Below, piece after piece: positions 1-64,000 of a stretch of DNA of 64,000 bases. Below the pieces are notes generated by a model. That model saw only the letters and a program-made list of their open reading frames with translations. It was not told the origin of the DNA and searched no databases. The stretch lies in contig NZ_CP114905.1 of the NCBI RefSeq assembly GCF_027497195.1, forward strand, positions 4,785,001-4,849,000. Reading direction: 5' to 3'. The position numbers and the translations under genes were made by a program. This stretch comes from Streptomyces sp. WMMC500. GTDB lineage: Bacteria > Actinomycetota > Actinomycetes > Streptomycetales > Streptomycetaceae. The stretch's first letter is position 1; each line of letters starts with the position of its first letter.

Positions 1-886
1 CGAGCACCGCCTGCACCTGCGCGAGCCGCGCCTCCGTCGCGTCGCGCCGCCGCCGGTCGGTGAAGGCGAGGACGGCGCCGACGAGTTGGTCGCCGTCGCG
101 CACCGGGGCCGTCGTCATGTCCACCGGCACCGGCTGCCCGTCGCGTCCCCACAGCACCTGGCCGCGGACGCGGTGCTTGCGTCCCGAGCGCAGGGTGTCG
201 GCGATCGGGGTCTCCTCGTACGGCAGGGGGGTGCCGTCGGCGCGCGAGTGGTGGATGAGGGGGTGGAGGTCGGCGCCGCCGAGTTCGCTGGCGCGGTAGC
301 CGAGGATCTGCGCGGCGGAGGGGTTGACGAGGACGACCCTGCCGGTGGTGTCCGTACCGACGATGCCCTCGGCGGCGGCGCGCAGGATCATCTCGGTCTG
401 CCGGCGCTGCCGGTGCAGTTCCGCCTCGACCTCGGCCGTGCCCGTGAGGTCCCGTACGACGAGCATGAGCAACTCGTCGCCCGTGTAGTGGTGCCCGGGC
501 GCGTACGGGGACTCGCCGCCCGGGCCGTCCTCCAGGTCCGCGCTGGTGACCTCGGCGGGGAAGTCGCTGCCGTCGGTGCGGCGGGCGGCCATGCGCAGCG
601 GCTTCGTCCGCTCCTCGTCGCGCGCGCCCGCGTCGGGGGCGACGGACCCGGTGGCGTCGCCGCGGGGGCGGCGCATGGAACCGGGGATGAGCTGCGGGTC
701 GAAGTCCGGCAGCAGATCGAGCAGCCCGCGGCCGACGACCGCGGCGCCGGGCCGCTCGAAGGTCTCCAGCGCGACGCGGTTGGCGGCGACGACGGTGCCG
801 TTGGTGTCGACGAGGAGCAGCGCGTCGGGGAGCGCGTCGAGTATGGCGGCGAGGCGAGCAGCGCCTCGGGATGGCCTGCTGCTCAC
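1..886 (-). CDS. PAS-domain sensor protein, N-terminal part, cut by window edge
   Basis: The minus-strand frame starts at a GTG preceded by GAGGAAG six bases upstream and runs off the left edge after about 295 codons. Residues about 10-150 form a first PAS-like domain (ILDALPDALLLVDTNGTVV, later PAEVTSADLE) and residues about 165-285 a second (AAAEGIVGTDTTGRVVLVNP, then PVPVDMTTAPVRDGDQLVGA). It ends in a short helix rich in R, A and Q, as a linker to an output domain would be. PAS repeats sense redox state, ligands or light. In Streptomyces this layout often precedes a SpoIIE-type PP2C phosphatase or a histidine kinase, but the output domain lies outside the window, so the class cannot be named. 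No signal peptide or membrane helix is visible, so it is probably cytosolic. Confidence 0.85.
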   Translation of the reverse strand, partial: MSSRPSRGAARLAAILDALPDALLLVDTNGTVVAANRVALETFERPGAAVVGRGLLDLLPDFDPQLIPGSMRRPRGDATGSVAPDAGARDEERTKPLRMAARRTDGSDFPAEVTSADLEDGPGGESPYAPGHHYTGDELLMLVVRDLTGTAEVEAELHRQRRQTEMILRAAAEGIVGTDTTGRVVLVNPSAAQILGYRASELGGADLHPLIHHSRADGTPLPYEETPIADTLRSGRKHRVRGQVLWGRDGQPVPVDMTTAPVRDGDQLVGAVLAFTDRRRRDATEARLAQVQAVL

Positions 887-1281
887 GACGAACTTCCTCC
901 TCGACTACCGTTCTTGCTGTGCTCCGCGGCCGGCCCTCGCGCCGTCGCGCCCCCCGAACGCACCCCGTATGCGCCCGGTGCGCGCGCCGGTGGGCCGTGC
1001 CACGAGAGGATTCTACGGTCCTCCGTTGCCCGGGGGACGGCGGATGAGAATCGTCACGCCGCCACCACAACTCGGCCGGGTGGCGGCAGGGTAGCGGCCA
1101 GGTGGCGGCCAGGTGGGCCGGGTATTCTGCGGTCCGCGACGATTCCGCGCCGATTCCGCGACGGTACGGGCCCCCCGGAACGGGCCCCGCACCGGCCGCG
1201 ACCAGGGCGCCGGGCCGCTGCCCGGCACCGCGCCGGCGGGGTTCGTCGACGACACGCGGCTGACGGTGGGGGCGGGGCGGC
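887..1281. other. Intergenic region between divergent PAS gene and ltrA
   Basis: About 395 bases between two divergent genes must hold both promoters. I see short GC-rich direct repeats (GGCGGCCAGGTGG-like near 1090-1115) and no convincing coding frame, tRNA or strong hairpin. Confidence 0.5.
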
Positions 1282-2594
1282 ATGACGACACAACACGACG
1301 ATTCCGGCAGACCGGACAGCCGTCGGCGCGGGACCCCGCCCCGTACCGGGAAGCGCTCCGGGGACGCTTCCGCCCGCATCCCCGGCCCCACCCACCAGGT
1401 CCGCGTCCCGCGCCGCCGGGTCGTCTCCACGGGCGACGACCACCGCGTCACGCCCGCCGAGTTGTTCTTCGACCTCGTCTTCGTCTACGCCTTCATGCAG
1501 GTCACCGCGCTGCTCGCGGAGGACCCCACGCCCATGCGGCTGCTCGGCGGCGGCGTCGTGCTCGCGCTGCTGTGGTGGTGCTGGTGCTGCTTCGCCTGGC
1601 TGGGCAACGTCGTACGCGCCGACACCGGCCCCCTCCTCGGCGTGCTGCTGACGGCGATGGCGGCGGTGCTCGTCGTGTCGCTGATCCTGCCGGAGGTCTT
1701 CGCCGGCGGTGACGGCGACATCAACGCCCCGTTGATCTTCGTCCTCTGTTACGGCACGCTGCGCGTCCTGCACCTCGTCGCGTTCTGGGTGGTGGCGCAC
1801 CCCGGCGACGACCGGCTGCGCACCACGATCCGCGCCACCGCCCTGACCTCCGTCGCGCCGCCGTTCGTGCTGCTGGTCGTCGGCAGTTTCTTCACCGGCT
1901 GGGCACAGATCCTGATCTGGCTCGGGGCCGTCGTCATCGACTACGCCGCCATCTACGCCGGCGGCGGCTCCGGTTCCGGCTGGCGCGTCACCTCGCCGGC
2001 GCACTTCGCGGAGCGGCACGGCTGATCGTGATCATCGCGCTGGGCGAGTCGATCGTGGCCATCGGCATGGCGGTACGGGGCTACACGACCACGTACGGCG
2101 TGCTGGCCGGGTCCGCGGTCGGGCTGCTGGTCTCGGCGGCGCTGTGGCGGCTGTACTTCCGCCGCCTCGGCGAGCCGGCGGAGGAACGGCTGGCGGAGGC
2201 GGAGGGCGACGCGCGTACGCCACTGGCGCGCGACGTGTACACCTTCCTCCACCTCCCGCTCGTCGGCGGCATCGTGCTCTCGGCGCTGGGCGTGAAGCAA
2301 CTGCTGCACCAGATCGCCGACACCGAGCACTACGACCTCTCCGAACCGCTGCACGGCGTCGCCGCATGGGCGCTGGCCGGCGGCGTGGGGCTGTTCCTGC
2401 TGGGCGCGGCGGCGATCAGGCTGCGTACGGAGGGCCGGGTGTCGGCGGTGCTGGCGGCGGGCGGGGCGGTGTGCCTGGCGGCGGGACCGGCGGTGGAGCA
2501 GGTACCGGGGCTGGCGGCGCTGGGGGCGCTCGCGGTGGTGACGGCGGCGGCGGTGGGGCTGCACGGCAGGGAAGCGGGGTCGGCGGCGGCGTAG
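1282..2594 (+). pseudogene. ltrA: LtrA family membrane protein, split by a frameshift near 2022
   Basis: The first frame (1282-2025) begins MTTQHDDSGR and carries the family hallmarks TPAELFFDLVFVYAF and many hydrophobic helices. It stops in HFAERHG followed by TGA. The second frame (from 2022 or 2028 to 2594) continues at once with the expected LIVIIALGESIVAIG motif and about five more helices. Restoring one C in the run CACGGCTGATC near 2020-2022 would rejoin the two into a protein of about 435 residues, the normal size for LtrA (low temperature requirement A, a polytopic inner-membrane family of unclear function). The junction has no slippery heptamer, so programmed frameshifting is unlikely. 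It is either a genuine pseudogene or a one-base sequence error. Confidence 0.85.
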
Positions 2595-2628
2595 CGGGGG
2601 CTCCCGCACCCCCTCTGCCCAGGGCGAA

Positions 2629-2643
2629 TCTGCCCCCGGCAAA
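2629..2643. promoter_or_regulatory. Palindrome upstream of clpP3, candidate PopR/ClgR-family operator
   Basis: TCTGCC-CCC-GGCAAA lies 64 bases before the clpP3 start. The same pattern, TCTGCC-AAC-GGCAGA, occurs in front of the convergent regulator gene (4564-4578). A site shared by the two promoters fits one regulator controlling both. The assignment to PopR is inference. Confidence 0.5.
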
Positions 2644-2707
2644 GAACCCTCCCGCCGCGGCGCCTCCCCGCCGACCGTGGAAGCAACGCATCCACGAGGG
2701 AGGCACC

Positions 2708-3385
2708 ATGACACCACCGCTCCGCACCACCGCCCGGGCGTCCACCGCCTGGGCCCCGGACCTGGCGCCGCGCGCCGAGGAAGAAGAGGCACCGCCCCCG
2801 TCGCGGTTCGACGACCACCTGGCCGCCCAACTCCTCGGGCAGCGCATCGTCCTCCTCGGCACCGAGGTCACCGACGCCTCCGCGAACCGCGTCTGCGCGC
2901 AGCTCCTCCTCCTCTCCGCCGAGGACCCGCGCACCGACATCGCGCTCTACGTCAACAGCCCCGGCGGCGCCGTCCACGCCGGCCTCGCCATCTACGACAC
3001 GATGCGGCTGATCCCCAACGACGTGGCCACGCTCGCGATGGGTTTCGCGGCGAGCATGGGGCAGTTCCTGCTCACGGTCGGCGCGAAGGGCAAGCGCTTC
3101 GCGCTCCCGCACGCGCGGATCATGATGCACCAGCCCTCCGCGGGCATCGGCGGCAGCGCTGCCGACATCGAGATCCAGGCGGACAACCTGGAGTACAGCA
3201 AGACGCTCATGGAGCGCCTCCTCGCCGAGCACACCGGCCAGGACCAGGCGACGATCGCGCGCGACGGCGACCGCGACCGGTGGTTCACGGCGGAGCAGGC
3301 GAAGGAGTACGGGATGGTCGACCAGGTCGTGGAGTCGCTCGCCGACATCCGCCCGGCGGGGTCCAAGCGACGGATGGGGCTGTGA
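2708..3385 (+). CDS. clpP3: ATP-dependent Clp protease proteolytic subunit, ClpP3-like
   Basis: A serine protease subunit of 225 residues that forms the cytosolic ClpP barrel fed by Clp ATPases. The catalytic triad is intact: Ser116 in [12 protein letters not shown], His141 in [10 protein letters not shown] and Asp190 in [26 protein letters not shown] is the conserved oxyanion-side strand. The N-terminal 35 residues are unconserved and acidic, probably a propeptide. The ATG follows GAGGGAGG. clpP4 starts two bases after its stop codon, so the two are co-transcribed. In Streptomyces lividans the clpP3-clpP4 operon is switched on by PopR when ClpP1/ClpP2 are missing, and the PopR-like gene downstream supports this assignment over the housekeeping clpP1-clpP2 pair. 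Confidence 0.9.
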
Positions 3386-3387
3386 CC

Positions 3388-3984
3388 ATGAGCCAGTACA
3401 CGATCCCGAACGTCGTCGAGCGCACCGCGCACGGCGAGCGCGCGTACGACATCTACAGCCGGCTGCTCTCGGAGCGGATCATCTTCCTCGGCACCGAGAT
3501 CGACGACGGCGTCGCGAACGTCGTCATCGCCCAGCTCCTCCACCTGGAGTCGGCGAGCCCCGGCACCGAGATCTCGATCTACATCAACTCCCCCGGCGGC
3601 TCGTACACCTCGCTGATGGCGATCTACGACACCATGACGTTCGTCGGCGCCCCCATCTCCACGTTCTGCGTGGGACAGGCGGCGTCGACCGCGGCGGTGC
3701 TGCTCGCGGGCGGGGACAAGGGCCGCCGCTTCGTGCTGGAGCACGCGCGGGTGCTGCTGGGGCAGCCGGCGAGCGGGGTGCGGCGCGGGACGGTGTCGGA
3801 CCTCAGCCTGGAGGCGAAGGAGATCCTGCGGATCCGGACGCAGATGGAGGAGGTCCTGGCGCGGCACACGGGGCACGAGGTGGCGACCCTGCGCGCGGAC
3901 ACCGACAGGGACAAGGTGTTCACGGCGCAGGAGGCCGTGGCGTACGGACTGGCGGACCAGGTGATCAGCAAGCGCCACCTGTGA
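3388..3984 (+). CDS. clpP4: ClpP family subunit, ClpP4-like, catalytic His position is Gly
   Basis: A ClpP-fold protein of 198 residues, second gene of the clpP3-clpP4 operon. It keeps [19 protein letters not shown] and the nucleophile Ser100 in [14 protein letters not shown], and Asp175 in TDRDKVF. At the position of the catalytic histidine (MHQP in ClpP3) it reads LLGQPAS, so Gly125 replaces His. From memory, Streptomyces ClpP4 proteins share this change, so the subunit is likely proteolytically weak or dead and would act in a mixed ClpP3/ClpP4 barrel. The start codon ATG overlaps nothing but follows the clpP3 stop by two bases, consistent with translational coupling. Confidence 0.9.
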
Positions 3985-4004
3985 CGGAGCCGGGGACCCG
4001 GGCG

Positions 4005-4033
4005 GGCACAGCGGGGCGCCGCCCCGCTGTGCC
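4005..4033. terminator. Strong hairpin between convergent clpP4 and popR
   Basis: Thirteen-base arms GGCACAGCGGGGC and GCCCCGCTGTGCC with a GCC loop lie 20 bases after clpP4 and 50 bases beyond the end of the convergent regulator gene. It can terminate both. There is no U tract, as is usual in Streptomyces. Confidence 0.75.
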
Positions 4034-4083
4034 GGACCCGCCCGCTGTGCCCACGCCGGCCCCTGTGCCGGACGCCGGCCGGA

Positions 4084-4518
4084 TCAGGCGGCGAGCCGCA
4101 CGTCGCCCGGGCGCGAGCGGGCGGTGGGCAGTTCGGTGACGGAGGAGAGGCCGGCGGCCCTCCCCCGGGCCCGCTCCCGCTCCCGGTCCCGTATGCCGGA
4201 GAGGCGGACGATCTCGCCGTGCGCGAGCACGAGGAGGTCGGCCAGCCGAAGCCCGAGCGCCTGCGCGGCGGCGGCGAGGACTTCGGACGAGGCCTCCTTC
4301 AGGCCGCGTTCGACCTCGGAGAGGTACGGCATCGAGATCCGCGCGGCGTCGGCGACGTCCTTCAACGTCCGCTCCTGGGCCAACCGCTCCCGCCGCAGCA
4401 CGTCCCCGACGACCTGCCGCCAGAGGGGCTCGCGCCCGTCGGGCGCCTCGGGCGCCTCGGGCGCGGGAGGGCGCAGGGGGAGGACGCGGGCGTGGCGCTT
4501 CGGCGCGTGATTGGTCAC
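4084..4518 (-). CDS. popR: XRE-family activator, PopR/ClgR-like, with C-terminal LAA tail
   Basis: A 144-residue protein with a Pro/Ala-rich N terminus, a helix-turn-helix at about residues 40-95 ([23 protein letters not shown], then [19 protein letters not shown]), and a charged C-terminal region. It ends in VRLAA. In S. lividans, PopR and its paralogue ClgR are degraded by ClpP1/ClpP2 because of their terminal alanines, so the tail suggests the same self-limiting control here. Its place opposite clpP3-clpP4 supports PopR; ClgR is the alternative. The start is GTG 4518. Two palindromes sit about 50 bases upstream. Confidence 0.8.
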
Positions 4519-4563
4519 GGTCTCAGCGTAAGTGGGCCGGGGACGAAGGGAAGGGGCGGGCGA

Positions 4564-4594
4564 TCTGCCAACGGCAGAATCGCCGAAGGCGAAC
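4564..4594. promoter_or_regulatory. Twin palindromes upstream of popR, candidate autoregulatory and ClgR sites
   Basis: TCTGCC-AAC-GGCAGA (4564-4578) is a perfect palindrome and matches the site in front of clpP3. Directly beside it, the minus strand reads GTTCGC-N5-GCG (4594-4581), which is the ClgR box pattern I recall for Streptomyces. Both lie just upstream of the popR start. The factor assignments are inference. Confidence 0.5.
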
Positions 4595-4665
4595 AGGCCG
4601 GAGCGTGGGCGACAGGGAACCCCAACCAGGAAGGGGAACGGTTCACCTGGTCTCCTTCGAGGATG

Positions 4666-4685
4666 CCCCGTCCTTTAGAGCGGGG
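4666..4685 (+). repeat. IS605-type end hairpin, CCTTTAG loop
   Basis: CCCCG-TCCTTTAGAG-CGGGG forms a five-base stem whose loop carries the CCTTTAG core also present in the element's right end at 6020-6026. Single-stranded hairpins of this kind are recognised by TnpA in the IS200/IS605 family. Confidence 0.55.
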
Positions 4686-4800
4686 AGGAACCGAAGCTCC
4701 TGCGGAGCAGGGCAACGGGCGGGGTTTCGCCGCCAGGGCGAAAGACCGTGCTTGTGCGGCAAGTTGACCTCCGGTGATCATCTCTATTAGGTTGTTCTGT

Positions 4801-5958
4801 GTGAAGATCGTCGCGCAGGTGAAGTTGTTGCCTGCGTCCGCGCATGACGCGGATGCACTGGCGGCGACTCTGCGTGCCTGCAACCGGGCGGCGAATGCGG
4901 CGTCCGAAGTGGCGTTCGCGAAGGACCTCAAGCGCCGGAACGTGTTGCAGGATGCCGTCTACCACCGGATCAAGGTTGACTTTGATCTCGGGGCGCAGGC
5001 CGCTGTGCGCACCGTCAAGAAGGTCTGTGACGCGTATGCCACGCTCAAGGCGAACCTGCGGGCCGGGAACTACGGTCCCGAAGATTCCAAGCGCCGGACC
5101 AAGGCGGAGTCGAAGCCGATCGGTTTCCGCGAGACATCGGCGCAGCCGTATGACGACCGGATTCTGACCTGGAACCTGGACGCGCAGACCGTCAGCATCT
5201 GGACGGTGGCCGGACGACTCAAGGGCATTCCGTTCGTCTGCTCGCCCGAGGCCGTGAAGCTCCTCGCCTCGCGCAAGGGAGAGAGCGACCTGGTGATGCG
5301 GGACGGCATGTTCTTCCTGATCGCCACCATCGACATCCCCGAGCCCGAAGTGTTCGAGCCTGACGGCTTCCTCGGCGTGGATCTCGGCATCGTCAACATC
5401 GCCACCACCAGCGACGGCAAGATCATGTCCGGCCGTCAGGTCAACCGGTACCGGCAGCACAAGCGTGACCTGCGCACCAAGCTCCAGAAGAAGCGCACCC
5501 GGAGCGCGGCCCGTGTCCTCAAGCGCCAGCGGCGCAAGGAAGCCCGGTACGCCACCCAGCGCAACCACATCATCGCCAAGAAGCTCGTGACCACCGCTGA
5601 ACGCACCTCGCGGGGTATCGGTCTGGAAGACCTGACCGGCATCCGGCAGAGGGTTACGGCCAAGAAAGACCAGCGGGCACGGCTCTCCTCCTGGGCGTTC
5701 GCCCAACTCGGCGCCTTTGTCGAGTACAAAGCACGCCGGGCGGGCGTGCCCGTGGTCCATGTGGACCCGCGCAACACCTCCCGCCAGTGCTCGCAGTGCT
5801 GGCACACCCATCGATCGAACCGGGTGACACAAGCACGGTTCGTGTGCAAGTCCTGCGGCATCGTTCTGCACGCGGACCACAACGGCTCCCGCAACATCGC
5901 CCACCGGGCCGATGCTGTGTGGCAGCGGGGCGCAGTCAACCGCCCCAGTACCGCCTAG
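4801..5958 (+). CDS. tnpB: TnpB RNA-guided endonuclease (IS605/IS1341 OrfB family)
   Basis: A 385-residue TnpB with all key parts: RuvC-I Asp194 in GVDLGIVNIAT, RuvC-II Glu276 in GLEDLTGIR, RuvC-III Asp359 in HADHNGSRNIAHRA, and a zinc ribbon with Cys330, Cys333, Cys349 and Cys352. Residues 1-185 form the N-terminal WED/REC-like region, and the basic helical stretch 218-262 is typical. TnpB proteins cut DNA guided by a right-end RNA, which helps keep the element in place. GTG 4801 is chosen because the family begins with a short strand such as KIVAQVKLLP. An upstream in-frame start at 4774 is possible. Nothing in the sequence suggests it is inactive. Confidence 0.9.
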   Translation: MKIVAQVKLLPASAHDADALAATLRACNRAANAASEVAFAKDLKRRNVLQDAVYHRIKVDFDLGAQAAVRTVKKVCDAYATLKANLRAGNYGPEDSKRRTKAESKPIGFRETSAQPYDDRILTWNLDAQTVSIWTVAGRLKGIPFVCSPEAVKLLASRKGESDLVMRDGMFFLIATIDIPEPEVFEPDGFLGVDLGIVNIATTSDGKIMSGRQVNRYRQHKRDLRTKLQKKRTRSAARVLKRQRRKEARYATQRNHIIAKKLVTTAERTSRGIGLEDLTGIRQRVTAKKDQRARLSSWAFAQLGAFVEYKARRAGVPVVHVDPRNTSRQCSQCWHTHRSNRVTQARFVCKSCGIVLHADHNGSRNIAHRADAVWQRGAVNRPSTA

Positions 5959-6041
5959 CGGTACCGGACGCAGGGAACCACAGTGGGACATCAGCTCTCA
6001 CTCTGCCTGCAAGCCCGGCCCTTTAGGGCCAGGTAGTTGAC
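5948..6041 (+). ncRNA. Putative omega RNA 3' part from the element right end
   Basis: In IS605 elements the guide RNA scaffold overlaps the tnpB 3' end and stops at the right boundary, and the guide is the flanking DNA. Here a perfect hairpin GTACCGC-CTA-GCGGTAC encloses the tnpB stop codon (5948-5964), and the GGCCC-TTTA-GGGCC hairpin lies at 6017-6030. The guide would be the bases after 6041 (TCCCTCCCCTGCGCC). The true 5' end probably lies inside tnpB. Confidence 0.45.
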
Positions 6042-6637
6042 TCCCTCCCCTGCGCCTCCCGGGCGGCGTCCTCGACCCCCCGCCGGTGGGACTCCCAGCG
6101 GGCGCGGTCGCGGGACGTCACGCCGGAGTTGCCCCGCCGCAGTCCGGCGGCGCCGTCGATCAGCTCGCGCACGATGTCGGCGTGCCCGGCGTGGCGGTGG
6201 GTGTCGGCGAGCATGTGGACGAAGATCCGGTGCAGCGTCACCTCGGCCCGGTCGTCGGGCCAGTGCGGCACGCGGCCGAGGTCGTCCAGCGCGAACGCGG
6301 CGATGGTGTCGTCGGCGTGCGCGCAGGCGCGCCGGTAGAGACCGACGACGCTCTCGCGGGACTCGTCGGCGGTGGCCCACATGTCGACGTCGGGGACGTC
6401 GGCGCCGGGGCCGTCGAGCCAGGGCACGAACTCGCCGAAGGGCCGCCCGAAGGTGGCGCCGAAGTACACGATCTCGCAGCCGCTCAGGTGCTTGACGAGC
6501 CCCAGCAGGTTGGTGGCGGTCGGCGTCAGCGGACGCCGTACGTCGTACTCGGACAGCCCCTCCAGCTTCCACAGCAGCGCGTCGCGGGCCATCTGCAGGG
6601 AGCGGTGGAGGTCCGCCTTCGGATCGGTGTCGGCCAT
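6023..6637 (-). CDS. DinB/DUF664 family protein, 3' end rewritten by the IS end
   Basis: A 204-residue protein of the four-helix DinB_2/DUF664 superfamily (metal-binding helical bundle, often thiol-dependent). It shows the usual order: LLWKLEGLSEYDVRRPLTPT, then LLGLVKHLSGCEIVYFG, and the C-terminal HRIFVHMLADTHRHAGHADIVRELIDG with the metal-binding histidines. The start is taken as ATG 6637; ATG 6649 is an alternative. The last residues STTWP and the TAA stop are encoded by the right-end hairpin of the TnpB element, so the insertion hit the extreme 3' end and replaced only a few residues. The protein is probably still functional. Confidence 0.85.
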   Translation of the reverse strand: MADTDPKADLHRSLQMARDALLWKLEGLSEYDVRRPLTPTATNLLGLVKHLSGCEIVYFGATFGRPFGEFVPWLDGPGADVPDVDMWATADESRESVVGLYRRACAHADDTIAAFALDDLGRVPHWPDDRAEVTLHRIFVHMLADTHRHAGHADIVRELIDGAAGLRRGNSGVTSRDRARWESHRRGVEDAAREAQGRESTTWP

Positions 6638-6683
6638 GCGCACCAGCATCCCACCGCACCGCGCCGCCGCACGGGACGGCACC

Positions 6684-6725
6684 ACCCGCCCGCGCCGCGG
6701 GCGCACCCGCCCGCGCCGCGGGCGC
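6684..6725. repeat. Two tandem 21-bp GC-rich repeats
   Basis: The unit starting ACCCGCCCGCGCC and ending GCGGGCGC occurs twice in a row, just upstream of the promoter at 6742. It could form hairpins. No function is known. Confidence 0.7.
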
Positions 6726-6741
6726 CGGGCGCACGCCCCCG

Positions 6742-6747
6742 TAGGAT
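6742..6747 (+). promoter_or_regulatory. -10 box TAGGAT, leaderless position before leader peptide
   Basis: TAGGAT stands seven bases before the ATG of the leader ORF, so transcription probably starts at or next to that ATG. The box sits in the loop of GCCCCC...GGGGGC, which flanks it. Confidence 0.6.
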
Positions 6748-6754
6748 CGGGGGC

Positions 6755-6778
6755 ATGTACTTCTTCCACCTGCGCTAG
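6755..6778 (+). CDS. Seven-codon leader peptide MYFFHLR
   Basis: ATG TAC TTC TTC CAC CTG CGC TAG follows a -10 box at exact leaderless spacing and lies 94 bases before a THUMP-domain RNA methyltransferase gene. The peptide is rich in aromatic residues. The segment to the next gene contains two copies of GGCGCCGTC and other GC-rich inverted segments able to fold. This is the layout of ribosome-mediated attenuation used before antibiotic-resistance and translation genes. That it is translated and regulatory is inference. Confidence 0.5.
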   Translation: MYFFHLR

Positions 6779-6871
6779 GGCGCCGTCGGCGAGGCGAGGA
6801 TCCCCCGTCGTCGACGAGGCGGGGCGGCGTGGCGCCGTCCCGGGCCTTGGCGTGGGAGAAGAACAGACATC

Positions 6872-7960
6872 ATGCGCGACGACGCACACTTCGTCGCTCG
6901 GTGCGCCCGCGGTCTGGAACCGCAGTTGGCGGCCGAGATCCTGCGGAACGAACTGGGCAGCATCACCGCGACCGGACACCGCTCCGTACACTTCCGGGCC
7001 CGGCGCCCCTACGACACGGGCGTCACGGAACTGCGCACGGCGGACGACGTGTTCCTGCCGGCCGCGCGCGGCCGGGACGTGGGAACGACCAAGGCGGGCC
7101 TGCCGGAGCTGGGAAGACTCGCGGGGAGGTGCGACCCGGCACGGCTGCTCCGCCACCGCAACGCCCTCGTCCCGCACCTCACCGGTACGCCGCCGGGGGT
7201 GGAGGTCTCGGCGTCGTTCCTGGGCAGGCGGAGCTTCACCAGGTACGACGCGGAGGACGCGGTCGGCCGCGCGCTCGCCGCCCGCCTGGACGTGCCGTAC
7301 CACGCGCGCCGCACCGGGGGCGCGCCCCCGCCGGACTACGCGCCGTGGCGTCTGACGCTGGACGGCACCGAAGCGACGCTGATGCTCCGCATCACCCCGC
7401 GCCCGCTCCACCGCCGCCCGTACAAGCAGTCGACGGTGCCCGGGAGCCTGCACCCGCCGCTGGCGGCGGCGATGGCGGGGCTGGCGGCGATCGGACCCGG
7501 CCACACGGTCCTCGACCCCTGCTGCGGCGCGGGCACCCTGCTCATCGAGGCGGCGCTGGCCCACCCGGAGGCGGCGCGCTACCAGGGCTACGACATCGAC
7601 CCGGCCGCGCTGGACGCCGCCCGCGCCAACAGCGCCACCGCGGCACTGGACCGCATCCGCATCCACCGGGCCGACGCGGGCAGACTCCCGCTCCCCGACG
7701 CCTCGGTCGACCGCATCGTGTGCAACCCCCCGTGGGGCACCCAGGTCCACCCCAGGGCCCGGCTCGCGGCGGCCCCGTCCGCCTGGTGGCGGGAGCTCCG
7801 CCGCCTCCTCACCCCCACCGGCAGCGCGGTGCTCCTCCTGCCGACCCCCGGCCCCCTGTCCCCGGCCATCCGGGCGGGCCTCCTGCCCACCCACACCCAG
7901 CGCGTCCACCTGGCGGGCTCCGTCACGTACCTGGTCAGACTGGAACTCGGGAGCGGGTGA
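6872..7960 (+). CDS. THUMP-domain RNA methyltransferase (Trm14/RlmL-like)
   Basis: A 362-residue protein with an N-terminal ferredoxin-like plus THUMP region (residues about 5-170) for RNA binding, then a Rossmann methyltransferase: motif I TVLDPCCGAGTLLIEA (213-227), acidic motif GYDIDPAALDAAR and the N2-guanine type catalytic motif CNPPWG (284-289). The NPPW signature points to N2-methylation of guanosine in tRNA or rRNA using S-adenosylmethionine. GGGAGAAG lies nine bases before the ATG. A 7-codon leader peptide upstream suggests translation-responsive control. The exact RNA target cannot be told from the sequence. Confidence 0.85.
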   Translation: MRDDAHFVARCARGLEPQLAAEILRNELGSITATGHRSVHFRARRPYDTGVTELRTADDVFLPAARGRDVGTTKAGLPELGRLAGRCDPARLLRHRNALVPHLTGTPPGVEVSASFLGRRSFTRYDAEDAVGRALAARLDVPYHARRTGGAPPPDYAPWRLTLDGTEATLMLRITPRPLHRRPYKQSTVPGSLHPPLAAAMAGLAAIGPGHTVLDPCCGAGTLLIEAALAHPEAARYQGYDIDPAALDAARANSATAALDRIRIHRADAGRLPLPDASVDRIVCNPPWGTQVHPRARLAAAPSAWWRELRRLLTPTGSAVLLLPTPGPLSPAIRAGLLPTHTQRVHLAGSVTYLVRLELGSG

Positions 7961-8144
7961 CCAGGTGGTCTGTGGACCCGGCGCCGGGCGCGGTGAGCGG
8001 ATCGGCGGATCCGGCACAGGAGGACCAAGACGGAGGACTCGGACAACTTCCTGTCACTGCCCGCCGGCGGGGCCGCGGCGACGGAAGGGGCGACCGGATA
8101 ACCGGGGCCATAACGGTCACAGGGGAACGGACCGGCCCGTACGC

Positions 8145-9596
8145 TCAAGCCTCGGCCGTCGTGGTGGACGGCACCGCCTTGTGGGGCAGGGTGGCGGCCA
8201 CGACCACCGCGAGGAGGCACACCACGCCGGCGGTGAGCATGGCGGCGTGCACCCCGCCGAGGACGGCCGCCGGCTCGGTGGTGGACGAGGCGAGCGCGTC
8301 GGACCGCGCGGTCACGATGGCCGCGAGCCCCGCGACCCCGATCGCGCCGACGAACTGCGGCATCTGGGAGAGCGCGCCGGCGATGCCCTGCTCCGCGGGC
8401 CGCAGGCCGGAGGTGAGGGTGGTGATGAACGCGACCACCGCCAGAACGTGCCCGAAGCCCATGGCACCCGAGGTCACCAGCAGCAGGACCGGCCCGCCGC
8501 TGGCGGGCAGCCACACCATCGACGCGGTGCCCAGCCCCTGCACGACCAGACCGACGATCATGGTGACCCGGGTGCCCGTCGAGCCGATCAGCCGCGCGGC
8601 CATGCCGCCCGCGACGATGGCGGCTGCCCCCTCGGCCAGGAAGCCCAGGCCCGTTTCGAGCGGGGAGTAGCCGAGCACGTCCTGCATGTAGAGGCTCAGC
8701 AGCACCGTGGTGCCGCCGCACATGCCGAAGGTGCAGAAGCCGACGAGGAAACTCCATTTCACCGTGGGCCGGTTCAGCATCTCCGGCGCCACGAGCGGCG
8801 CCGGGTGCCGGGCCTCCACCAGCAGGAACGCGGTGATCAGCACGACGGCGGCGCCGAGCGACCCCAGGGTCGACCCGCTCGTCCAACCCCGGTCGGCGCC
8901 GGTCGAGATGCCGAAGACGAGGGCGAACAGACCGCCGCTGGCCAGGACCGCCCCGGGCACGTCGAGCCGTACGGCGGCGCGCCCGGTGTCCGCGGGCAGC
9001 AGGGCCAGCGCGCCGAGCAGGATGGCCCCGCCCATGATGACCATGATGAGCATCGTCCAGCGCCAGCTCAGGCCGCTGGTGACCAGGCCCCCGCCGATGG
9101 TGCCGACGACGAAGCCGAGGGAGAGCAGCACGCCGTTGACGGCCAGCGCCCTGGTCCGCCGCGGGCCTTCGGGGAAGACGGTGGTCAGCAGCGCGAGAGC
9201 GGTCGGACCGACCATGCCGGCGGCCACTCCCTGACCGGCGCGCGCGGCGATCAGCACGCCCGGCGCGGCCGCGAGCCCGGCGAGCAGCGAGAACGCCGTG
9301 AACAGCAGGATGCCGAGGACGAACAGCCGTCGCCGGCCCACCAGATCGGAGACCCGCCCGAAGAGCAGGAGCAGGCTCGCGGTGGGGAGCAGGCACGCGG
9401 TGGCCACCCACTGCAGCTCGCCCGTGCTCGCGAAGCCCAGGTCGGTGCCGATCTCGGGGAGCGCGACCGTGACGACGGAGAAGTCCATCGCGATCAGGAA
9501 CGTGGCGCTGCACAGGGTGATCAGGGTCAGCAGTCCCCGTAGCCCGCCAGGGGCGGGGGTGCTGCGGGATGTCAGGTCGGGTACGTCGGTAGCCAC
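8145..9596 (-). CDS. MFS drug exporter, DHA2/EmrB-QacA type (14 helices)
   Basis: A 483-residue integral membrane proton antiporter. After a short cytosolic N terminus come about 14 hydrophobic helices with DHA2 landmarks: MDFSVVTVALPEIGTDLG, the motif A loop GRVSDLVGRRRLFVLG, the motif C-like helix NGVLLSLGFVVGTIGGG, and QGIAGALSQMPQFVGAIG. GTG 9596 is chosen because GGGAGAG lies eight bases ahead; the upstream frame is unconserved. The XRE-type regulator gene lies 126 bases upstream on the same strand and is the likely local regulator. Substrate unknown, probably a toxic amphipathic compound. Confidence 0.9.
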   Translation of the reverse strand: MATDVPDLTSRSTPAPGGLRGLLTLITLCSATFLIAMDFSVVTVALPEIGTDLGFASTGELQWVATACLLPTASLLLLFGRVSDLVGRRRLFVLGILLFTAFSLLAGLAAAPGVLIAARAGQGVAAGMVGPTALALLTTVFPEGPRRTRALAVNGVLLSLGFVVGTIGGGLVTSGLSWRWTMLIMVIMGGAILLGALALLPADTGRAAVRLDVPGAVLASGGLFALVFGISTGADRGWTSGSTLGSLGAAVVLITAFLLVEARHPAPLVAPEMLNRPTVKWSFLVGFCTFGMCGGTTVLLSLYMQDVLGYSPLETGLGFLAEGAAAIVAGGMAARLIGSTGTRVTMIVGLVVQGLGTASMVWLPASGGPVLLLVTSGAMGFGHVLAVVAFITTLTSGLRPAEQGIAGALSQMPQFVGAIGVAGLAAIVTARSDALASSTTEPAAVLGGVHAAMLTAGVVCLLAVVVAATLPHKAVPSTTTAEA

Positions 9597-9722
9597 CGTT
9601 GTCTCTCCCGGGCGAACGCGATGGGTGTGGTGCGACCCACCCTGAGGCGCCGGGGAAGGGGGACCCAGCCCTCTGCGATGCGTAGGCATGACAGGTGCAG
9701 GATCGCGGCGAGGGCCGGCCCG

Positions 9723-10625
9723 TCAGCCGATGTCCGCGCGCCGAGGCGCGGACGGGACCGCGGACAGCCCCCCGTCCGTCATGTCGGAGAGGAGAAGCAA
9801 GGCAGCTTCCGAGGACGAGCCGGGCTCGGCGTTGAACACCGCGACGCGCTGGCCGTGGTCGGACGTCAGCTCCATGAGCTCGTTCGTCAGCCGCAGCGGT
9901 CCCACGAGGGGGTGCCGGAAGTCGCGGGTGAAGCGCTGGGCGCACGGCCGTACGGCGTGGGCCGCCCACAACGAGGCGAACTCCGGGCTCCGCACGGTGA
10001 GTTCGCCAATGAGCGCGGTGAGGCGGGGGTCGTCCGGGTACCGGCCGGCCGTCTGCCGGAGGTCGGCAACCGTGTCACGGGCCTTCTGCCACCAGTCCGC
10101 GTACAGCTCGCGGGTGTGCGGATCGAGGAAGACCAGGCGCGCGACGTTGGGCCGCTCCGGGAGCTGCTCCGGCGCCCGTACGTCCAGATGACCGGCGAGC
10201 AGCGCGTGCGCCATCCGGTTCCACAGCAGGACGTCACCGCAGCGCCCGATCACCAGCGCCGGCACATCACCGAACGACGCGACCATCTGCCGCACCCCGG
10301 GCCGCACCCGCTCCACCCCGGGCCGGGACGACACCGCCCCGGCCGCCTTCCGCCGCGCGAGGCTGTACAGATGGGCACGCTCGTCCTCGTCCAGCCGCAG
10401 CACCCGCGCAAGAGCCCCGAGCACCGCATCGGACGCGTTGAGACTCTGCCCCTGCTCAAGCCGCGTGTAGTACCCGGCACTCACCCCGGCAAGCTGCGCC
10501 AGCTCCTCCCGCCGCAACCCGGGCACCCGCCGCCGCCCCCCGTAGTCCACGAGCCCCACGTCCTCGGGCCGCAACCGCCCCCGCCGCGACCGCAGAAACC
10601 TCCCCAACTCAGACCGACCCTCCAT
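9723..10625 (-). CDS. XRE regulator with MmyB-like ligand-binding domain
   Basis: A 300-residue regulator: helix-turn-helix at about residues 5-75 (GRRRVPGLRREELAQLAGVSAGYYTRLEQGQ is the hallmark) and a C-terminal PAS-like MmyB domain (DVPALVIGRCGDVLLWNRMAHAL, DPHTRELYADWW, RLTNELMELTSDHGQRV). In this family the C-terminal domain is thought to bind a lipid or small ligand. The ATG at 10625 lies six bases after a CATAGT -10-like box, so the message may be leaderless. The gene precedes an MFS exporter on the same strand and probably controls it. Confidence 0.9.
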   Translation of the reverse strand: MEGRSELGRFLRSRRGRLRPEDVGLVDYGGRRRVPGLRREELAQLAGVSAGYYTRLEQGQSLNASDAVLGALARVLRLDEDERAHLYSLARRKAAGAVSSRPGVERVRPGVRQMVASFGDVPALVIGRCGDVLLWNRMAHALLAGHLDVRAPEQLPERPNVARLVFLDPHTRELYADWWQKARDTVADLRQTAGRYPDDPRLTALIGELTVRSPEFASLWAAHAVRPCAQRFTRDFRHPLVGPLRLTNELMELTSDHGQRVAVFNAEPGSSSEAALLLLSDMTDGGLSAVPSAPRRADIG

Positions 10626-10887
10626 CCCCCCACTATGCCCACCCACCACCCCCGATGCCTGCCCCTACGGGGTGCACCCTGGCCCTTGGACGTCACCGCC
10701 GCACGGGACACGAAAACCAGCAGAGGACACCTGCGTGGTGTCGACCTGCGCAGTCGTTGCAGTCACGAGTGACTTGTGCACGTGCGGAGACGAGGGAGTG
10801 TCCGCGGCGGGAAATCCGCTGTGCCGACGCAGGTGCCGCTTGCCACAATCACCCGGTCGTGGGCCGTTGGGAGAAGGAGACGCAGTC

Positions 10888-11634
10888 TTGCTGGACTCCA
10901 GTGCCGAGCAGCGGAACCTCTGGGACCGTATCGCCGCCGATTACCACCCGAGCGACGTGGCGGACACCGAAGCGGTCGCGGGGACGGTCGACTTCCTGGC
11001 CGGGCTGGCAGGTGACGGTCCGGCGCTGGAGCTGGCGATCGGCGCCGGACGCATTGCCGTGCCGCTGCTGCGCCGCGGCGTCGAGGTGGCCGGCGTGGAT
11101 GTGTCTCCGGCGATGATCGACGTCCTGCACGCCACGGTTCCCGCCGCTGACCTGCCCGCCACCGTCGGGAGCATGGCCACGGCCGACGCACCCGGACGGG
11201 ATTACGCACTCGTCTACATCGTCTACAACGCGATCACGTGCCTGCTCCACCAAGACGAACAGATCGCCTGCTTCCACAACGCCGCCCGCCATCTGCGTCC
11301 CGGTGGCCACTTCGTCATCGAGGTCTGGGTCCCCCAGCTACGGCAACTGCCCCCCGGTCAGGCCCTGGTGCCCGGCACGGTCACCGACGACCTACTGATC
11401 TTTGACAGTTACGACCTGGTCACCCAGCGTGTGTTCTCCCACCGGTACCAACTGAGCAGGGGACAGGTGATCAGCGCGGGCGGCACGCCCCACCGCTACG
11501 TGTGGCCCTCGGAGATGGATGTGATGGCCAAGATGGCGGGACTCGGCCTGGTCCATCGGTACGCCGACTGGGATCGATCGCCCTTCACCGGCGATAGCCC
11601 CTCCAGCGTGTCCGTCTGGCAAAAGCCACACTGA
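10888..11634 (+). CDS. Class I SAM-dependent methyltransferase
   Basis: A 248-residue methyltransferase: LELAIGAGRIAVPLLRRGVEVAGVD is SAM motif I and the acidic end of strand 2, followed by YNAITCLLHQDEQIACFHNAARHLRPGGHFVIEVW. The C-terminal part has a swapped beta region (VISAGGTPHRYVWPSEMDVMAKMAGL) typical of methyltransf_25 small-molecule enzymes. I chose TTG 10888 because GAGAAGGAG lies eight bases upstream. It stands at the left of the accessory island and its 3' end abuts a truncated ATP-binding gene on the other strand. Substrate unknown. Confidence 0.8.
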   Translation: MLDSSAEQRNLWDRIAADYHPSDVADTEAVAGTVDFLAGLAGDGPALELAIGAGRIAVPLLRRGVEVAGVDVSPAMIDVLHATVPAADLPATVGSMATADAPGRDYALVYIVYNAITCLLHQDEQIACFHNAARHLRPGGHFVIEVWVPQLRQLPPGQALVPGTVTDDLLIFDSYDLVTQRVFSHRYQLSRGQVISAGGTPHRYVWPSEMDVMAKMAGLGLVHRYADWDRSPFTGDSPSSVSVWQKPH

Positions 11635-11636
11635 CC

Positions 11637-11885
11637 ATCGGCGCCCGGGCGCGCTTGCGAGAAGTCCACGACACCTACGCGCACGCGCGTCGCATCGGCC
11701 CGCTCGACGATGACGCGGATGGACTCTCGCCGTGCGTGCTGGATCGCGTTCGTCACCAATTCGGAGACGACCAGGGTGGTGTCGTCCGCCAGATCGTCCA
11801 GACCCCAGCCGGCGCCCGCCAGGGCCAAGGTGTGGTGCCGCATCCACGTCGGTGCCACCCGGCGCAGTGACTCCAGCGTCTCCAT
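11637..11885 (-). pseudogene. Truncated ATP-binding (HATPase_c, anti-sigma-factor-like) gene
   Basis: The frame begins METLESLRRVAPTWM and contains the N box of the GHKL ATPases (TTLVVSELVTNAIQHA) followed by RVRVGVVDFS. Just after that the frame runs into the antisense of the neighbouring methyltransferase, so the G1 and G2 boxes (DxGxG, GRGL) are missing. The 3' half was lost at a junction near 11640. A stop occurs only at 11496, after unrelated codons. A non-functional remnant is most likely. Confidence 0.7.
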
Positions 11886-11891
11886 CGCCGG

Positions 11892-12070
11892 GCGACGTGA
11901 TCTCCTGCTCCGTCGCCCCCGGCCTGCGCCTGGCGTCGTGCCCATCGCCGCCGTTGCGGTCTCGGCCGTGGCAGCCCCGTGGTTGCCGTGGTCCTGTGCT
12001 CGTGCTCAGGGGTCGGACTCAGCAGCGCCACCGGGTCGGCGTGGGCGCGATCCGGTGATGCTCTCAACGA
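11892..12070. repeat. Diverged repeat A, partner at 20978-21158
   Basis: About 175 bases align with 20978-21158 in the same orientation. The longest shared stretches are GCCACCGGGTCGG and CCGTGGTCCTG, plus many single-base matches between. On the minus strand both carry a similar reading (ADPVA.LSP..EH..RTTAT). They mark both flanks of the island. Confidence 0.65.
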
Positions 12071-12075
12071 GTCGC

Positions 12076-12081
12076 TAGCCT
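12076..12081 (+). promoter_or_regulatory. -10 box TAGCCT, leaderless position before cutA
   Basis: TAGCCT lies six bases before the ATG of the CutA1-like gene, so the transcript is probably leaderless. Confidence 0.55.
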
Positions 12082-12087
12082 CAGGGC

Positions 12088-12429
12088 ATGAGTGAGTTCG
12101 TACAGGTCTACACGGCAACCGAGACGCGGGAGGCGGCGGTTGCGCTCGGTCGGAGTGCGACACAGGCGCGATTGGCGGCCGGCGTTCAAGTGGTCGGGCC
12201 AGTGGTCTCACTATTCTGGCACCTGGGCGAGTTCGGCGAGGGCGAGGAATGGCAGGTCATCTTCAAGACCACCGCAGACCGCTACGCGGAACTTGAATCG
12301 CATCTCCTGGAGCACCATCCGTGGAACAACCCAGAGATCACAGCCGTCCCGATCACCGCCGGCGCGCGGGGCTATCTGGACTGGGTACGTCGGACCGTGG
12401 CAGAGGAACTGGCCGACGGAACGGCCTGA
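12088..12429 (+). CDS. cutA: CutA1-like divalent-cation tolerance protein
   Basis: A 113-residue protein with the ferredoxin-like CutA1 fold: VQVYTATETREAAVALGRSATQARLAAGVQVVGPVVSLFWHLGE, the WQVIFKTTADRYAELESHLLEHHPWNNPEITAVPI signature with the conserved HPW/NPEI segment, and a C-terminal helix LDWVRRTVAEE. CutA1 forms very stable trimers; its role in copper tolerance in bacteria is debated. It is close to the usual length. In Streptomyces islands it is often found beside ATP-binding and XRE regulators, as here. Confidence 0.85.
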   Translation: MSEFVQVYTATETREAAVALGRSATQARLAAGVQVVGPVVSLFWHLGEFGEGEEWQVIFKTTADRYAELESHLLEHHPWNNPEITAVPITAGARGYLDWVRRTVAEELADGTA

Positions 12430-12433
12430 GTAG

Positions 12434-13807
12434 TCATGCGGCTCGGCGCAACACCTCGGCGACGGCCCCCAACGACCGGTGAGGGTGCAAGCGGGTCAGG
12501 AAGGTGCGGGCGCGCTGCCGCGGACGGACGGAGCCGACACCGGCTGAGAGATCGATGACCCTGCTGATCACCTTCGCAGACTGCTCGACCTCCCCGGCGT
12601 CCAGATAGGCGTGAGCGAGCCAGGAGAGGTAGAGCGCCTTGTCCCGCGCATGCGCGTCATCGAAGTCGGCAAGCGCGGCCTCAAGCTCGGGGACGGCGCG
12701 CAGCGGGCGGCGCAACTCCGTCCAGCACCGGCCCTTCATGATCTGCAACTCACGCCCGTCGACCCACGATGCCCAATCGGGTCCTGGCTCGTCGGAGATG
12801 CCGCTCAGGGCCTCCTCTGCGTGGGCGAGCGCGCGCTCTGTCTCTGTCGCCTCCCCGGCACGCGCATGAGCCCAAGCCCGGCGCTCGTACAGCAGACCTA
12901 GGACGGTGGGCGGCACATCGGGTCCCGCGGCGTTGCACGAGGCAACCGCAGTGGCCACTCCCGACGCTGCGCTACTGACCTGCTGGTACGCGAGGAAGGC
13001 AAGGGCGTTGCCCTCAAGGGCCGTGTCCTTCGCCTCTCTGGCAGCATCGTGCGCTCGCCGGTAGAGAGCGGATGCCTCCCGCTGATCACCAGCATCGAAT
13101 GCGGCCCAACCCGCCTGCTGCGCCTGCTCAGCGACAACCGTGAGCAACTGCCTGCCGGTGGTCTCCGAGTAACTGGCGCGGCGCATCAGGCGCACGGTGG
13201 CGTCCAACTCGGCGCGGTAGACATGGCGTGTGTCTGTCCCGCCTAGAACGTCGTCCAGGCGGCGGAGCCGGGAAGAACGTAACCGCAGGTGCTCTACGTC
13301 GCGATGGCCGAGCCGGGACCCTGCTCCGCTCTCGGGGAGCATGCCGACGACTCCTGCGAGTCCTGTTGTCGCGAGGAACCTCCTGCGCCGCACGTCGTCT
13401 CCTTCTTGATCGGCTGTTGCCGCTCTGCCGGGACAGGGGGCACCTGCCGCCTTCGAATGATCAGACAGAAGCAGCGCTTGATTCTCTTGGTCGCTCGGTG
13501 CCCGATCCTGTTGCGCTTGTTCCCACGGGCGTGGCGCCAAGCCGACGAGGTGACCGGGAACGGCCAGTGCGTCCGCGATGCGCGTGATTTTCTCGTAGGT
13601 GGTGATCGCGCCCTCGCCCCGGGCTAACTTCCCCACGCGCTCGGGCTTGATGTCGCAGGCGTCGGCGATCTTCACGAAACTGATTCCGCCCCATTGCCGG
13701 GCCAGCTTGAACACCTTGCCGAAATCATGACACCGCAGCGCGGCCTGCACATCGACACGGTTGAGGACGTGCGCCGGTAGAGCGGCTGGCGACATGCGGT
13801 CTGACAT
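12434..13807 (-). CDS. XRE-family regulator with C-terminal TPR-like repeats
   Basis: A 457-residue protein: helix-turn-helix at about residues 30-90 (ISFVKIADACDIKPERVGKLARGEGAITTYEKITRIADAL), a linker with RRRRFLATTGLAGVVGML that resembles a vestigial Tat-like segment common in this family, then alpha-helical TPR-like repeats from about residue 215 to the end (EASALYRRAHDAAREAKDTALEGNALAFLAYQ, ALYLSWLAHAYLDAGEVEQSAKV). It is divergent from the ATP-binding protein gene at 13966 and probably regulates the peptide/methyltransferase operon behind it. TPR regulators of this type often respond to small peptides or signals, but no ligand can be deduced. Confidence 0.85.
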   Translation of the reverse strand: MSDRMSPAALPAHVLNRVDVQAALRCHDFGKVFKLARQWGGISFVKIADACDIKPERVGKLARGEGAITTYEKITRIADALAVPGHLVGLAPRPWEQAQQDRAPSDQENQALLLSDHSKAAGAPCPGRAATADQEGDDVRRRRFLATTGLAGVVGMLPESGAGSRLGHRDVEHLRLRSSRLRRLDDVLGGTDTRHVYRAELDATVRLMRRASYSETTGRQLLTVVAEQAQQAGWAAFDAGDQREASALYRRAHDAAREAKDTALEGNALAFLAYQQVSSAASGVATAVASCNAAGPDVPPTVLGLLYERRAWAHARAGEATETERALAHAEEALSGISDEPGPDWASWVDGRELQIMKGRCWTELRRPLRAVPELEAALADFDDAHARDKALYLSWLAHAYLDAGEVEQSAKVISRVIDLSAGVGSVRPRQRARTFLTRLHPHRSLGAVAEVLRRAA

Positions 13808-13965
13808 GCGACTTCCCCGTCATCTGTCTCTACGGAATCATCAGCCAATCCGTCACTGGAGTGTACCCATCATGGGTATCCCCCTCGCCGGGAATCGAGA
13901 TCGGCATCTCTTCTCCCATCCTGTCGGTCATGCGGCTTCAGCAACTGGACACAGGCGGACAAGCG

Positions 13966-14388
13966 ATGACGTGGCAGTGGCGGCGGCATCCCCGGTGTGT
14001 TGCGCTGGCGCGGTCGCAGATGCGTAAGGCGTTGGCCGGGTGGGGGCTGGTCAGGATCGAGGGACCGGCTGTGCTTGTGGTCTCGGAACTGGTCACGAAC
14101 GCGGTCGTTCATGCGGGTGTGCAGGGGCGGGAGGTCTCAACGCGGTTTGTCCGGCTTGACGGCGGGGTGCGCATTGAGGTGCATGACGCCTCCGACGATC
14201 GGCCGGTGCGGCGTGTGCCGGACGGCAAGGGCGGCTTCGGGCTGCACCTGGTTGAACAGTTCGCGGCTCGGTGGGGGGTCGCAGAGCGTGCGATCGGCAA
14301 AACCGTGTGGGCCGTGGTGGTCGACCCGGAGTGGGTGCGGGGGGATCTCGGAGAGGGCAAGGGCGAGGTGTCATGCGGCAGAGGCTGA
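13966..14388 (+). CDS. ATP-binding protein, GHKL/anti-sigma factor-like
   Basis: A protein of about 140 residues with a single HATPase_c domain: N box LVVSELVTNAVVHAG, G1 region IEVHDASDDRPVRR, G2 region GGFGLHLVEQFAARWGV, then KTVWAVVVD. This is the RsbW/SpoIIAB-like fold abundant in Streptomyces, usually acting as an anti-sigma factor or accessory kinase. ATG 13966 is chosen with GGCGGA ahead; ATG 13930 is in frame upstream. It lies divergent to the XRE-TPR gene and 148 bases before the peptide gene, likely the first gene of that transcription unit. It is the only intact copy among three such genes on the island. Confidence 0.8.
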   Translation: MTWQWRRHPRCVALARSQMRKALAGWGLVRIEGPAVLVVSELVTNAVVHAGVQGREVSTRFVRLDGGVRIEVHDASDDRPVRRVPDGKGGFGLHLVEQFAARWGVAERAIGKTVWAVVVDPEWVRGDLGEGKGEVSCGRG

Positions 14389-14536
14389 TGGTCGTGCTGT
14401 GAGCGCGGTCTGCGTGCGAGGCGTGGTCTGGCCGGCAGTGCGGCCTACTCCGGTTGACCAGGGGGTTGTGGAACCGGCTGGCTCCCACAAGCCCGAGTAG
14501 GACGGTACCGAGCAGAGTGAATCGAGGAGGATGGGC

Positions 14537-14683
14537 ATGAAGATGAGCGTGCAGCGGTGGTTGTTGATGGCGGAGGGTGGCAACCCGCAGGATGACAGCG
14601 ACAGTGGGAACAAGCACGGTGGTGGCGGCTCGGATGAAGGCGGCAACACCAACGACGGCCAGGGACCGGCGGACGGACGCTGA
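14537..14683 (+). CDS. Candidate RiPP precursor peptide, 48 residues, Gly/Asp/Asn-rich
   Basis: A small gene with a strong ribosome site (GAGGAGG six bases before ATG 14537) whose stop codon abuts the ATG of the PIMT-like methyltransferase. The peptide has a hydrophobic N-terminal leader-like part (MKMSVQRWLLMAEGG) and a polar C-terminal core with NPQDDSDSGNKHGGGGSDEG, two Asp-Gly steps (residues 40-41 and 46-47) and Asp-Ser steps (20-21, 22-23). Asp-Gly and Asp-Ser are the sites at which PIMT-type enzymes favour aspartimide formation. No ATP-grasp, LanB/C, YcaO or radical-SAM gene is near. This matches, from memory, the imiditide/pamtide class of peptides modified by a stand-alone PIMT homologue. 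An earlier in-frame ATG at 14531 is too close to the ribosome site. Confidence 0.75.
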   Translation: MKMSVQRWLLMAEGGNPQDDSDSGNKHGGGGSDEGGNTNDGQGPADGR

Positions 14684-15862
14684 ATGACCAAGCACGAGTT
14701 GGCGGAGGCCGGTCCTGAACGGCTGGCCTCCGCGTTACTGGACAAGGGGGTGCTGACCTCCGATTGGCTGCCCGCGTTCGAGGCGGTGCCCCGGCATCTG
14801 TTCATGCCGGATGTCATCTGGCCCGGTCAGGCGGGTATGAATCGGCCGAACGACCGGGTGATCCGTTCTGCGGAACCGGAGTTGTGGTGGCAGGCGGTCT
14901 ACCGGGACGCGCCGATCACCACGCAGTGGGATGACGGCGCCTACACCGGTCCCGGCAAGGGCAAGATCCCCTCAAGTTCCAACTCCATGCCGTCCATGGT
15001 CTTTTCCATGCTCAAGGCGCTGGACGTGGACGACGGGCACCACGTATTGGAGATCGGCACCGGAACGGGCTGGAATGCCGCCCTGCTGGCGCGCCGGCTC
15101 GGCTCCGCCAACGTCGTCACGGTGGAGGTGGACCCGGCCGCTGCGCAGGAGGCCGGTACCCGTCTGGAGGCAGCAGGGTGCAATCCGGTGACGGTGGTCG
15201 GTGATGGCGCCCAGGGGCATGCGCCGCGGGCTCCTTATGACCGGGTGATCGCCACGTGTTCCGTAAGCCGTATCCCCTCCGCGTGGATAGAGCAGACCCG
15301 GCCGGGTGGTGTGATCGTCGCGCCGTGGGGGCCGACCTACGGCGGGGAAGCCGTTGCCCGACTCACCGTGGCCGACGACGTCACCGCTTCGGGCCACTTC
15401 GTGGGCTCCTCGGCGTTCATGCGCCTACGCGCACAGCGGACGGCCCGCCCGCACGTGCGTGACTACCTCAAGGGCCGCCCTTGGCCAGCGGACGGGGACC
15501 GGTCGGTGACCTCGCTGTCCCCGGACGAGGTGGGTGACTGGGTGGTGATGTTCGCCATCGGTCTTCAGGTGCCGGCGGCGTTTCCGTGGATGGAGTCCTA
15601 CCCGGATGGCTCGTACACGCTGTGGCTACGCGATGCCGCTGTCACCTCGTGGGCCACGGCGGACTATGAGCCCAACCGCAGTGAATACGAAGTGGTGCAG
15701 TCCGGACCCCGGAAGCTGTGGGATGAAGTCGAGACCGCCCACCGCTGGTGGGTCGAACAGGGCCAACCCGACTTCAACCGCTTCGGACTGACAGTCGGTC
15801 CTCAGGGCCACTCCGTCTGGCTCGACACACCGGACCACCAGGTCCCGCTGACTGTCAGGTAA
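14684..15862 (+). CDS. PIMT-like O-methyltransferase with C-terminal extension, RiPP maturase type
   Basis: A 392-residue protein. Residues 1-220 form a protein-L-isoaspartate O-methyltransferase domain: SSSNSMPSMVFSML (97-110) is the substrate loop, VLEIGTGTGWNAALLARRLG (121-140) the SAM motif, VVTVEVDP the acidic strand and GDGAQGHAPRAPYDRVIATCSV motif II. Housekeeping PIMT is about 210 residues; the extra C-terminal domain of about 170 residues (YLKGRPWPADGDRSVTS..., WWVEQGQPDFNRFG) is the mark of PIMT homologues in RiPP clusters. It follows the peptide gene without a gap, so the two are translated together. The inferred role is methylation of an Asp side chain of the precursor, followed by ring closure to aspartimide. 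A repair role is less likely because of this context. Confidence 0.85.
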   Translation: MTKHELAEAGPERLASALLDKGVLTSDWLPAFEAVPRHLFMPDVIWPGQAGMNRPNDRVIRSAEPELWWQAVYRDAPITTQWDDGAYTGPGKGKIPSSSNSMPSMVFSMLKALDVDDGHHVLEIGTGTGWNAALLARRLGSANVVTVEVDPAAAQEAGTRLEAAGCNPVTVVGDGAQGHAPRAPYDRVIATCSVSRIPSAWIEQTRPGGVIVAPWGPTYGGEAVARLTVADDVTASGHFVGSSAFMRLRAQRTARPHVRDYLKGRPWPADGDRSVTSLSPDEVGDWVVMFAIGLQVPAAFPWMESYPDGSYTLWLRDAAVTSWATADYEPNRSEYEVVQSGPRKLWDEVETAHRWWVEQGQPDFNRFGLTVGPQGHSVWLDTPDHQVPLTVR

Positions 15863-15924
15863 GCCTCCGCCTGATTCGTCCCGTTCGGCGGTTGTTGTCG
15901 GAGACCCCCGCCAGAGCCATGGAA

Positions 15925-15955
15925 GAGCCCCCTGTCGAGTGAATGACAGAGGCTC
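15925..15955 (+). terminator. Hairpin terminator after the peptide/methyltransferase operon
   Basis: GAGCCCCCTGTC and GACAGAGGCTC pair with one bulge around GAGTGAAT, 62 bases after the methyltransferase stop. Confidence 0.6.
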
Positions 15956-15965
15956 CGAGCTGCTG

Positions 15966-16013
15966 CGCGCTCGGCAGGATTCGAACCTGCAACCTTCTAA
16001 TCCGTAGCTCTAT
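15966..16013 (-). repeat. Partial tRNA-Arg copy, probable attachment-site remnant
   Basis: The minus strand reproduces the 3' part of the tRNA-Arg(ACG) at 21202-21274: acceptor 3' strand, T arm, variable region and anticodon-arm 3' half. There is one substitution (TCAGA to TTAGA), then loss of seven bases and a short CTCTAT match. Integrases that use tRNA genes leave such a 3'-end duplication, so this is read as attL/attR of an element ending at 21.2 kb. It cannot fold as a tRNA. Confidence 0.75.
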
Positions 16014-16475
16014 GTGGATCGGGCGCTGTCGGTCATCTGGGCCACTTCAAGGCTCCGGGATGGACGTGGAAGCTCGCTGACCGTTGCCGTGGTTACGGTA
16101 CTTGGCTGCTGTACTGCTGGCCGCGAAGACCTATGGTTCGGGGCACTGTGACCACTCCCGACTGTCCCCCGTGGTTCCCCGCAGGATCTGGCACGCGAAT
16201 GGCACGACCCGTTCGCCACAGGGAACGTGCTCGTTTCTCAGCGTCAGCCTCAACGAACTCACGGCCTGGTGAAGACCCGGCTCAAACCGATGCAATACCG
16301 CCCCGGCCTCATCAACCGTCTCCTCGCCAAACTCGGACTCGACCTCCAACCGCCGCAACCTCAGCCGTTGAAGATCTAGAACAGAGGCCAGAAGGCAGGG
16401 GATCGTCGATGAGGGTCCATCCCCGGTCTTATTCGTTTGACTACTTTCGCCTGGTGAATCGAAACCCGACCAACA
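16014..16475. other. Non-coding stretch with unassigned fragment
   Basis: Between the tRNA copy and the AIPR gene I see no credible gene. A plus-strand frame GTG 16269 to TAG 16379 encodes 36 basic residues (VKTRLKPMQYRPGLINRLLAK...) and could be the C terminus of a lost mobile-element gene. The G+C content falls towards the AIPR gene. The usual tyrosine integrase expected next to an att site was not found. Confidence 0.4.
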
Positions 16476-18287
16476 TTAGACGTTGGCGCTCGACTCCTTG
16501 ACCTTTTGCAGCAGGGCCTCCTGGTTACGACGGCTGCGCACATCGTCCTTGCGCAAACTCCTGCCCTCGTTCAAGACCGGCTGAAACTGCTCGGTGGCAA
16601 GCTCGACTGCAGTAGTGATCGCTACTTCAATTTTATCCGAATCCGAAATCTTGAACTTCAGCTTCTTAGTGTCCCTCAGCTGCCGTCTTGCTGTCTCTAT
16701 CTCAGAGGTTTCGAAGACAGGCACAAGTCCCGGCGTGATCAGAGCGGACACCATCATCGCGATGTGATACTTCGCGGCTTTGAGAGTGGTCGAATCGGGT
16801 GTTCGGGCGAAGAATCTTTCGACCCGATACAAGATCCAGGCCGCGTAGTAGTAAGCCTCAACGGAGTATTCACCCCAGACGAACGAACCCTCAGCCTCTA
16901 GCTCTTTCGGAGCGCCGATCGCTCGGAAAGAATCACCGAACAGTGTTGCAGCGACCGCTCGATTGAGTTCGGGAGTCGTGACAACGCGAGTCCGCGGGAA
17001 ATCAAGAGACGCATGCTGGTTTTGCCGCAGATAACGTAGTCCGTTTACGCCCGACTGGTTGAAAAATTCTTCCACGTCTTTCGCCATCTGGGAACTCGCC
17101 TGTATGTCAGTTGAGCCGATGGGAGTTTGCAGGTTAGTAGCGATCGCCACGCTCGTTCGCACCCCAGCGTCACCTGAGCTGACGATCTTCACCGGGATCC
17201 AAAGGTCAGAGAGGAGGGACGGCTTGGTCTTAACCGCTTCGCTTGCCGTCCACCTAACGAGCTGGTGACTCGTCTGCCCGCCATTTACGATCTGATACCC
17301 AGAGATGAAGAATCTGTCACCCGACCCTCGGAGAGATGTCGCAATGATCGTGAGTCCGTTGTTGAGGAAGGGGAAGTGCTCGCGGTCGTCACTCTGAAGG
17401 GTCCTCGTGATCCGCGTATTCACTGGGTTTTGGCTACCGAGATCGAGACGCACGTTGTCGTCGAAGATCCCTGGTCTCATGGAGCCAGTCTCATCCGTCA
17501 GCAGCTTCATCACCTCCGCGCCGGACAGGAGACCGATGTAAGCCTCACTCACCCGCTCGGTCGCAGGGATGGTCTGCCGCTTCTCAAAGTTGAACCGGAT
17601 ATTCTGTGGTCCGTGACGCTCTTTCAGCTTTGCAGCTAGTGCATCGTGGCCATGAGTGTTGAGATTCAAAGGTTCTGCATAAATGCCGAGAGCTCGAATA
17701 CGATCGATCGCTTCTGTGACCTGAAGCTCTTGCTGTGCGCTCTTCCCGTCGTTGCCGCTAGTGGTGACATAGAAGAGTTCGCACGGGATTCGCGTGTCTT
17801 GAAACTTGTCGCCGCTCTCTGCGATCCGATCGATCAAAGTAGCCAAGTCGACCAGCGCCGGAGGGAGCTCAACGCTCTTCGCCTTAATCGCGTACTTTGT
17901 CACGGCCTCGACGCCGTGGAGGAACTTCGCGATGAGTTTCGAGTCGTAGGACTCGCTTGTCTTAGCCTGAATAAAGATTACCCTCGCTGTGTTAGACGCC
18001 TGGTCTGAGATAAGATCGTCGATTTCTGAGGGTTCGAAGGCGATCTGTCCGTTGACTACGACTGCAGCGATGTCGATGCCCTCGTCAGTCCCGCCGCCGA
18101 GAACAGTGCTCTCAATCTGCTCGACATCGTCCCGTACATAAGGGAAGAGATAGTTGGCTGCGACGTACAGCTCGAACTGCTTCGCCTCGCTCCCCTCGAA
18201 GCCAAAGTCTCGTGCAAACTTGGCCACTCGCTTTCCCGTGAGCGTGTGCACTTCATCCCCCCAGCCAGCGCGAGCGCTGATCGTCAT
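16476..18287 (-). CDS. AIPR family abortive-infection phage-resistance protein
   Basis: A 603-residue protein with the AIPR signatures FPFLNNGLTIIA and GYQIVNGGQTSHQL. The N-terminal third (GGGTDEGIDIAAVVVNGQ, VIFIQAKTSESYDSK) resembles a restriction-endonuclease-like fold (D...QxK). AIPR proteins are linked to abortive infection and restriction systems. Base use differs sharply from neighbours, with AT-rich codons and G+C near 53% by eye, indicating transfer. ATG 18287 is chosen because similarity to the family starts close to it; the frame stays open to TTG 18446. No partner genes (methylase, Z1 ATPase) lie nearby, so it stands alone. Confidence 0.85.
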   Translation of the reverse strand: MTISARAGWGDEVHTLTGKRVAKFARDFGFEGSEAKQFELYVAANYLFPYVRDDVEQIESTVLGGGTDEGIDIAAVVVNGQIAFEPSEIDDLISDQASNTARVIFIQAKTSESYDSKLIAKFLHGVEAVTKYAIKAKSVELPPALVDLATLIDRIAESGDKFQDTRIPCELFYVTTSGNDGKSAQQELQVTEAIDRIRALGIYAEPLNLNTHGHDALAAKLKERHGPQNIRFNFEKRQTIPATERVSEAYIGLLSGAEVMKLLTDETGSMRPGIFDDNVRLDLGSQNPVNTRITRTLQSDDREHFPFLNNGLTIIATSLRGSGDRFFISGYQIVNGGQTSHQLVRWTASEAVKTKPSLLSDLWIPVKIVSSGDAGVRTSVAIATNLQTPIGSTDIQASSQMAKDVEEFFNQSGVNGLRYLRQNQHASLDFPRTRVVTTPELNRAVAATLFGDSFRAIGAPKELEAEGSFVWGEYSVEAYYYAAWILYRVERFFARTPDSTTLKAAKYHIAMMVSALITPGLVPVFETSEIETARRQLRDTKKLKFKISDSDKIEVAITTAVELATEQFQPVLNEGRSLRKDDVRSRRNQEALLQKVKESSANV

Positions 18288-18629
18288 CACAGTGTGTTTG
18301 TCAGTGAGCGTAGCGCTTGGATTGCCGTCGACGTGAGTAAATGGTAAAGAAACCTGACTTGCTCCTCGGTAGCCTCGGTCGAGCTTCTTCCACCGGCGAG
18401 CCTCGATGTGATCAGTCAGGACGGTCCCTCGACCCGTCCTTCCCAAGTTCGGCTTCCGCTTCAGAACCGGGCGGACCGCCGATACACGAACACCGTGATG
18501 ATGCGCACTCAGTGAGGGTTTTCAGACTGGCCACCGTGTGGGTGACGGGGGCGAGGCGCGTGACGGTCAGGGCACCTGTGCTGTTGGGAGAGGTGTTCGA
18601 CGTCTCATCTCGCCAGCTCAGGAGCCCTG
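18288..18629. other. Intergenic, lower GC, nothing assigned
   Basis: The stretch between the AIPR start and a transposase relic contains the open but unconserved upstream extension of the AIPR frame (to 18446) and no convincing promoter, RNA or gene. Confidence 0.4.
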
Positions 18630-18893
18630 TTGGTGCCCTATCGTGCCGCACTTGACCTCCCACACACGCTCGTGGAGTGGGTCACCATGCTCATCGTCAC
18701 CCGGGAGGGTGACCGCCGCTGAACACTACGCCCGTCCGGGCGTGCGCTGCTCGCGCTGGTGTACCTGCGTCGGCACGACACCCTCACCCAACTGGCCGCC
18801 GGTTTCCAGGTGTCCGTCGGCACCGCCCATGCCTACGTCACCACCGTCGTTGCGCACCTGGCGGACAAGGTGCCCGGGCTGCTGAAGTCGTGG
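18630..18893 (+). pseudogene. Transposase remnant (IS5/DDE_Tnp_4 type N terminus)
   Basis: The frame reads LVPYRAALDLPHTLVEWVTM, a TGA stop at 18720, then in the same frame ALLALVYLRRHDTLTQLAAG and FQVSVGTAHAYVTTVVAHLA. This resembles the N-terminal helix-turn-helix part of Streptomyces IS5-group transposases. The DDE catalytic domain is absent and the frame becomes unrelated after about 18893. It is a decayed insertion sequence. Confidence 0.65.
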
Positions 18894-18915
18894 AGAAGGT
18901 TGTTTCGCATGGGGC

Positions 18916-19581
18916 TCACATGCTGGTGTCTGCCTGGTTCGGAGGTGGGAGGTAGGGCACTGGTGTGACTGTCCAAGTAGCGTGCGTGGTGTGCTCCTTC
19001 AGGGTGAGGGTGTGGGTCTGGCCCTTCGCCGGTTCTCGGGTCGTCTCGGCTTGGCCGTGTTCGATCCAGTGGCGGGCTTCACGGTAGGGCTCGTCGTCCA
19101 TGTTGATCGCGACCATCATCAGCGTGGCCTTGTGCCATCGCAGTGCTTCGTCTGTGCCGTGGGCGTTGAAGTCGGTTAGCCGGCGCTCGTTGACGTGGCA
19201 CTCGCAGAGAAACCGGCGCTCCTCTGGGGGAGTTCGTAGGGTTATCGATGCCGCCCCTGCGTGCTCGGCCGCAGCCCGGTGGCCGACCTCGGCTGAGGTT
19301 CCGGGTCTTTCGTGCCGGGGTCCAGTTCGAACCATGACCGTGTAGCCCTCGTCGTCTCCGCTTACTTCCATGCGTTGGCCGAGGGCCGAGACGAGAGTGA
19401 GTCCGCGGCCGTGGGCGTCCCCTTCCGTCGCAGCTACTGCGTGGGGTTTCCTCCGACCGCCGCCGATGTCGGTGACTGCCAGCACGACCGATCCCGAGGT
19501 GCGGAGGAGCGAGATGCGCATGCTCCCGCTGGCCGCTCCGCTGGCGGTGTGCAGTAGGGCTTTCGTGCTCAGCTCGCTCAC
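18916..19581 (-). pseudogene. Degenerate ATP-binding (HATPase_c) protein with long C-terminal tail
   Basis: The frame shows GHKL features but damaged: the N box reads IVSELSTKALLHTA, with Lys where the magnesium-binding Asn is expected, G1 is TDIGGGRRKP and G2 is GRGLTLVSALGQ. Homologous codons (RPGLPEEVGRVRRW, TTCAEEAALI) continue upstream of GTG 19581 to about 19715, but no ATG, GTG or TTG start exists in that stretch. The C-terminal 110 residues (FLCECHVNERRLTDFNAHG, MVAINMDDEPYREARHWIEHG) are a separate region of unknown role. Loss of start and N-box Asn argues for a pseudogene, although a rare start codon cannot be excluded. Confidence 0.6.
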
Positions 19582-19721
19582 GATCAGTGCGGCCTCTTCC
19601 GCGCAGGTGGTGTCGCCGAGTCCGTCTCTCGTCCAGCGGCGGACGCGGCCGACTTCCTCCGGGAGTCCTGGGCGGGTGAGTTCCCAGGTCCGACGCGGCC
19701 GCGATGGGTTGTGGGTTTGAG

Positions 19722-20156
19722 CTAGACGAGTCTTACGCCGTCATGCGCCCGCACAGCCGGCGGCGATGCGGCGTTGAGTGCGTCCAGGACGCGGATCGCG
19801 TACGCCTCGTCGGCGAGTTCGGTGACCTCGGCGCGGGTGGCCCAGCGGAGGGCGTAGGTCTCATCGCCGGTGGTCGGGGTGCCGTCGATGGCCTCGCAGC
19901 GGAAGACAAGCGAGACGATCAGGCCCGTCATGTTCTTGTACACACCGGTGAGGAGTGCGGGCAGCGCGATCTTCAGGCCCGTCTCCTCCAGGACCTCGCG
20001 CTGAAGCGCTTCGGGGATCGTCTCCCCGGGCTCAAGGACTCCGCCGGGCGGCTCCCACTGGCCGTTGTCACGGCGCTGGATGAGCAGGGCCCGGCCCTCG
20101 TCGTCGACGATCACTCCGGCGACGCTCACGGAGTGAGGGCGCTCTGCGCTACTCAC
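19722..20156 (-). CDS. Nudix hydrolase
   Basis: A 144-residue protein with a complete Nudix box, GGVLEPGETIPEALQREVLEETGL, matching GX5EX7REUXEEXGU. The preceding SVAGVIVDDEGRALLIQRRDNGQWEPP and following TGVYKNMTGLIVSLVFRCE complete the fold. Such enzymes hydrolyse nucleoside diphosphates linked to another group, and the specific substrate is unknown. GTG 20156 is preferred over a start at 20240 because the conserved fold begins right after it. In Streptomyces islands Nudix genes are often next to GntR regulators, and here a GntR-like gene is divergent, 86 bases away. Confidence 0.85.
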   Translation of the reverse strand: MSSAERPHSVSVAGVIVDDEGRALLIQRRDNGQWEPPGGVLEPGETIPEALQREVLEETGLKIALPALLTGVYKNMTGLIVSLVFRCEAIDGTPTTGDETYALRWATRAEVTELADEAYAIRVLDALNAASPPAVRAHDGVRLV

Positions 20157-20242
20157 GGTCCTCGGTCCCCTCGGCTGGCTAGGCTCTCCACCGTAGCAAC
20201 AAGCACTCAGCCTCTCGTCTAGATATCCAGAGGAGTACACGC

Positions 20243-20938
20243 ATGGCGCCCGTTCCGGCCGGTGTTCTCGGGGCCGTCGACCCCACCAGCGACCGTGCCG
20301 TCTTCCGGCAGATCGCCGACGAGCTCCGGGAGGCCATCGACAAGGGCCGCTTCAATGAGGGGCTGATCTCCGCCGAGCACGGCAAGGGCGTCTTCGTCCG
20401 GCCGCGGCCTCCGGTGCGGCGGCTCGCTTCCGACCGGTTCGCGCGTCGGCACCGCGACCAGGGCAAGTCCGCGTTCATCGTGGAAGCGGACGCCGCAGGC
20501 TCCCGACCCGAGGTCGACAGCCTGGAGGTCAAGGAGGAAAAGCCCAGTCGCGACATCTCCGCCCGCCTGGGGTCACCTCGGAAGGTCCTCGCCCGCCGCC
20601 GGCGCTACCTGCTCGACGGTCGCCCCGTCGAGTTCGCCGTGTCGTACCTGCCTCTCGACCTGGCGCGCGGTACGCGCATCGCCGAGCCGAACCCCGGCCC
20701 CGGCGGCATCTACGCCCTGCTGGAGGAAGCGGGGCACCGGCTCGACCACTTCGACGAGGAGGTACGCGCCCGGATGCCCTCCCGGGGGGAGGCCAAGATG
20801 CTGCGGCTGGCGTCGGGCGTGCCGGTGATCCACCTGGTACGGACCGCGTACGACACCGAAGGGCGGGCGGTTGAGGTGTGCGACACCGTGATGGCCGCCG
20901 ACGCCTACGTACTCGCCTACCAACTGCCCGCGACCTGA
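20243..20938 (+). CDS. GntR/HutC-family protein lacking the DNA-recognition helix
   Basis: A 231-residue protein with a complete C-terminal UTRA ligand-binding domain (residues about 75-228: SRDISARLGSPRKVLARRRRYLLDGRPVEFAVSYLP through VIHLVRTAYDTEGRAVEVCDTVM). The N-terminal winged helix is damaged: FRQIADELREAIDKGRF is joined directly to NEGLISAEHGKGVFVRP. Normal GntR proteins have about 33 more residues there, including the helix-turn-helix. The loss is in frame, so a stable protein may be made that senses a ligand but cannot bind DNA by the usual route. AGAGGAG precedes ATG 20243. Confidence 0.85.
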   Translation: MAPVPAGVLGAVDPTSDRAVFRQIADELREAIDKGRFNEGLISAEHGKGVFVRPRPPVRRLASDRFARRHRDQGKSAFIVEADAAGSRPEVDSLEVKEEKPSRDISARLGSPRKVLARRRRYLLDGRPVEFAVSYLPLDLARGTRIAEPNPGPGGIYALLEEAGHRLDHFDEEVRARMPSRGEAKMLRLASGVPVIHLVRTAYDTEGRAVEVCDTVMAADAYVLAYQLPAT

Positions 20939-20977
20939 GCTGACTTCTGCAGGTCCCGATGCTTCATCAACGCCCAG

Positions 20978-21158
20978 GCGGCGGGATGTCCTGCTCAGTT
21001 GCCCCGGTCGGTCGGCGGCCTCGTGTCGTGCTTCTCGCCCCCGGTGCGATCTCCGCGGCGCCGTCGCCGTGGTCCTGCGCTGGTGCTCAAGCATCGGACT
21101 TATCGGCGCCACCGGGTCGGCCCTCGAGTGTGGCCCCGACGCCGGTGCCCTCAGCACG
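20978..21158. repeat. Diverged repeat B, partner at 11892-12070
   Basis: Same orientation as repeat A and ending 44 bases before tRNA-Arg. Shared blocks include CCGTGGTCCTG and GCCACCGGGTCGG. The pair encloses about 9 kb of accessory genes. Confidence 0.65.
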
Positions 21159-21161
21159 CGA

Positions 21162-21192
21162 AAGGCCCCGCAGGCGGTCTCCGCGGGGCCTT
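21162..21192 (-). terminator. Terminator hairpin of tRNA-Arg
   Basis: AAGGCCCCGC and GCGGGGCCTT form a perfect ten-base stem ten bases past the tRNA 3' end. Confidence 0.8.
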
Positions 21193-21201
21193 CGATCGGT
21201 G

Positions 21202-21274
21202 CGCGCTCGGCAGGATTCGAACCTGCAACCTTCTGATCCGTAGTCAGATGCTCTATCCGTTAAGCTACGAGCGC
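21202..21274 (-). tRNA. tRNA-Arg (anticodon ACG)
   Basis: The minus strand folds as a full cloverleaf: acceptor GCGCTCG/CGAGCGC, D arm AGCTTAACGGATAGAGC, anticodon arm TCTGA-CTACGGA-TCAGA with anticodon ACG, and T arm GCAGG-TTCGAAT-CCTGC. CCA is not encoded. Its 3' half is duplicated at 15966-16013, marking it as an integration target. Confidence 0.95.
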
Positions 21275-21424
21275 CCGCTTTCGGGCATTAACGGCCCGGC
21301 TGCGTTGCGGGAACAACCTTACATGACCCCCCGCGCCAGGTGAAATCCGATTCCTCCACCCCCGCTGACCTGCGGAAACGCCCACAGCCCGGCCCCGCGC
21401 GCGGCCGGGCGCCCGGCGTGCAGA

Positions 21425-21449
21425 GAGCCCGCGCCGGGGGCGCGGGCTC
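21425..21449 (-). terminator. Terminator hairpin of tRNA-Ser(GCU)
   Basis: A perfect 11-base stem, GAGCCCGCGCC with its complement, around a GGG loop, 14 bases past the tRNA 3' end. Confidence 0.8.
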
Positions 21450-21462
21450 GCTGGGGGTGTGG

Positions 21463-21553
21463 CGGAGGCGGAGGGATTTGAACCCTCGATGGGCGGTAAA
21501 ACCCAAACCGCATTAGCAGTGCGGCGCCATAGACCAGACTAGGCGACGCCTCC
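21463..21553 (-). tRNA. tRNA-Ser (anticodon GCU)
   Basis: A 91-base class II tRNA: acceptor GGAGGCG/CGCCTCC, anticodon arm CCGCA-CTGCTAA-TGCGG (anticodon GCT), long variable arm with GGGTTTTACCGCCC, T arm GAGGG-TTCAAAT-CCCTC. Confidence 0.95.
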
Positions 21554-21784
21554 CGCACACCTGCCGGTCAGCAGGTGTGTGCAGATGATGGCACAGGCGC
21601 CGGGGCCGCTGCCAATCGCACCCACCGTACCGGTCACCGGGCCGCCAGGGCAAAGCCCTTGTCGCGCGGCGGGGTCGGGGCGAAGGGGAGGAGGCGGGGC
21701 GGAGCGGGCATAGCATCGGTGTACGGGCCGTTTCGGTTCATGGCCGATGGTCAGGGTGCGACAGCAACCGCTGGGAGGCGCAGG

Positions 21785-22636
21785 ATGGCGTCCGTCCGCC
21801 GCAAGGTCCGCGGTGCCCGCGTGAGCATCTGGCTCACCGGGCGGCCGAAGGGACGGCGCAGGGGGCATGCGCCTGCCGCGCGGGAGGCCGACGGGCTGGA
21901 TCTGGGGAAGATCGTCGCGGCCACCGTGCGGTTGCTCGACGCCGAGGGGCTGGGGCGGTTGTCGATGCGCCGGCTCGCGGCCGAGCTGGGGGTCACGGCC
22001 ATGTCCGTGTACTGGTACGTCGACACCAAGGACGAGCTGCTGGAGCTGGCCCTCGACTGCGCGTACGGCGAGCTGGAACTCCCCCGGGAGGACGACGGCG
22101 ACTGGGCCGCCCAGCTCCGTCAGCTCGCGCACGAGCACCGGCGGGTCCTCGTCGCCCACCCCTGGGTCTCGCGTCTGGCGGGCGAGTATCTGAACGTCGG
22201 GCCCCGCGCCATGGCGTGCGTCGCCGCCGCGCAGCGGGTGATGCGGCGGGCCGGGTTGCCGGAGGAGTGTCTGACGGGCGGGTTGTCGCTGCTGTTTCCG
22301 TTCTCGTACGGGTTCGGGGGCGCCGGCGGGCGCTGGGCCGAGCTGTGCCGGGCGGCCGGGGTGACGGAGGACGAGTGCTACGGCGAGTTCGTACGGACGC
22401 TGCGGGAGCATCCCGAGTACGTGCAGCCGCCGGCCGGGGCCGCGGTCGGTCCGGCGCCCGCCGTTCCGGCGCCTGCCACTCCCGCGCCCGCTGGTCCCGT
22501 CCGCGTGCCCGCCCTCTCCGGGCACGAGCAGCGCGACCGCGACTTCAACTTCGCCCTGGAGTGCGTCCTCGCCGGCCTGGCCGCCATGCGCGACCGGGTC
22601 GCGGAGCAGGTCCGGCCCACCATCACCCCCGCGTAG
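21785..22636 (+). CDS. TetR-family regulator with TetR_C-type domain
   Basis: A 283-residue regulator. Residues about 38-85 carry the helix-turn-helix (GLDLGKIVAATVRLLDAEGL, then AAELGVTAMSVYWYVDTKDEL), preceded by a basic N-terminal tail. The C-terminal part (LAHEHRRVLVAHPWVSRLAGEYLNVGP, FNFALECVLAGLAAMRDRVAEQ) fits the tetracycline-repressor-like ligand domain, interrupted by an Ala/Pro-rich loop (residues about 215-245). GGGAGGCGCAGG precedes the ATG. It is convergent with an MFS exporter only three bases away and is the probable regulator of that pump. Confidence 0.85.
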   Translation: MASVRRKVRGARVSIWLTGRPKGRRRGHAPAAREADGLDLGKIVAATVRLLDAEGLGRLSMRRLAAELGVTAMSVYWYVDTKDELLELALDCAYGELELPREDDGDWAAQLRQLAHEHRRVLVAHPWVSRLAGEYLNVGPRAMACVAAAQRVMRRAGLPEECLTGGLSLLFPFSYGFGGAGGRWAELCRAAGVTEDECYGEFVRTLREHPEYVQPPAGAAVGPAPAVPAPATPAPAGPVRVPALSGHEQRDRDFNFALECVLAGLAAMRDRVAEQVRPTITPA

Positions 22637-22639
22637 CTC

Positions 22640-24250
22640 CTACGCGTTCGCCTTCGCCGGGGCCTCCCTGCGCCCCGCGTCGCCGTCCGCCGGCGCGCCC
22701 CCGCCCGCCTGCTGCAGGCCGCTGCGCGTCCGCAGCGCCACCTCCTTGATGCACGCCACCATCACGAACGCCAGCAGCGCCGCCGGCGCCGCGTAAAGGA
22801 AGATGTCGGCCAGCCCGTGCCCGTACGAGCTCTCCACCACCGTGCGCACCGGCGCCGGCAGCTCCGCGAGGTTCGGGATCGCCGCACCGCCGCCCGCCTG
22901 GTCCGCCGCGCGGGCCGGCGGGATGCCGAGGTCGGCGAGGCCGTCGCGCATGTAGCCGGAGATGCGGCTGCCGAGGATCGCGCCGAGGGCGGAGACGCCG
23001 ACCGCGCCGCCGAGGGAGCGGAAGAACGCGACCGCCGAGCTGGCGGCGCCGAGGTCGGCGGGGTCGACCTGGTTCTGGGTGCACAGGACGAGGTTCTGCA
23101 TCAGCATGCCGATGCCCGTGCCGAGCGCGGCCATGAAGACCGCGATGTGCCAGTACGGGGTGTCGTAGCGCATGGTGCCCAGCAGGCTGAGCCCCGAGGT
23201 GAGCAGCAGCCCGCCGGCGACGAGCCAGACCTTCCAGCGGCCGGTGCGGGTGATGACCCATCCCGAGATCGTGGAGGCGAGGAAGATCCCCATGATCATG
23301 GGGATGGTGAGCAGGCCCGACGTCGTCGGGCTCTCGCCGCGGGCGAGCTGGAAGTACTGGCTGAGGAAGACCGTCGCGCCGAACATCGCGATGCCGACGA
23401 AGAGGGAGGCGAGCGAGGCGAGGGTGACGGTGCGGTTGCGGAAGAGGCGCAGCGGAAGCACCGGCTCCGGCACTCGGGTCTCGACCCAGACGAACGCCAG
23501 CCCCAGCGCGAGCGCGCCGCCGGTCATCGCGAAGGTCTGCCAGGACACCCAGGCGTACGACTCACCCGCGAGCGTGACCCAGATCAGCAGCAGCGAGACG
23601 GACGCGCTCATCAGCGTCGCGCCGCGCCAGTCGATCGACACCTTCCGGCGCACCACCGGCAGGTGCAGGGTCTTCTGGAGTACGACGAGCGCGAGGACGG
23701 CGAACGGGATGCCGATGTAGAAGCACCAGCGCCAGCCGAGCCAACTGGTGTCGGTGATCACGCCGCCGAGGACGGGCCCGCCGACGGTGGCGACGGCGAA
23801 GGTGGCGCCGAGGTAGCCGCTGTAACGGCCGCGTTCGCGCGGGGAGATCATCGCGGCGAGGATGATCTGCGCGAGCGCGCTGAGGCCGCCGACGCCGATG
23901 CCCTGGACGACGCGGCAGGCGATGAGCATGCCGGTGCTCTGGCTGAGGCCGGCGACGGCCGATCCGGCGACGTAGATCACGAGGGCGAGCTGGACCAGGA
24001 GCTTCTTGCTGGCGAGGTCGGCGAGCTTGCCCCACAGGGGCGTGGAGGCCGTCATGGCGAGAAGTGCTGCGGTGACGACCCAGCTATACGCGCTCTGCGT
24101 CCCGTCCAGGTCCGCGATGATCCGGGGCAGGGCGTTGGTGACGATGGTCGAGGAGAGGATCGCCACGAACATGCCGAGCAGCAGGCCGGAGAGGGCCTCC
24201 AGTATCTGCCGGTGGGTCATGCCGGGAGATTCGACTTTAGTTTGTTGCAC
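22640..24250 (-). CDS. MFS multidrug exporter, DHA2 type
   Basis: A 536-residue 14-helix antiporter: ILEALSGLLLGMFVAILSSTIVTNALPRI in helix 1, motif A loop WGKLADLASKKLLVQLAL, ACRVVQGIGVGGLSALAQI in helix 4, and motif C AVATVGGPVLGGVITD. The C-terminal extracellular loop and tail are long. GTG 24250 lies six bases after a TACAGT -10 box with a TTGCCT -35 at 17-base spacing, so translation likely starts leaderless there; ATG 24220 is an alternative. A palindrome covers the start. The neighbouring TetR gene is the likely repressor. Confidence 0.9.
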   Translation of the reverse strand: MQQTKVESPGMTHRQILEALSGLLLGMFVAILSSTIVTNALPRIIADLDGTQSAYSWVVTAALLAMTASTPLWGKLADLASKKLLVQLALVIYVAGSAVAGLSQSTGMLIACRVVQGIGVGGLSALAQIILAAMISPRERGRYSGYLGATFAVATVGGPVLGGVITDTSWLGWRWCFYIGIPFAVLALVVLQKTLHLPVVRRKVSIDWRGATLMSASVSLLLIWVTLAGESYAWVSWQTFAMTGGALALGLAFVWVETRVPEPVLPLRLFRNRTVTLASLASLFVGIAMFGATVFLSQYFQLARGESPTTSGLLTIPMIMGIFLASTISGWVITRTGRWKVWLVAGGLLLTSGLSLLGTMRYDTPYWHIAVFMAALGTGIGMLMQNLVLCTQNQVDPADLGAASSAVAFFRSLGGAVGVSALGAILGSRISGYMRDGLADLGIPPARAADQAGGGAAIPNLAELPAPVRTVVESSYGHGLADIFLYAAPAALLAFVMVACIKEVALRTRSGLQQAGGGAPADGDAGRREAPAKANA

Positions 24251-24285
24251 TAAGCAACTGTATGACGAATGGTTGCCGAAGGCAA
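24244..24285 (-). promoter_or_regulatory. Promoter and operator of the DHA2 exporter
   Basis: On the minus strand, -35 TTGCCT (24285-24280), a 17-base spacer and -10 TACAGT (24262-24257) precede GTG 24250. A perfect palindrome GTTGC-ACTAA-GCAAC (24244-24258) overlaps the -10 end and the start. A second one, TTGCC-GAA-GGCAA (24273-24285 region), covers the -35. Repressor binding would block initiation. Confidence 0.65.
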
Positions 24286-24341
24286 TCGACGCCCTGCGGA
24301 AGGGAGGCTTCCCCCCGCTGACAGGCGTCGGGGACGTTCGC

Positions 24342-24347
24342 TAGTGT
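24342..24347 (+). promoter_or_regulatory. -10 box TAGTGT before small membrane protein gene
   Basis: TAGTGT is eight bases from the ATG at 24356, with CTGACA as a -35 eighteen bases upstream. A leaderless or near-leaderless transcript is likely. Confidence 0.55.
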
Positions 24348-24355
24348 CCTGCTCC

Positions 24356-24580
24356 ATGGCTCACAATCCGCAAGGTCAACAGCCCGATCCCAACTACGAC
24401 CCGGCCCAGAGCACGCAGATGTTCCGCGCCTTCGTGGACGAGGGCGGCGGCCCGCAGGCGCGGGGTCCCCAGCAGCCGGCGGCCGCGGTGGCGAGTTCCG
24501 GGCCGCGGGTGGGACTGATCGTCGGGATCGTCGTCGCGGTGGCGGTGCTGGCGGGAGTGGTGTGGCTCGCCGTGGGGTGA
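24356..24580 (+). CDS. Small membrane-anchored protein, unknown function
   Basis: A 74-residue protein with a polar, Gln/Pro-rich N-terminal part (MAHNPQGQQPDPNYDPAQST, AFVDEGGG) and one C-terminal transmembrane helix (VGLIVGIVVAVAVLAGVVWLAVG). There is no signal peptide, so it is probably tail-anchored with the N terminus in the cytosol. I do not recognise a named family. The TANNNT box at leaderless spacing and the conserved start region support a real gene. Confidence 0.75.
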   Translation: MAHNPQGQQPDPNYDPAQSTQMFRAFVDEGGGPQARGPQQPAAAVASSGPRVGLIVGIVVAVAVLAGVVWLAVG

Positions 24581-24613
24581 TCCGGGGTCCGCGGGCCCGG
24601 GTGCGGCGTCCGG

Positions 24614-24690
24614 GGCGCGGAGTTCCGCCGCCGTAGCGGCGCGGAGTTCCGCCGTCGTAGCGGTGCGCGGCCCGTCGCCGTAGCGGCGCG
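24614..24690. repeat. Three imperfect 24-bp tandem repeats
   Basis: Units start GGCGCGGAGTTCCGCCG and end CGTAGC at 24614, 24638 and, degenerate, 24662. They fill most of the gap between the small membrane protein gene and the sigma factor gene. Each unit can form a small hairpin, and the array may act as the terminator region. Confidence 0.7.
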
Positions 24691-24786
24691 TGACTCCCTC
24701 GGTACGTCCCGTAGACGCGGCGTAGGGCGCCGTCTACGGCCCCCACGCGGTACGAACCGGGGCCGGCCCCGCGCCGGCCCCCGTCG

Positions 24787-25959
24787 TCAGTCCGCGATCA
24801 GCCCTGCCCGAAGCTGCGCCAGCGTGCGCGTCAGCAGCCGGGACACGTGCATCTGCGAGATGCCCACCTCGTCGCCGATCTGGGACTGCGTCATGTTCCC
24901 GAAGAACCGCAGCATGATGATCCGCCGCTCCCGCGCCGGGAGTTGAGCCAGCAGCGGCTTCAGCGACTCGCGGTACTCCACGCCCTCCAGCGCCGTGTCC
25001 TCGTACCCGAGGCGGTCCGCGAGGGAGCCCTCGCCGCCGTCCTCCTCCGGGGCGGGGGAGTCGAGGGAACTGGCCGTGTACGCGTTGCCGACGGCGAGGC
25101 CGTCGACCACGTCCTCGTCGGACACCCCCAGGTACTGGGCGAGTTCCGGCACGGTCGGGGAGCGGTCCAACTGCTGCGCGAGGTCGTCGCTCGCCTTGGT
25201 GAGCGCCAGGCGCAGCTCCTGCAGCCGGCGCGGGACGCGCACGGACCAGCTCGTGTCGCGGAAGTAGCGCTTGATCTCGCCGATGACCGTGGGCATGGCG
25301 AAGGTCGGGAACTCGGTGCCGCGCCGGCAGTCGAATCTGTCGATCGCCTTGATCAGGCCGATGGTCCCGACCTGGACGATGTCTTCCATCGGCTCGTTGC
25401 GGCTGCGGAAGCGGGCCGCGGCGTAGCGCACGAGGGGGAGGTTCAGCTCGATGAGGGTGTCGCGCACGTACGACCGCTCGGGGCTGTCTCCGGGGGGCAG
25501 CTCGGCGAGGCGGAGGAAGAGGGCGCGGGAGAGGGTGCGGGTGTCGATGCTGCCGGAGGAGACGGCGGCGTCGGGGTCCGCGGCCGCGTCGGGCTCGGGA
25601 GCGGCGTCGGGGTCCGGGACGGCGTCGTCCGTGGGGGCGGCGGGGGCAGGCACGGTGGGAGCCGCGACGGCCGGGGCCGCGACGGTGGGGGCCCCGACCG
25701 TGGGCGCTGCCGCGGTGGGGACCTGCACGGTCGGGGCGGCGGCGCCGGGCCCGCTCCGGGGCGCCGGGGCGGCGGCCCCGTGCGGTGGTGGCGGTGCCGG
25801 TGGTGCCGGGGCGTGGCCGTCCGCCGCCGGGTCGGGGTACGGGTCCGGGGTGCGGGCCGGGCCCTGGGCCGTGCCGGCCGGGGCGTCGGGGAAAGCCGCT
25901 TGGGCGCCGAGCGGCGCGATGTCGGTGAGCATCTGCGAGCTGCCCAGTTCTGCGGACAT
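24787..25959 (-). CDS. sigN: RNA polymerase sigma factor, SigB/SigF group (SigN-like)
   Basis: A 390-residue group 3 sigma factor. The first 150 residues are a low-complexity Ala/Pro/Thr region with repeats of APTV. Then follow region 2 ([39 protein letters not shown], with the -10-binding [23 protein letters not shown]), region 3 ([21 protein letters not shown]) and region 4 ([37 protein letters not shown]). This family serves stress and sporulation promoters. It lies 245 bases downstream of a paralogue and near tadA and upp, as I recall for sigN (SCO4034) in S. coelicolor. ATG 25959 follows AAGGGGG. No anti-sigma gene adjoins. Confidence 0.85.
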
Positions 25960-26204
25960 GCCACCCCCTTGAGGTCGCGGACGGTTCCTGACCGCCCCTC
26001 CCATTGAACCGGCCGAGACTCGACTCCCGCCGGACCGCCGAGAGAAGCAGCCTCCGACTGAGATACCGGGTGCCGGGGCATGCCAAACACCGTTCCAGCA
26101 GAATGTCACAAGTCGGCAACGCGCTGTAGCGTCAAGTCGACATATACGCGCAGATACGGAGCCTGGGTGTCACGGGTGACCTCGAAGAGTCCTACCCGAT
26201 CCGG

Positions 26205-27269
26205 TTAGGAATCGATCCGGTTTGCGGATCGCAGCCGCGCGAAGCTGCGCGACAGCAGCCGCGACACGTGCATCTGGGACAGCCCGAGCTCGGCGCTGAT
26301 CTGGGACTGGGTCATGTTGCGGTAGTAGCGCAGCATGAGGATGCGCTGTTCGCGCTCCGGCAGTTGGACGAGGAGATGGCGTACGAGGTCGCGGTGCTCG
26401 ACGCCGGCCAGCGCCGGGTCCTCGTACCCGAGCCGGTCCAGCAGCCCCGGCATGCCGTCGCCCTCCTGGGCGGCTTCGAGGGAGGTGGCGTAGTACGAGC
26501 GCCCCGCCTCGCGGCAGGCCCGTACCTCGTCCTCGCCGACCTTCAGGTGCGCGGCGATCTCGGCGGTGGTGGGCGCGCGGCCGTGCCGTACGGTCAGGTC
26601 CTCGGTGGCGCCGCTGACCTGGGCCCACAGCTCGTGCAGCCGGCGGGGGACGTGGACGGTGCGCACGTTGTCCCTGAAGTAACGTTTGATCTCGCCGACC
26701 ACGGTGGGCATGGCGAAGGTGGGGAACTGCACACCGCGGGCCGGGTCGAAGCGGTCGATGGCGTGGATGAGGCCGATGGTGCCGACCTGGAGGACGTCCT
26801 CCATGGGCTCGTTGCGGCTGCGGAAGCGGGCGGCGGCGTAGCGGACGAGGGGGAGGTTGGCCTCGATGAGCGCGGTACGGACGCGGGAGTGCTCGGGGGT
26901 GCCGGGTTCGAGGGTGGCGAGCTGGGCGAAGAGGGCGCGGGTGAGGGCGCGGGAGTCCGGTTTACGGGGCTCTTCGGGCTCGCCGGGGTCGCCGGGATCG
27001 GCGGCGTGGCTGGAGGGACCGGAGCTGCCGGTGCTGCCGGGATCGGCTGGGCCGCCGGAGTCGCCGGGGGCGGGGCCGGGCGCCGGAGCGGGCCCGGCCA
27101 CGGCCGGGCGGCCGGGGGCCGGCGACCCGGGCGCGGGGGGCGTCGCGGAAGCCGGAGCCGGCGGCTGAGCCGGAGCCTGGGCCGGAGCTGTGGCCGGGGC
27201 TGGGGCCGGGGCCGCCTTCGGGACCGGCGCGGGGGCGGGCGGGGCGGTACGCGCGGAGAACGGCTGCAC
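26205..27269 (-). CDS. sigF: RNA polymerase sigma factor, SigB/SigF group (SigF-like)
   Basis: A 354-residue paralogue of the next gene. A Pro/Ala-rich N terminus (about 105 residues) precedes region 2 ([58 protein letters not shown]), region 3 ([21 protein letters not shown]) and region 4 ([37 protein letters not shown]). Region 2 is almost identical in the two proteins, so they arose by tandem duplication and may share promoters. In S. coelicolor sigF (late sporulation) is beside sigN, which supports the name. The start is GTG 27269 after GGGGTGG. Promoter signals upstream were not recognised. Confidence 0.85.
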
Positions 27270-27569
27270 TGCACCACCACCCCTTCGCGACCACGTGACG
27301 TACGACCGGCGCCACGGCGCGTACCGCAAGCGAAACCGGCAAATCCGGAAAAGCGGTCATAGCATCACAAGAGATGCGCACCGTGTGCAAGCACCGTAAT
27401 TTGCCGTGTTGGCGGCCAGTTGGCCGCCGCCGCGGGCCCGGGACGCGGGCCGTTCGGCCAGGCAGGAGGGCTGTGCGCGCACCCGCGTACGGGGCCGATC
27501 GCGTGGTCGGCGATCACCCTCGCGGACAGCCGCCCGGCGCCGGCCGGGCAGGGCCCGCGGGCCCCGGCG
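27270..27569. other. Upstream region of sigF, no gene
   Basis: It holds the sigF promoter region with a local AT-rich patch (27330-27410). I see no coding frame with family features. Confidence 0.4.
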
Positions 27570-27749
27570 TCACTCCGAGGAGGAGGCGTCGTCGAGCAGG
27601 TCGGACATCACGTCGCCGATGCCCTTGGCCAGCTCCGAAATCCACTCGAAGACGACCTGCACGACGTCGGCCGCCTGCGAGGGGGAGCTGATGATGGAGT
27701 AGATCGCGAAGAGTCCGAGGACCCCCAGCCCTATCTTCTTGTAGTCCAC
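27570..27749 (-). CDS. Small membrane protein, unknown function
   Basis: A 59-residue protein: VDYKKIGLGVLGLFAIYSII gives one transmembrane helix near the N terminus, followed by an amphipathic acidic region (DVVQVVFEWISELAKGIGDVM) ending in DDASSSE. I chose GTG 27749, although longer in-frame starts exist at 27779. Similar short proteins occur beside the sigF/tadA region of Streptomyces from memory. Function unknown. Confidence 0.65.
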   Translation of the reverse strand: MDYKKIGLGVLGLFAIYSIISSPSQAADVVQVVFEWISELAKGIGDVMSDLLDDASSSE

Positions 27750-28144
27750 GAGCGTCCATGCCTCCCCTGTGCGGCACACGCCCGAATCCCGCTCTCTCCC
27801 CAGGCGCAGTCTCCAGGATTCTATCCGCGCTTCGGACTTGTACCCATGCTTTATGGACTAAAGGCCCGGTCAGAGAGGGCTTTTGCAGGTCACGCCCGCG
27901 GTGGCCGGCCCTGCACCATGGACGGTGTGCCCGCCGGGCCCGGCAGGACCCCGGCGGGCTCGGGGCGGGCTCACTGCGCGTCCGCCGCGGCACCCCCCTC
28001 GCCGCAGCGCGGTCGTACGGCCCGTCCCTCGCGGGGGGAGGCGGCCGGTTCCCCCCAGAGCCGCCTCCCCCTCCGCCGCCCCGCCGCCCCGGGACCGGCC
28101 CGGGGCCCGCCCCGCGCGAACGGCGAGCGTTCGCCGGCAGCACG
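27750..28144. other. Intergenic between small protein gene and tRNA-Ser
   Basis: About 395 bases with the promoter of the small protein gene. No conserved frame or RNA is seen before the terminator at 28145. Confidence 0.4.
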
Positions 28145-28172
28145 AAGGGCGGACCCGGTCGGGTCCGCCCTT
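28145..28172 (-). terminator. Terminator hairpin of tRNA-Ser(CGA)
   Basis: A perfect 12-base stem, AAGGGCGGACCC with its complement, around GGTC, 12 bases past the tRNA 3' end. Confidence 0.85.
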
Positions 28173-28183
28173 TCGTCTCTGTG

Positions 28184-28270
28184 CGGTAGCGGTGGGATTT
28201 GAACCCACGGTGGAGTTGCCCCCACACTCGCTTTCGAGGCGAGCTCCTTCGGCCGCTCGGACACGCTACC
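28184..28270 (-). tRNA. tRNA-Ser (anticodon CGA)
   Basis: An 87-base class II tRNA: acceptor GGTAGCG/CGCTACC, anticodon arm CTCGC-CTCGAAA-GCGAG with anticodon CGA, variable arm GTGGGGGCAACTCCACC and T arm GTGGG-TTCAAAT-CCCAC. Confidence 0.95.
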
Positions 28271-28311
28271 GCCGAGCAGCTTAGCCCACGCGCCGCCGGG
28301 AGCAGAAATCG

Positions 28312-29417
<1,106 letters not shown>

Positions 29418-29608
29418 CGTGACTCTCCCACTGGTCCTAGGTGTGCCGGGCCGGGTGGTCGAGCTTGCCTGCTCTCTCCCCCCGACCTGGGGCGGGGGAC
29501 CCGCCCTCACCGGAATCGTGACAGAAACCTGCGCTGTCTGCGGGGTCTTCCGCTGTGCGTCGTGAATTGGCCCGCCGCGAGAGGCGCGTTCGGCCGTCCG
29601 CCGGCCGT

Positions 29609-29794
29609 CTACCAGCGGAACGTCCGCATGCGGTGGACGTGCCGCCGCCGCGCCGCCCGGGCGCGCCGCGGCTGCACGCGGGCCCGCAGCTCCTCGGCTT
29701 CGTGCAGGTCGCGCAGGAAGGCGGCGCGGCGGGCGCCGCGGTCGTCGGTGGTCTCGGCCAGCGGATCACCACTGCGCAGATCACGATCCGGCAT
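29609..29794 (-). CDS. Small basic conserved protein, unknown function
   Basis: A 61-residue protein: [20 protein letters not shown] then [19 protein letters not shown] and a very basic end, [15 protein letters not shown] 29794 is preceded by GGAGG at six bases. It is divergent to upp. The TFRW ending is, from memory, a feature of a small Streptomyces family. The Arg-rich tail could bind nucleic acid. Confidence 0.6.
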
Positions 29795-29933
29795 CACACA
29801 CCTCCAGCTCGTCGTCGAGCCGGGCGGACATATCCACCTTGCACCCGGTTGGCGGTTGTGTACGCACCGCGGCCCGTTTCTGCTCGCCTACCCCCGGGCC
29901 CTCACCCGTATCCGTGCCCGGCCGGGACTCGGA

Positions 29934-29939
29934 TAGATT
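29934..29939 (+). promoter_or_regulatory. -10 box TAGATT, leaderless position before upp
   Basis: TAGATT ends seven bases before the upp ATG, predicting a leaderless message. Confidence 0.6.
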
Positions 29940-29946
29940 CGGGAGC

Positions 29947-30579
29947 ATGCGGATTCACGTGGTCGACCACCCCCTGGTGGCACACAAGCTCACCACGCTG
30001 CGCGACGCGCGCACGGACTCCCCCACCTTCCGGCGGCTGGCCGACGAGCTGGTCACGCTCCTCGCGTACGAGGCGACGCGCGACGTCCGCACCGAACAGG
30101 TCGACGTCCACACTCCCGTCGCCAAGACCACCGGCGTGCGCCTGGCGCGCCCCCGGCCGCTCATCGTGCCGATCCTGCGCGCCGGGCTCGGCATGCTCGA
30201 CGGCATGATGCGGGTGCTGCCGACGGCGGAGGCCGGCTTCCTCGGGCTGATACGCGACGAGGAGACCCTCCAGCCCAGCACGTACGCGAACCGGCTGCCG
30301 GAGGACCTGTCCGGGCGGCAGGTCTACGTCCTGGACCCGATGCTGGCCACCGGCGGCACGCTGGTCGCGGCGATCCGCGAGCTGATCCGGCGGGGCGCGG
30401 ACGACGTCACGGCGATCTGCCTGCTGGCGGCGCCGGAGGGCACGGAGGCCGTGGAGCACGAGCTGGCGGGCGCGCCGGTGACGGTGGTCACGGCGGCGAT
30501 GGACGAGCGGCTGAACGACGTCGGGTACATCGTGCCGGGGCTCGGCGACGCCGGGGACCGGATGTACGGGACCGCCTAG
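29947..30579 (+). CDS. upp: Uracil phosphoribosyltransferase
   Basis: A 210-residue cytosolic enzyme that makes UMP from uracil and PRPP (pyrimidine salvage). Diagnostic segments are [27 protein letters not shown], the PRPP-binding loop [18 protein letters not shown], and the C-terminal uracil site [20 protein letters not shown]. Length and ends match the family. The ATG lies at leaderless distance from TAGATT. Its stop codon lies in the first unit of a 16-bp tandem repeat array. Confidence 0.97.
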
Positions 30580-30641
30580 CGGCGGGACCGCCTGGCGGCG
30601 GGACCGCCTGGCGGCGGGACCGCCTGGCGGCGGGACCGCTG
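30579..30641. repeat. Four tandem 16-bp repeats at the 3' end of upp
   Basis: GCGGCGGGACCGCCTG is repeated at 30579, 30595, 30611 and, partly, 30627. The last upp codons (GGGACCGCC) resemble the unit, so the array may have grown from the gene end. Each unit holds a small GGCGG/CCGCC stem. Confidence 0.85.
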
Positions 30642-30707
30642 GGGTGGGCCCACCGGGGTGGGCCCGCGGGGGCGGGCACGTGGGCCGGGCCGCCCGGCCC
30701 GCGCGTC

Positions 30708-31367
30708 TCAGTCGCACGCCTCCGGCTTCGTCACCGCAGGTGTCGCCAGCGCCTTCAGCGCCGCCTTCGCCTCCGCCGGCTCCGTCAGCCCGCGGAACTC
30801 GTCGCCGATGATCAGGTCGACCACCGCGCCCTCGCGCTCCACCGCCTTCGGCTCCGCCTGCGCCAGTTGCGTGCCCAGCACCTTCAGCTCGCCGTCCACC
30901 GTCCCCGGGGCGCCGAGCAGTATGCCGGCGCCGGTCACCCGCTTGTCGTACTCCGCGGGCGCGTTGGCCACCTTGCCGATCTTGAAGCCGCGCTTCTCCA
31001 GCTCGTCCGCGGTCTTCTGCGCGAGGCCGGATCTGGTGGTGGCGTTCAGCACGTTGACCTCGACCCGTGCGGGCGCGGGCAGCGCGGCCGGCTTCTCCTC
31101 CGGCTTCTTGCTCTCGCCGGACTTCGCGCCCGTGTCCCGCGCGCCGCAGTCCTCCGGTTGACGGGCCTGCACGGCCTTCTTCTCGTCGTCGTCGCCCTTG
31201 AAGACGTCGATGAGCTGCAGCGTGCCCCAGCCGACGACCGCGACCGCGAGCGCCGCACCGAGCAGGGCCAGCACCTTCCGGCGCCGACGGTTTCGCCGCA
31301 TACGCGGATATTTGGTGCCCTTGATGCGGTACGGCCCGCCCATCTCGGGGGGCGTCAGCATGCTCAT
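30708..31367 (-). CDS. Membrane-anchored LytR C-terminal domain protein
   Basis: A 219-residue protein: a cytosolic basic segment (RMRRNRRRRK), one transmembrane helix (VLALLGAALAVAVVGWGTLQLI), an acidic/Lys linker and an extracytoplasmic LytR_C domain (RVEVNVLNATTRSGLAQKTADELEKRGFKIGKVANAPAEY through VDLIIGDEF). LytR_C domains accompany cell-wall enzymes of the LCP family, but this protein lacks the LCP catalytic domain. ATG 31367 stands six bases after TACGCT, so it is probably leaderless. Convergent to upp. Confidence 0.85.
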   Translation of the reverse strand: MSMLTPPEMGGPYRIKGTKYPRMRRNRRRRKVLALLGAALAVAVVGWGTLQLIDVFKGDDDEKKAVQARQPEDCGARDTGAKSGESKKPEEKPAALPAPARVEVNVLNATTRSGLAQKTADELEKRGFKIGKVANAPAEYDKRVTGAGILLGAPGTVDGELKVLGTQLAQAEPKAVEREGAVVDLIIGDEFRGLTEPAEAKAALKALATPAVTKPEACD

Positions 31368-31455
31368 GGCGGCAGCGTAGTGGCCGGAAGGGCCCGTGCC
31401 TACTAGATGATCTACGGGGTGGACCGGGGTCCCCCCGAAAGAGTCAACGGACTGG

Positions 31456-31752
31456 TCAGTCCAGCTCAAGGACGCGCGCGTGCAGCACCTGGCGCTGCTG
31501 CAGCGCCGCCCGCACCGCGCGGTGCAGTCCGTCCTCCAGATAGAGGTCGCCCCGCCACTTCACGACGTGGGCGAAGAGGTCGCCGTAGAAGGTCGAGTCC
31601 TCGGCGAGCAGGGTCTCCAGATCCAGTTGCTGCTTCGTCGTCACCAACTGGTCGAGGCGTACCGGGCGTGGTGCGACGTCAGCCCACTGGCGGGTGGACT
31701 CCCGGCCGTGGTGGGGGTACGGCCTCCCGTTTCCGATGCGCTTGAAGATCAC
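31456..31752 (-). CDS. Conserved actinobacterial protein, VapB-like annotation in relatives
   Basis: A 98-residue protein beginning with GTG: MIFKRIGNGRPYP, then STRQWADVAPRPVRLDQLVT, LETLLAEDSTFYGDLFAHVV and a C-terminal AALQQRQVLHARVLELD. I recall very similar proteins throughout Streptomyces, often labelled VapB-family antitoxin, but no toxin gene adjoins and no ribbon-helix-helix is evident. The high conservation suggests a housekeeping role. It is 88 bases upstream of the LytR_C gene on the same strand and could be co-transcribed. Confidence 0.75.
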   Translation of the reverse strand: MIFKRIGNGRPYPHHGRESTRQWADVAPRPVRLDQLVTTKQQLDLETLLAEDSTFYGDLFAHVVKWRGDLYLEDGLHRAVRAALQQRQVLHARVLELD

Positions 31753-31897
31753 ACGGAAAGCCTACCGGGGATGCGCCTCCGGGCGCAGCAGTGATGCACA
31801 GGAGCGCCAAGTCAGCGGCAAGCGCGAAGCAAGGCGGAGGCAAGGCGGGACCGGCAAAAGCAAGGGAGACCGGCACAGGCACGCGGGAGACGCGAAA

Positions 31898-31927
31898 GGG
31901 GCCCGGGCCGTCGCCGGCCCGGGCCCC
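31898..31927 (-). terminator. Terminator after the aminopeptidase gene
   Basis: GGGGCCCGGGCC and its exact complement form a 12-base stem around GTCGCC, 30 bases past the stop codon. Confidence 0.85.
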
Positions 31928-31956
31928 TCCGCGTCCTTCGCTACGCCCTCAGGCGC

Positions 31957-33489
31957 TCACCGCTCCGCGTGGTCGTCGTGCGCACCGCCGCCGCTGCCCG
32001 CGTCGCCCTCGGTGGGCACGAAGGACACCGGCTCGCGCAGCGAGCTGACGTCGTGCGCGTACGCCCCGACCGCGTTGGCGATGACGTCGATGTTCGCGTC
32101 GAACGCCGGCATGCTGATGTTGTCCAGGTCGTCGCACGCCGCGTGGTAGCACGGGTCGTACGCCATGCCCGCCGTGCCGCCGAACTTCTCGGCCTGGGCC
32201 TCGGTCTTCGTCCCCTCCGCGCCCGTGAACGTGCCGCCGGACGGGATGCCGACCGCGATGAACGGGCCGTAGTCGGAGCGGCCGGTGAAGTCGGTGCCCT
32301 CGTGCGGCATGCCCCTGCGGTCCATGAAGTCGGTGATCTGCCGCTCCAACTGCGCCGAGCCCTCCGGGCCCGGGCCCTCGCCGACGCCGTCGGAGTCGTC
32401 GCCGTCGTAGACGAAGAGGCCGTAGTTCGGCGAGGCGACCATGTCGAAGTTCAGGTAGAGCTCGATGTCCCGCAACTGCCGCGGGGTCAGCCGGCTCACG
32501 TAGTCCGTGGAGCCGACGAGGCTCAGCTCCTCCGCCGACCAGAACGCGAAGCGCACCTGGTTGCGCGGCTTCTTCTCGGCCTTCGCCAGCTCCTTCGCGA
32601 CCTCCAGCAGCGCCGCCGAGCCCGAGGCGTTGTCGTTGATGCCGGGGCCCTCGGGGACCGAGTCGAGATGCGCGCCGAGCATGACGGTGCGGTCCTCGGC
32701 GCCGCGCTTCGTCTCGGCGATGACGTTCCGCGTCGTGCGCGGCTCGACGATCATCTGGATGTCGACGTGGACGGTGACCTCGCCCTGCGCCAGCAGCGCG
32801 GTCAGCGCCTCGCCCTCGGCCTTGGAGATGCCGCCGGTGGGCACCTTGACGGCCTCGGCGTCGCCGAGGGTGCCGCTCAGCGAGCCCTCGGTGTTGTTGT
32901 AGATCACGGTGGCGACGGCGCCCGCGTCCGCGGCGTTCGCCTGCTTGACGGAGAAGTTGCAGCCGCCGCGCTGCACGAGCGCGACCTTGCCGGTGTAGTC
33001 GCCGCCCGCGAAGTCGCCCGGCTCACAGCCCGAGGTGCCGTCGGCGTCGACGGGCGCGGCGGCCAGCGGCGCGTCGAGGCCGCCCTCGGGGGTCGACTTC
33101 GAGAAGGTCATCGCGTGGATCTCGACGTCCCGCGCCTCGGGCGAGACGACCGCGAACTCGTCCTTCACCGTCTCGGAGTAGGTGAAGTCGAAGTAGTCGT
33201 ACGAAACGTCGTAGCCGGCCTTCTTGAGCTGGTCGTAGACGTACGCGGCGGACGCCTCGTAGCCCGGCGAACCGGCCGCGCGGTGGCCGCCGTTGCGGTC
33301 GGCGAGCCGCTGGAACGCCTTGAGGTGCCTGTACGCGTCCGCGGCGCCGGACGTGCGCACCAGCTCCCGGGCGAGCTGCGCGCCGTCCCGCGCCGGGGAC
33401 GCGGCACCCGCGGGCGCCGAGCCGGCCAGGAGCAGGGGGACGGCGAGGGCGGCCGCGCCCAGCGCAGCCGTGAGTCTTCGAGGGAACAC
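31957..33489 (-). CDS. Secreted M28 family zinc aminopeptidase with PA domain
   Basis: A 510-residue exported enzyme. Residues 1-29 are a signal peptide (VFPRRLTAALGAAALAVPLLLAG, cut near APAGAA). A PA insert (VALVQRGGCNFSVKQANAADAGA) is followed by the M28 core with two-zinc ligands: GAHLDSVPEGPGINDNASG (His, Asp), WSAEELSLVGS (catalytic Glu), LYLNFDMVASPN (Asp) and DPCYHAACDDLDN (His). It resembles Streptomyces griseus aminopeptidase and would release N-terminal hydrophobic residues outside the cell. The tail (EGDAGSGGGAHDDHAER) is disordered. GTG 33489 has AAGGA five bases ahead. Confidence 0.92.
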   Translation of the reverse strand: MFPRRLTAALGAAALAVPLLLAGSAPAGAASPARDGAQLARELVRTSGAADAYRHLKAFQRLADRNGGHRAAGSPGYEASAAYVYDQLKKAGYDVSYDYFDFTYSETVKDEFAVVSPEARDVEIHAMTFSKSTPEGGLDAPLAAAPVDADGTSGCEPGDFAGGDYTGKVALVQRGGCNFSVKQANAADAGAVATVIYNNTEGSLSGTLGDAEAVKVPTGGISKAEGEALTALLAQGEVTVHVDIQMIVEPRTTRNVIAETKRGAEDRTVMLGAHLDSVPEGPGINDNASGSAALLEVAKELAKAEKKPRNQVRFAFWSAEELSLVGSTDYVSRLTPRQLRDIELYLNFDMVASPNYGLFVYDGDDSDGVGEGPGPEGSAQLERQITDFMDRRGMPHEGTDFTGRSDYGPFIAVGIPSGGTFTGAEGTKTEAQAEKFGGTAGMAYDPCYHAACDDLDNISMPAFDANIDVIANAVGAYAHDVSSLREPVSFVPTEGDAGSGGGAHDDHAER

Positions 33490-33624
33490 AGGAGTCCTTC
33501 CGACGTCATAGGTGGGCGAACCTGTCCGGCGTGTGGGGTCTCCTGTCCGCAAGGCGGACGGGGTGCGAGCAACCTAGCGACTCGAACGGCGTTGCGGAAT
33601 GGGCCGGTGGCCGACCCGTCCGGT

Positions 33625-34222
33625 TCAGGGCGTCTTCCTCTTCGGCGCGGCCTTCGCCGCCGCCTTCGCCTCCTGCTTGAACGCCCGTACCTCGGACAGC
33701 GTGCCGGGTCCCGTGATGTCCGCGACCGACCGCCGGCTGCCGTCCTCGCCGTACGCGCCCGCCGCCTCGCGCCAGCCCGCGGGCGTGACGCCGTACTGCT
33801 TGCCCAGCAGCGCGACGAGGATCTGCGCCTTCTGCTTCCCGTACCCGGGCAGCGCCTGGACCCGCCGCAGCAGCTCCCTGCCGCTGTCCACGCCGCGCCA
33901 CAGGGCCTCGGCGTCGCCGTCGTGCTCCTGCACGAGGTACGCGCAGAGCTGCTGGATGCGCTTGGCCATGGAGCCGGGGTAGCGGTGCACGGCCGGCTTC
34001 TCGGAGAGCAGCGCGGCGAACGCCTCGGGGTCCTGCGCGGCGATGGCGTGGGGCGTCGAGGTCGTCGCCGCCCATGCGGTGGGCGATCGTGTACGGGCCG
34101 GAGAACGCCCACTCCATGGGCACCTGCTGGTCGAGGAGCATGCCGACCAGGACGGCCAGCGGGCTGCGGCCGAGCAGCGCGTCGGCCTCCGGCTGCTGCG
34201 CGAGACGCACGGTGACGTTCAT
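33625..34222 (-). pseudogene. HhH-GPD family DNA glycosylase, broken by a one-base frameshift
   Basis: The N-terminal part (MNVTVRLAQQPEADALLGRS, VGMLLDQQVPMEWAFSGPYTIAHRMGGDDLDA) and the C-terminal part (YPGSMAKRIQQLCAYLVQEH, LLRRVQALPGYGKQKAQILVALLGK) lie in different frames. The second holds the helix-hairpin-helix motif ALPGYGKQKA. The frames would join if the GGGG run at 34050-34053 had three G. The repaired protein of about 199 residues has the normal length of the actinobacterial HhH-GPD base-excision family. A homopolymer slip, either a real mutation or a sequence error, explains it. Confidence 0.85.
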
Positions 34223-34403
34223 ACGAGCATCATGGCGCAGCGGGTCGCGGCCCCGCGGGGCAACACGCGGACCCCCGGCGCGCGCCCTTGCGCGCCGGGG
34301 GCGTACGGGGCGTCCGGCTCGGGCGCCGGCCACGCGGCGGGTACGGCCGCCGGCCGGGCCGGCACCGGCGTGGGGCCGGACGGGTGACCTGTACGCCCGC
34401 TCC

Positions 34404-34772
34404 TCAGCCCCGCTCCAGCTCCTCCGCGAGCACCGGCACGTGGCTGCGGTCGACTTCCTTCGTGCTGGTCACCAGCGTCAGCGGGCCCTGCTCGTACAGC
34501 TCGCGCAGATGCGCGAGCGCCGCCGCGCGCTCGCCGTCGGACAGCTCCGCGCGGTAGCGCTCGGCGAAGTCGGGGAAGCGGTCGAGGTCCGCGTGCAGCC
34601 AGTGGCGCAGCTCGTCCGAGGGCGCGACGGCCTTCAGCCACTCGTCGACGCGGGCCTTCTCCTTGGCGATGCCCCGCGGCCAGAGGCGGTCGACGAGGAC
34701 GCGCGTGCCGTCGTCGGGATCGGGGGCGTCGTAGACGCGCCGTATCCGTGGGGGTGCGTGCTTTGTAGCCAT
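34404..34772 (-). CDS. DUF488 family protein
   Basis: A 122-residue cytosolic protein with the DUF488 layout: RVYDAPDPDDGTRVLVDRLWPRGIAKEKARVDEWLKAVAPSDELRHWL, FAERYRAEL and PLTLVTSTKEVDRSHVPVLAEELE. The family is widespread and lacks a firm function. Length is typical. It precedes the glycosylase gene on the same strand with a gap of 180 bases. Confidence 0.9.
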   Translation of the reverse strand: MATKHAPPRIRRVYDAPDPDDGTRVLVDRLWPRGIAKEKARVDEWLKAVAPSDELRHWLHADLDRFPDFAERYRAELSDGERAAALAHLRELYEQGPLTLVTSTKEVDRSHVPVLAEELERG

Positions 34773-34824
34773 ACGTCCACGGTAGCCGTGCGGCGAGCCC
34801 CCCGCGCCCGCCGCACGGCCCCGC

Positions 34825-36180
34825 TCACTCCTCGTCGGCCCCGTGTCCTTCCGCCGCCACCGCCCGGAGCAGCCCGCCCGCCGGCGGCACGTGACCGCCC
34901 GCCGGGGAGCCGGCCGTGAGCCGGGGGAGCAACTGTGCCGTGAGGAGGGTCGAGAGCGCCGAGACATCACCGCCGCCCGCGCCGCCGTCCGTGCGGATGA
35001 CGGTGGGCCGCGGCGCGCTGCCCGCGAGCACCGCGCCCACCTCCAGCCGCCGCCGGGCCAGCTCGTACCGCAGCACCGCGCGGTTGTCGCGGTACGCCCG
35101 CGCCAGCCGCCGCTGCGCCTTGGCCTCGTTCTCGGCGGCGATCAGGCCGCTGCGCCCGCGGGTCTCGATCTCGAAGCGGACCTTCTGCGCCTCGGTCTCC
35201 TGCTGCTCCAGCAGCCGGGCGACCTCCTCGCGGGCCCGGTTCAGCGCGGCCTTGACCTCGACGAACCGCGCGTCGCGCGCCTTCTTCGCCCGCTCGATGT
35301 CCATCTGCAGGTTGTCGATGCGGCGCTTGCGGGTCAGGCCCCACTCCTGCTCGTACGCGGTCCGCTCCTTCGCCACCCGCTCGCGGGTGGCGAGGTGCTG
35401 CTGGTACTGCGCGGGCAACTGCACGTCGGGGATGTTGGCGCCGGTGATGCGCACGCCGTAGCGGGCCAACTGGCGGTTGAGCAGGTCCTGCATGTCCGCG
35501 ACGTCGGAGCCGCGCAGGTCGTACGCCCGCTCCGTGCGCACCCGGCGGGCGCGCTGGCGGATCGCGTCCTGCACGGCGCTGGAGAGCACCAGGTCGAAGT
35601 TGCCGGCGCCGATGGTGCGGACGAAGAGCACCGCGTCGTTGATGCGGAACTTCAGGAAGAACTCGATCGAGCGCAGCGGCACGTTCTCCTGCGTCGGGCA
35701 TGCCATCACCGGCGCCGAGTACGGGATCTCGGTGGCGGTGTCGACGACGAAGTCCACCCGCGACCAGGGGTGCCAGACGAAGTGCCGGCCCGGGCCGAGC
35801 GTGCGGGAGATGGCGCCGTAGCGGGTGAGGACGCCGTTGGTGCCCTGCTCGATCTTCACGATCGACGAGCGCCACCACCACAGCACCCCGGCGATCAGCA
35901 GGAGGACGCCGACGACGTACGAGGTGGCCGCCAGGGTGTCGTACGCGCCGTCGCTCCAGCCGTCGCCGCCGCCGCTCTGCATCCCGGCCATCACGCCGGT
36001 CGTCAGCGCGAGCAGGGAGAGCCACAGCGGGACCATCCACCACAGCCGGCGGCGGTGGCGCGGGATGATGACGGGGATGAGGGTGCCGGCCTCGCCGCCG
36101 CGCAGCAACTGGGGGATGTCGCCCCAGGCCGCGACGAGTTCGGAGATGACCGACCTGCGCTTCATGGCCGCCGTGCTCAT
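34825..36180 (-). CDS. SPFH/band 7 membrane protein, second of a pair
   Basis: A 451-residue protein: two N-terminal transmembrane helices (WMVPLWLSLLALTTGVMAGM and SYVVGVLLLIAGVLWWW), then an SPFH domain (VKIEQGTNGVLTRYGAISRTLGPGRHFVWHPWSRVDFVVDT, FFLKFRINDAVLFVRTI, AVQDAIRQRARRVRTE) and a long coiled coil (residues about 270-400, e.g. LNRAREEVARLLEQQETEAQKVRFEIE). SPFH proteins assemble into membrane-microdomain scaffolds. Its ATG overlaps the stop of the upstream SPFH gene by four bases, so the two are translationally coupled and may form a hetero-oligomer. Confidence 0.88.
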   Translation of the reverse strand: MSTAAMKRRSVISELVAAWGDIPQLLRGGEAGTLIPVIIPRHRRRLWWMVPLWLSLLALTTGVMAGMQSGGGDGWSDGAYDTLAATSYVVGVLLLIAGVLWWWRSSIVKIEQGTNGVLTRYGAISRTLGPGRHFVWHPWSRVDFVVDTATEIPYSAPVMACPTQENVPLRSIEFFLKFRINDAVLFVRTIGAGNFDLVLSSAVQDAIRQRARRVRTERAYDLRGSDVADMQDLLNRQLARYGVRITGANIPDVQLPAQYQQHLATRERVAKERTAYEQEWGLTRKRRIDNLQMDIERAKKARDARFVEVKAALNRAREEVARLLEQQETEAQKVRFEIETRGRSGLIAAENEAKAQRRLARAYRDNRAVLRYELARRRLEVGAVLAGSAPRPTVIRTDGGAGGGDVSALSTLLTAQLLPRLTAGSPAGGHVPPAGGLLRAVAAEGHGADEE

Positions 36181-37901
36181 GCGCCCGCCTCCTCGTGCCC
36201 GTAGCTCGCGGGCCCGAAGCCCTCGTGTCCGTAGCCCTCGTTCGCGACGGCGACCGCGGTCCCGCCGCCGGCCGGCGACGGCGCCCCCTCCGCGCCGCCG
36301 CCCGCCGGCACCGGTGCCGGCCGCTCGGCATCGCGCAGCGCCCGGATCTCCGGCTCGCGCTCGGCGATCCGCGCCGCGACCTCGGCCAGCCGCTCCCGTA
36401 CGGCCGTCATCTCGGCCGCCGAGAACAGGTCCCCGCCGCGCTCGCCGACCAGCTCCCGGGCGAGCGCCAGGAAGTCGACGCCGGCCCCGCCGCCGTCCGC
36501 GCCGTCGGCGGAGCCGCCGATGCGCAGCAACTGCGGCAGGTGGTCGGCGACCTGCTCCAGGGTGTCGAGGACCTCCTGCTGGTAGCGGTACTCCAGGATC
36601 TCCGGCGCCTCGGCCGTCGTCACCGCGCGGATGTCGAGCGCCTGCGCCTCCAGCAGCGCGGCGTTCGCCCGCGCCTCCGACTCGGCCTGGACGTACCGCT
36701 GGCGGGCCAGCGCCTCGGCGCGGTTGGTCTCGCGCTCGACGGCGGTGTCCATCTGGGCCTGGTACTGGGCGATGTCCGCCTGGATCGCGGACAGTTCCTC
36801 CTCGCGGGCCGCCAGCTCCTTGCTCAGGTCGCCCTCGTCCTGCTCCTTGCGCAACTGGAGCGCGTACTCGTGGGTGTACGCCTCCTTGGCCATCCGCACC
36901 ATCTCCGGCGCCGCGAGGTCCATGCGGTACGGCTGGTCGGAGGGCTCGGCGCTGGTGATGTTGGCGTTGGTCAGCTCGACCGCGGGCCGGAACTGATGGT
37001 TCAGCGCGTCGAGCAGCCGGGTGGTGTCCTCGCCGACCATGTCGTAGATGCCGGCGGCCTCCTGCTCGTAGATGAGGCTGCGGATCGTCTCGCTGACGGC
37101 GTTGTTCAGCTTCTCCTGGAAGCCGCGCACCGCGCCGAGGGTGTAGACGAACTCCACCGGGTCGCTGATCCGGAACTGGATGAACAGGTCGATGGACGCC
37201 TTCACCCCGCCCTTCGTCGGGGCCTCGCGCACGGGCGCGTTGAAGGGGTACTCGCGGGTGGTGTTGAGGATGTACGAGACCCGCTTCCACGGGTTCAGCA
37301 GGATCACCCGGCCGGGGCCGACGACCTGCTCCAGCTTGCCGAACTTCGTGATCAGTGCATGACATCCATCGGGAACCATCACCATGCCCTGCCGCCACCA
37401 CACGAACCCGACGGCGAAGACCGCCAGCACCCAGTAGTGCGCGCCGAACAGCGGGTGGGTGACCACGTCGTCGCCGGCGGCGGCCACCGCGATCGTGCCG
37501 ACGGCGCCGACGACGAGCAGCAGCGACACCGGCAGCATGCTGAGGAACGAGCGCCCGCGCGGCAGCACCATCGGGCAGATGGCGTGCACCTGCTCAAGAC
37601 CCTCGCGCTTCAGGTCGCTGCGGTTCAGCGCCTCCCCGGCCTCGTCCAGCGGCACGGACTGCTGGGTCATGACGGTGTCGAGGCTGCCGCCCTGGTCGCG
37701 GGCGGCGGGGAAGTCGGCCGGGTCCATGCCGTCCTCGCGCGGCGCCTGCCACCCCCGGCCGCCGCCCCCGCCGTAGCTCTGCTCACCTTGGGTGAGCACG
37801 CCGTGGCGGCGCAGTTCGTCCTGGGCCATCTGCCGCGGGTCGTTCCCCTGCATCACGGCCTGCGCCGCGCTTCTGATGCTCTGCGCACGCGAACGTGCCA
37901 T
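36177..37901 (-). CDS. SPFH/band 7 membrane protein, first of a pair
   Basis: A 574-residue protein with a 100-residue polar N terminus, two transmembrane helices (LSMLPVSLLLVVGAVGTIAVAA and HYWVLAVFAVGFVWW), an SPFH domain (GCHALITKFGKLEQVVGPGRVILLNPWKRVSYIL, DLFIQFRISDPVEFVYTLG, NNAVSETIRSLIYEQEAAGIYDMVG) and a coiled coil (AAREEELSAIQADIAQYQAQMDTAVERE). The C-terminal 90 residues are Ala/Gly/Glu-rich. GGAGGGG lies before ATG 37901. It is divergent from the LURP-one-like gene. The two SPFH proteins differ enough to be a specialised pair rather than a recent duplication. Confidence 0.88.
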   Translation of the reverse strand: MARSRAQSIRSAAQAVMQGNDPRQMAQDELRRHGVLTQGEQSYGGGGGRGWQAPREDGMDPADFPAARDQGGSLDTVMTQQSVPLDEAGEALNRSDLKREGLEQVHAICPMVLPRGRSFLSMLPVSLLLVVGAVGTIAVAAAGDDVVTHPLFGAHYWVLAVFAVGFVWWRQGMVMVPDGCHALITKFGKLEQVVGPGRVILLNPWKRVSYILNTTREYPFNAPVREAPTKGGVKASIDLFIQFRISDPVEFVYTLGAVRGFQEKLNNAVSETIRSLIYEQEAAGIYDMVGEDTTRLLDALNHQFRPAVELTNANITSAEPSDQPYRMDLAAPEMVRMAKEAYTHEYALQLRKEQDEGDLSKELAAREEELSAIQADIAQYQAQMDTAVERETNRAEALARQRYVQAESEARANAALLEAQALDIRAVTTAEAPEILEYRYQQEVLDTLEQVADHLPQLLRIGGSADGADGGGAGVDFLALARELVGERGGDLFSAAEMTAVRERLAEVAARIAEREPEIRALRDAERPAPVPAGGGAEGAPSPAGGGTAVAVANEGYGHEGFGPASYGHEEAGA

Positions 37902-38060
37902 GTCCCCCTCCTTCGGTCGTGCGATCACTCTCCGCAGTCAGAACCCTTCCGCAGCGGCGCGCACAGGGACAGGCGCGGATCGTGACATCACGGGTACGCG
38001 GTCGTTGCGCGATCCCGGCAGGGAGGAGGTTTGCTGGAGCGGCTGCTCTACTATTGCGGC

Positions 38061-38660
38061 ATGGACACCCAGACTCTCCAGGCGCAGCAGAAGCTCCTCG
38101 TGCGGCAGCGCGCGCGCCTGATGGTGAACCAGTACGAGGTCTTCGCCGCCGCCCCCGACGGCTCGGAAGGTGAGCTGCTGGCGTTCGCGCAGCAGAAGCG
38201 GATGGCGTTCAAGGAGCAGGTGACGCTCTACGCGGACACGGAGAAGCAGCACGTCTTCGCCGGCTTCAAGGCCCGCAAGGCGCTGGACGTCGGCACGACG
38301 TACGACGTCACGGACGCGGCCGGCGCGGCGCTTGGCACGTTCCGCAAGGACTTCAAGCGCTCCCTGACCCGCTCCACCTGGCACCTCGACCAGCCCGGCA
38401 CCCAGACGGCGACGGGCACCGAGCGCAGCAGGAACGTGGCCTGGTTCCGCCGGTTGTGGAACCTGATCCCGATCGTGAACGACCTGCCGTTCGCGATCCC
38501 GTACCACTTCGACTTCACGGTGGCCGGGAAGCCGGCGTTCTCGGTGACGAAGAAGTTCTCGCTGCACGACCGCTACGTGGTCGACATCGCGGACCCGGCC
38601 CTGGACCGCCGCCTGGTCGTCGCCCAGGCGGTGGCGCTGGACGCCCTCCAGTCCCGCTGA
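38061..38660 (+). CDS. LURP-one/phospholipid scramblase-like protein
   Basis: A 199-residue protein with the tubby-like beta-barrel pattern of the LURP-one/scramblase superfamily: LMVNQYEVFAAAPDGSEGELLAFAQQKRMAFKEQVTLY, RKALDVGTTYDVTDAAGAALGTFRKDFKRSL and the C-terminal AGKPAFSVTKKFSLHDRYVVDI. The molecular role in bacteria is unknown; membrane or lipid binding is assumed. TACTAT lies six bases before the ATG, so the message is leaderless. It is divergent from the SPFH pair and may share its membrane context. Confidence 0.85.
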   Translation: MDTQTLQAQQKLLVRQRARLMVNQYEVFAAAPDGSEGELLAFAQQKRMAFKEQVTLYADTEKQHVFAGFKARKALDVGTTYDVTDAAGAALGTFRKDFKRSLTRSTWHLDQPGTQTATGTERSRNVAWFRRLWNLIPIVNDLPFAIPYHFDFTVAGKPAFSVTKKFSLHDRYVVDIADPALDRRLVVAQAVALDALQSR

Positions 38661-38713
38661 GGGGCGGCCGAATTCGGGTGCGTACGGGCCGGGGGCCGGT
38701 GTGCAATCGGGGG

Positions 38714-39577
38714 ATGGGGATCAGGTGCGGTACGCCGCGGGCCGGCGAACTCGACGGCGTCGTCCGGGTGCTGGGCGCGTGGCAGGACGACACTGGGCCC
38801 GTGCAACTGCACCCCGGTGACCTCGGGTGGTTCTGGCGGTTCGGCGCGGAGCGTACGGCGGCGGCCGTACGGACATGGCGCCGCGCGGGGGAGGTGCTGG
38901 CGGTCGGGCTGCTGGACGGGGCGGAGTTGCTGCGGCTGGCGGTCGCGCCGGGGGCGCTCGGAGACGGCGAGCTGGCGCGGCGGATGGCCGCGGACGTGGC
39001 CACGCCGGAGCGCGGGGTGCTGCCCGCGGGCGAGGTGTACGTGGCCGCACCGCCCGGCGCGCTCGCGGAGGAGCTGCTGACGCGCGGCGGCTGGGAGACC
39101 GCCGAGCCCTGGACGCCGCTGCGCCGCGACCTCGGCGGGCCCGTACCCGATCCCGGCGTGCACGTCGAGGTGGTCGGGCCCGGGTCGGCGGCCGAGCGGG
39201 CCGCGGTCCAGCGGTCGGCGTTCGGCAGGTCCACGTTCACCCGCGCACGCTGGCACACGATGGCGGCGGCCCCGCCGTACGCCGACGCCCGCTGCCTGCT
39301 CGCCCGCGACGACCGGGGGGCGCCGGTGGCCGCGGTGACCGTGTGGTCGGCGGGCGAAGGCAGGCCGGGGATGATCGAGCCGATGGGCGTCCACGCGGAC
39401 CACCGCGGCCACGGCTACGGCCGGGCGATCACCCTCGCCGCGGCCCGTACGCTCCGGGAGCTGGGCTCCTCCAGCGTCGTCGTGGACACGGCCGCCGCGA
39501 ACACCGCCGCCGTCGCCACGTACGAGTCGGCCGGACTCCGGCGGCTGCCGGACATGCCGGACCTGCGGCGGGGCTGA
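38714..39577 (+). CDS. GNAT-family N-acetyltransferase
   Basis: A 287-residue protein with two GNAT-like halves. The C-terminal one is complete: AAVTVWSAGEGRPGMIEPMGVHADHRGHGYGRAITLAAARTLRELG contains the acetyl-CoA motif A (V.P..RG.G.G), followed by SSSVVVDTAAANTAAVATYESAGLR. The N-terminal half (residues 1-140) is degenerate. Substrate unknown. It is convergent, with no spacer, to the TetR gene at 39578. Confidence 0.85.
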   Translation: MGIRCGTPRAGELDGVVRVLGAWQDDTGPVQLHPGDLGWFWRFGAERTAAAVRTWRRAGEVLAVGLLDGAELLRLAVAPGALGDGELARRMAADVATPERGVLPAGEVYVAAPPGALAEELLTRGGWETAEPWTPLRRDLGGPVPDPGVHVEVVGPGSAAERAAVQRSAFGRSTFTRARWHTMAAAPPYADARCLLARDDRGAPVAAVTVWSAGEGRPGMIEPMGVHADHRGHGYGRAITLAAARTLRELGSSSVVVDTAAANTAAVATYESAGLRRLPDMPDLRRG

Positions 39578-40174
39578 CTAGACCTCGATGCCCATGCTGC
39601 GGTGCATGGTGGCGAAGGTGTGCCGCACGCACCCCGGCAGTTCCCCGGGGGAGCAGTCGGGCAGCCACTCGTCCAGCGCACACCGCCATGCGGCCACGCA
39701 GCACTCGACGAGCAGCCGCGTCTCCAGGCCGTCCGGGGCGCCGAGCCGGCGGGTGATCTCCGCCTGGATCTCGGCACAGTGCCGCAGGGAGTGCCCGTTC
39801 AGGGACGGCGACTGCTCGATCAGTCTCAGGGTGGCCGCGAAACGCGGGTACCAGTCCTCGTCCATGCGGTCGAGGGTGGTCAGCATCGCGTCCCGGAACA
39901 CGTCGGTCAGCCGTCCGGACTTCTCCGTCTCCTCCAGGGCCGGCACGTAGGCGCTCCAGAGCTCTTTGACGGCCGTGAGCGTCACGTCCTCCTTGGAACG
40001 GAAGTTGCGGAAGAAGGTCCGCCTCGACACCTCCACCGCCTCAAGGAGCGCATCGAGCGGCGTGCCGTCGAAGCCCCGCTCGGTGAACAGCGAGACGGCC
40101 GTTTCGGCCAGGGCCTGGCGGGTGCGCAGCTTCTTGCGGTCACGCAACGAGGCGGGCTGCCGGACGGTCGTCAT
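39578..40174 (-). CDS. TetR-family regulator, probably of the adjacent oxidoreductase
   Basis: A 198-residue regulator: helix-turn-helix RTRQALAETAVSLFTERGFDGTPLDALLEAVEVSRRTFFRNFRSKED at residues 17-63, then an all-helical ligand domain with two adjacent Cys (VECCVAAWRCALDEWLPDC) that might sense thiol stress. ATG 40174 follows TACGCT by seven bases (leaderless). It is divergent from a quinone-oxidoreductase-like gene, and a perfect palindrome lies between them. Confidence 0.88.
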   Translation of the reverse strand: MTTVRQPASLRDRKKLRTRQALAETAVSLFTERGFDGTPLDALLEAVEVSRRTFFRNFRSKEDVTLTAVKELWSAYVPALEETEKSGRLTDVFRDAMLTTLDRMDEDWYPRFAATLRLIEQSPSLNGHSLRHCAEIQAEITRRLGAPDGLETRLLVECCVAAWRCALDEWLPDCSPGELPGCVRHTFATMHRSMGIEV

Positions 40175-40229
40175 CCGCCCCAGCGTAGCGGAAACGCCCC
40201 CTTCGCGCATGTGCTTCAATTGAGCAAAC

Positions 40230-40242
40230 GCCACAGTGTGGC
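40230..40242. promoter_or_regulatory. Palindrome GCCACA-G-TGTGGC, candidate TetR operator
   Basis: A perfect 13-base palindrome lies 30 bases before the oxidoreductase start, over its likely -35/-10 region, in the TetR/oxidoreductase divergent gap. Confidence 0.6.
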
Positions 40243-40271
40243 ACTTTACTGGAGAGGAGACGGGCATACCC

Positions 40272-41204
40272 ATGCGCGCACTTGTTGTGGACCACGGCGC
40301 GGAAACGCACCTCTCGCTGGTCGAGGTGGCCGATCCCGTACCCGCACCGGGCGAGGCCCTGGTGCGGATCGAGGCGGTCTCGCTGAACTTCGGCGAGGTC
40401 AAGGGCGCCGCCGACCCGAAGACTCCGGACGGCGCGGTGATCGGCTGGGACGCGGCGGGCGTCGTGGTCAGGGCGGCGGCCGACGGATCGGGGCCGGCCG
40501 AGGGGGCCCGCGTGGTCACCCTGGGCGAGGCGGGCTGGGCGGAACTTCGCGCGGTCCCGGCCCACCTGCTCGGCGTGGTGCCGGTGGACGCCGACCTCGG
40601 CGACGTCAGCACCGTCCCGGTCGCCGGGCTGAGCGCCCTGCACGTGCTGCGCCGCCTGGGCCCGCTCCTCGGCCGCCGGGTGATGATCACCGGCGCCTCC
40701 GGCGGGGTCGGCCGCTACGCGGTGCAGCTCGCCGCCCGTGCGGGGGCGGAGGTCGTGGCGATCAGCCGGAATCCCGCCGAGGCGGACTCGCTGCGCTCGC
40801 TGGGCGCGCACGAGGTCCGCACCGATCCGGCCGCGGTGGACCGGCCCGTACACGGGGTGCTGGACAACGTCGGCGGCCGGCAGCTCGTGGACGCCTTCGC
40901 CGCTCTCCGGCCCCACGGCGTGCTGGTGAGCGTGGGCCGCTCGTCCGAGGCCGACACGGTGCTGTCACCCGAGGCGTTGCGGGGCGACCAAGGCCGGCAC
41001 GAGCGGTCGATCCGCACGTTCTACCTCTTCGGCGATCCGGTCGCGGACTTCTCCACCGACCTGGCCTGGCTGGCCGCCGAGGTCGCCGCGGGCCGCCTCG
41101 ACCCGGGAGTCCGGTGGCGTGGCCCGTGGACCCGCTACGGCGAAGCGGTGCAGGCCCTGCTGGGCCGCCGCCTGCACGGCAAGGCGGTACTGGACGTCGG
41201 CTGA
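40272..41204 (+). CDS. Medium-chain dehydrogenase, quinone oxidoreductase type
   Basis: A 310-residue NADPH-dependent MDR enzyme without the structural zinc site. N-terminal GroES-like fold (LVEVADPVPAPGEALVRIEAVSLNFGEVKG, IGWDAAGVVVRAAADG) and a Rossmann domain with MITGASGGVGRYAVQLAARAGAEVVAISR (nucleotide loop GASGGVG). GVLDNVGGRQLVDAF and HGVLVSVGRSS are typical for QOR-like reductases of quinones or enones. GAGAGGAG lies before the ATG. A divergent TetR protein probably induces it under electrophile stress. Confidence 0.9.
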   Translation: MRALVVDHGAETHLSLVEVADPVPAPGEALVRIEAVSLNFGEVKGAADPKTPDGAVIGWDAAGVVVRAAADGSGPAEGARVVTLGEAGWAELRAVPAHLLGVVPVDADLGDVSTVPVAGLSALHVLRRLGPLLGRRVMITGASGGVGRYAVQLAARAGAEVVAISRNPAEADSLRSLGAHEVRTDPAAVDRPVHGVLDNVGGRQLVDAFAALRPHGVLVSVGRSSEADTVLSPEALRGDQGRHERSIRTFYLFGDPVADFSTDLAWLAAEVAAGRLDPGVRWRGPWTRYGEAVQALLGRRLHGKAVLDVG

Positions 41205-41233
41205 CGTAGAGGAAGAGCCGCCCCGGAGCCGCC

Positions 41234-41836
41234 CTACCCCGTCCGTATCGGGCCGCCGGTGAGCCAGGCCGTCACCTCGCGCAGCTCCGCCGCGTGGGCC
41301 TGCGGGTCGTAGCCGTCGTCCGTGGCCGCGAGGTAGGCGGCGTCGATGACGGTGACGAGCCAGCGGGCCGCCCGCGCCGGGGGGAACGCGGGGTGGCGGC
41401 CCTGGGCTGCCAGGCGGTGCAGGAGGGTGGTCAGGGCCGCCAGGGTCCGGGCCTCGTCGTCGCCCAGCAGGGCGGCGAACGTCGCGTCGCGGTTCGCCTG
41501 GAGCAGCGCCGCGGCGGCCAGGCCCGGGGTCAGGGGGTCGGCGAGGTCCGCGGCCAGGCGGTCGAAGAGGAGGGCGAAGCCCTCCGCGGGGTCGTCCACG
41601 GCCAGGGCGCGGTCGCGGATCTCGGCGGTACGGGCCAGGTCGTCGGCGAAGAGGGCGTGGAAGATCGCCTTCTTGGTGGGGAAGTAGTGGAAGAGCGTCC
41701 CCGAGCCGATGCCCGCCCTGCGGCAGATGCGCGCCGTCGACGTGCCGTCGACGCCGTTCGCCGCGAACTCCTCGGCCGCCGCGGCGAGGATGCGGGCCCG
41801 CTTGCGGGCGTGCTGCTCGGGGTTGACGGTACGCAT
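41234..41836 (-). CDS. TetR-family regulator
   Basis: A 200-residue regulator: KRARILAAAAEEFAANGVDGTSTARICRRAGIGSGTLFHYFPTKKAIFHALFADDL is a full TetR helix-turn-helix. The ligand domain is Ala-rich and helical. TATATT stands eight bases before ATG 41836. It is divergent, with a 54-base gap, from an aminoglycoside-phosphotransferase-family gene, its likely target. Confidence 0.88.
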   Translation of the reverse strand: MRTVNPEQHARKRARILAAAAEEFAANGVDGTSTARICRRAGIGSGTLFHYFPTKKAIFHALFADDLARTAEIRDRALAVDDPAEGFALLFDRLAADLADPLTPGLAAAALLQANRDATFAALLGDDEARTLAALTTLLHRLAAQGRHPAFPPARAARWLVTVIDAAYLAATDDGYDPQAHAAELREVTAWLTGGPIRTG

Positions 41837-41890
41837 CACCGCCGAATATACGGTGTGGGGCGCGGGGGTGATCGGCGTAGGGTCGCGCCC

Positions 41891-42808
41891 ATGTCTGCTG
41901 CCCGGATGCACGCCGACGAGGCCGAGATAGACGCCGGCCTCGTACGGCGCCTGCTCGCCGCCCAGTTCCCGCGGTGGGCCGCGCTGCCCCTCGAACGGGT
42001 CGCCTCCGGCGGCACCGTCAACGCCGTCTTCAGGCTGGGCGACGAGCTGGCCGTGCGGATGCCCCTGACCGCCGCCGGCGCCAAGGACGTGGATCTGGAG
42101 TACGCCCATCTGCCCCGGCTCGCCCCCCGCCTGCCGCTGCCCGTGCCCGAGCCGGTCGCCATGGGGGAGCCGGGCGAGGGCTACCCCTGGCCCTGGACCG
42201 TCTGCCGCTGGCTCCCCGGCACGATCCTGCCGCCCGACGCCGGCGTCGCCGCCCCCGGACCGCTCGCCGGCCAACTCGCCGGCTTCGTCACCGCCATGCG
42301 CGCCACCGACCCGGCCGGCGGCCCGCCCTCGTACCGCAGCGAGACCCTCGCCGACCGCGACGCCGGCACCCGCGCCGCCCTCGCGCAGCTCCGCGCCGAC
42401 GACGGCGTGGACGTGCCCGCCGTGACCGCCGCCTGGGAGGCCGCCCTGCGCGCGCCCGCGTACACCGGGCCGCCGGTGTGGCTGCACGGCGACCTGTCCC
42501 CCGGGAACATCCTGCTCAACGGCGACGGCCGCCTCGGCGGCGTCATCGACTTCGGCTGCATGGGCCTCGGCGAACCCGCCGTCGACCTGATCGCCGCTTG
42601 GAACCTCTTCACCGGCCCCGCGCGCGAGGCGTTCCGGGCCGCCGTGGCGGACGGGCGCGGCGGCGCCGACGAGGAGGCGGCGTGGGCGCGCGGGCGCGGC
42701 TGGGCGCTGTCGATCTCGCTGATCCAGTTGCCGTACTACCGGCACACCAACCCGGTCATGGTGGCCAGCTCGAAGTTCGTCATCGACGAGGTGCTGGCGG
42801 ATGGGTAG
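41891..42808 (+). CDS. Aminoglycoside phosphotransferase (APH)-family kinase
   Basis: A 305-residue kinase-fold enzyme: ERVASGGTVNAVFRLGDELAVRMP (nucleotide and Lys), TVCRWLPGT (hinge), the catalytic loop VWLHGDLSPGNILL with Asp and Asn, and VIDFGCMGLGEPAVDLIAAWNLF (metal-binding Asp). Family members phosphorylate aminoglycosides, macrolides or metabolites, and the substrate here cannot be assigned. TAGGGT lies seven bases before ATG 41891 (leaderless). Its TAG stop is also the first part of the -10 box of the next gene. Confidence 0.88.
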   Translation: MSAARMHADEAEIDAGLVRRLLAAQFPRWAALPLERVASGGTVNAVFRLGDELAVRMPLTAAGAKDVDLEYAHLPRLAPRLPLPVPEPVAMGEPGEGYPWPWTVCRWLPGTILPPDAGVAAPGPLAGQLAGFVTAMRATDPAGGPPSYRSETLADRDAGTRAALAQLRADDGVDVPAVTAAWEAALRAPAYTGPPVWLHGDLSPGNILLNGDGRLGGVIDFGCMGLGEPAVDLIAAWNLFTGPAREAFRAAVADGRGGADEEAAWARGRGWALSISLIQLPYYRHTNPVMVASSKFVIDEVLADG

Positions 42809-42811
42809 GGT
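42806..42811 (+). promoter_or_regulatory. -10 box TAGGGT overlapping the stop codon of the APH gene
   Basis: TAGGGT begins with the TAG stop of the APH-family gene and ends seven bases before the ATG of the leader ORF at 42819, the leaderless spacing seen elsewhere here. Confidence 0.55.
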
Positions 42812-42818
42812 GGCCGGC

Positions 42819-42836
42819 ATGACCCGTCGACATTGA
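42819..42836 (+). CDS. Five-codon leader ORF MTRRH, in frame with the MFS gene
   Basis: ATG ACC CGT CGA CAT TGA stands at leaderless distance from TAGGGT. It is in the same frame as the MFS gene, whose GTG lies three bases after the TGA. Either it is a leader peptide with reinitiation at the GTG, or a nonsense mutation has cut the first five codons from the MFS gene. Confidence 0.4.
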   Translation: MTRRH

Positions 42837-42839
42837 TGC

Positions 42840-44180
<1,341 letters not shown>

Positions 44181-44267
44181 TGCCGGTGCACAGGCGCGGC
44201 GGAGGTCGGGGGGCGAGTCGCCCTGCCTGGTGGGTGAGTTGGGCCCGGGGCCGGCGCGCGGGGCGCG

Positions 44268-44690
44268 TCAGCGGGCGGCCGGCTCCTCCGTGCCCGTCGC
44301 CGTGCCGGGCAGTGCCTCCGCCAGCACCTCGCGGTGCGTCGGCCTGGCGTCCTCGTACAGCCGCCGGCCCTTCTCCGTCAGGAGTACGAAGACTCCCCGC
44401 CGGTCCACGTCGCACATCGCCCGCTGCACCAGCCCCGCGCGCTCCAGCCGGGCCGTCAGCCGCGACGTCGCGCTCTGGCTCAGGTGCGCCGCTTCGGCCA
44501 GCTCGGCGGCGCGGCACTTCTCGTGGTCGCAGGTCGCCAGGCCCTCCAGCGCCTCGAACTCGCTGACGCCGATGCCGTGCCTGCTCTGCAGCTCGCGCTC
44601 CAGCGCGCCCCACACCGCCGCGTGACAGGCCAGGAGGCCGTGCCAGCGGTCCACCAGGGCGCGTTCGGCGCCGACGTCGCTCACGCTCAC
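44268..44690 (-). CDS. MarR-family regulator of the divergent MFS exporter
   Basis: A 140-residue winged-helix repressor: ALERELQSRHGIGVSEFEALEGLATCDHEKCRAAELAEAAHLSQSATSRLTARLERAGLVQR is the DNA-binding core with recognition helix SQSATSRLTARLE, then the wing MCDVDRRGVFVLLTEKG. CDHEKC places two Cys in the ligand/dimer region and could act as a thiol switch. GTG 44690 is seven bases from TACTTT (leaderless); TTG 44699 and GTG 44684 are alternatives. Palindromes lie in the 87-base divergent gap. Confidence 0.88.
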   Translation of the reverse strand: MSVSDVGAERALVDRWHGLLACHAAVWGALERELQSRHGIGVSEFEALEGLATCDHEKCRAAELAEAAHLSQSATSRLTARLERAGLVQRAMCDVDRRGVFVLLTEKGRRLYEDARPTHREVLAEALPGTATGTEEPAAR

Positions 44691-44718
44691 GTAGGCCAAA
44701 GTAACATGCGCGTGAACC

Positions 44719-44750
44719 TAATGCTACTTCATTAAATGCGTTGGCATTAG
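44719..44750. promoter_or_regulatory. Inverted repeats in the MarR/MFS intergenic region
   Basis: TAATG-CTACTT-CATTA (44719-44734) is a perfect inverted repeat. CTAATGC (44718-44724) also pairs with GCATTAG (44744-44750). The AT-rich sites are typical of MarR operators and lie between the two divergent starts. Confidence 0.6.
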
Positions 44751-44777
44751 ATGTCTCTGCATGTAGTGTCGTCCCCC

Positions 44778-46247
44778 ATGAGCTCTTCCGCACCACATCT
44801 GTCCACGACCTCGACCAAGTGGGACGCCCGCCTCTGGGGCATCCTGCTGACGGTCTCCCTCGTGGTCGGCCTCGACGCTCTCGACGTGTCGATGGTGGGG
44901 GTCGCCCTCCCCTCCATCCAGGCCGACCTCGGGCTGTCCACGAGCACCCTCCAGTGGGTCGTCAGCGGGTACGTCCTCACCTACGGCGGTCTGCTCCTCC
45001 TCGGCGGCCGCACCGCCGACCTCCTCGGCCGCCGGCGGGTGTTCCTCGTCGCCGTCGCGGTGTTCGCCGTCACCTCGCTCCTCGGCGGGCTGGTCGACGA
45101 CGGCGGGCTGCTGATCGCGACCCGGCTGCTGAAGGGCGCCGCCGCGGCGTTCACGGCACCCGCGGCCCTCTCCATCATCACCACGACCTTCGCCGAGGGC
45201 CCGGCCCGCAACAAGGCGCTCGGGATCTTCGCCGTCTTCGGCGCCAGCGGCTACAGCGCGGGCCTCGTCTTCTCCGGCCTGCTGACCGAGGTCGGCTGGC
45301 GCTGGACGTTCTTCCTGCCGTTCCCCGTCGCCCTGATCGCGCTCGTCGCGGCCTTCCGCGTGCTGCCGAAGGAGGGCCGGCCGGAGCGTACCGGCGGCTA
45401 CGACTTCCCCGGCGCGGTGACCGGCGTCGGCGCGATGCTGCTGCTCGTCTACACCGTCGTCGAGGCGCCCGAGGTGGGCTGGGGCGCGTCCCGTACGCTC
45501 CTGCAGTTCGCCGCGGCCGCCGTGCTGCTGGCCGCGTTCCTCGTCATCGAGCGCCGCAGCAGCCACCCGCTGATCCGGCTGGGCATCCTGCGCTCCGGCC
45601 CGCTGGCCCGCGCGAACCTCGGCGCCGCGGTGTTCTTCGGCGGCTATCTGGGCTTCCAGTTCCTGGTCATGCAGTACCTGCAGTCCGTGCTGGGCTGGTC
45701 CGCGATGGAGACGGCGCTCGGCTTCCTGCCGGCGGCGCTGATCGTCGCGTTCGGCTCGCCGCGGATGGAGCCGCTGATCGAGCGGTTCGGCACCACGGTC
45801 ACCATCGCGGCCGGCGTGGTGGCGCACCTGCTGGCGTACGTGCTGTTCCTCGCCCTCGACCGGGACGCGCCGTACCTGGTCGGCACGCTGCCGAGCATGG
45901 TGCTGCTGGGCCTCGGCTTCATGCTGGCCTTCGCGTCCTTCAACATCCAGGCCACGGCGGGCATCCCGGACCACGAGCAGGGGCTCGCGGGCGGCCTGCT
46001 GAACACCTCGCTGCAGGTCGGCGGGGCGATCGGGCTGGCCGTCGTGACGGCGGTGCTCACCGCCAACGCGGAGGGCGAGACCGGCTCGCGGGCGCTGCTC
46101 AACGGCTTCGACCCGGCGCTGTACGTGGTCGCGGGCATGGCGCTGCTCGGCCTCGTCATCGCCCTCGCGGGCATCCGCGGCCGGCGCCCCGCGGCGCCGG
46201 AGCCGAAGCCGGTGGCGGACCGCGAGTTCGTCTACGCGGCGGACTGA
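44778..46247 (+). CDS. MFS drug exporter, DHA2 type
   Basis: A 489-residue 14-helix exporter: TVSLVVGLDALDVSMVGVALPSIQADLGLS (motif D1), motif A GGRTADLLGRRRVFLVAVAVF, ASGYSAGLVFSGLLTE (motif C-like), and AGIPDHEQGLAGGLLNTSLQVGGAIG near helix 13. ATG 44778 is eight bases from TAGTGT; an upstream ATG 44751 is possible but overlaps the operator. The divergent MarR protein is the probable repressor. Substrate unknown. Confidence 0.9.
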   Translation: MSSSAPHLSTTSTKWDARLWGILLTVSLVVGLDALDVSMVGVALPSIQADLGLSTSTLQWVVSGYVLTYGGLLLLGGRTADLLGRRRVFLVAVAVFAVTSLLGGLVDDGGLLIATRLLKGAAAAFTAPAALSIITTTFAEGPARNKALGIFAVFGASGYSAGLVFSGLLTEVGWRWTFFLPFPVALIALVAAFRVLPKEGRPERTGGYDFPGAVTGVGAMLLLVYTVVEAPEVGWGASRTLLQFAAAAVLLAAFLVIERRSSHPLIRLGILRSGPLARANLGAAVFFGGYLGFQFLVMQYLQSVLGWSAMETALGFLPAALIVAFGSPRMEPLIERFGTTVTIAAGVVAHLLAYVLFLALDRDAPYLVGTLPSMVLLGLGFMLAFASFNIQATAGIPDHEQGLAGGLLNTSLQVGGAIGLAVVTAVLTANAEGETGSRALLNGFDPALYVVAGMALLGLVIALAGIRGRRPAAPEPKPVADREFVYAAD

Positions 46248-46281
46248 CCTCTCGGACCCACACACCACGGGGAACCGGGGG

Positions 46282-46320
46282 ACGAGCGGACCCGGGCCGG
46301 CCAGGCCCGGGTCCGCTCGT
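46282..46320. terminator. Bidirectional terminator between MFS and vapC-like genes
   Basis: A perfect 17-base stem beginning ACGAGCGGACCCGGGCC with its complement around GGCCA, 34 bases after the MFS stop and 24 bases past the end of the convergent PIN gene. Confidence 0.9.
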
Positions 46321-46343
46321 GTGCCGGAACTGCTGGCGCGGGC

Positions 46344-46793
46344 TCACATGTCGTCGGGGAAGAGCCGGTACGCCCCATGCGCCGTCAGCGGGCGGAGCGT
46401 GCGGAAGTGCTTGCGGTCGAGAGTGAGCAGCACGTCGGTGCGGAACTCGGCGGCCAGCGCGGCGTTCATCGCGTCGGTGAGGCCGATGTCCGGGTATCTG
46501 CGCATGACCGCGCGGGCCGCGGCCAGGTGCGGCTCCGTCTCCGGGATCTCGAAGCGCCGTACGGCGACCTTCTCCAGGACGTAGTCCAGCGCCCGCTGGG
46601 CGGGGTCGGCCCCCAGGGCGGTGGTCAGCATGTAGTCCAGCTCGGCGAGGACCATGGGGGAGACGACCGCGTGGCTGACGACGGCCATGGCGGCCCGGCA
46701 GCCTGCGTGTTCGGGCTCCTTGCGGTCGAAGAACGCCAGCAGCGCCGACGTGTCGACGACGGCGACCGGCGCCGCGGTGGGGATCCCGGTCAC
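46344..46793 (-). CDS. PIN-domain toxin (VapC-like)
   Basis: A 149-residue PIN ribonuclease: VAVVDTSALLAFFDRKEPEH (first Asp), LAELDYMLTT (Glu), DIGLTDAMNAALAAEF (Asp pair region) and TDVLLTLDRKHFRTL (last Asp). The acidic metal-binding set is complete, so it should be active. PIN toxins cut tRNA or rRNA. The GTG start overlaps the antitoxin stop by four bases, giving coupled translation with antitoxin first. Confidence 0.9.
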   Translation of the reverse strand: MTGIPTAAPVAVVDTSALLAFFDRKEPEHAGCRAAMAVVSHAVVSPMVLAELDYMLTTALGADPAQRALDYVLEKVAVRRFEIPETEPHLAAARAVMRRYPDIGLTDAMNAALAAEFRTDVLLTLDRKHFRTLRPLTAHGAYRLFPDDM

Positions 46794-47047
46794 CGGCCGA
46801 ACCCCTCCATGTACTCGTCCGTACGCGCAACCAGGTCGCCCGGGCCGTCGAAGACGGGCGCCGTCGGGTCCTCGCCCATCGCGTCCAGTGGGTACGCGGG
46901 CAGCGGGTCCTGGTCGGCCGGGATGACGGTCGCGACGTGCCGCCCGTTCTTGAAGACTCTTATGGTCCTGCCGCTTTCGGCCGCCGCAAGGATATGTGAG
47001 GACCGCTGGTTGAACTCGCGCGCCGTGGTGGTATCCATGGCCGTCAT
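46790..47047 (-). CDS. Phd/YefM-family antitoxin
   Basis: An 85-residue antitoxin: MDTTTAREFNQRSSHILAAAESGRTIRVFKNGRHVATVIPADQ is the Phd fold that binds DNA, and the Pro/Asp-rich C terminus (DPTAPVFDGPGDLVARTDEYM) would wrap the toxin. It is unusual in that its ATG 47047 overlaps the stop codon of the upstream LysR-type gene by four bases, so three genes are chained. A second in-frame ATG at 47038 exists. Confidence 0.88.
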   Translation of the reverse strand: MTAMDTTTAREFNQRSSHILAAAESGRTIRVFKNGRHVATVIPADQDPLPAYPLDAMGEDPTAPVFDGPGDLVARTDEYMEGFGR

Positions 47048-47940
47048 GTTACTACATGTACTACACCGTCCGGGTCCACCCCCAGGCTGTGGAGGAACGC
47101 CGCCGCCGCGGGTGACGGGCGGGTGCGGGGCCAGATGAGGCGTTCCTCGCGGGTCGGGCCGTGCGCGATGCGGACCGTGGCCAGGCCCGGGAGGCGGGGG
47201 GCGAAGGTGCCGGGGAGGAGGGCCACGCCCAGGCCCGCGCGGACCAGATCCGCCATGAAGTCCATCGACGACACCTCGAAGCCCACCGTCCGCCGCAGCC
47301 CCGCCGCCGCGAACGCCTCCTCCGACTGCGCCCGCGCCGCCGTGCCCGCCGCGAAGTCGACGAACGTCTCCTCCGCCAGCCGCGCCAGGTCCGTCTCCCC
47401 CGCGTCCGCCAGTGGGTGGTCCGGCGGGACGACGGCCAGGTGCCGGTCCCGTACGAGGATCCGCTCGCGGACCCTCGCGGTCCGGAAGCCCGCCGGCACG
47501 CCGAGCAGCGCCAGGTCGTACGTGCCCTCCGCCACCGCCCGCACCAGGTCCTCGCTCGCGCCGACCGCCAGCCTGATCCGCACCTGCGGGTACGCGGCGT
47601 GGAACTCCCGCAGCGCCGCGGGCAGGTCCACCGCCGCCACCGTCGGGATCGTCCCGATCGCGAGCCGCCCGCGCACCTCCCCCGTCGCCGCCGCGACCTC
47701 CGCGCGGGCCCGCTCCGCCGCCGCGAGGGTCGCGCGGGCGGCGGGCAGGAACGCCTCGCCCGCGCGGGTGAGGCGCACCTTCCGGCTCGTACGGTCGAAC
47801 AGCCGGGCGCCCAGCTCCCGTTCGAGCTTGCCGATCTGATGGCTCAGCGCCGACTGGACGACGTGGCAGCGCTCGGCGGCCCGGGTGAACCCGCCGGTGT
47901 CCGCGACGGCGACGACGTAGCGCAGTTGCTGCAGCTCCAT
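47044..47940 (-). CDS. LysR-family regulator
   Basis: A 298-residue regulator: MELQQLRYVVAVADTGGFTRAAERCHVVQSALSHQIGKLERELGARLFDRTSRKV is the winged helix, followed by the periplasmic-binding-like effector domain (RLAIGTIPTVAAVDLPAALREFHAAYPQVRIRLAVG onward). ATG 47940 fits the family start; ATG 47949 lies upstream within an operator. It is divergent from an MFS gene, its probable target, and translationally coupled at its 3' end to the Phd antitoxin gene. Confidence 0.9.
   Translation of the reverse strand: MELQQLRYVVAVADTGGFTRAAERCHVVQSALSHQIGKLERELGARLFDRTSRKVRLTRAGEAFLPAARATLAAAERARAEVAAATGEVRGRLAIGTIPTVAAVDLPAALREFHAAYPQVRIRLAVGASEDLVRAVAEGTYDLALLGVPAGFRTARVRERILVRDRHLAVVPPDHPLADAGETDLARLAEETFVDFAAGTAARAQSEEAFAAAGLRRTVGFEVSSMDFMADLVRAGLGVALLPGTFAPRLPGLATVRIAHGPTREERLIWPRTRPSPAAAAFLHSLGVDPDGVVHVVT
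47050..47065 (-). promoter_or_regulatory. Direct repeats TGTAGTA x2 before the antitoxin gene
   Basis: On the minus strand TGTAGTA-CA-TGTAGTA ends two bases before the antitoxin ATG and lies within the last LysR codons. It may be a Phd autoregulatory site or an internal promoter (TAGTAC/TAGTAA -10-like). Confidence 0.45.
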
Positions 47941-47942
47941 GC

Positions 47943-47967
47943 GATCCATCGTGATACGAGATGGATC
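47943..47967. promoter_or_regulatory. LysR-type operator GATCCAT-N11-ATGGATC
   Basis: Perfect seven-base arms with an 11-base spacer match the T-N11-A rule of LysR sites. The site lies at the start of the LysR gene and 54 bases before the divergent MFS gene. Confidence 0.7.
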
Positions 47968-48020
47968 AGATGACAACTATGTGTTGGACTCATCGATGGC
48001 GCTGGGCGGAGTCTGGGTGC

Positions 48021-49412
48021 ATGACAACGGACTCGGTACCCCGGCAGGAGCCCGCCGCCCTCGGCCGCGGACTGCTGCTGCTCATGGCGACCGCCACCGG
48101 TCTGTCCGTGGCGGGCAACTACTTCGCCCAGCCCCTCCTCGACCTCATCGGCCGCGACCTGCACGTGGGCAGCACCCTGGCCGCGCTCGTCGTCACCGCC
48201 GCGCAGACCGGGTACGCGCTGGGCCTCATCCTCCTCGTCCCCCTCGGCGACGTGACCGACCGGCGGCGGCTGTCGGTGGCGCTGTTCGTCGCCACCGCCG
48301 CGTTCCTCGCGCTCACCGCCGCGGCCCCCAACGGGCCGGTGCTGCTCGCCGGTACGGTCCTCACCGCGCTGGCGTCCGTCGGCGCGCAGGTCGTCGTGCC
48401 GTACGCGGCCGGGCTCGCGGCGCCGGAGGAGCGCGGGCGGGTCGTCGGCGTCGTGATGTCCGGCATCCTGCTCGGCGGGCTGCTGGCCCGTACGGCCTCA
48501 GGGGCGCTGTCGGAACTCGGCGGCTGGCGCACGATCTACTGGGTCAACGCCCTGCTCATGGCCGGCATGGCGGTTCTCCTCCACCGCCACCTGCCGCGCC
48601 TGCCGGCGGCCCCGGGCACGGGCATGTCGTACCCGGCGCTGCTGCGCTCCACGGTGGCGCTGCTGCGCGAGGAGCCGGTGCTGCGGCGGCGGTCGGTGCT
48701 CGGGGCGCTGTCGCTGGCCTCGTACAGCGTGCAGTTGACGGCGCTGACGTTCCTGCTGGCCCGGCCGCCGTACGGCTGGTCGGAGTCGGCGATCGGGCTG
48801 TTCGGGCTGCTGGGGGCGGTGGGCGTGGTGACGATGACGTTCGCGGGCCGGCTCAACGACCGCGGTCACGTGCAGGCGGTGACCGGCGCGGGCGTGGTGC
48901 TGCTGACCGGCTCGTGGGTGGTGCTCGGCGTGGCGGGCGGGTCGCTGCCGTGGCTCGTCGTGGGGATCGTCGGGCTGAACGCCGCGCAGCAGGCGGTGCT
49001 GATCAGCAACCAGGCCGTCGTGTACGCCCTCCGCCCCGAGGCCCGCAACCGCATCAACTCCGCCTTCATGACCAGCTTCTTCGCGGGCGGGGCGGTCGGC
49101 TCGGCGCTGACGTCCGTGGTGTGGGCGCGGGGCGGGTGGCCGGCGGTGTCGGCGCTGGGCGCGGTGCTGGCGGGCGGGACGGTGGTGCTGTGGCTGGCGG
49201 AGCTGGTGGGGGCGGCGCGTCGGGCCCGGGGCTCCGGGCAGGGGACCGCCCCGGGCGCGCCGCGGTCGGATCACGGCCCTGCGCCCTTGTCGGCCCCAGC
49301 CCCGGACCAGGACCCGGACCCGGACCCTGCGTCGCCGGCCGCCGCGCAGCGTGCGCCGTACGGTGCCGGCACGACTGCCTCCCCTCCCGCACGGCAGGGG
49401 AGCGCCGCCTGA
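48021..49412 (+). CDS. MFS transporter, 12 helices (YnfM/AraJ-like)
   Basis: A 463-residue transporter: LLLLMATATGLSVAGNYFAQPLLDLIGRDL, motif A VPLGDVTDRRRLSVALFVATA, GILLGGLLARTASGALSELGGWRTIYWVNA (motif C region), and IVGLNAAQQAVLISNQAVVYALRPEARNRINSAFM. The C-terminal 70 residues are Pro/Asp-rich and cytosolic. The GNYFAQPLL signature is found in arabinose/drug efflux proteins. It is controlled probably by the divergent LysR. Its stop overlaps the ATG of the next gene by one base. Confidence 0.88.
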   Translation: MTTDSVPRQEPAALGRGLLLLMATATGLSVAGNYFAQPLLDLIGRDLHVGSTLAALVVTAAQTGYALGLILLVPLGDVTDRRRLSVALFVATAAFLALTAAAPNGPVLLAGTVLTALASVGAQVVVPYAAGLAAPEERGRVVGVVMSGILLGGLLARTASGALSELGGWRTIYWVNALLMAGMAVLLHRHLPRLPAAPGTGMSYPALLRSTVALLREEPVLRRRSVLGALSLASYSVQLTALTFLLARPPYGWSESAIGLFGLLGAVGVVTMTFAGRLNDRGHVQAVTGAGVVLLTGSWVVLGVAGGSLPWLVVGIVGLNAAQQAVLISNQAVVYALRPEARNRINSAFMTSFFAGGAVGSALTSVVWARGGWPAVSALGAVLAGGTVVLWLAELVGAARRARGSGQGTAPGAPRSDHGPAPLSAPAPDQDPDPDPASPAAAQRAPYGAGTTASPPARQGSAA

Positions 49413-50059
49413 TGCGTATGCGTGTCACCGTCTTCGGCGCCACCGGCCAGATCGGCAGCCGCATCGCCGCCGAGGCCCGCGCCCGCGGCCACGAGGTCAC
49501 CGCCGTCGTACGCACCCCCCGGCGGCCCGGCGCCCTGCCCCCCGGCGTCAGCGTCCGCACCGGCGACGCGGCCGACGCGGCCGCCGTCGCGGCGCTCGGC
49601 GCCGGGCAGGACCTGATCGTCGGCGCCACCCGCCCGGCGCCCGGCGCCGAGGACCAACTGCCCGCGATGGCGCGGGGCCTGCTCGCCGGGGCGGCGGCGT
49701 CGGGGGTGCGCCTGATGCTGGTCGGCGGGTCCGCCACGCTCACGCTGCCGGGCAGCGGCGGCGTCGCGGTGATGGACGGCCCGGACTTCCCGGCGGAGTG
49801 GCTGCCCATCGCCCGCGCCTGCGCCGTCCAGTTGGCGGTCTGCCGGGCGGCGGGGCCGGACGCGGACTGGACGTACGCCAGCCCGCCGCACCTGATCCTG
49901 CCGGGCGAGCGCACCGGCCGGTACCGGCTGGGCGCGGACGAACTGGTCGTCGACGACGCGGGCGAGTCGTCGATCTCCATGGAGGACTTCGCGGTGGCGC
50001 TCCTGGACGAGGCGGAGCAGCCGAAGCACCACCGCACGCGCTTCACGGTGGGCTACTGA
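49412..50059 (+). CDS. NAD(P)-binding reductase-like protein, NmrA/SDR-a type
   Basis: A 215-residue Rossmann protein: RVTVFGATGQIGSRIAAEARARGHEVTAVVR has the GxxGxxG nucleotide loop, then GDAADAAAVAALGAGQDLIVGAT and LMLVGGSATL. It ends in YRLGADELVVDDAGESSISMEDFAVALLDEAEQP, the typical end of NAD(P)H-binding PF13460 proteins. The catalytic Tyr/Lys of classical SDRs is absent. It is translationally coupled to the MFS gene (TGATG). Confidence 0.88.
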   Translation: MRMRVTVFGATGQIGSRIAAEARARGHEVTAVVRTPRRPGALPPGVSVRTGDAADAAAVAALGAGQDLIVGATRPAPGAEDQLPAMARGLLAGAAASGVRLMLVGGSATLTLPGSGGVAVMDGPDFPAEWLPIARACAVQLAVCRAAGPDADWTYASPPHLILPGERTGRYRLGADELVVDDAGESSISMEDFAVALLDEAEQPKHHRTRFTVGY

Positions 50060-50097
50060 GAAGATCGGCATGCCCGACCCACGAAGCAGGAGCGTGC

Positions 50098-50832
50098 GTG
50101 CCCATGAGACTCGACGACCACCGCGTGGTCATCACCGCCGCCGGCCGTGACTTCGGCCGTACCCTCGCCCTCCGGCTCGCGGACCTCGGCGCCGAGGTCT
50201 TCCTCTCCGCCCGGGACCTGGCCGCCGCCGAGCGGGTCCGCGACGAGATCCGCGAGCGGGGGCAGCGGCACGTGCACGCCTTCTCCTGCGACTTGACGGA
50301 CCCCGCCGCGATCCGGGAGTTCGCCGCCGGCGTCGGCCGTCACACCGACCGTGTCGACGTGCTGATCAACAACGGCTCCCGCTACCTCGAAGGACCGGAC
50401 CTCGTCTCCGCCTCCGACGCCGACATCGTCGACACCGTCGCGTCCGGCGCCACCGGCACCCTCCTGACCGTGAAGAACTTCCTCCCCCTGCTGCTCAACT
50501 CGGCAAGGCCGGACGTGGTGACCATGGTCTCCGCCTGCGGCACGGCCGGGCACCACCGCTCGGACGCGCACGACGCCTTCTACGCGGCCAAGAGCGCCCA
50601 GGCGGGGTTCGCCGAGATCCTCTCCAAGCGCCTGCGGCCCCGGGGAGTCCGGGTGATCTCCCTCTACCCGCCGGACTTCGACAACCCCGATCCGCTCGCG
50701 GAGGAATGGGAGACCACACCGCGCGGGGCGCAGGACGCACTGACCGCGCAGTCACTCGTGGAGTGCGTCCTCTTTGCGGTCTCCCAGCCCAGGGACTGCT
50801 TCATCAAGGCGTTCCACTTCGAGCAGGTATGA
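50098..50832 (+). CDS. Short-chain dehydrogenase with shifted YxxxK motif
   Basis: A 244-residue SDR: VVITAAGRDFGRTLALRLADLGAEVFLSARD (cofactor loop, atypical AAGRDFG), CDLTDPAAI, VLINNGSRYLEG (NNAG position), VVTMVSACG with the catalytic Ser, and HDAFYAAKSAQAGFAE. In the last motif the residue four before Lys is Phe, and Tyr comes one place later, so the YxxxK spacing is broken. Activity may be changed. GTG 50098 has AGGAG five bases upstream; ATG 50104 is an alternative. Confidence 0.85.
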   Translation: MPMRLDDHRVVITAAGRDFGRTLALRLADLGAEVFLSARDLAAAERVRDEIRERGQRHVHAFSCDLTDPAAIREFAAGVGRHTDRVDVLINNGSRYLEGPDLVSASDADIVDTVASGATGTLLTVKNFLPLLLNSARPDVVTMVSACGTAGHHRSDAHDAFYAAKSAQAGFAEILSKRLRPRGVRVISLYPPDFDNPDPLAEEWETTPRGAQDALTAQSLVECVLFAVSQPRDCFIKAFHFEQV

Positions 50833-50833
50833 C

Positions 50834-50849
50834 GGGCGCCTAAGCGCCC
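50834..50849. terminator. Hairpin between convergent SDR and Clp_N genes
   Basis: GGGCGC-CTAA-GCGCCC encloses the stop codon of the minus-strand gene (TAG at 50842-50840) and lies just after the SDR stop. Confidence 0.6.
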
Positions 50850-51580
50850 CCGCCCTGCTGAAGCGGCGCCAGCGCCGCGGCGATGTGCGCCTCCGTCGCC
50901 GCGCGGTCGACGCCGAGCCGGGACAGCACGCCGTCGCCGTTCTCCTGCTCCAGCAGCGCCAGCAGGATGTGCTCCGTACCGATGTAGTTGTGGCCCAGCC
51001 GCAGCGCCTCGCGGAACGTCAGCTCCAGCGCCTTCTTCCCCTCCGCGTTGTACGGGATCAGGTCCGGGACCGTGCCCTCCGCCGGCGACGGCAGCGCCGC
51101 CGCGGCCTCCTGCCGCACGGTGTCGAGCAGGATGTCCTGCGCGGTGATCGCCGCCGCGCCGACGGCGGTCGGCTCGGCGAGCAGCCCGAGGACGAGGTGG
51201 GCGGGGCCGATCTCGGTGTTGCCCGCGGCGTGGGCCTCGCTCTGGGAGGCCATCACCACGTTCTTGGCGCGGGGGGTGAAGCGGGCGAAGCCCTCGCTCG
51301 GGTCGAGGGTGAGACCGCCCTCCGAGCCCTTGGTCACGAACCGCTTCTGGGCCGCCTGGCGGGTGACGCCCATGCTCTTGCCGATGTCCGTCCAGGAGGC
51401 GCCGGAGCGGCGCGCCTGGTCGACGAAGTGGCCGATGAGGTGGTCGGCCACCTCGCCGAGGTGGTCCGCGGCGACGACGGCGTCGGTGAGCTGGTCGAGG
51501 ACGTCGGTGTGGACCTTCTTGATCGCCTCGATCAGGTCGTCGAGGCGTACGGGATTCGTCGTGCGTTCCGGTTCCGTCAT
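50840..51580 (-). CDS. Clp N-terminal domain protein with helix-turn-helix, probable autoregulator
   Basis: A 246-residue protein. Residues 1-95 contain a helix-turn-helix (GASWTDIGKSMGVTRQAAQKRF). Residues 98-240 carry two Clp_N repeats (FTPRAKNVVMASQSEAHAAGNTEIGPAHLVLGLL and LIPYNAEGKKALELTFREALRLGHNYIGTEHILLALLEQENG), as in ClpC. There is no AAA+ ATPase domain, so it is not a chaperone. It may couple DNA binding to substrate or phospho-Arg recognition. Two GTCAACC/GGTTGAC palindromes precede the gene and suggest autoregulation. Confidence 0.88.
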   Translation of the reverse strand: MTEPERTTNPVRLDDLIEAIKKVHTDVLDQLTDAVVAADHLGEVADHLIGHFVDQARRSGASWTDIGKSMGVTRQAAQKRFVTKGSEGGLTLDPSEGFARFTPRAKNVVMASQSEAHAAGNTEIGPAHLVLGLLAEPTAVGAAAITAQDILLDTVRQEAAAALPSPAEGTVPDLIPYNAEGKKALELTFREALRLGHNYIGTEHILLALLEQENGDGVLSRLGVDRAATEAHIAAALAPLQQGGGA

Positions 51581-51583
51581 GCT

Positions 51584-51629
51584 GACAACCGTAGGTTGAC
51601 ACTCGACCTTGCGTCAACCTTCGGTTGAC
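51584..51629 (-). promoter_or_regulatory. Two operators of the Clp_N regulator gene
   Basis: GACAACC-GTA-GGTTGAC (51584-51600) and GTCAACC-TTC-GGTTGAC (51613-51629) lie in the first 50 bases upstream of the start, 29 bases centre to centre. The distal one overlaps the last codons of the phosphodiesterase gene. Confidence 0.7.
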
Positions 51630-52372
51630 ATCACCCGGTAGTGGGTGGTCAGCCGGTGGTCCTCGTCCAGCACGTGGAACGCCAGGGCCGGCGGCTGGTC
51701 GAGATGGACGTGGTGGTCGGCGTGCGCGCGCCGCTCCCAGGGCAGCCGGACGGTGTTGACGACCCCGGGCGCGACGAGCAGCGGTCGCCCGGCGAAGGTG
51801 GTGGCCGCGGCGGTGTGCGCGTGCCCGGCGAGGAAGGCGGTGATCCGGGGATGCCGCCCGGCAAGCTCCGCGAGCCGCGCCTCGTCGAACTGCCGGATCC
51901 CGTCGACGTACGGCACGTGCAGCGCCACCGGCGGATGATGGAACGCGACGAGCACCGCATCCCCCTCCGGCGCCCGCCCCGCCTCCTCCTCCAGCCACGC
52001 CAGCGTCCCGTCCCCGAGCCACCCCTCCGGCTTCCCGGGCACCGACGAGTCACACGCGAGCACCGTGAACCCGGCCCCCCGGTACACCTGGTCGACGGGG
52101 TCCGCGGAATCCGCCTCCCCGAGCAGCCCGCGCCGGAAGGCGGCACGGTCGTCGTGGTTGCCGGGGCAGACCAGGACCGGATGCCGCAGGTCGAGCAGCC
52201 GCCGCGCGGCGGCGTACTCCTCGTCCGTCCCGTGGTCGGCGACGTCACCGGTGACGAGGACGAGGTCCAGGTCGTACGGCAGGCCCTCCAGGTAGTCGGC
52301 CACCGCGCGGGTGCGGCGGACGCTGCGGTCGTCGTCGATGTGGATGTCGCTGACATGCGCGATCACGGCCAT
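51614..52372 (-). CDS. Metallophosphoesterase, class III cyclic-nucleotide phosphodiesterase type
   Basis: A 252-residue calcineurin-like enzyme with all metal motifs: HVSDIHIDDD (DxH), VTGDVADHG (GDxxD), PGNHDDR (GNHD), FHHPP and GHAHTAA (GHxH). The order and length match CpdA-like phosphodiesterases that hydrolyse cAMP and other phosphodiesters. GGAGGGG is close before ATG 52372. The last codons (MSTEG) form part of the operator of the downstream gene on the same strand, which starts 33 bases later. Confidence 0.9.
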   Translation of the reverse strand: MAVIAHVSDIHIDDDRSVRRTRAVADYLEGLPYDLDLVLVTGDVADHGTDEEYAAARRLLDLRHPVLVCPGNHDDRAAFRRGLLGEADSADPVDQVYRGAGFTVLACDSSVPGKPEGWLGDGTLAWLEEEAGRAPEGDAVLVAFHHPPVALHVPYVDGIRQFDEARLAELAGRHPRITAFLAGHAHTAAATTFAGRPLLVAPGVVNTVRLPWERRAHADHHVHLDQPPALAFHVLDEDHRLTTHYRVMSTEG

Positions 52373-52461
52373 TGCGTATCCCCTCCGCCGCAGACGCTAC
52401 GGTCCGGCCGGCGCGGCGGTGAACGGCCAGTTCGGCCCCGGTGGCCTCGGCGTGGTGTTAC

Positions 52462-52477
52462 TTGCTTCGCCAAGCAA
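52462..52477 (+). promoter_or_regulatory. Palindrome TTGCTT-CGCC-AAGCAA with -10 TAGACT
   Basis: A perfect palindrome ends just before the -10 box TAGACT, which stands seven bases from the GTG of the MarR gene. It is a likely autoregulatory MarR site. Confidence 0.65.
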
Positions 52478-52491
52478 ATAGACTCCGCCGC

Positions 52492-53001
52492 GTGAGCCAC
52501 GTGATGCCCGAGCCCCGAAGTCCCCGAGAGCCGCGTCCCGCCGACGATGCGCAGGACGACCGGTGGTGCATGGCCGTCCGGCTGCTCGGGCGGGTGGAAA
52601 AGGAGTTGGACAGGGCCCTGCAGCACGAGCACGGCCTGCCGCTGTCGGAGTACCGGGCCCTGTGCGCGCTGAGCCGCACGGACGGCGGTTCCGCCCTGCG
52701 GATGGGGGAGTTGGCCGATCGGATCGGGCTCAAGGACAGCACGGTGACCCGGCTGGTCGGCCGGCTGGAGGACCGCGGGCTCGTGGCGCGGTCGTCCGGG
52801 GCCGGCGACGGGCGGACGGTCACCACGGGCATCACGCCGGCGGGCGCGCGGCGCTACGCGGCGGCGACGCCGACCTACCGGGCCGCCCTCGGGGACGCCC
52901 TGGAGGGCGCCCGGGCGAACGTGTACCTCCGCGACCTCGCCGCCTGGGTGCTCACGGGCGAGTCGGCCGTACGCGACGGGGACGCGCCCTCCCCCACCTG
53001 A
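52492..53001 (+). CDS. MarR-family regulator
   Basis: A 169-residue regulator: AVRLLGRVEKELDRALQHEHGLPLSEYRALCALSRTDGGSALRMGELADRIGLKDSTVTRLVGRLEDRGLVARSSGAGDGRTVTTGITPAG contains the winged helix with recognition helix KDSTVTRLVGRLE and the wing. GTG 52492 is leaderless relative to TAGACT. It is followed after 26 bases by a methyltransferase gene, probably co-transcribed and under its control. Confidence 0.88.
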   Translation: MSHVMPEPRSPREPRPADDAQDDRWCMAVRLLGRVEKELDRALQHEHGLPLSEYRALCALSRTDGGSALRMGELADRIGLKDSTVTRLVGRLEDRGLVARSSGAGDGRTVTTGITPAGARRYAAATPTYRAALGDALEGARANVYLRDLAAWVLTGESAVRDGDAPSPT

Positions 53002-53027
53002 TCGATCCGTTCCACGAAAGGACCCGC

Positions 53028-53789
53028 ATGGCCACCGCTGCCGACCACTACGACAGCCTCCTCGCCGAGCACTACACCTGGATGCTCGGCGGCGACGTCG
53101 GGGAAGCGGCGGCGGCGCAGGCCGACCTCTTCCGCGAGCTGGGGCTGGCGGCTCCGGCGCAGGAGGAAGCCGCCGTGGACCTCGGCTGCGGCCCGGGCCC
53201 GCAGACGCTCGCCCTGGCCTCGCTCGGGTTCGCCTCCGTGACCGCGGTGGACACCAGCGCCCGCCTCCTGGAGGAGCTGACGGAGCTGGCCGGGCGCTCC
53301 GGTCACGGCCGGGCCGTCCGCACCGTGCACCGGGACATCCGCGGGGCCCTGCCCCGGCTCGCCTCCCCCGGCTCCCTCGCCGTCGTCGCGTGCATGGGCG
53401 ACACGCTCCCGCACCTGCCCGCCCGGCGGGACGTGCGGGAGCTGATCGCGGACGCCGCCGAGGCGCTGCGCCCCGGCGGGAGCTTCGTGGCCACCTACCG
53501 GGACCTCACCCGCGAACTCCACGGTCCGGAGCGGTTCATCCCGGTCCGCGCCACCGGCGACCGGATCCTCACCTGCTTCCTCGACTACCGGGACGAGGAC
53601 ACCGTCCTGGTCCACGACCTGGTCCACACCCGCCGCGCCGACGGCTGGGAACTGAACACCGGCAGCTACCCCAAGCTGCGCCTGTCCCCCCGGTGGCTCA
53701 CCGACCAGTGCCGCGCGGCCGGCCTCGACGTACGGCACCACGCGGTCCACGCCCGCGGCCTGCACCTCCTGCACGCCGCCAAGCCGTGA
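53028..53789 (+). CDS. Class I SAM-dependent methyltransferase
   Basis: A 253-residue methyltransferase: AVDLGCGPGPQTLALASLGFASVTAVDTS is motif I, CMGDTLPHLPA and EALRPGGSFVATYRDLT are later motifs, and the C-terminal beta part (DRILTCFLDYRDEDTVLVHDLVHTRRADGWELNTGSYPKLRLSPRWL) is typical of small-molecule enzymes. GAAAGGA precedes the ATG. It follows the MarR gene in the same transcription unit. Substrate unknown. Confidence 0.85.
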   Translation: MATAADHYDSLLAEHYTWMLGGDVGEAAAAQADLFRELGLAAPAQEEAAVDLGCGPGPQTLALASLGFASVTAVDTSARLLEELTELAGRSGHGRAVRTVHRDIRGALPRLASPGSLAVVACMGDTLPHLPARRDVRELIADAAEALRPGGSFVATYRDLTRELHGPERFIPVRATGDRILTCFLDYRDEDTVLVHDLVHTRRADGWELNTGSYPKLRLSPRWLTDQCRAAGLDVRHHAVHARGLHLLHAAKP

Positions 53790-53977
53790 CCCGGTCCGAC
53801 CCGGGTCCCCGGGGCCCGGGCCGTTTCCCGAAGGCCGCCGCCTGCTCCGGCGGAGAAGAGGGGCCGTAACTCGCGGTAACCCGCCCGCCGAACCGGGGCA
53901 ATTCGCCCACCGGGGTCGAGTTTCGCCCCGCGGCGTGCACGTGCCGGACAGGCGGTGGCGACAGGCTGAGGGCGGCC

Positions 53978-53983
53978 TATAGT
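53978..53983 (+). promoter_or_regulatory. -10 box TATAGT before antitoxin gene
   Basis: TATAGT ends six bases before ATG 53990, indicating a leaderless transcript. Confidence 0.6.
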
Positions 53984-53989
53984 AGGGCT

Positions 53990-54274
53990 ATGGCTACGAC
54001 GACGATTCAGGTCCCCCGGGAGGTCCGCGATCACTTGGCGGAGCTCGCCAAGGAGCGGGGGGTGAGCCTGGGGCAGCTTGTCGAAGCCCTCGCCGCTGAG
54101 CAGCCGACGGCGGCACAGCGGGCTGAGCGCCTGGCAGCCGATCGCGAGGTCGCCCGCCGTCTGATCGGCATCGACCTGAGCGACGAGGAGTTCGACGAGG
54201 CACCCGACGTCCTCGGCAACATCTACAAGATGGCCGCCGAGAAGGCCCGAGCCGCGCGGGGCGCCGCCGCTTGA
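53990..54274 (+). CDS. Ribbon-helix-helix antitoxin, now without a full toxin
   Basis: A 94-residue protein: MATTTIQVPREVRDHLAELAKERGVSLGQLVEALAAEQ has the ribbon (TIQVP) and two helices of the MetJ/Arc fold. The C-terminal helices (RLIGIDLSDEEFDEAPDVLGNIYKMAAEKAR) would bind a toxin. Its stop overlaps a TTG that begins a PIN-toxin-like reading (LIILDTGA) that breaks off after eight codons. It is therefore an orphaned antitoxin, still likely expressed from its own -10 box. Confidence 0.85.
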   Translation: MATTTIQVPREVRDHLAELAKERGVSLGQLVEALAAEQPTAAQRAERLAADREVARRLIGIDLSDEEFDEAPDVLGNIYKMAAEKARAARGAAA

Positions 54275-54517
54275 TCATCCTCGACACCGGCGCGGTGCCC
54301 TCTCGTCGACCCGCTCGACACCATGGCCGCCGCCTCGGTCGGCACGATGATCCGCGACGGCTACGGCGCCTCCGACACCTGCCACGCGCTGTACTGCGCC
54401 CTGCCCCGCGCCGAGTTCACCGGCATGTCGATCCTGCTGACCGCGGGCGAGGGTCACTACCCGCCGGGCGTGGTCACCGTCGACATCGACTCGCCCGGCA
54501 TGCTCGGCTTCCCCTGA
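54271..54517 (+). pseudogene. Truncated PIN toxin joined to an unrelated gene fragment
   Basis: TTG 54271 starts LIILDTGA, the classic PIN first strand with its Asp, overlapping the antitoxin stop by four bases. After about eight codons the homology ends and, in another frame, a fragment follows from about 54290 (DPLDTMAAASVGTMIRDGY, then HALYCALPRAEFTGMSILL) to TGA 54517. This looks like the C-terminal end of an unknown protein. A deletion joining two genes explains it. Confidence 0.65.
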
Positions 54518-54556
54518 CGGGCGGCCCGGGGGAGTGAAGGCCGGGCCCGCCGTGGG

Positions 54557-55168
54557 TCAGCGGTTCGCCAGCTCGTCCAACGCCAGGTTCAGTTCCAGGA
54601 CGTTGACCCGTTCGTTGCCCAGGAAGCCCAGGTCGCGGCCCTCCTTGTGGGCGTTCACCAAGTCCTCGACCTGGGGCTCGGACAGGCCGTTCTCCTTCGC
54701 CACCCGGTCGATCTGGAGCTCCGCGTACGCCGGGGAGATGTGCGGGTCGATCGCCGAGCCCGAGCCGGTCACCGCGTCCTTCGGGACGTCCCCGACCGGC
54801 ACGTCGTTGAAGGCCGCGACCTGCTGCCGTGCCTCCTTCACGGACTTCAGCAGGGTCGGGTCGGAGGCGCCGAGCTGGGAGGAGCCGGTGGTCAGCGGGT
54901 CGTAGGCGCTGTTGGAGGGGCGGGGCTGGAACCAGTGGGGGTCCGGTTTGTCCGTGCCCTCCAGGTTCCAGCTCTGGCCGATGAGCTTCGAGCCGACCGT
55001 ACGGCCCTCGTGCTCGGCCTTCGAGCCGTTGGCCTTGTCGGAGAACGCGCCCTGCGCGATCCCCGTGACCACCAGCGGGTAGATCACGCCGGTGACCACG
55101 GTGAGGACGAGCAGCGCGCGCAGCGCGCTGACGAGCAGGCGGGCGGTGGAGCGTGCGGAAGTGTTCAT
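54557..55168 (-). CDS. kdpC: Potassium-transporting ATPase KdpC subunit
   Basis: A 203-residue subunit with one N-terminal transmembrane helix (ALLVLTVVTGVIYPLVVTGIAQ) and the extracytoplasmic KdpC domain: GSKLIGQSW, WFQPRPSNSAYDPLTTGSSQLG, TGSGSAIDPHISPAYAELQIDRVAKENGL and VNVLELNLALDEL. It stabilises the KdpFABC complex. It is the last gene of the operon, 16 bases after kdpB. Full length and intact. Confidence 0.97.
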   Translation of the reverse strand: MNTSARSTARLLVSALRALLVLTVVTGVIYPLVVTGIAQGAFSDKANGSKAEHEGRTVGSKLIGQSWNLEGTDKPDPHWFQPRPSNSAYDPLTTGSSQLGASDPTLLKSVKEARQQVAAFNDVPVGDVPKDAVTGSGSAIDPHISPAYAELQIDRVAKENGLSEPQVEDLVNAHKEGRDLGFLGNERVNVLELNLALDELANR

Positions 55169-55184
55169 GTGTTCTCGGCCTCCG

Positions 55185-57292
<2,108 letters not shown>

Positions 57293-57296
<4 letters not shown>

Positions 57297-58957
57297 GCGG
57301 CCAGTCCTTCGGCGAGCGGCCCGAGCGCGAGCGCCGGGAAGAAGGTGAGTCCGGCGACGATGGCGATGCACGCCACCAGCACGCCGGTGAACAGCGGCTT
57401 GTCGGTACGCAGCGTCCCGGCCGACGCCGGTACGGGCCGCTGCGCGGCGAGCGAGCCGGCCAGCGCCAGCACGAACACCATCGGCAGGAACCGGCCGAGG
57501 AGCATGCACAGGCCGAGCGCGGTGTTGTGGAACCCGGTGTTCGCCGCGAAGCCCGCGAAGGCGCTGCCGTTGTTGTTGGAGGCGGAGGTGTAGGCGTAGA
57601 GGACCTCGGAGAAGCCGTGCGGGCCGGTGTTCGTCATCGACGACTCGCCGTTGCCGGTGCCCATCGCCAGCGCCGTGCCGGTCAGCACCAGCGCGGGGGT
57701 GACGAGGATGAAGCAGGCCGCGAGCTTCATCTCGCGCGGCCCGAGCTTCTTGCCCAGGTACTCGGGCGTGCGGCCCACCATCAGCCCGGCGAGGAACACC
57801 GCGACGACGGCCATGACCAGCATTCCGTACAGTCCGGAGCCGACCCCGCCGGGCGCGATCTCGCCGATCATCATGCCGAACAGCAGCACGCCGCCCGACA
57901 GTCCGCCGAAGGAGTCGTGGAAGGAGTTGACCGAGCCGGTCGACGTCATCGTCGTGGAGACCGCGAAGAGCGACGACGAGCCCTCGCCGAACCGCTGTTC
58001 CTTGCCCTCCATCGCGCCGCCCGCCAACTGCGCGGCGGTGCCCGGGTGCGCGGCCTCCAGCCAGGTCACGGCGACCACGCCGGCCAGCCAGATGCCGGCC
58101 ATGGCGGCCACGATCGCGTAGCCCTGCCGGACGCTGCCGACCATCTTGCCGAAGGTGCGCGGCAGGGCGAACGGGATGACGAGCAGGAGGAAGATCTCCA
58201 GCAGGTTGGAGATCCCGTTCGGGTTCTCGAAGGGGTGGGAGGAGTTCGCGTTGTAGTAGCCCCCGCCGTTGGTGCCCAGGTCCTTGATGGCCTCCTGGGA
58301 GGCGACGGCGCCGCCGGTGAGGTGCTGCGTCCCGCCGGTCACGGTCGTCACGGACTGCGTGCCGGAGAAGTTCTGGATCGCGCCGCACGCGACCAGCAGC
58401 ACGGCCGCGACGGCGGCGAGCGGCAGCAGGATGCGCAGCGTGCCGCGCACCAGGTCCGCCCAGAAGTTGCCGAGTTCGCCGGTGCGGGAGCGGGCGAAGC
58501 CGCGGATCAGCGCCACCGCGACGGCCATGCCGACGGCGGCCGAGACGAAGTTCTGCACCGCCAGGCCGCCGGTCTGGGTGAGCTGGCCCATCGCCGACTC
58601 GCCCGAGTACGACTGCCAGTTGGTGTTCGAGACGAACGACGCGGCGGTGTTGAACGCCTGGTCGGGGCTGATCGCCGCGAAGCCGAGGGAGAGCGGCAGC
58701 TTGTCCTGGAACCGCTGGAGGAGATAGAGGAAGACCACGCCGGCCAGGGAGAACGCGAGCACGGCGCGCAGGTACGCGGGCCAGCGCATCTCGGCGTCGG
58801 GGTCGGCGCCGACAGCGCGGTAGATCCAGCGCTCGACGCGGCTGTGCTTCTTGCCGGCGTAGACCCGGGCCATGTAGTCGCCGAGGGGACGGTGGACGAG
58901 CGCGAGGGCGACGACCAGCGCCGACACCTGGAGCACGTCAGCGAGTATCGGGCTCAT
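57293..58957 (-). CDS. kdpA: Potassium-transporting ATPase KdpA, channel-like subunit
   Basis: A 554-residue membrane protein with ten helices and the four K+ filter loops: [55 protein letters not shown] and [15 protein letters not shown]. It binds K+ from outside and passes it to KdpB. Length is normal. It starts nine bases after the kdpF stop. Confidence 0.98.
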
Positions 58958-58966
58958 CGCGGAACC

Positions 58967-59056
58967 TCAGAACCTCTCGGGGAAGACGAGGGCGAGGATG
59001 AGGTAGCCCAGCAGGGCGACGGCCACGATGAGGCCCACCAGGTTCTCGGCGGTCAC
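58967..59056 (-). CDS. kdpF: KdpF small subunit
   Basis: A 29-residue single-helix peptide, VTAENLVGLIVAVALLGYL continuing to VFPERF, matching KdpF in length and in the FPERF end. It stabilises the pump in the membrane. Its GTG start overlaps the stop of a further small ORF upstream by four bases. Confidence 0.88.
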   Translation of the reverse strand: MTAENLVGLIVAVALLGYLILALVFPERF

Positions 59057-59136
59057 AGCTTGGCCACCCCTCGGGCGATGAGTGCCACCAGCGCGAAGAT
59101 CGCGATCGTGGTGACGACGAAGGCCACGTCGGCCAT
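59053..59136 (-). CDS. 27-residue single-helix peptide, first ORF of the kdp operon
   Basis: ATG 59136 opens MADVAFVVTTIAIFALVALI and ends ARGVAKL; the stop overlaps the kdpF start (GTGA). It is hydrophobic with a basic end, like a membrane helix with its C terminus in the cytosol. The overlap means coupled translation with kdpF. It could be an accessory subunit. It would be missed by most gene finders. Confidence 0.65.
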   Translation of the reverse strand: MADVAFVVTTIAIFALVALIARGVAKL

Positions 59137-59160
59137 CGGGTGCTCCTAGACGGTGTCGGT

Positions 59161-59177
59161 GTCAGGTCGGATCTGAC
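59161..59177. promoter_or_regulatory. Inverted repeat GTCAG-N7-CTGAC upstream of kdp
   Basis: Perfect five-base arms lie 24-41 bases before the first small ORF. It may be a regulator site (for example of KdpE). No kdpD/kdpE genes are in the window. Confidence 0.35.
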
Positions 59178-59319
59178 GGACACGTCCAGGGAAACCCCGC
59201 CCAGGTGCGGGTGTGACACGCGTTGACGGTGTCCTGACGAGGCGAGGGGCGGCGTTGACGGGATCCATACGCAGGTGAGGGGCGTGCGAGGCGGCACGGG
59301 CGGGGCGGGGGTGCGGCGG

Positions 59320-59388
59320 TAGCCTGGGAGGGCGGTGACGGCCCCCGGTTAGCCCGGCGGGCCGCCGCCGACGGCGGTGGGGCCCGCC
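59320..59388 (+). promoter_or_regulatory. Promoter and structured leader of crcB genes, possible fluoride riboswitch
   Basis: A TAGCCT -10 box (59320-59325) precedes a leader containing GGCGGTGACGGCCCCC and later GCCGACGGC. These align, with C for U changes, to the GGCGAUGAGGCCCGCC and GCUGAUGGC blocks of fluoride (crcB) riboswitches as I remember them. A strong stem, GGCGGGCC with GGCCCGCC (59356-59388), enclosing an inner CCGCCG hairpin, could be the expression platform. The conserved AAC between the blocks is not evident. Confidence 0.4.
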
Positions 59389-59484
59389 GTACCCGAACCG
59401 CGGCGCCGGACGCCGCCAACGGTCCCTGCTTGCGACGGAAGGCGCGCGCTGCCGCGCGCCGCGGCGAGTGGGTGAGGTGCGCAG

Positions 59485-60027
59485 ATGACGAAGGCCCCGC
59501 GGCCCGGCGAGCACGCAGGGCCGGTTCACCCGGCAGCACCGATCGACCCCGACGTGGAGGTGACGCGGCCCGCGCCGCCGCCCGGGGACCGGTGGCGCGG
59601 CCAGGGCGCGCCGGTGGCGGCGGTCGCGCTGGGCGGCGGCCTGGGGTCCGCGGCCCGCTACGGCGCGGGGCTCCTGTGGCCCACGGAGCCGGCGGGCTTC
59701 CCGTGGACGACGCTGGCGGTGAACGTCTGCGGGTGCGCGGCGATCGGCGTGCTGATGGTCGTGATCACGGAGGCGCGGACGGCGCACCGGCTGGTGCGGC
59801 CGTTCCTGGGCGCCGGGGTGCTCGGGGGGTTCACGACGTTCTCGACGTACGCGGTGGACGTGCGGCGGCTCGTGGTGGAGGAGGGCCGGGCGGGGGCGGG
59901 GGTCGCGTACCTGGCGCTGACGCTCGCCGCGGCGCTGGCGGCGGTGTGGGCGGCGCAGGCCGTGACGCGGCGGGCGGTGCGGCGGTGGTCGCCGGGCGGG
60001 GACGACCCAGGGGAGGGGGGCGCGTGA
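59485..60027 (+). CDS. crcB: Fluoride exporter CrcB/Fluc, first subunit
   Basis: A 180-residue protein: a 40-residue polar N-terminal extension, then four helices with Fluc motifs [35 protein letters not shown] (the pore Asn) and [19 protein letters not shown] (GFTTFST, the Phe-box). Fluc channels are dual-topology dimers that release fluoride. The extension is unusual. The next crcB gene overlaps its stop by four bases, so a heterodimer is likely. Confidence 0.93.
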
Positions 60028-60398
60028 ACTGGCTGCTCGTGATCGCCGGGGGGATGGTCGGGGCGCCGCTGCGGTACGTCACCGACCGGGCGGTGCAGGT
60101 GCGCCACGGCTCGCCGTTCCCCTGGGGCACGCTGGCCGTCAACGTCGCCGGCTGCCTGGTCCTCGGCACCCTCGCGGGCGCGACGCTCGCCGGCGCCGCC
60201 TCGGAGTCGGTGCGGCTGCTGCTCGGCACGGGGCTGTGCGGGGCGCTGACGACGTACTCGACGTTCTCGTACGAGACGCTGCGGCTGGCGGAGGAGGGGC
60301 GGGGGCGGTACGCGGCGGCGTACGCGGGCGCGAGCCTCGCGGTGGGGTCGGGCGCGGCCTTCCTGGGCGCGGCGGTGGGGGAGGCGGCGTGGGGCTGA
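60024..60398 (+). CDS. crcB: Fluoride exporter CrcB/Fluc, second subunit
   Basis: A 124-residue Fluc protein: [37 protein letters not shown] and [23 protein letters not shown] (ALTTYSTF). Standard length. GTG 60024 overlaps the stop of the first crcB gene (GTGA). Opposite charge bias of the two proteins would set antiparallel insertion. Confidence 0.93.
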
Positions 60399-60632
60399 GT
60401 ACGTGGGGGGCGCGGGCCGGTGGGCGGCAAGCCGGTGCGTCGGGCGCGGGCGGGCCGCGGCCCGGAGTCCGCACGGGTCGTGCGGGGGTCGTGCGCGGGC
60501 CGTAGGCCGGTCGTACGCGGCTCGTAGGCGGATCGTGCGCGCGTCGTATCAGGGTCGTATGCGGGTCGTACGGGCGGTGCGTACGGAAAACCGGTGTGCC
60601 CCCCGCGCCACCCCTCCGGTAGCGTGCGCGTC

Positions 60633-60698
60633 ATGTCGAGCCCCGAGTCGGACAGGGCGGGGGCTTTCGGTGACGCCGTCAGCCCCCTGAACCACTGA
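60633..60698 (+). CDS. Leader peptide of the Cmx-like exporter gene, 21 residues
   Basis: ATG 60633 stands seven bases from a TAGCGT -10 box (60620-60625), so the ORF is probably leaderless. The peptide begins MSSPESDRAGAF and ends SPLNH. It is followed by two hairpins, the second covering the ribosome site of the exporter gene. This is the layout of drug-induced translational attenuation described for chloramphenicol-resistance exporters of actinomycetes. Confidence 0.6.
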   Translation: MSSPESDRAGAFGDAVSPLNH

Positions 60699-60727
60699 GT
60701 CCGCGAACCCGCCGCCCCGCCGCCTAG

Positions 60728-60814
60728 CGCGGCCGGCCCGGCGCGCGCCCAGGGGCGCCGACCGCGGTGACCGAGACGCCTTGCCCCCTTCTTCTCCCTC
60801 TCCTCGTCTCGGAG
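60728..60814 (+). promoter_or_regulatory. Attenuator hairpins, second sequesters the ribosome site
   Basis: Hairpin 1 pairs CGCGG (60728-60732) with CCGCG (60762-60766), plus inner GGCGC/GCGCC. Hairpin 2 pairs CCGAGACG (60771-60778) with CGTCTCGG (60805-60812). The exporter's Shine-Dalgarno GGAG (60811-60814) shares its first two bases with that stem. Ribosome stalling on the leader could open it. Confidence 0.6.
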
Positions 60815-60821
60815 CCCCCCG

Positions 60822-61991
60822 ATGCCCCTGCCGCTCTATCTGCTTGCCCTGGCCGTGTTCGCCATGGGCACCTCGGAGTTCATGCTCGCCGGCCTGCTGC
60901 CGGACATCGCCGCCGACCTCGACGTCTCCGTCGGTACGGCAGGCACCCTCACCTCGGCGTTCGCGATCGGGATGGTCGTGGGCGCCCCGCTCGTGGCCGC
61001 GCTCGCCCGTAACCTGCCCGCGCGGAGCACGCTCCTCGCGTTCGTCCTGGTGTTCTCGGCGGCGCACGCCGTCGGCGCCCTCACCGACGGCTTCGCCGTG
61101 CTCTTCGCCACCCGGGTCGTCGCCGCGCTCGCGAACGCGGGCTTCCTCGCCGTCGCGCTGACCACCGCCGCCGGCCTCGTACCGCCCGACCGGAAGGGGC
61201 GTGCGCTCGCCGTCCTGCTCTCCGGCACGACGGCGGCGACGATCGCCGGGGTGCCCGGGGGATCGCTGCTGGGCGCGGCGTTCGGCTGGAGGGCGACGTT
61301 CTGGGCGGTCGCCGCCCTGTGCCTGCCCGCGGCGCTCGGCATCCTCGCGGGGATCCCCGGGCGGCGGGGTCGGCAGGGCGCAGCCGGCGGGTCCGCGCTG
61401 CGCGCGGAGATCGCGCGGCTCAGGAGCCCGCGGCTGATCCTCGTCATGCTGCTCGGCGCGCTGGTGAACGCGGCCACGTTCGGCAGCTTCACCTTCCTGG
61501 CGCCCCTGGTGACCGACACCGCGGGGCTGGCGGAGGCGTGGATCCCGGTGGTGCTGGTGCTCTTCGGGGCCGGTTCGTTCGCGGGCGTCACCCTCGCCGG
61601 GCGGCTCGCGGACCGGCGCCCGGGTGCGGTCGTCGCGGCCGGCGGGCCGCTGCTGCTCGTGGGCTGGCCGGTGCTGGCGCTGCTGGCCGGGTACCCGGTC
61701 GCGCTGCTCGGGCTGGTGTGCGTGCTGGGGGCACTGTCGTTCGCGGTGGGCGGCACGCTGATCGCCCGGGTCCTGTACGAGGCCGCCGGCGCCCCGACGA
61801 TGGCCGGGGCGTACGCGACGGCGGCGCTCAACGTCGGCGCCGTGGCCGGGCCGCTGGTCGCCGCGGGGACGATCGGCGCCGCCGGGGACCGCGGCCCGCT
61901 GTGGGCGAGCGGGGGTCTGGTCCTGGCGGCGCTGCTCGTCGCGTTGCCGTTCCGCGGGGTGTTCGCGGGTGTGCGGGCCGGCGAGGGGTGA
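60822..61991 (+). CDS. MFS exporter, Cmx/CmlR chloramphenicol-resistance type
   Basis: A 389-residue, 12-helix DHA1 transporter: LALAVFAMGTSEFMLAGLLPDIAADLDVSVGTAG is the diagnostic first helix of the Cmx/CmlR and arabinose-efflux group. VLLSGTTAATIAGVPGGSLLGAAFGWRATFW is motif C, and AGRLADRRPG lies in the second half. SD GGAG is seven bases before ATG 60822 and lies beside a stem. With the leader peptide upstream, drug-inducible expression is likely, with chloramphenicol as the best-guess substrate. It is convergent with the next gene. Confidence 0.88.
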   Translation: MPLPLYLLALAVFAMGTSEFMLAGLLPDIAADLDVSVGTAGTLTSAFAIGMVVGAPLVAALARNLPARSTLLAFVLVFSAAHAVGALTDGFAVLFATRVVAALANAGFLAVALTTAAGLVPPDRKGRALAVLLSGTTAATIAGVPGGSLLGAAFGWRATFWAVAALCLPAALGILAGIPGRRGRQGAAGGSALRAEIARLRSPRLILVMLLGALVNAATFGSFTFLAPLVTDTAGLAEAWIPVVLVLFGAGSFAGVTLAGRLADRRPGAVVAAGGPLLLVGWPVLALLAGYPVALLGLVCVLGALSFAVGGTLIARVLYEAAGAPTMAGAYATAALNVGAVAGPLVAAGTIGAAGDRGPLWASGGLVLAALLVALPFRGVFAGVRAGEG

Positions 61992-62005
61992 AGCGCGGGT
62001 GCCTG

Positions 62006-62884
62006 CTAGAGGATCGGGAGGAGGGGGATGTCGATGTCGATGCCGCCGCCGTCGTCGTCGTTCGAGGAGCCGCCGCCGTCGCCGGAGCCGCCCGAACCGC
62101 CGTTGCCACCGCCGCCGTTGCCGCCGCCGCCTTCGTTGCTCGGCGTGGGCGTCGGCGTCGGCGTGCCGGTGGACGGGGACGACGACTCCGGGTCCGCCGT
62201 GTCCGGGTCCGTGACCCGGCCCTCCGCCGGGGTGGTGGTCGACGGCGCCGGGCGGTCCGTGGTGGGCGCCGGGCTCTTCGTCGGCCGGTCCGCGTCGCGG
62301 GCCGCCTTCGACGGCGGGGTCCGCGGGTCGGCGGACTCCGCGTCGCCGGGCCGCGCGGCGCCCGAGGGGCGGTCGCCGTCAGGGGTGGGGCTGCCGTCGC
62401 CGTCGGGCTCCTCGGACGGCAGCGGCTGCACCGGTGTGTCCGGCCGCGCCACGGCGTTGTCCGTACGGGCCCCTCCGCCGCCGCCCATGGCGTTCGCGGC
62501 GAGCAGCCCGCCGGACAGCACGGTCATGCCGGCCGCCGCCAGCCCGGCCAGCCGCCGCTTGCGCGGCTTGGCGCGGCGGTGCCGCGCGGCCGGCGGTACG
62601 AAGACGAGTTCCGCCCCTGTGCCGCGGTCGCCGGTGTCCGCGGCTTCCTCCGCCGCGGGTGCCGCGGGCGCCGCCGCGGCCGCCCTCGGCCGGCTGCCGT
62701 CCGCGAACAGCTCCAGGTCCTCGGGCGCGGGTCCGCCCGACGCCCCCGCGGGCAGTTGCAACACCGGCGAGCCCAGGGTCCCGTAGATCTCCGGGACCGC
62801 GGGAACGTCCCGCGGCGGCGCGCACCAGGGCGCTCCCGCCGCGTCGTGCCGGCTGTCGCAACGCGGGCAGTAGATCGTCGTCAC
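62006..62884 (-). CDS. Membrane protein with N-terminal Cys ribbon and long Pro/Thr/Gly-rich exterior
   Basis: A 292-residue protein. Residues 4-22 (YCPRCDSRHDAAGAPWC) look like a small zinc ribbon. A basic stretch (RRAKPRKRRLAG) precedes one transmembrane helix (LAAAGMTVLSGGLLAANAMG, residues about 112-131). The remaining 160 residues are low complexity (TPTPTPTPSNEGGGGN, then acidic DIDIPLLPIL), probably outside the cell and in the wall layer. I do not recognise a family. A CRP-like palindrome lies 110 bases upstream. GTG 62884 is chosen because the Cys motif follows immediately. Confidence 0.7.
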   Translation of the reverse strand: MTTIYCPRCDSRHDAAGAPWCAPPRDVPAVPEIYGTLGSPVLQLPAGASGGPAPEDLELFADGSRPRAAAAAPAAPAAEEAADTGDRGTGAELVFVPPAARHRRAKPRKRRLAGLAAAGMTVLSGGLLAANAMGGGGGARTDNAVARPDTPVQPLPSEEPDGDGSPTPDGDRPSGAARPGDAESADPRTPPSKAARDADRPTKSPAPTTDRPAPSTTTPAEGRVTDPDTADPESSSPSTGTPTPTPTPSNEGGGGNGGGGNGGSGGSGDGGGSSNDDDGGGIDIDIPLLPIL

Positions 62885-63353
62885 AGTCCTGCCGTCCCTT
62901 CGGTCGCGTAGGGGGAGGGGTGCTCGACGCCGGAACAATGTGCCAGCGCCGGAATCCCGCGGAGCACGAAGAATCCCCATAAGGAGTGCGGCGGTGTGAC
63001 CCATCTCACACAACCCCGGGCGGCGCAGACCCTCCCGCGTCCGGACATGGGCACCCACCGCGTCCCCGCCCGCGTCGCCCGCCCCGACGCGTACCGAAAG
63101 AGGGTCAGGCGGCCTACGCCGAGTTGTCGGCAGGGTGTTCCGCGTACGCCGAGGGCGCATTCCGGGGCGCACGGAGGCACGCGGCGCAATCCTCTGGACG
63201 CCCGGCCCGCCCGCCTCCGGAGCCGTAGTGTGCTGCCCCTGTCACCGCCGGCCGGTGACATGCCGTCGCGCTGAGGCGGCCTCCGACGGGGGCGACCGGG
63301 TGGGGGGAAGCGCCCGTGACGGCCCGACGACCTGGAGGGTGCGGGGGGAAGGC
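62885..63353. other. Intergenic region between divergent membrane protein and kinase genes
   Basis: About 470 bases with a CRP-like site and both promoters. No conserved frame is seen. Confidence 0.45.
62994..63011. promoter_or_regulatory. CRP-type palindrome GTGTGA-N6-TCACAC
   Basis: Perfect arms match the TGTGA-N6-TCACA consensus of CRP/FNR regulators, between two divergent genes. Confidence 0.6.
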
Positions 63354-64000
63354 GTGACGGCGTTCGACGCGCTGGAGGGGGGAGATCCGCGGCGGGTGGG
63401 CCCCTACCGGCTCCTCGCCCGCCTGGGGGCCGGCGGCATGGGGCGGGTGTACCTGGGCTGTTCGCCGGGCGGCCGGGCGGTCGCCGTGAAGGTGGTGCGC
63501 ACGGAGCTGGCCGGGAACGCGGACTTCCGGCGCCGGTTCGTCCGGGAGGTCACGGCCGCGCGGCGCGTCAACGGCTTCTTCACCGCCGGCGTCGTCGACG
63601 CCGACCCCGAGGGCGAACCGGCGTGGCTGGCCACCGCGTACGTGCCGGGGATGTCCCTGGCCGAGGCCGTGGACGCGCACGGACCCTGGCGGGTGCCCGC
63701 CGTACTCGCCCTGGGCGCGGGGCTGGCGGAGGCGCTGGGCGCCATCCACCAGGCCGGCGTGGTCCACCGGGATCTCAAGCCGGCGAACGTGCTGCTGGCC
63801 GTGGACGGGCCGCGGGTCATCGACTTCGGCATCTCGGCCGCGGGCGAGGCGGGTGCCCTGACCCGCCCCGGCACGGTAGTGGGCACGCCGGGGTTCATGT
63901 GCCCCGAGCAGGTGAGAGGGGTGTCGACGGGGCCGGCGGGCGACGTCTTCTCCCTGGGCGCGGTGCTGGTCTTCACCGCCACCGGCGTCAGCCCCTTCGG
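63354..64000 (+). CDS. Serine/threonine protein kinase, N-terminal part, cut by window edge
   Basis: The frame from GTG 63354 gives 215 residues of a Hanks-type kinase: LLARLGAGGMGRVYLGCSPGGRAVAVKVV (P loop and Lys), REVTAARRV (Glu helix), VVHRDLKPANVLLA (catalytic loop), RVIDFGISAA (DFG) and GTPGFMCPEQ (activation segment/APE-like). It resembles PASTA/WD-linked Streptomyces kinases with a short N terminus. The C-terminal sensor part is outside the window. Confidence 0.93.
   Translation, partial: MTAFDALEGGDPRRVGPYRLLARLGAGGMGRVYLGCSPGGRAVAVKVVRTELAGNADFRRRFVREVTAARRVNGFFTAGVVDADPEGEPAWLATAYVPGMSLAEAVDAHGPWRVPAVLALGAGLAEALGAIHQAGVVHRDLKPANVLLAVDGPRVIDFGISAAGEAGALTRPGTVVGTPGFMCPEQVRGVSTGPAGDVFSLGAVLVFTATGVSPF

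Follow-up and report, generated by a model that had tools for sequence, protein, structure and literature searches.

The closest described relatives of the locus analysed here are the type I pamtides (imiditides), represented by SpaA-SpaM of Streptomyces sparsogenes and NmaA-NmaM of Nonomuraea maritima (PMC10787088, PMC13001092). For SpaM and NmaM (PMC10787088, PMC13001092), and likewise for FcaM and graspetide enzymes, others have shown that methylation of an Asp leads to an aspartimide and then mainly to isoAsp. The mean composition of the type I class is 17.3% Gly, 16.8% Pro and 10.2% Asp, its imiditides carry a strong positive charge (PMC13001092), and charge-based recognition between peptide and enzyme has been reported for NmaA and SpaA. 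Type I pamtides number 1,414 (PMC13001092), which does not fit the description of the class as small in an earlier note on this DNA.

In the 64,000-nucleotide stretch of DNA analysed here (the window), two abutting genes on the + strand encode a 48-aa peptide and a 392-aa two-domain PIMT homologue (Table 1). Like the type I pamtides, this is a two-gene unit in which the PIMT homologue has a C-terminal extension of more than 100 aa (about 168 here) and a WxxxGxP motif, one Asp next to Gly is constant, no ATP-grasp, LanB-type or lasso-cyclase-type gene lies nearby, and the enzyme clade adjoins the one that includes the S. sparsogenes locus. The locus genuinely belongs to the type I pamtides/imiditides, where it forms part of a highly conserved, acidic branch, and we consider it quite likely that it acts as a two-gene RiPP unit converting one Asp to aspartimide/isoAsp. 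We did not find a description of this branch, or any of three strings from its core, in the literature texts searched; precursor lists sit in supplements, and the branch is likely included in the published type I lists.

The window peptide (MKMSVQRWLLMAEGGNPQDDSDSGNKHGGGGSDEGGNTNDGQGPADGR) has a net charge of -4, 12 Gly, 6 Asp, 2 Pro and no Cys. Its Gly (25%) and Asp (12.5%) contents fit the type I class means, whereas its Pro content (4.2%) does not. The peptide and its relatives, hereafter family A, are also more acidic than SpaA-like peptides, in contrast to the strong positive charge of the imiditides. The branch extends the isoaspartate-peptide class to acidic, proline-poor precursors.

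Related methyltransferases also occur in other RiPP classes. Type II pamtides (cysimiditides) are two-gene units as well; however, since the window peptide contains no Cys, it can have neither a zinc ribbon nor the CxxCxGxG motif, of which type II precursors have two. The methyltransferases of group 13 graspetides (graspimiditides) belong to the same subfamily model, TIGR04188, but here no ATP-grasp gene lies beside the unit: the sole TIGR04187 (ATP-grasp) match in the genome, at 3.55 Mb, is 1.24 Mb away and forms a graspetide-type pair with its own adjoining methyltransferase. Unlike in PIMT lanthipeptides, the peptide lacks Cys and PF04738 (LanB-type) is matched only at 3.94 Mb, 0.85 Mb from the unit; unlike in PIMT lasso peptides, the nearest PF00733 match (Asn_synthase/lasso-cyclase-type) is 0.73 Mb away. 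The earlier note had seen no ATP-grasp, lanthionine or lasso enzyme here, and this holds for the three models searched (TIGR04187, PF04738 and PF00733, all matched more than 0.7 Mb away).

The two-gene unit and its methyltransferase

The short gene was described in the earlier note as having a strong ribosome site and a stop that abuts the methyltransferase gene, and both points stand: GAGGAGG lies 6 nt before the ATG, and the 48 codons end in a TGA (14681-14683) directly followed by the ATG of the methyltransferase. An alternative in-frame start (ATG 14531) would give a peptide of 50 aa, but it touches the ribosome site.

Table 1. Features of the peptide-methyltransferase unit and its immediate neighbours, in window coordinates
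Feature	Position	Strand	Basis
Ribosome-binding site GAGGAGG	14524..14530	+	Seen in the letters; 6 nt separate it from ATG 14537
Gene for the 48-aa precursor peptide (family A)	14537..14683	+	Relatives directly upstream of methyltransferase in 60/114 loci
Conserved module QDDSDSGNKHGGGGS, codons 18-32	14588..14632	+	Near-invariant in alignment A1 and 49 rows
NTNDGQGP, codons 37-44	14645..14668	+	Retained in almost all precursors
Asp40 codon GAC, predicted modification site	14654..14656	+	Asp in 49/49 rows; site inferred
PIMT-type Asp O-methyltransferase (PAMT), 392 aa	14684..15862	+	TIGR04188, tree, AlphaFold2 model
SAM-binding GTGTG motif, residues 125-129	15056..15070	+	Read in sequence
Extra C-terminal domain, about residues 225-392	15356..15859	+	Beyond PCMT match; model strand order
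WVEQGQP = WxxxGxP motif, residues 356-362	15749..15769	+	Motif described in PMC13001092
NsdA-family regulator, neighbour, probably outside unit	12434..13807	-	NF053720, 241.8 bits
HATPase_c_2 (anti-sigma type) protein, neighbour, probably outside unit	13861..14388	+	PF13581, 33.4 bits

The enzyme matches the RiPP-type model TIGR04188 with 356.9 bits over 362 of its 363 positions, 23 bits below the curated cut-off. Together with the WxxxGxP motif, found in 52/60 family A enzymes and in 26/28 of those accompanying the proline-rich peptides described below (family B), and with the placement of its clade, this bears out the membership of a PIMT-type RiPP class that had been proposed in the earlier note. 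The PCMT match (PF01135) covers residues 83-219 and is followed by about 168-170 C-terminal residues, as the note had also read. In the AlphaFold2 model of the enzyme (pLDDT 91.7), structure comparison identifies a PIMT fold in the N-terminal domain, and the C-terminal domain is predicted to run strand-helix-4 strands-helix plus two strands, an order that, as modelled, agrees with the one reported for this group of RiPP PIMTs.

Most other structures compared align with the N-terminal domain only, but the alignments of 1vbf_B and 5bxy_B extend into the C-terminal domain, and the Thermotoga maritima PIMT (1dl5, 22% identity) covers almost the entire model, including this domain. The T. maritima protein is not known to be a RiPP enzyme.

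On the proposed mechanism, the 48-residue peptide would be made and recognised, mainly in its C-terminal part, by the adjacent SAM-dependent methyltransferase, probably via the enzyme's extra domain. The enzyme would methylate Asp40, within NTND-G, on the carboxyl group of its side chain, where both site and chemistry are predictions; the ester would then close spontaneously to an aspartimide, and its hydrolysis would yield mostly isoaspartate. The net effect on this acidic peptide, rich in glycine and otherwise linear, would be a rearrangement of its backbone at a single position. We infer that the peptide is the substrate of the enzyme and that it undergoes no modifications beyond those of the methyltransferase.

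We did not observe net-charge matching between peptide and enzyme when 60 family A and 28 family B enzymes were compared, since in family A both partners are acidic. The mean net charge of the C-terminal domain is -3.6 in family A (60 enzymes, including one outlier of +22), -1.1 in family B (28) and -4.7 in the other enzymes (25), and the domain is thus not more basic in the clade with acidic peptides. Over their last 40 residues, the peptides have a mean charge of -4.7 in family A and -2.2 in family B, means that include spurious out-of-frame L040 rows; by the same count, family B peptides are thus slightly acidic too. Because charge matching is not seen, the branch offers a good test of how enzymes pick one Asp in a linear peptide. 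Among the enzyme residues that separate the two clades are 244, 280, 286 and 311; family A mostly has Ala, Pro, Trp and Tyr at these positions, where family B mostly has Glu, Glu, Arg and Arg. When peptide and enzyme were modelled as one fused chain, with the peptide stop read as a residue, the enzyme was modelled well, while the peptide was disordered (block means of pLDDT 25-35) and was not placed at the active site; the model is therefore silent on where Asp40 goes.

Distribution and phylogeny of the pair

We compared 114 loci oriented on the enzyme, some of which represent one strain fetched twice. The peptide encoded upstream is of family A in 60 loci and of family B (proline-rich, SpaA-like, with PDG) in 28, and fits neither pattern in 26. 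Inspection by eye of this last set revealed ATP-grasp-like genes upstream in two loci (L107, L113) and, beside an enzyme relative in Streptomonospora (L118, 5804-5932, +), a peptide with two CxxC motifs (CxMCxGTG and CPNCKGTG) that resembles a type II pamtide precursor.

Searches that started from the peptide gave the same pairing. When 392 Streptomyces genomes were searched with only a peptide profile, built from 27 members of family A, 43 gave a match (E<=0.01), and in 30/30 best loci the enzyme followed at a distance of no more than about 70 nt and in the same orientation. Five of these loci (L132, L144, L147, L153, L158) look like independent finds because their enzyme identities are absent from the enzyme-fetched loci. 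Nine further profile matches include four with an adjoining enzyme (L160-L162 and L165, with L160 broken into frames); the other five, all with E >0.001, have no enzyme beside them and look like chance. A search of public proteins with the peptide returned 22 relatives, the nine named ones all being called "hypothetical protein", and every family A row with a named origin comes from Streptomycetaceae. The peptide is thus conserved beside its enzyme, contrary to one way in which the earlier note could have failed. One locus (L169, 849-1868, -) carries a precursor-like peptide in one frame with a partial methyltransferase whose start is missing and whose end diverges, and looks like a decayed fused remnant.

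For the phylogeny, the 114 loci gave 113 enzymes within the length limits, 101 after removal of L001 and of identical sequences, and 100 after removal of near-copies. In this 100-enzyme tree, the family A clade (SH-aLRT 98) comprises 52 rows, namely 49 of family A plus L023, L058 and L068. No recognisable peptide gene lies beside the enzyme in L058 and L068, although L060, where such a gene is present, shares a contig with L068. The neighbouring clade (SH-aLRT 98) holds 34 rows, 26 of family B and eight others, among them L093 from S. sparsogenes, the source species of SpaA/SpaM; L093 is probably the SpaA/SpaM locus itself. The long-branched L116 is unresolved between the two clades. Peptide type changes between A and B once on the tree if the 25 neither-type rows are ignored; when they are counted, the label A needs four changes. 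The enzyme groups with RiPP-type PIMTs and not with housekeeping ones, the other outcome that would have spoken against the earlier note.

Conservation of the precursor peptide

Conservation was assessed in 49 non-redundant family A rows selected by two peptide patterns; the divergent L023, and L058 and L068, with no recognised peptide, were excluded. Mean pairwise identity is 0.83 in the C-terminal core, 0.62 in the enzyme and 0.32 in the upstream part of the peptide, and the core is more similar than the enzyme in 1083/1176 pairs. This distinguishes the branch from the described type I pamtides; family B (26 rows) shows hardly any difference between core and enzyme identity (0.651 and 0.645). 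That the core varies less than the enzyme acting on it would suggest a signal-like function or a conserved partner, and not an antibiotic shaped by an arms race. Across 43 distinct DNA versions, a 27-codon block of the peptide gene has a pN/pS of about 0.19, a value biased low because the block was chosen by a pattern that fixes residues.

The earlier note had described a polar core with Asp-Gly and Asp-Ser steps, and Asp40-Gly41 proves to be the constant one. Position 40 is Asp in 49/49 rows, the sole Asp position so kept; it is followed by Gly in 47/49, and Pro44 is present in 49/49. The hydrophobic, leader-like part noted upstream is real in the window copy, but it is not conserved as a leader, since a second, Gly-rich KHGGG-like repeat takes the place of the W-containing N-terminus in several places: in two early-diverging branches of the family A clade (L022, L024, L028, L030, L032; the Kitasatospora group), as well as in L027 and L031.

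Several precursors have lost other modules and retain Asp40 next to an intact enzyme. Those of L018/L046, with an unclear start codon, are without QDDSDSGNKHGGGG, and that of L043 is without NPQDDSD. The shortened precursor of L165 (2203-2382, +), which amounts to a natural deletion experiment, reads GNPQDDSDSG-NTNDGQGPADGR, without the KHGGGGS module, and its neighbouring enzyme is 66.7% identical to the window enzyme over 381 residues. Judged from these sequences, the natural deletions would narrow the essential part to N[TS][NS]D-G..P, apart from L027 and L031, which have a divergent RDD variant at the NTND-G position, and L023, whose divergent HGGGG peptide is without NTNDG.

A further proposal is that family A represents a third type of pamtide precursor, in which the very constant, acidic His/Asp/Gly module DDSDSGNKHGGGGS would give the otherwise linear peptide a shape, perhaps through cysteine-free metal binding or docking to a conserved partner, and the isoAsp at position 40 would tune a conserved, signal-like peptide of the Streptomycetaceae. 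We regard this as quite unlikely, since L018/L046, L043 and L165 each lack some of the module. What aspartimide/isoAsp peptides do is a question posed in PMC13001092, and the branch gives a handle on it because the pair can be deleted in ordinary Streptomyces.

Small Gly/Asp/Lys-rich peptides distantly resembling these precursors, with H-G/S-G and often S-D-G steps, are encoded just upstream of the methyltransferase in L104, L108, L110 and L115, and may belong to a wider precursor superfamily.

Alternative readings and genomic surroundings

Modification of a different or additional Asp (Asp19, Asp20, Asp22 or Asp46), rather than of Asp40, appears unlikely. Asp19 and Asp20 are kept in 47/49 rows, with the remaining Asp positions at 43 or fewer, and DDSDSG is conspicuous in the core. 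However, QDDSDSG is wholly or mostly absent beside intact enzymes in L018/L046 and L043, and the terminal Asp (aligned) is kept in just 37/49 rows, while Asp40 is never lost in these rows and corresponds to the PDG Asp that is constant in 26/26 rows of family B. It is hardly credible that the enzyme is a protein-repair PIMT next to an unrelated or untranslated small ORF: the PIMT fold and PF01135 match of its N-terminal domain would be expected of one, but its scores against four repair-PIMT models (114.9, 101.7, 84.4 and 78.6 bits) fall far below their curated cut-offs (188, 282, 159 and 359), and the peptide shows protein-level conservation and accompanies this clade of enzymes.

We find it very unlikely that the peptide is first cross-linked in trans, for example by the ATP-grasp graspetide synthetase of this genome, and that the methyltransferase acts only on the cyclic product. 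Other RiPP PIMTs do mostly require cyclic substrates (PMC13001092), the Ser, Thr, Asp and Glu residues of the peptide could be ester-linked, and a TIGR04187 match is found in 26/32 peptide-bearing genomes. On the other hand, the synthetase of this genome has a methyltransferase of its own, and the adjacent enzyme clade includes, by species of origin, a linear-peptide system. Moreover, six of the 32 genomes (G029, G273, G039, G157, G237 and G297), all 99-100% complete, have no TIGR04187 match at E<=1e-30, and a graspetide synthetase is therefore not a general requirement. Methylation of Asp40 in the linear peptide is our preferred reading.

To see which genes accompany the pair, we compared the neighbours in 60 sources (the window, a second unit in the same genome, and 35 loci of family A plus 23 of family B), several of which have short flanks. 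Besides the peptide-enzyme pair itself, no neighbour is widely shared. The earlier note had counted a regulator pair as part of the cluster; homologues of the NsdA-like regulator and of the HATPase gene each occur beside the unit in fewer than three of the other 59 sources, and we do not retain them. The neighbours that recur most, with matches in 12 and 10 other sources, are two genes of regulator type located upstream of the second unit. This second unit (4770809-4772107; L120, about 6810-8120) lies 29 kb upstream of the first and outside the window, encodes the same core peptide and an enzyme 78% identical, and has a DUF5753 regulator and a DUF6879 gene as neighbours. A further PIMT homologue in the genome, at about 3.867 Mb (-; L003/L122), is a 461-aa frame 37% identical to the window enzyme.

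Downstream of the unit, the window encodes an AIPR-domain protein (PF10592; 16476-18446, -), of a family named for abortive phage resistance, followed by an HATPase_c_2 gene (18916-19581, -). The stretch at 15970-16010 resembles a tRNA T-arm read on the reverse strand (ggattcgaacc), although ARAGORN calls no tRNA there, and may be an old attachment site. The window also encodes an IS605 OrfB/TnpB-type protein (PF07282, PF01385; 4774-5955, +), which lies between the genome's two units.
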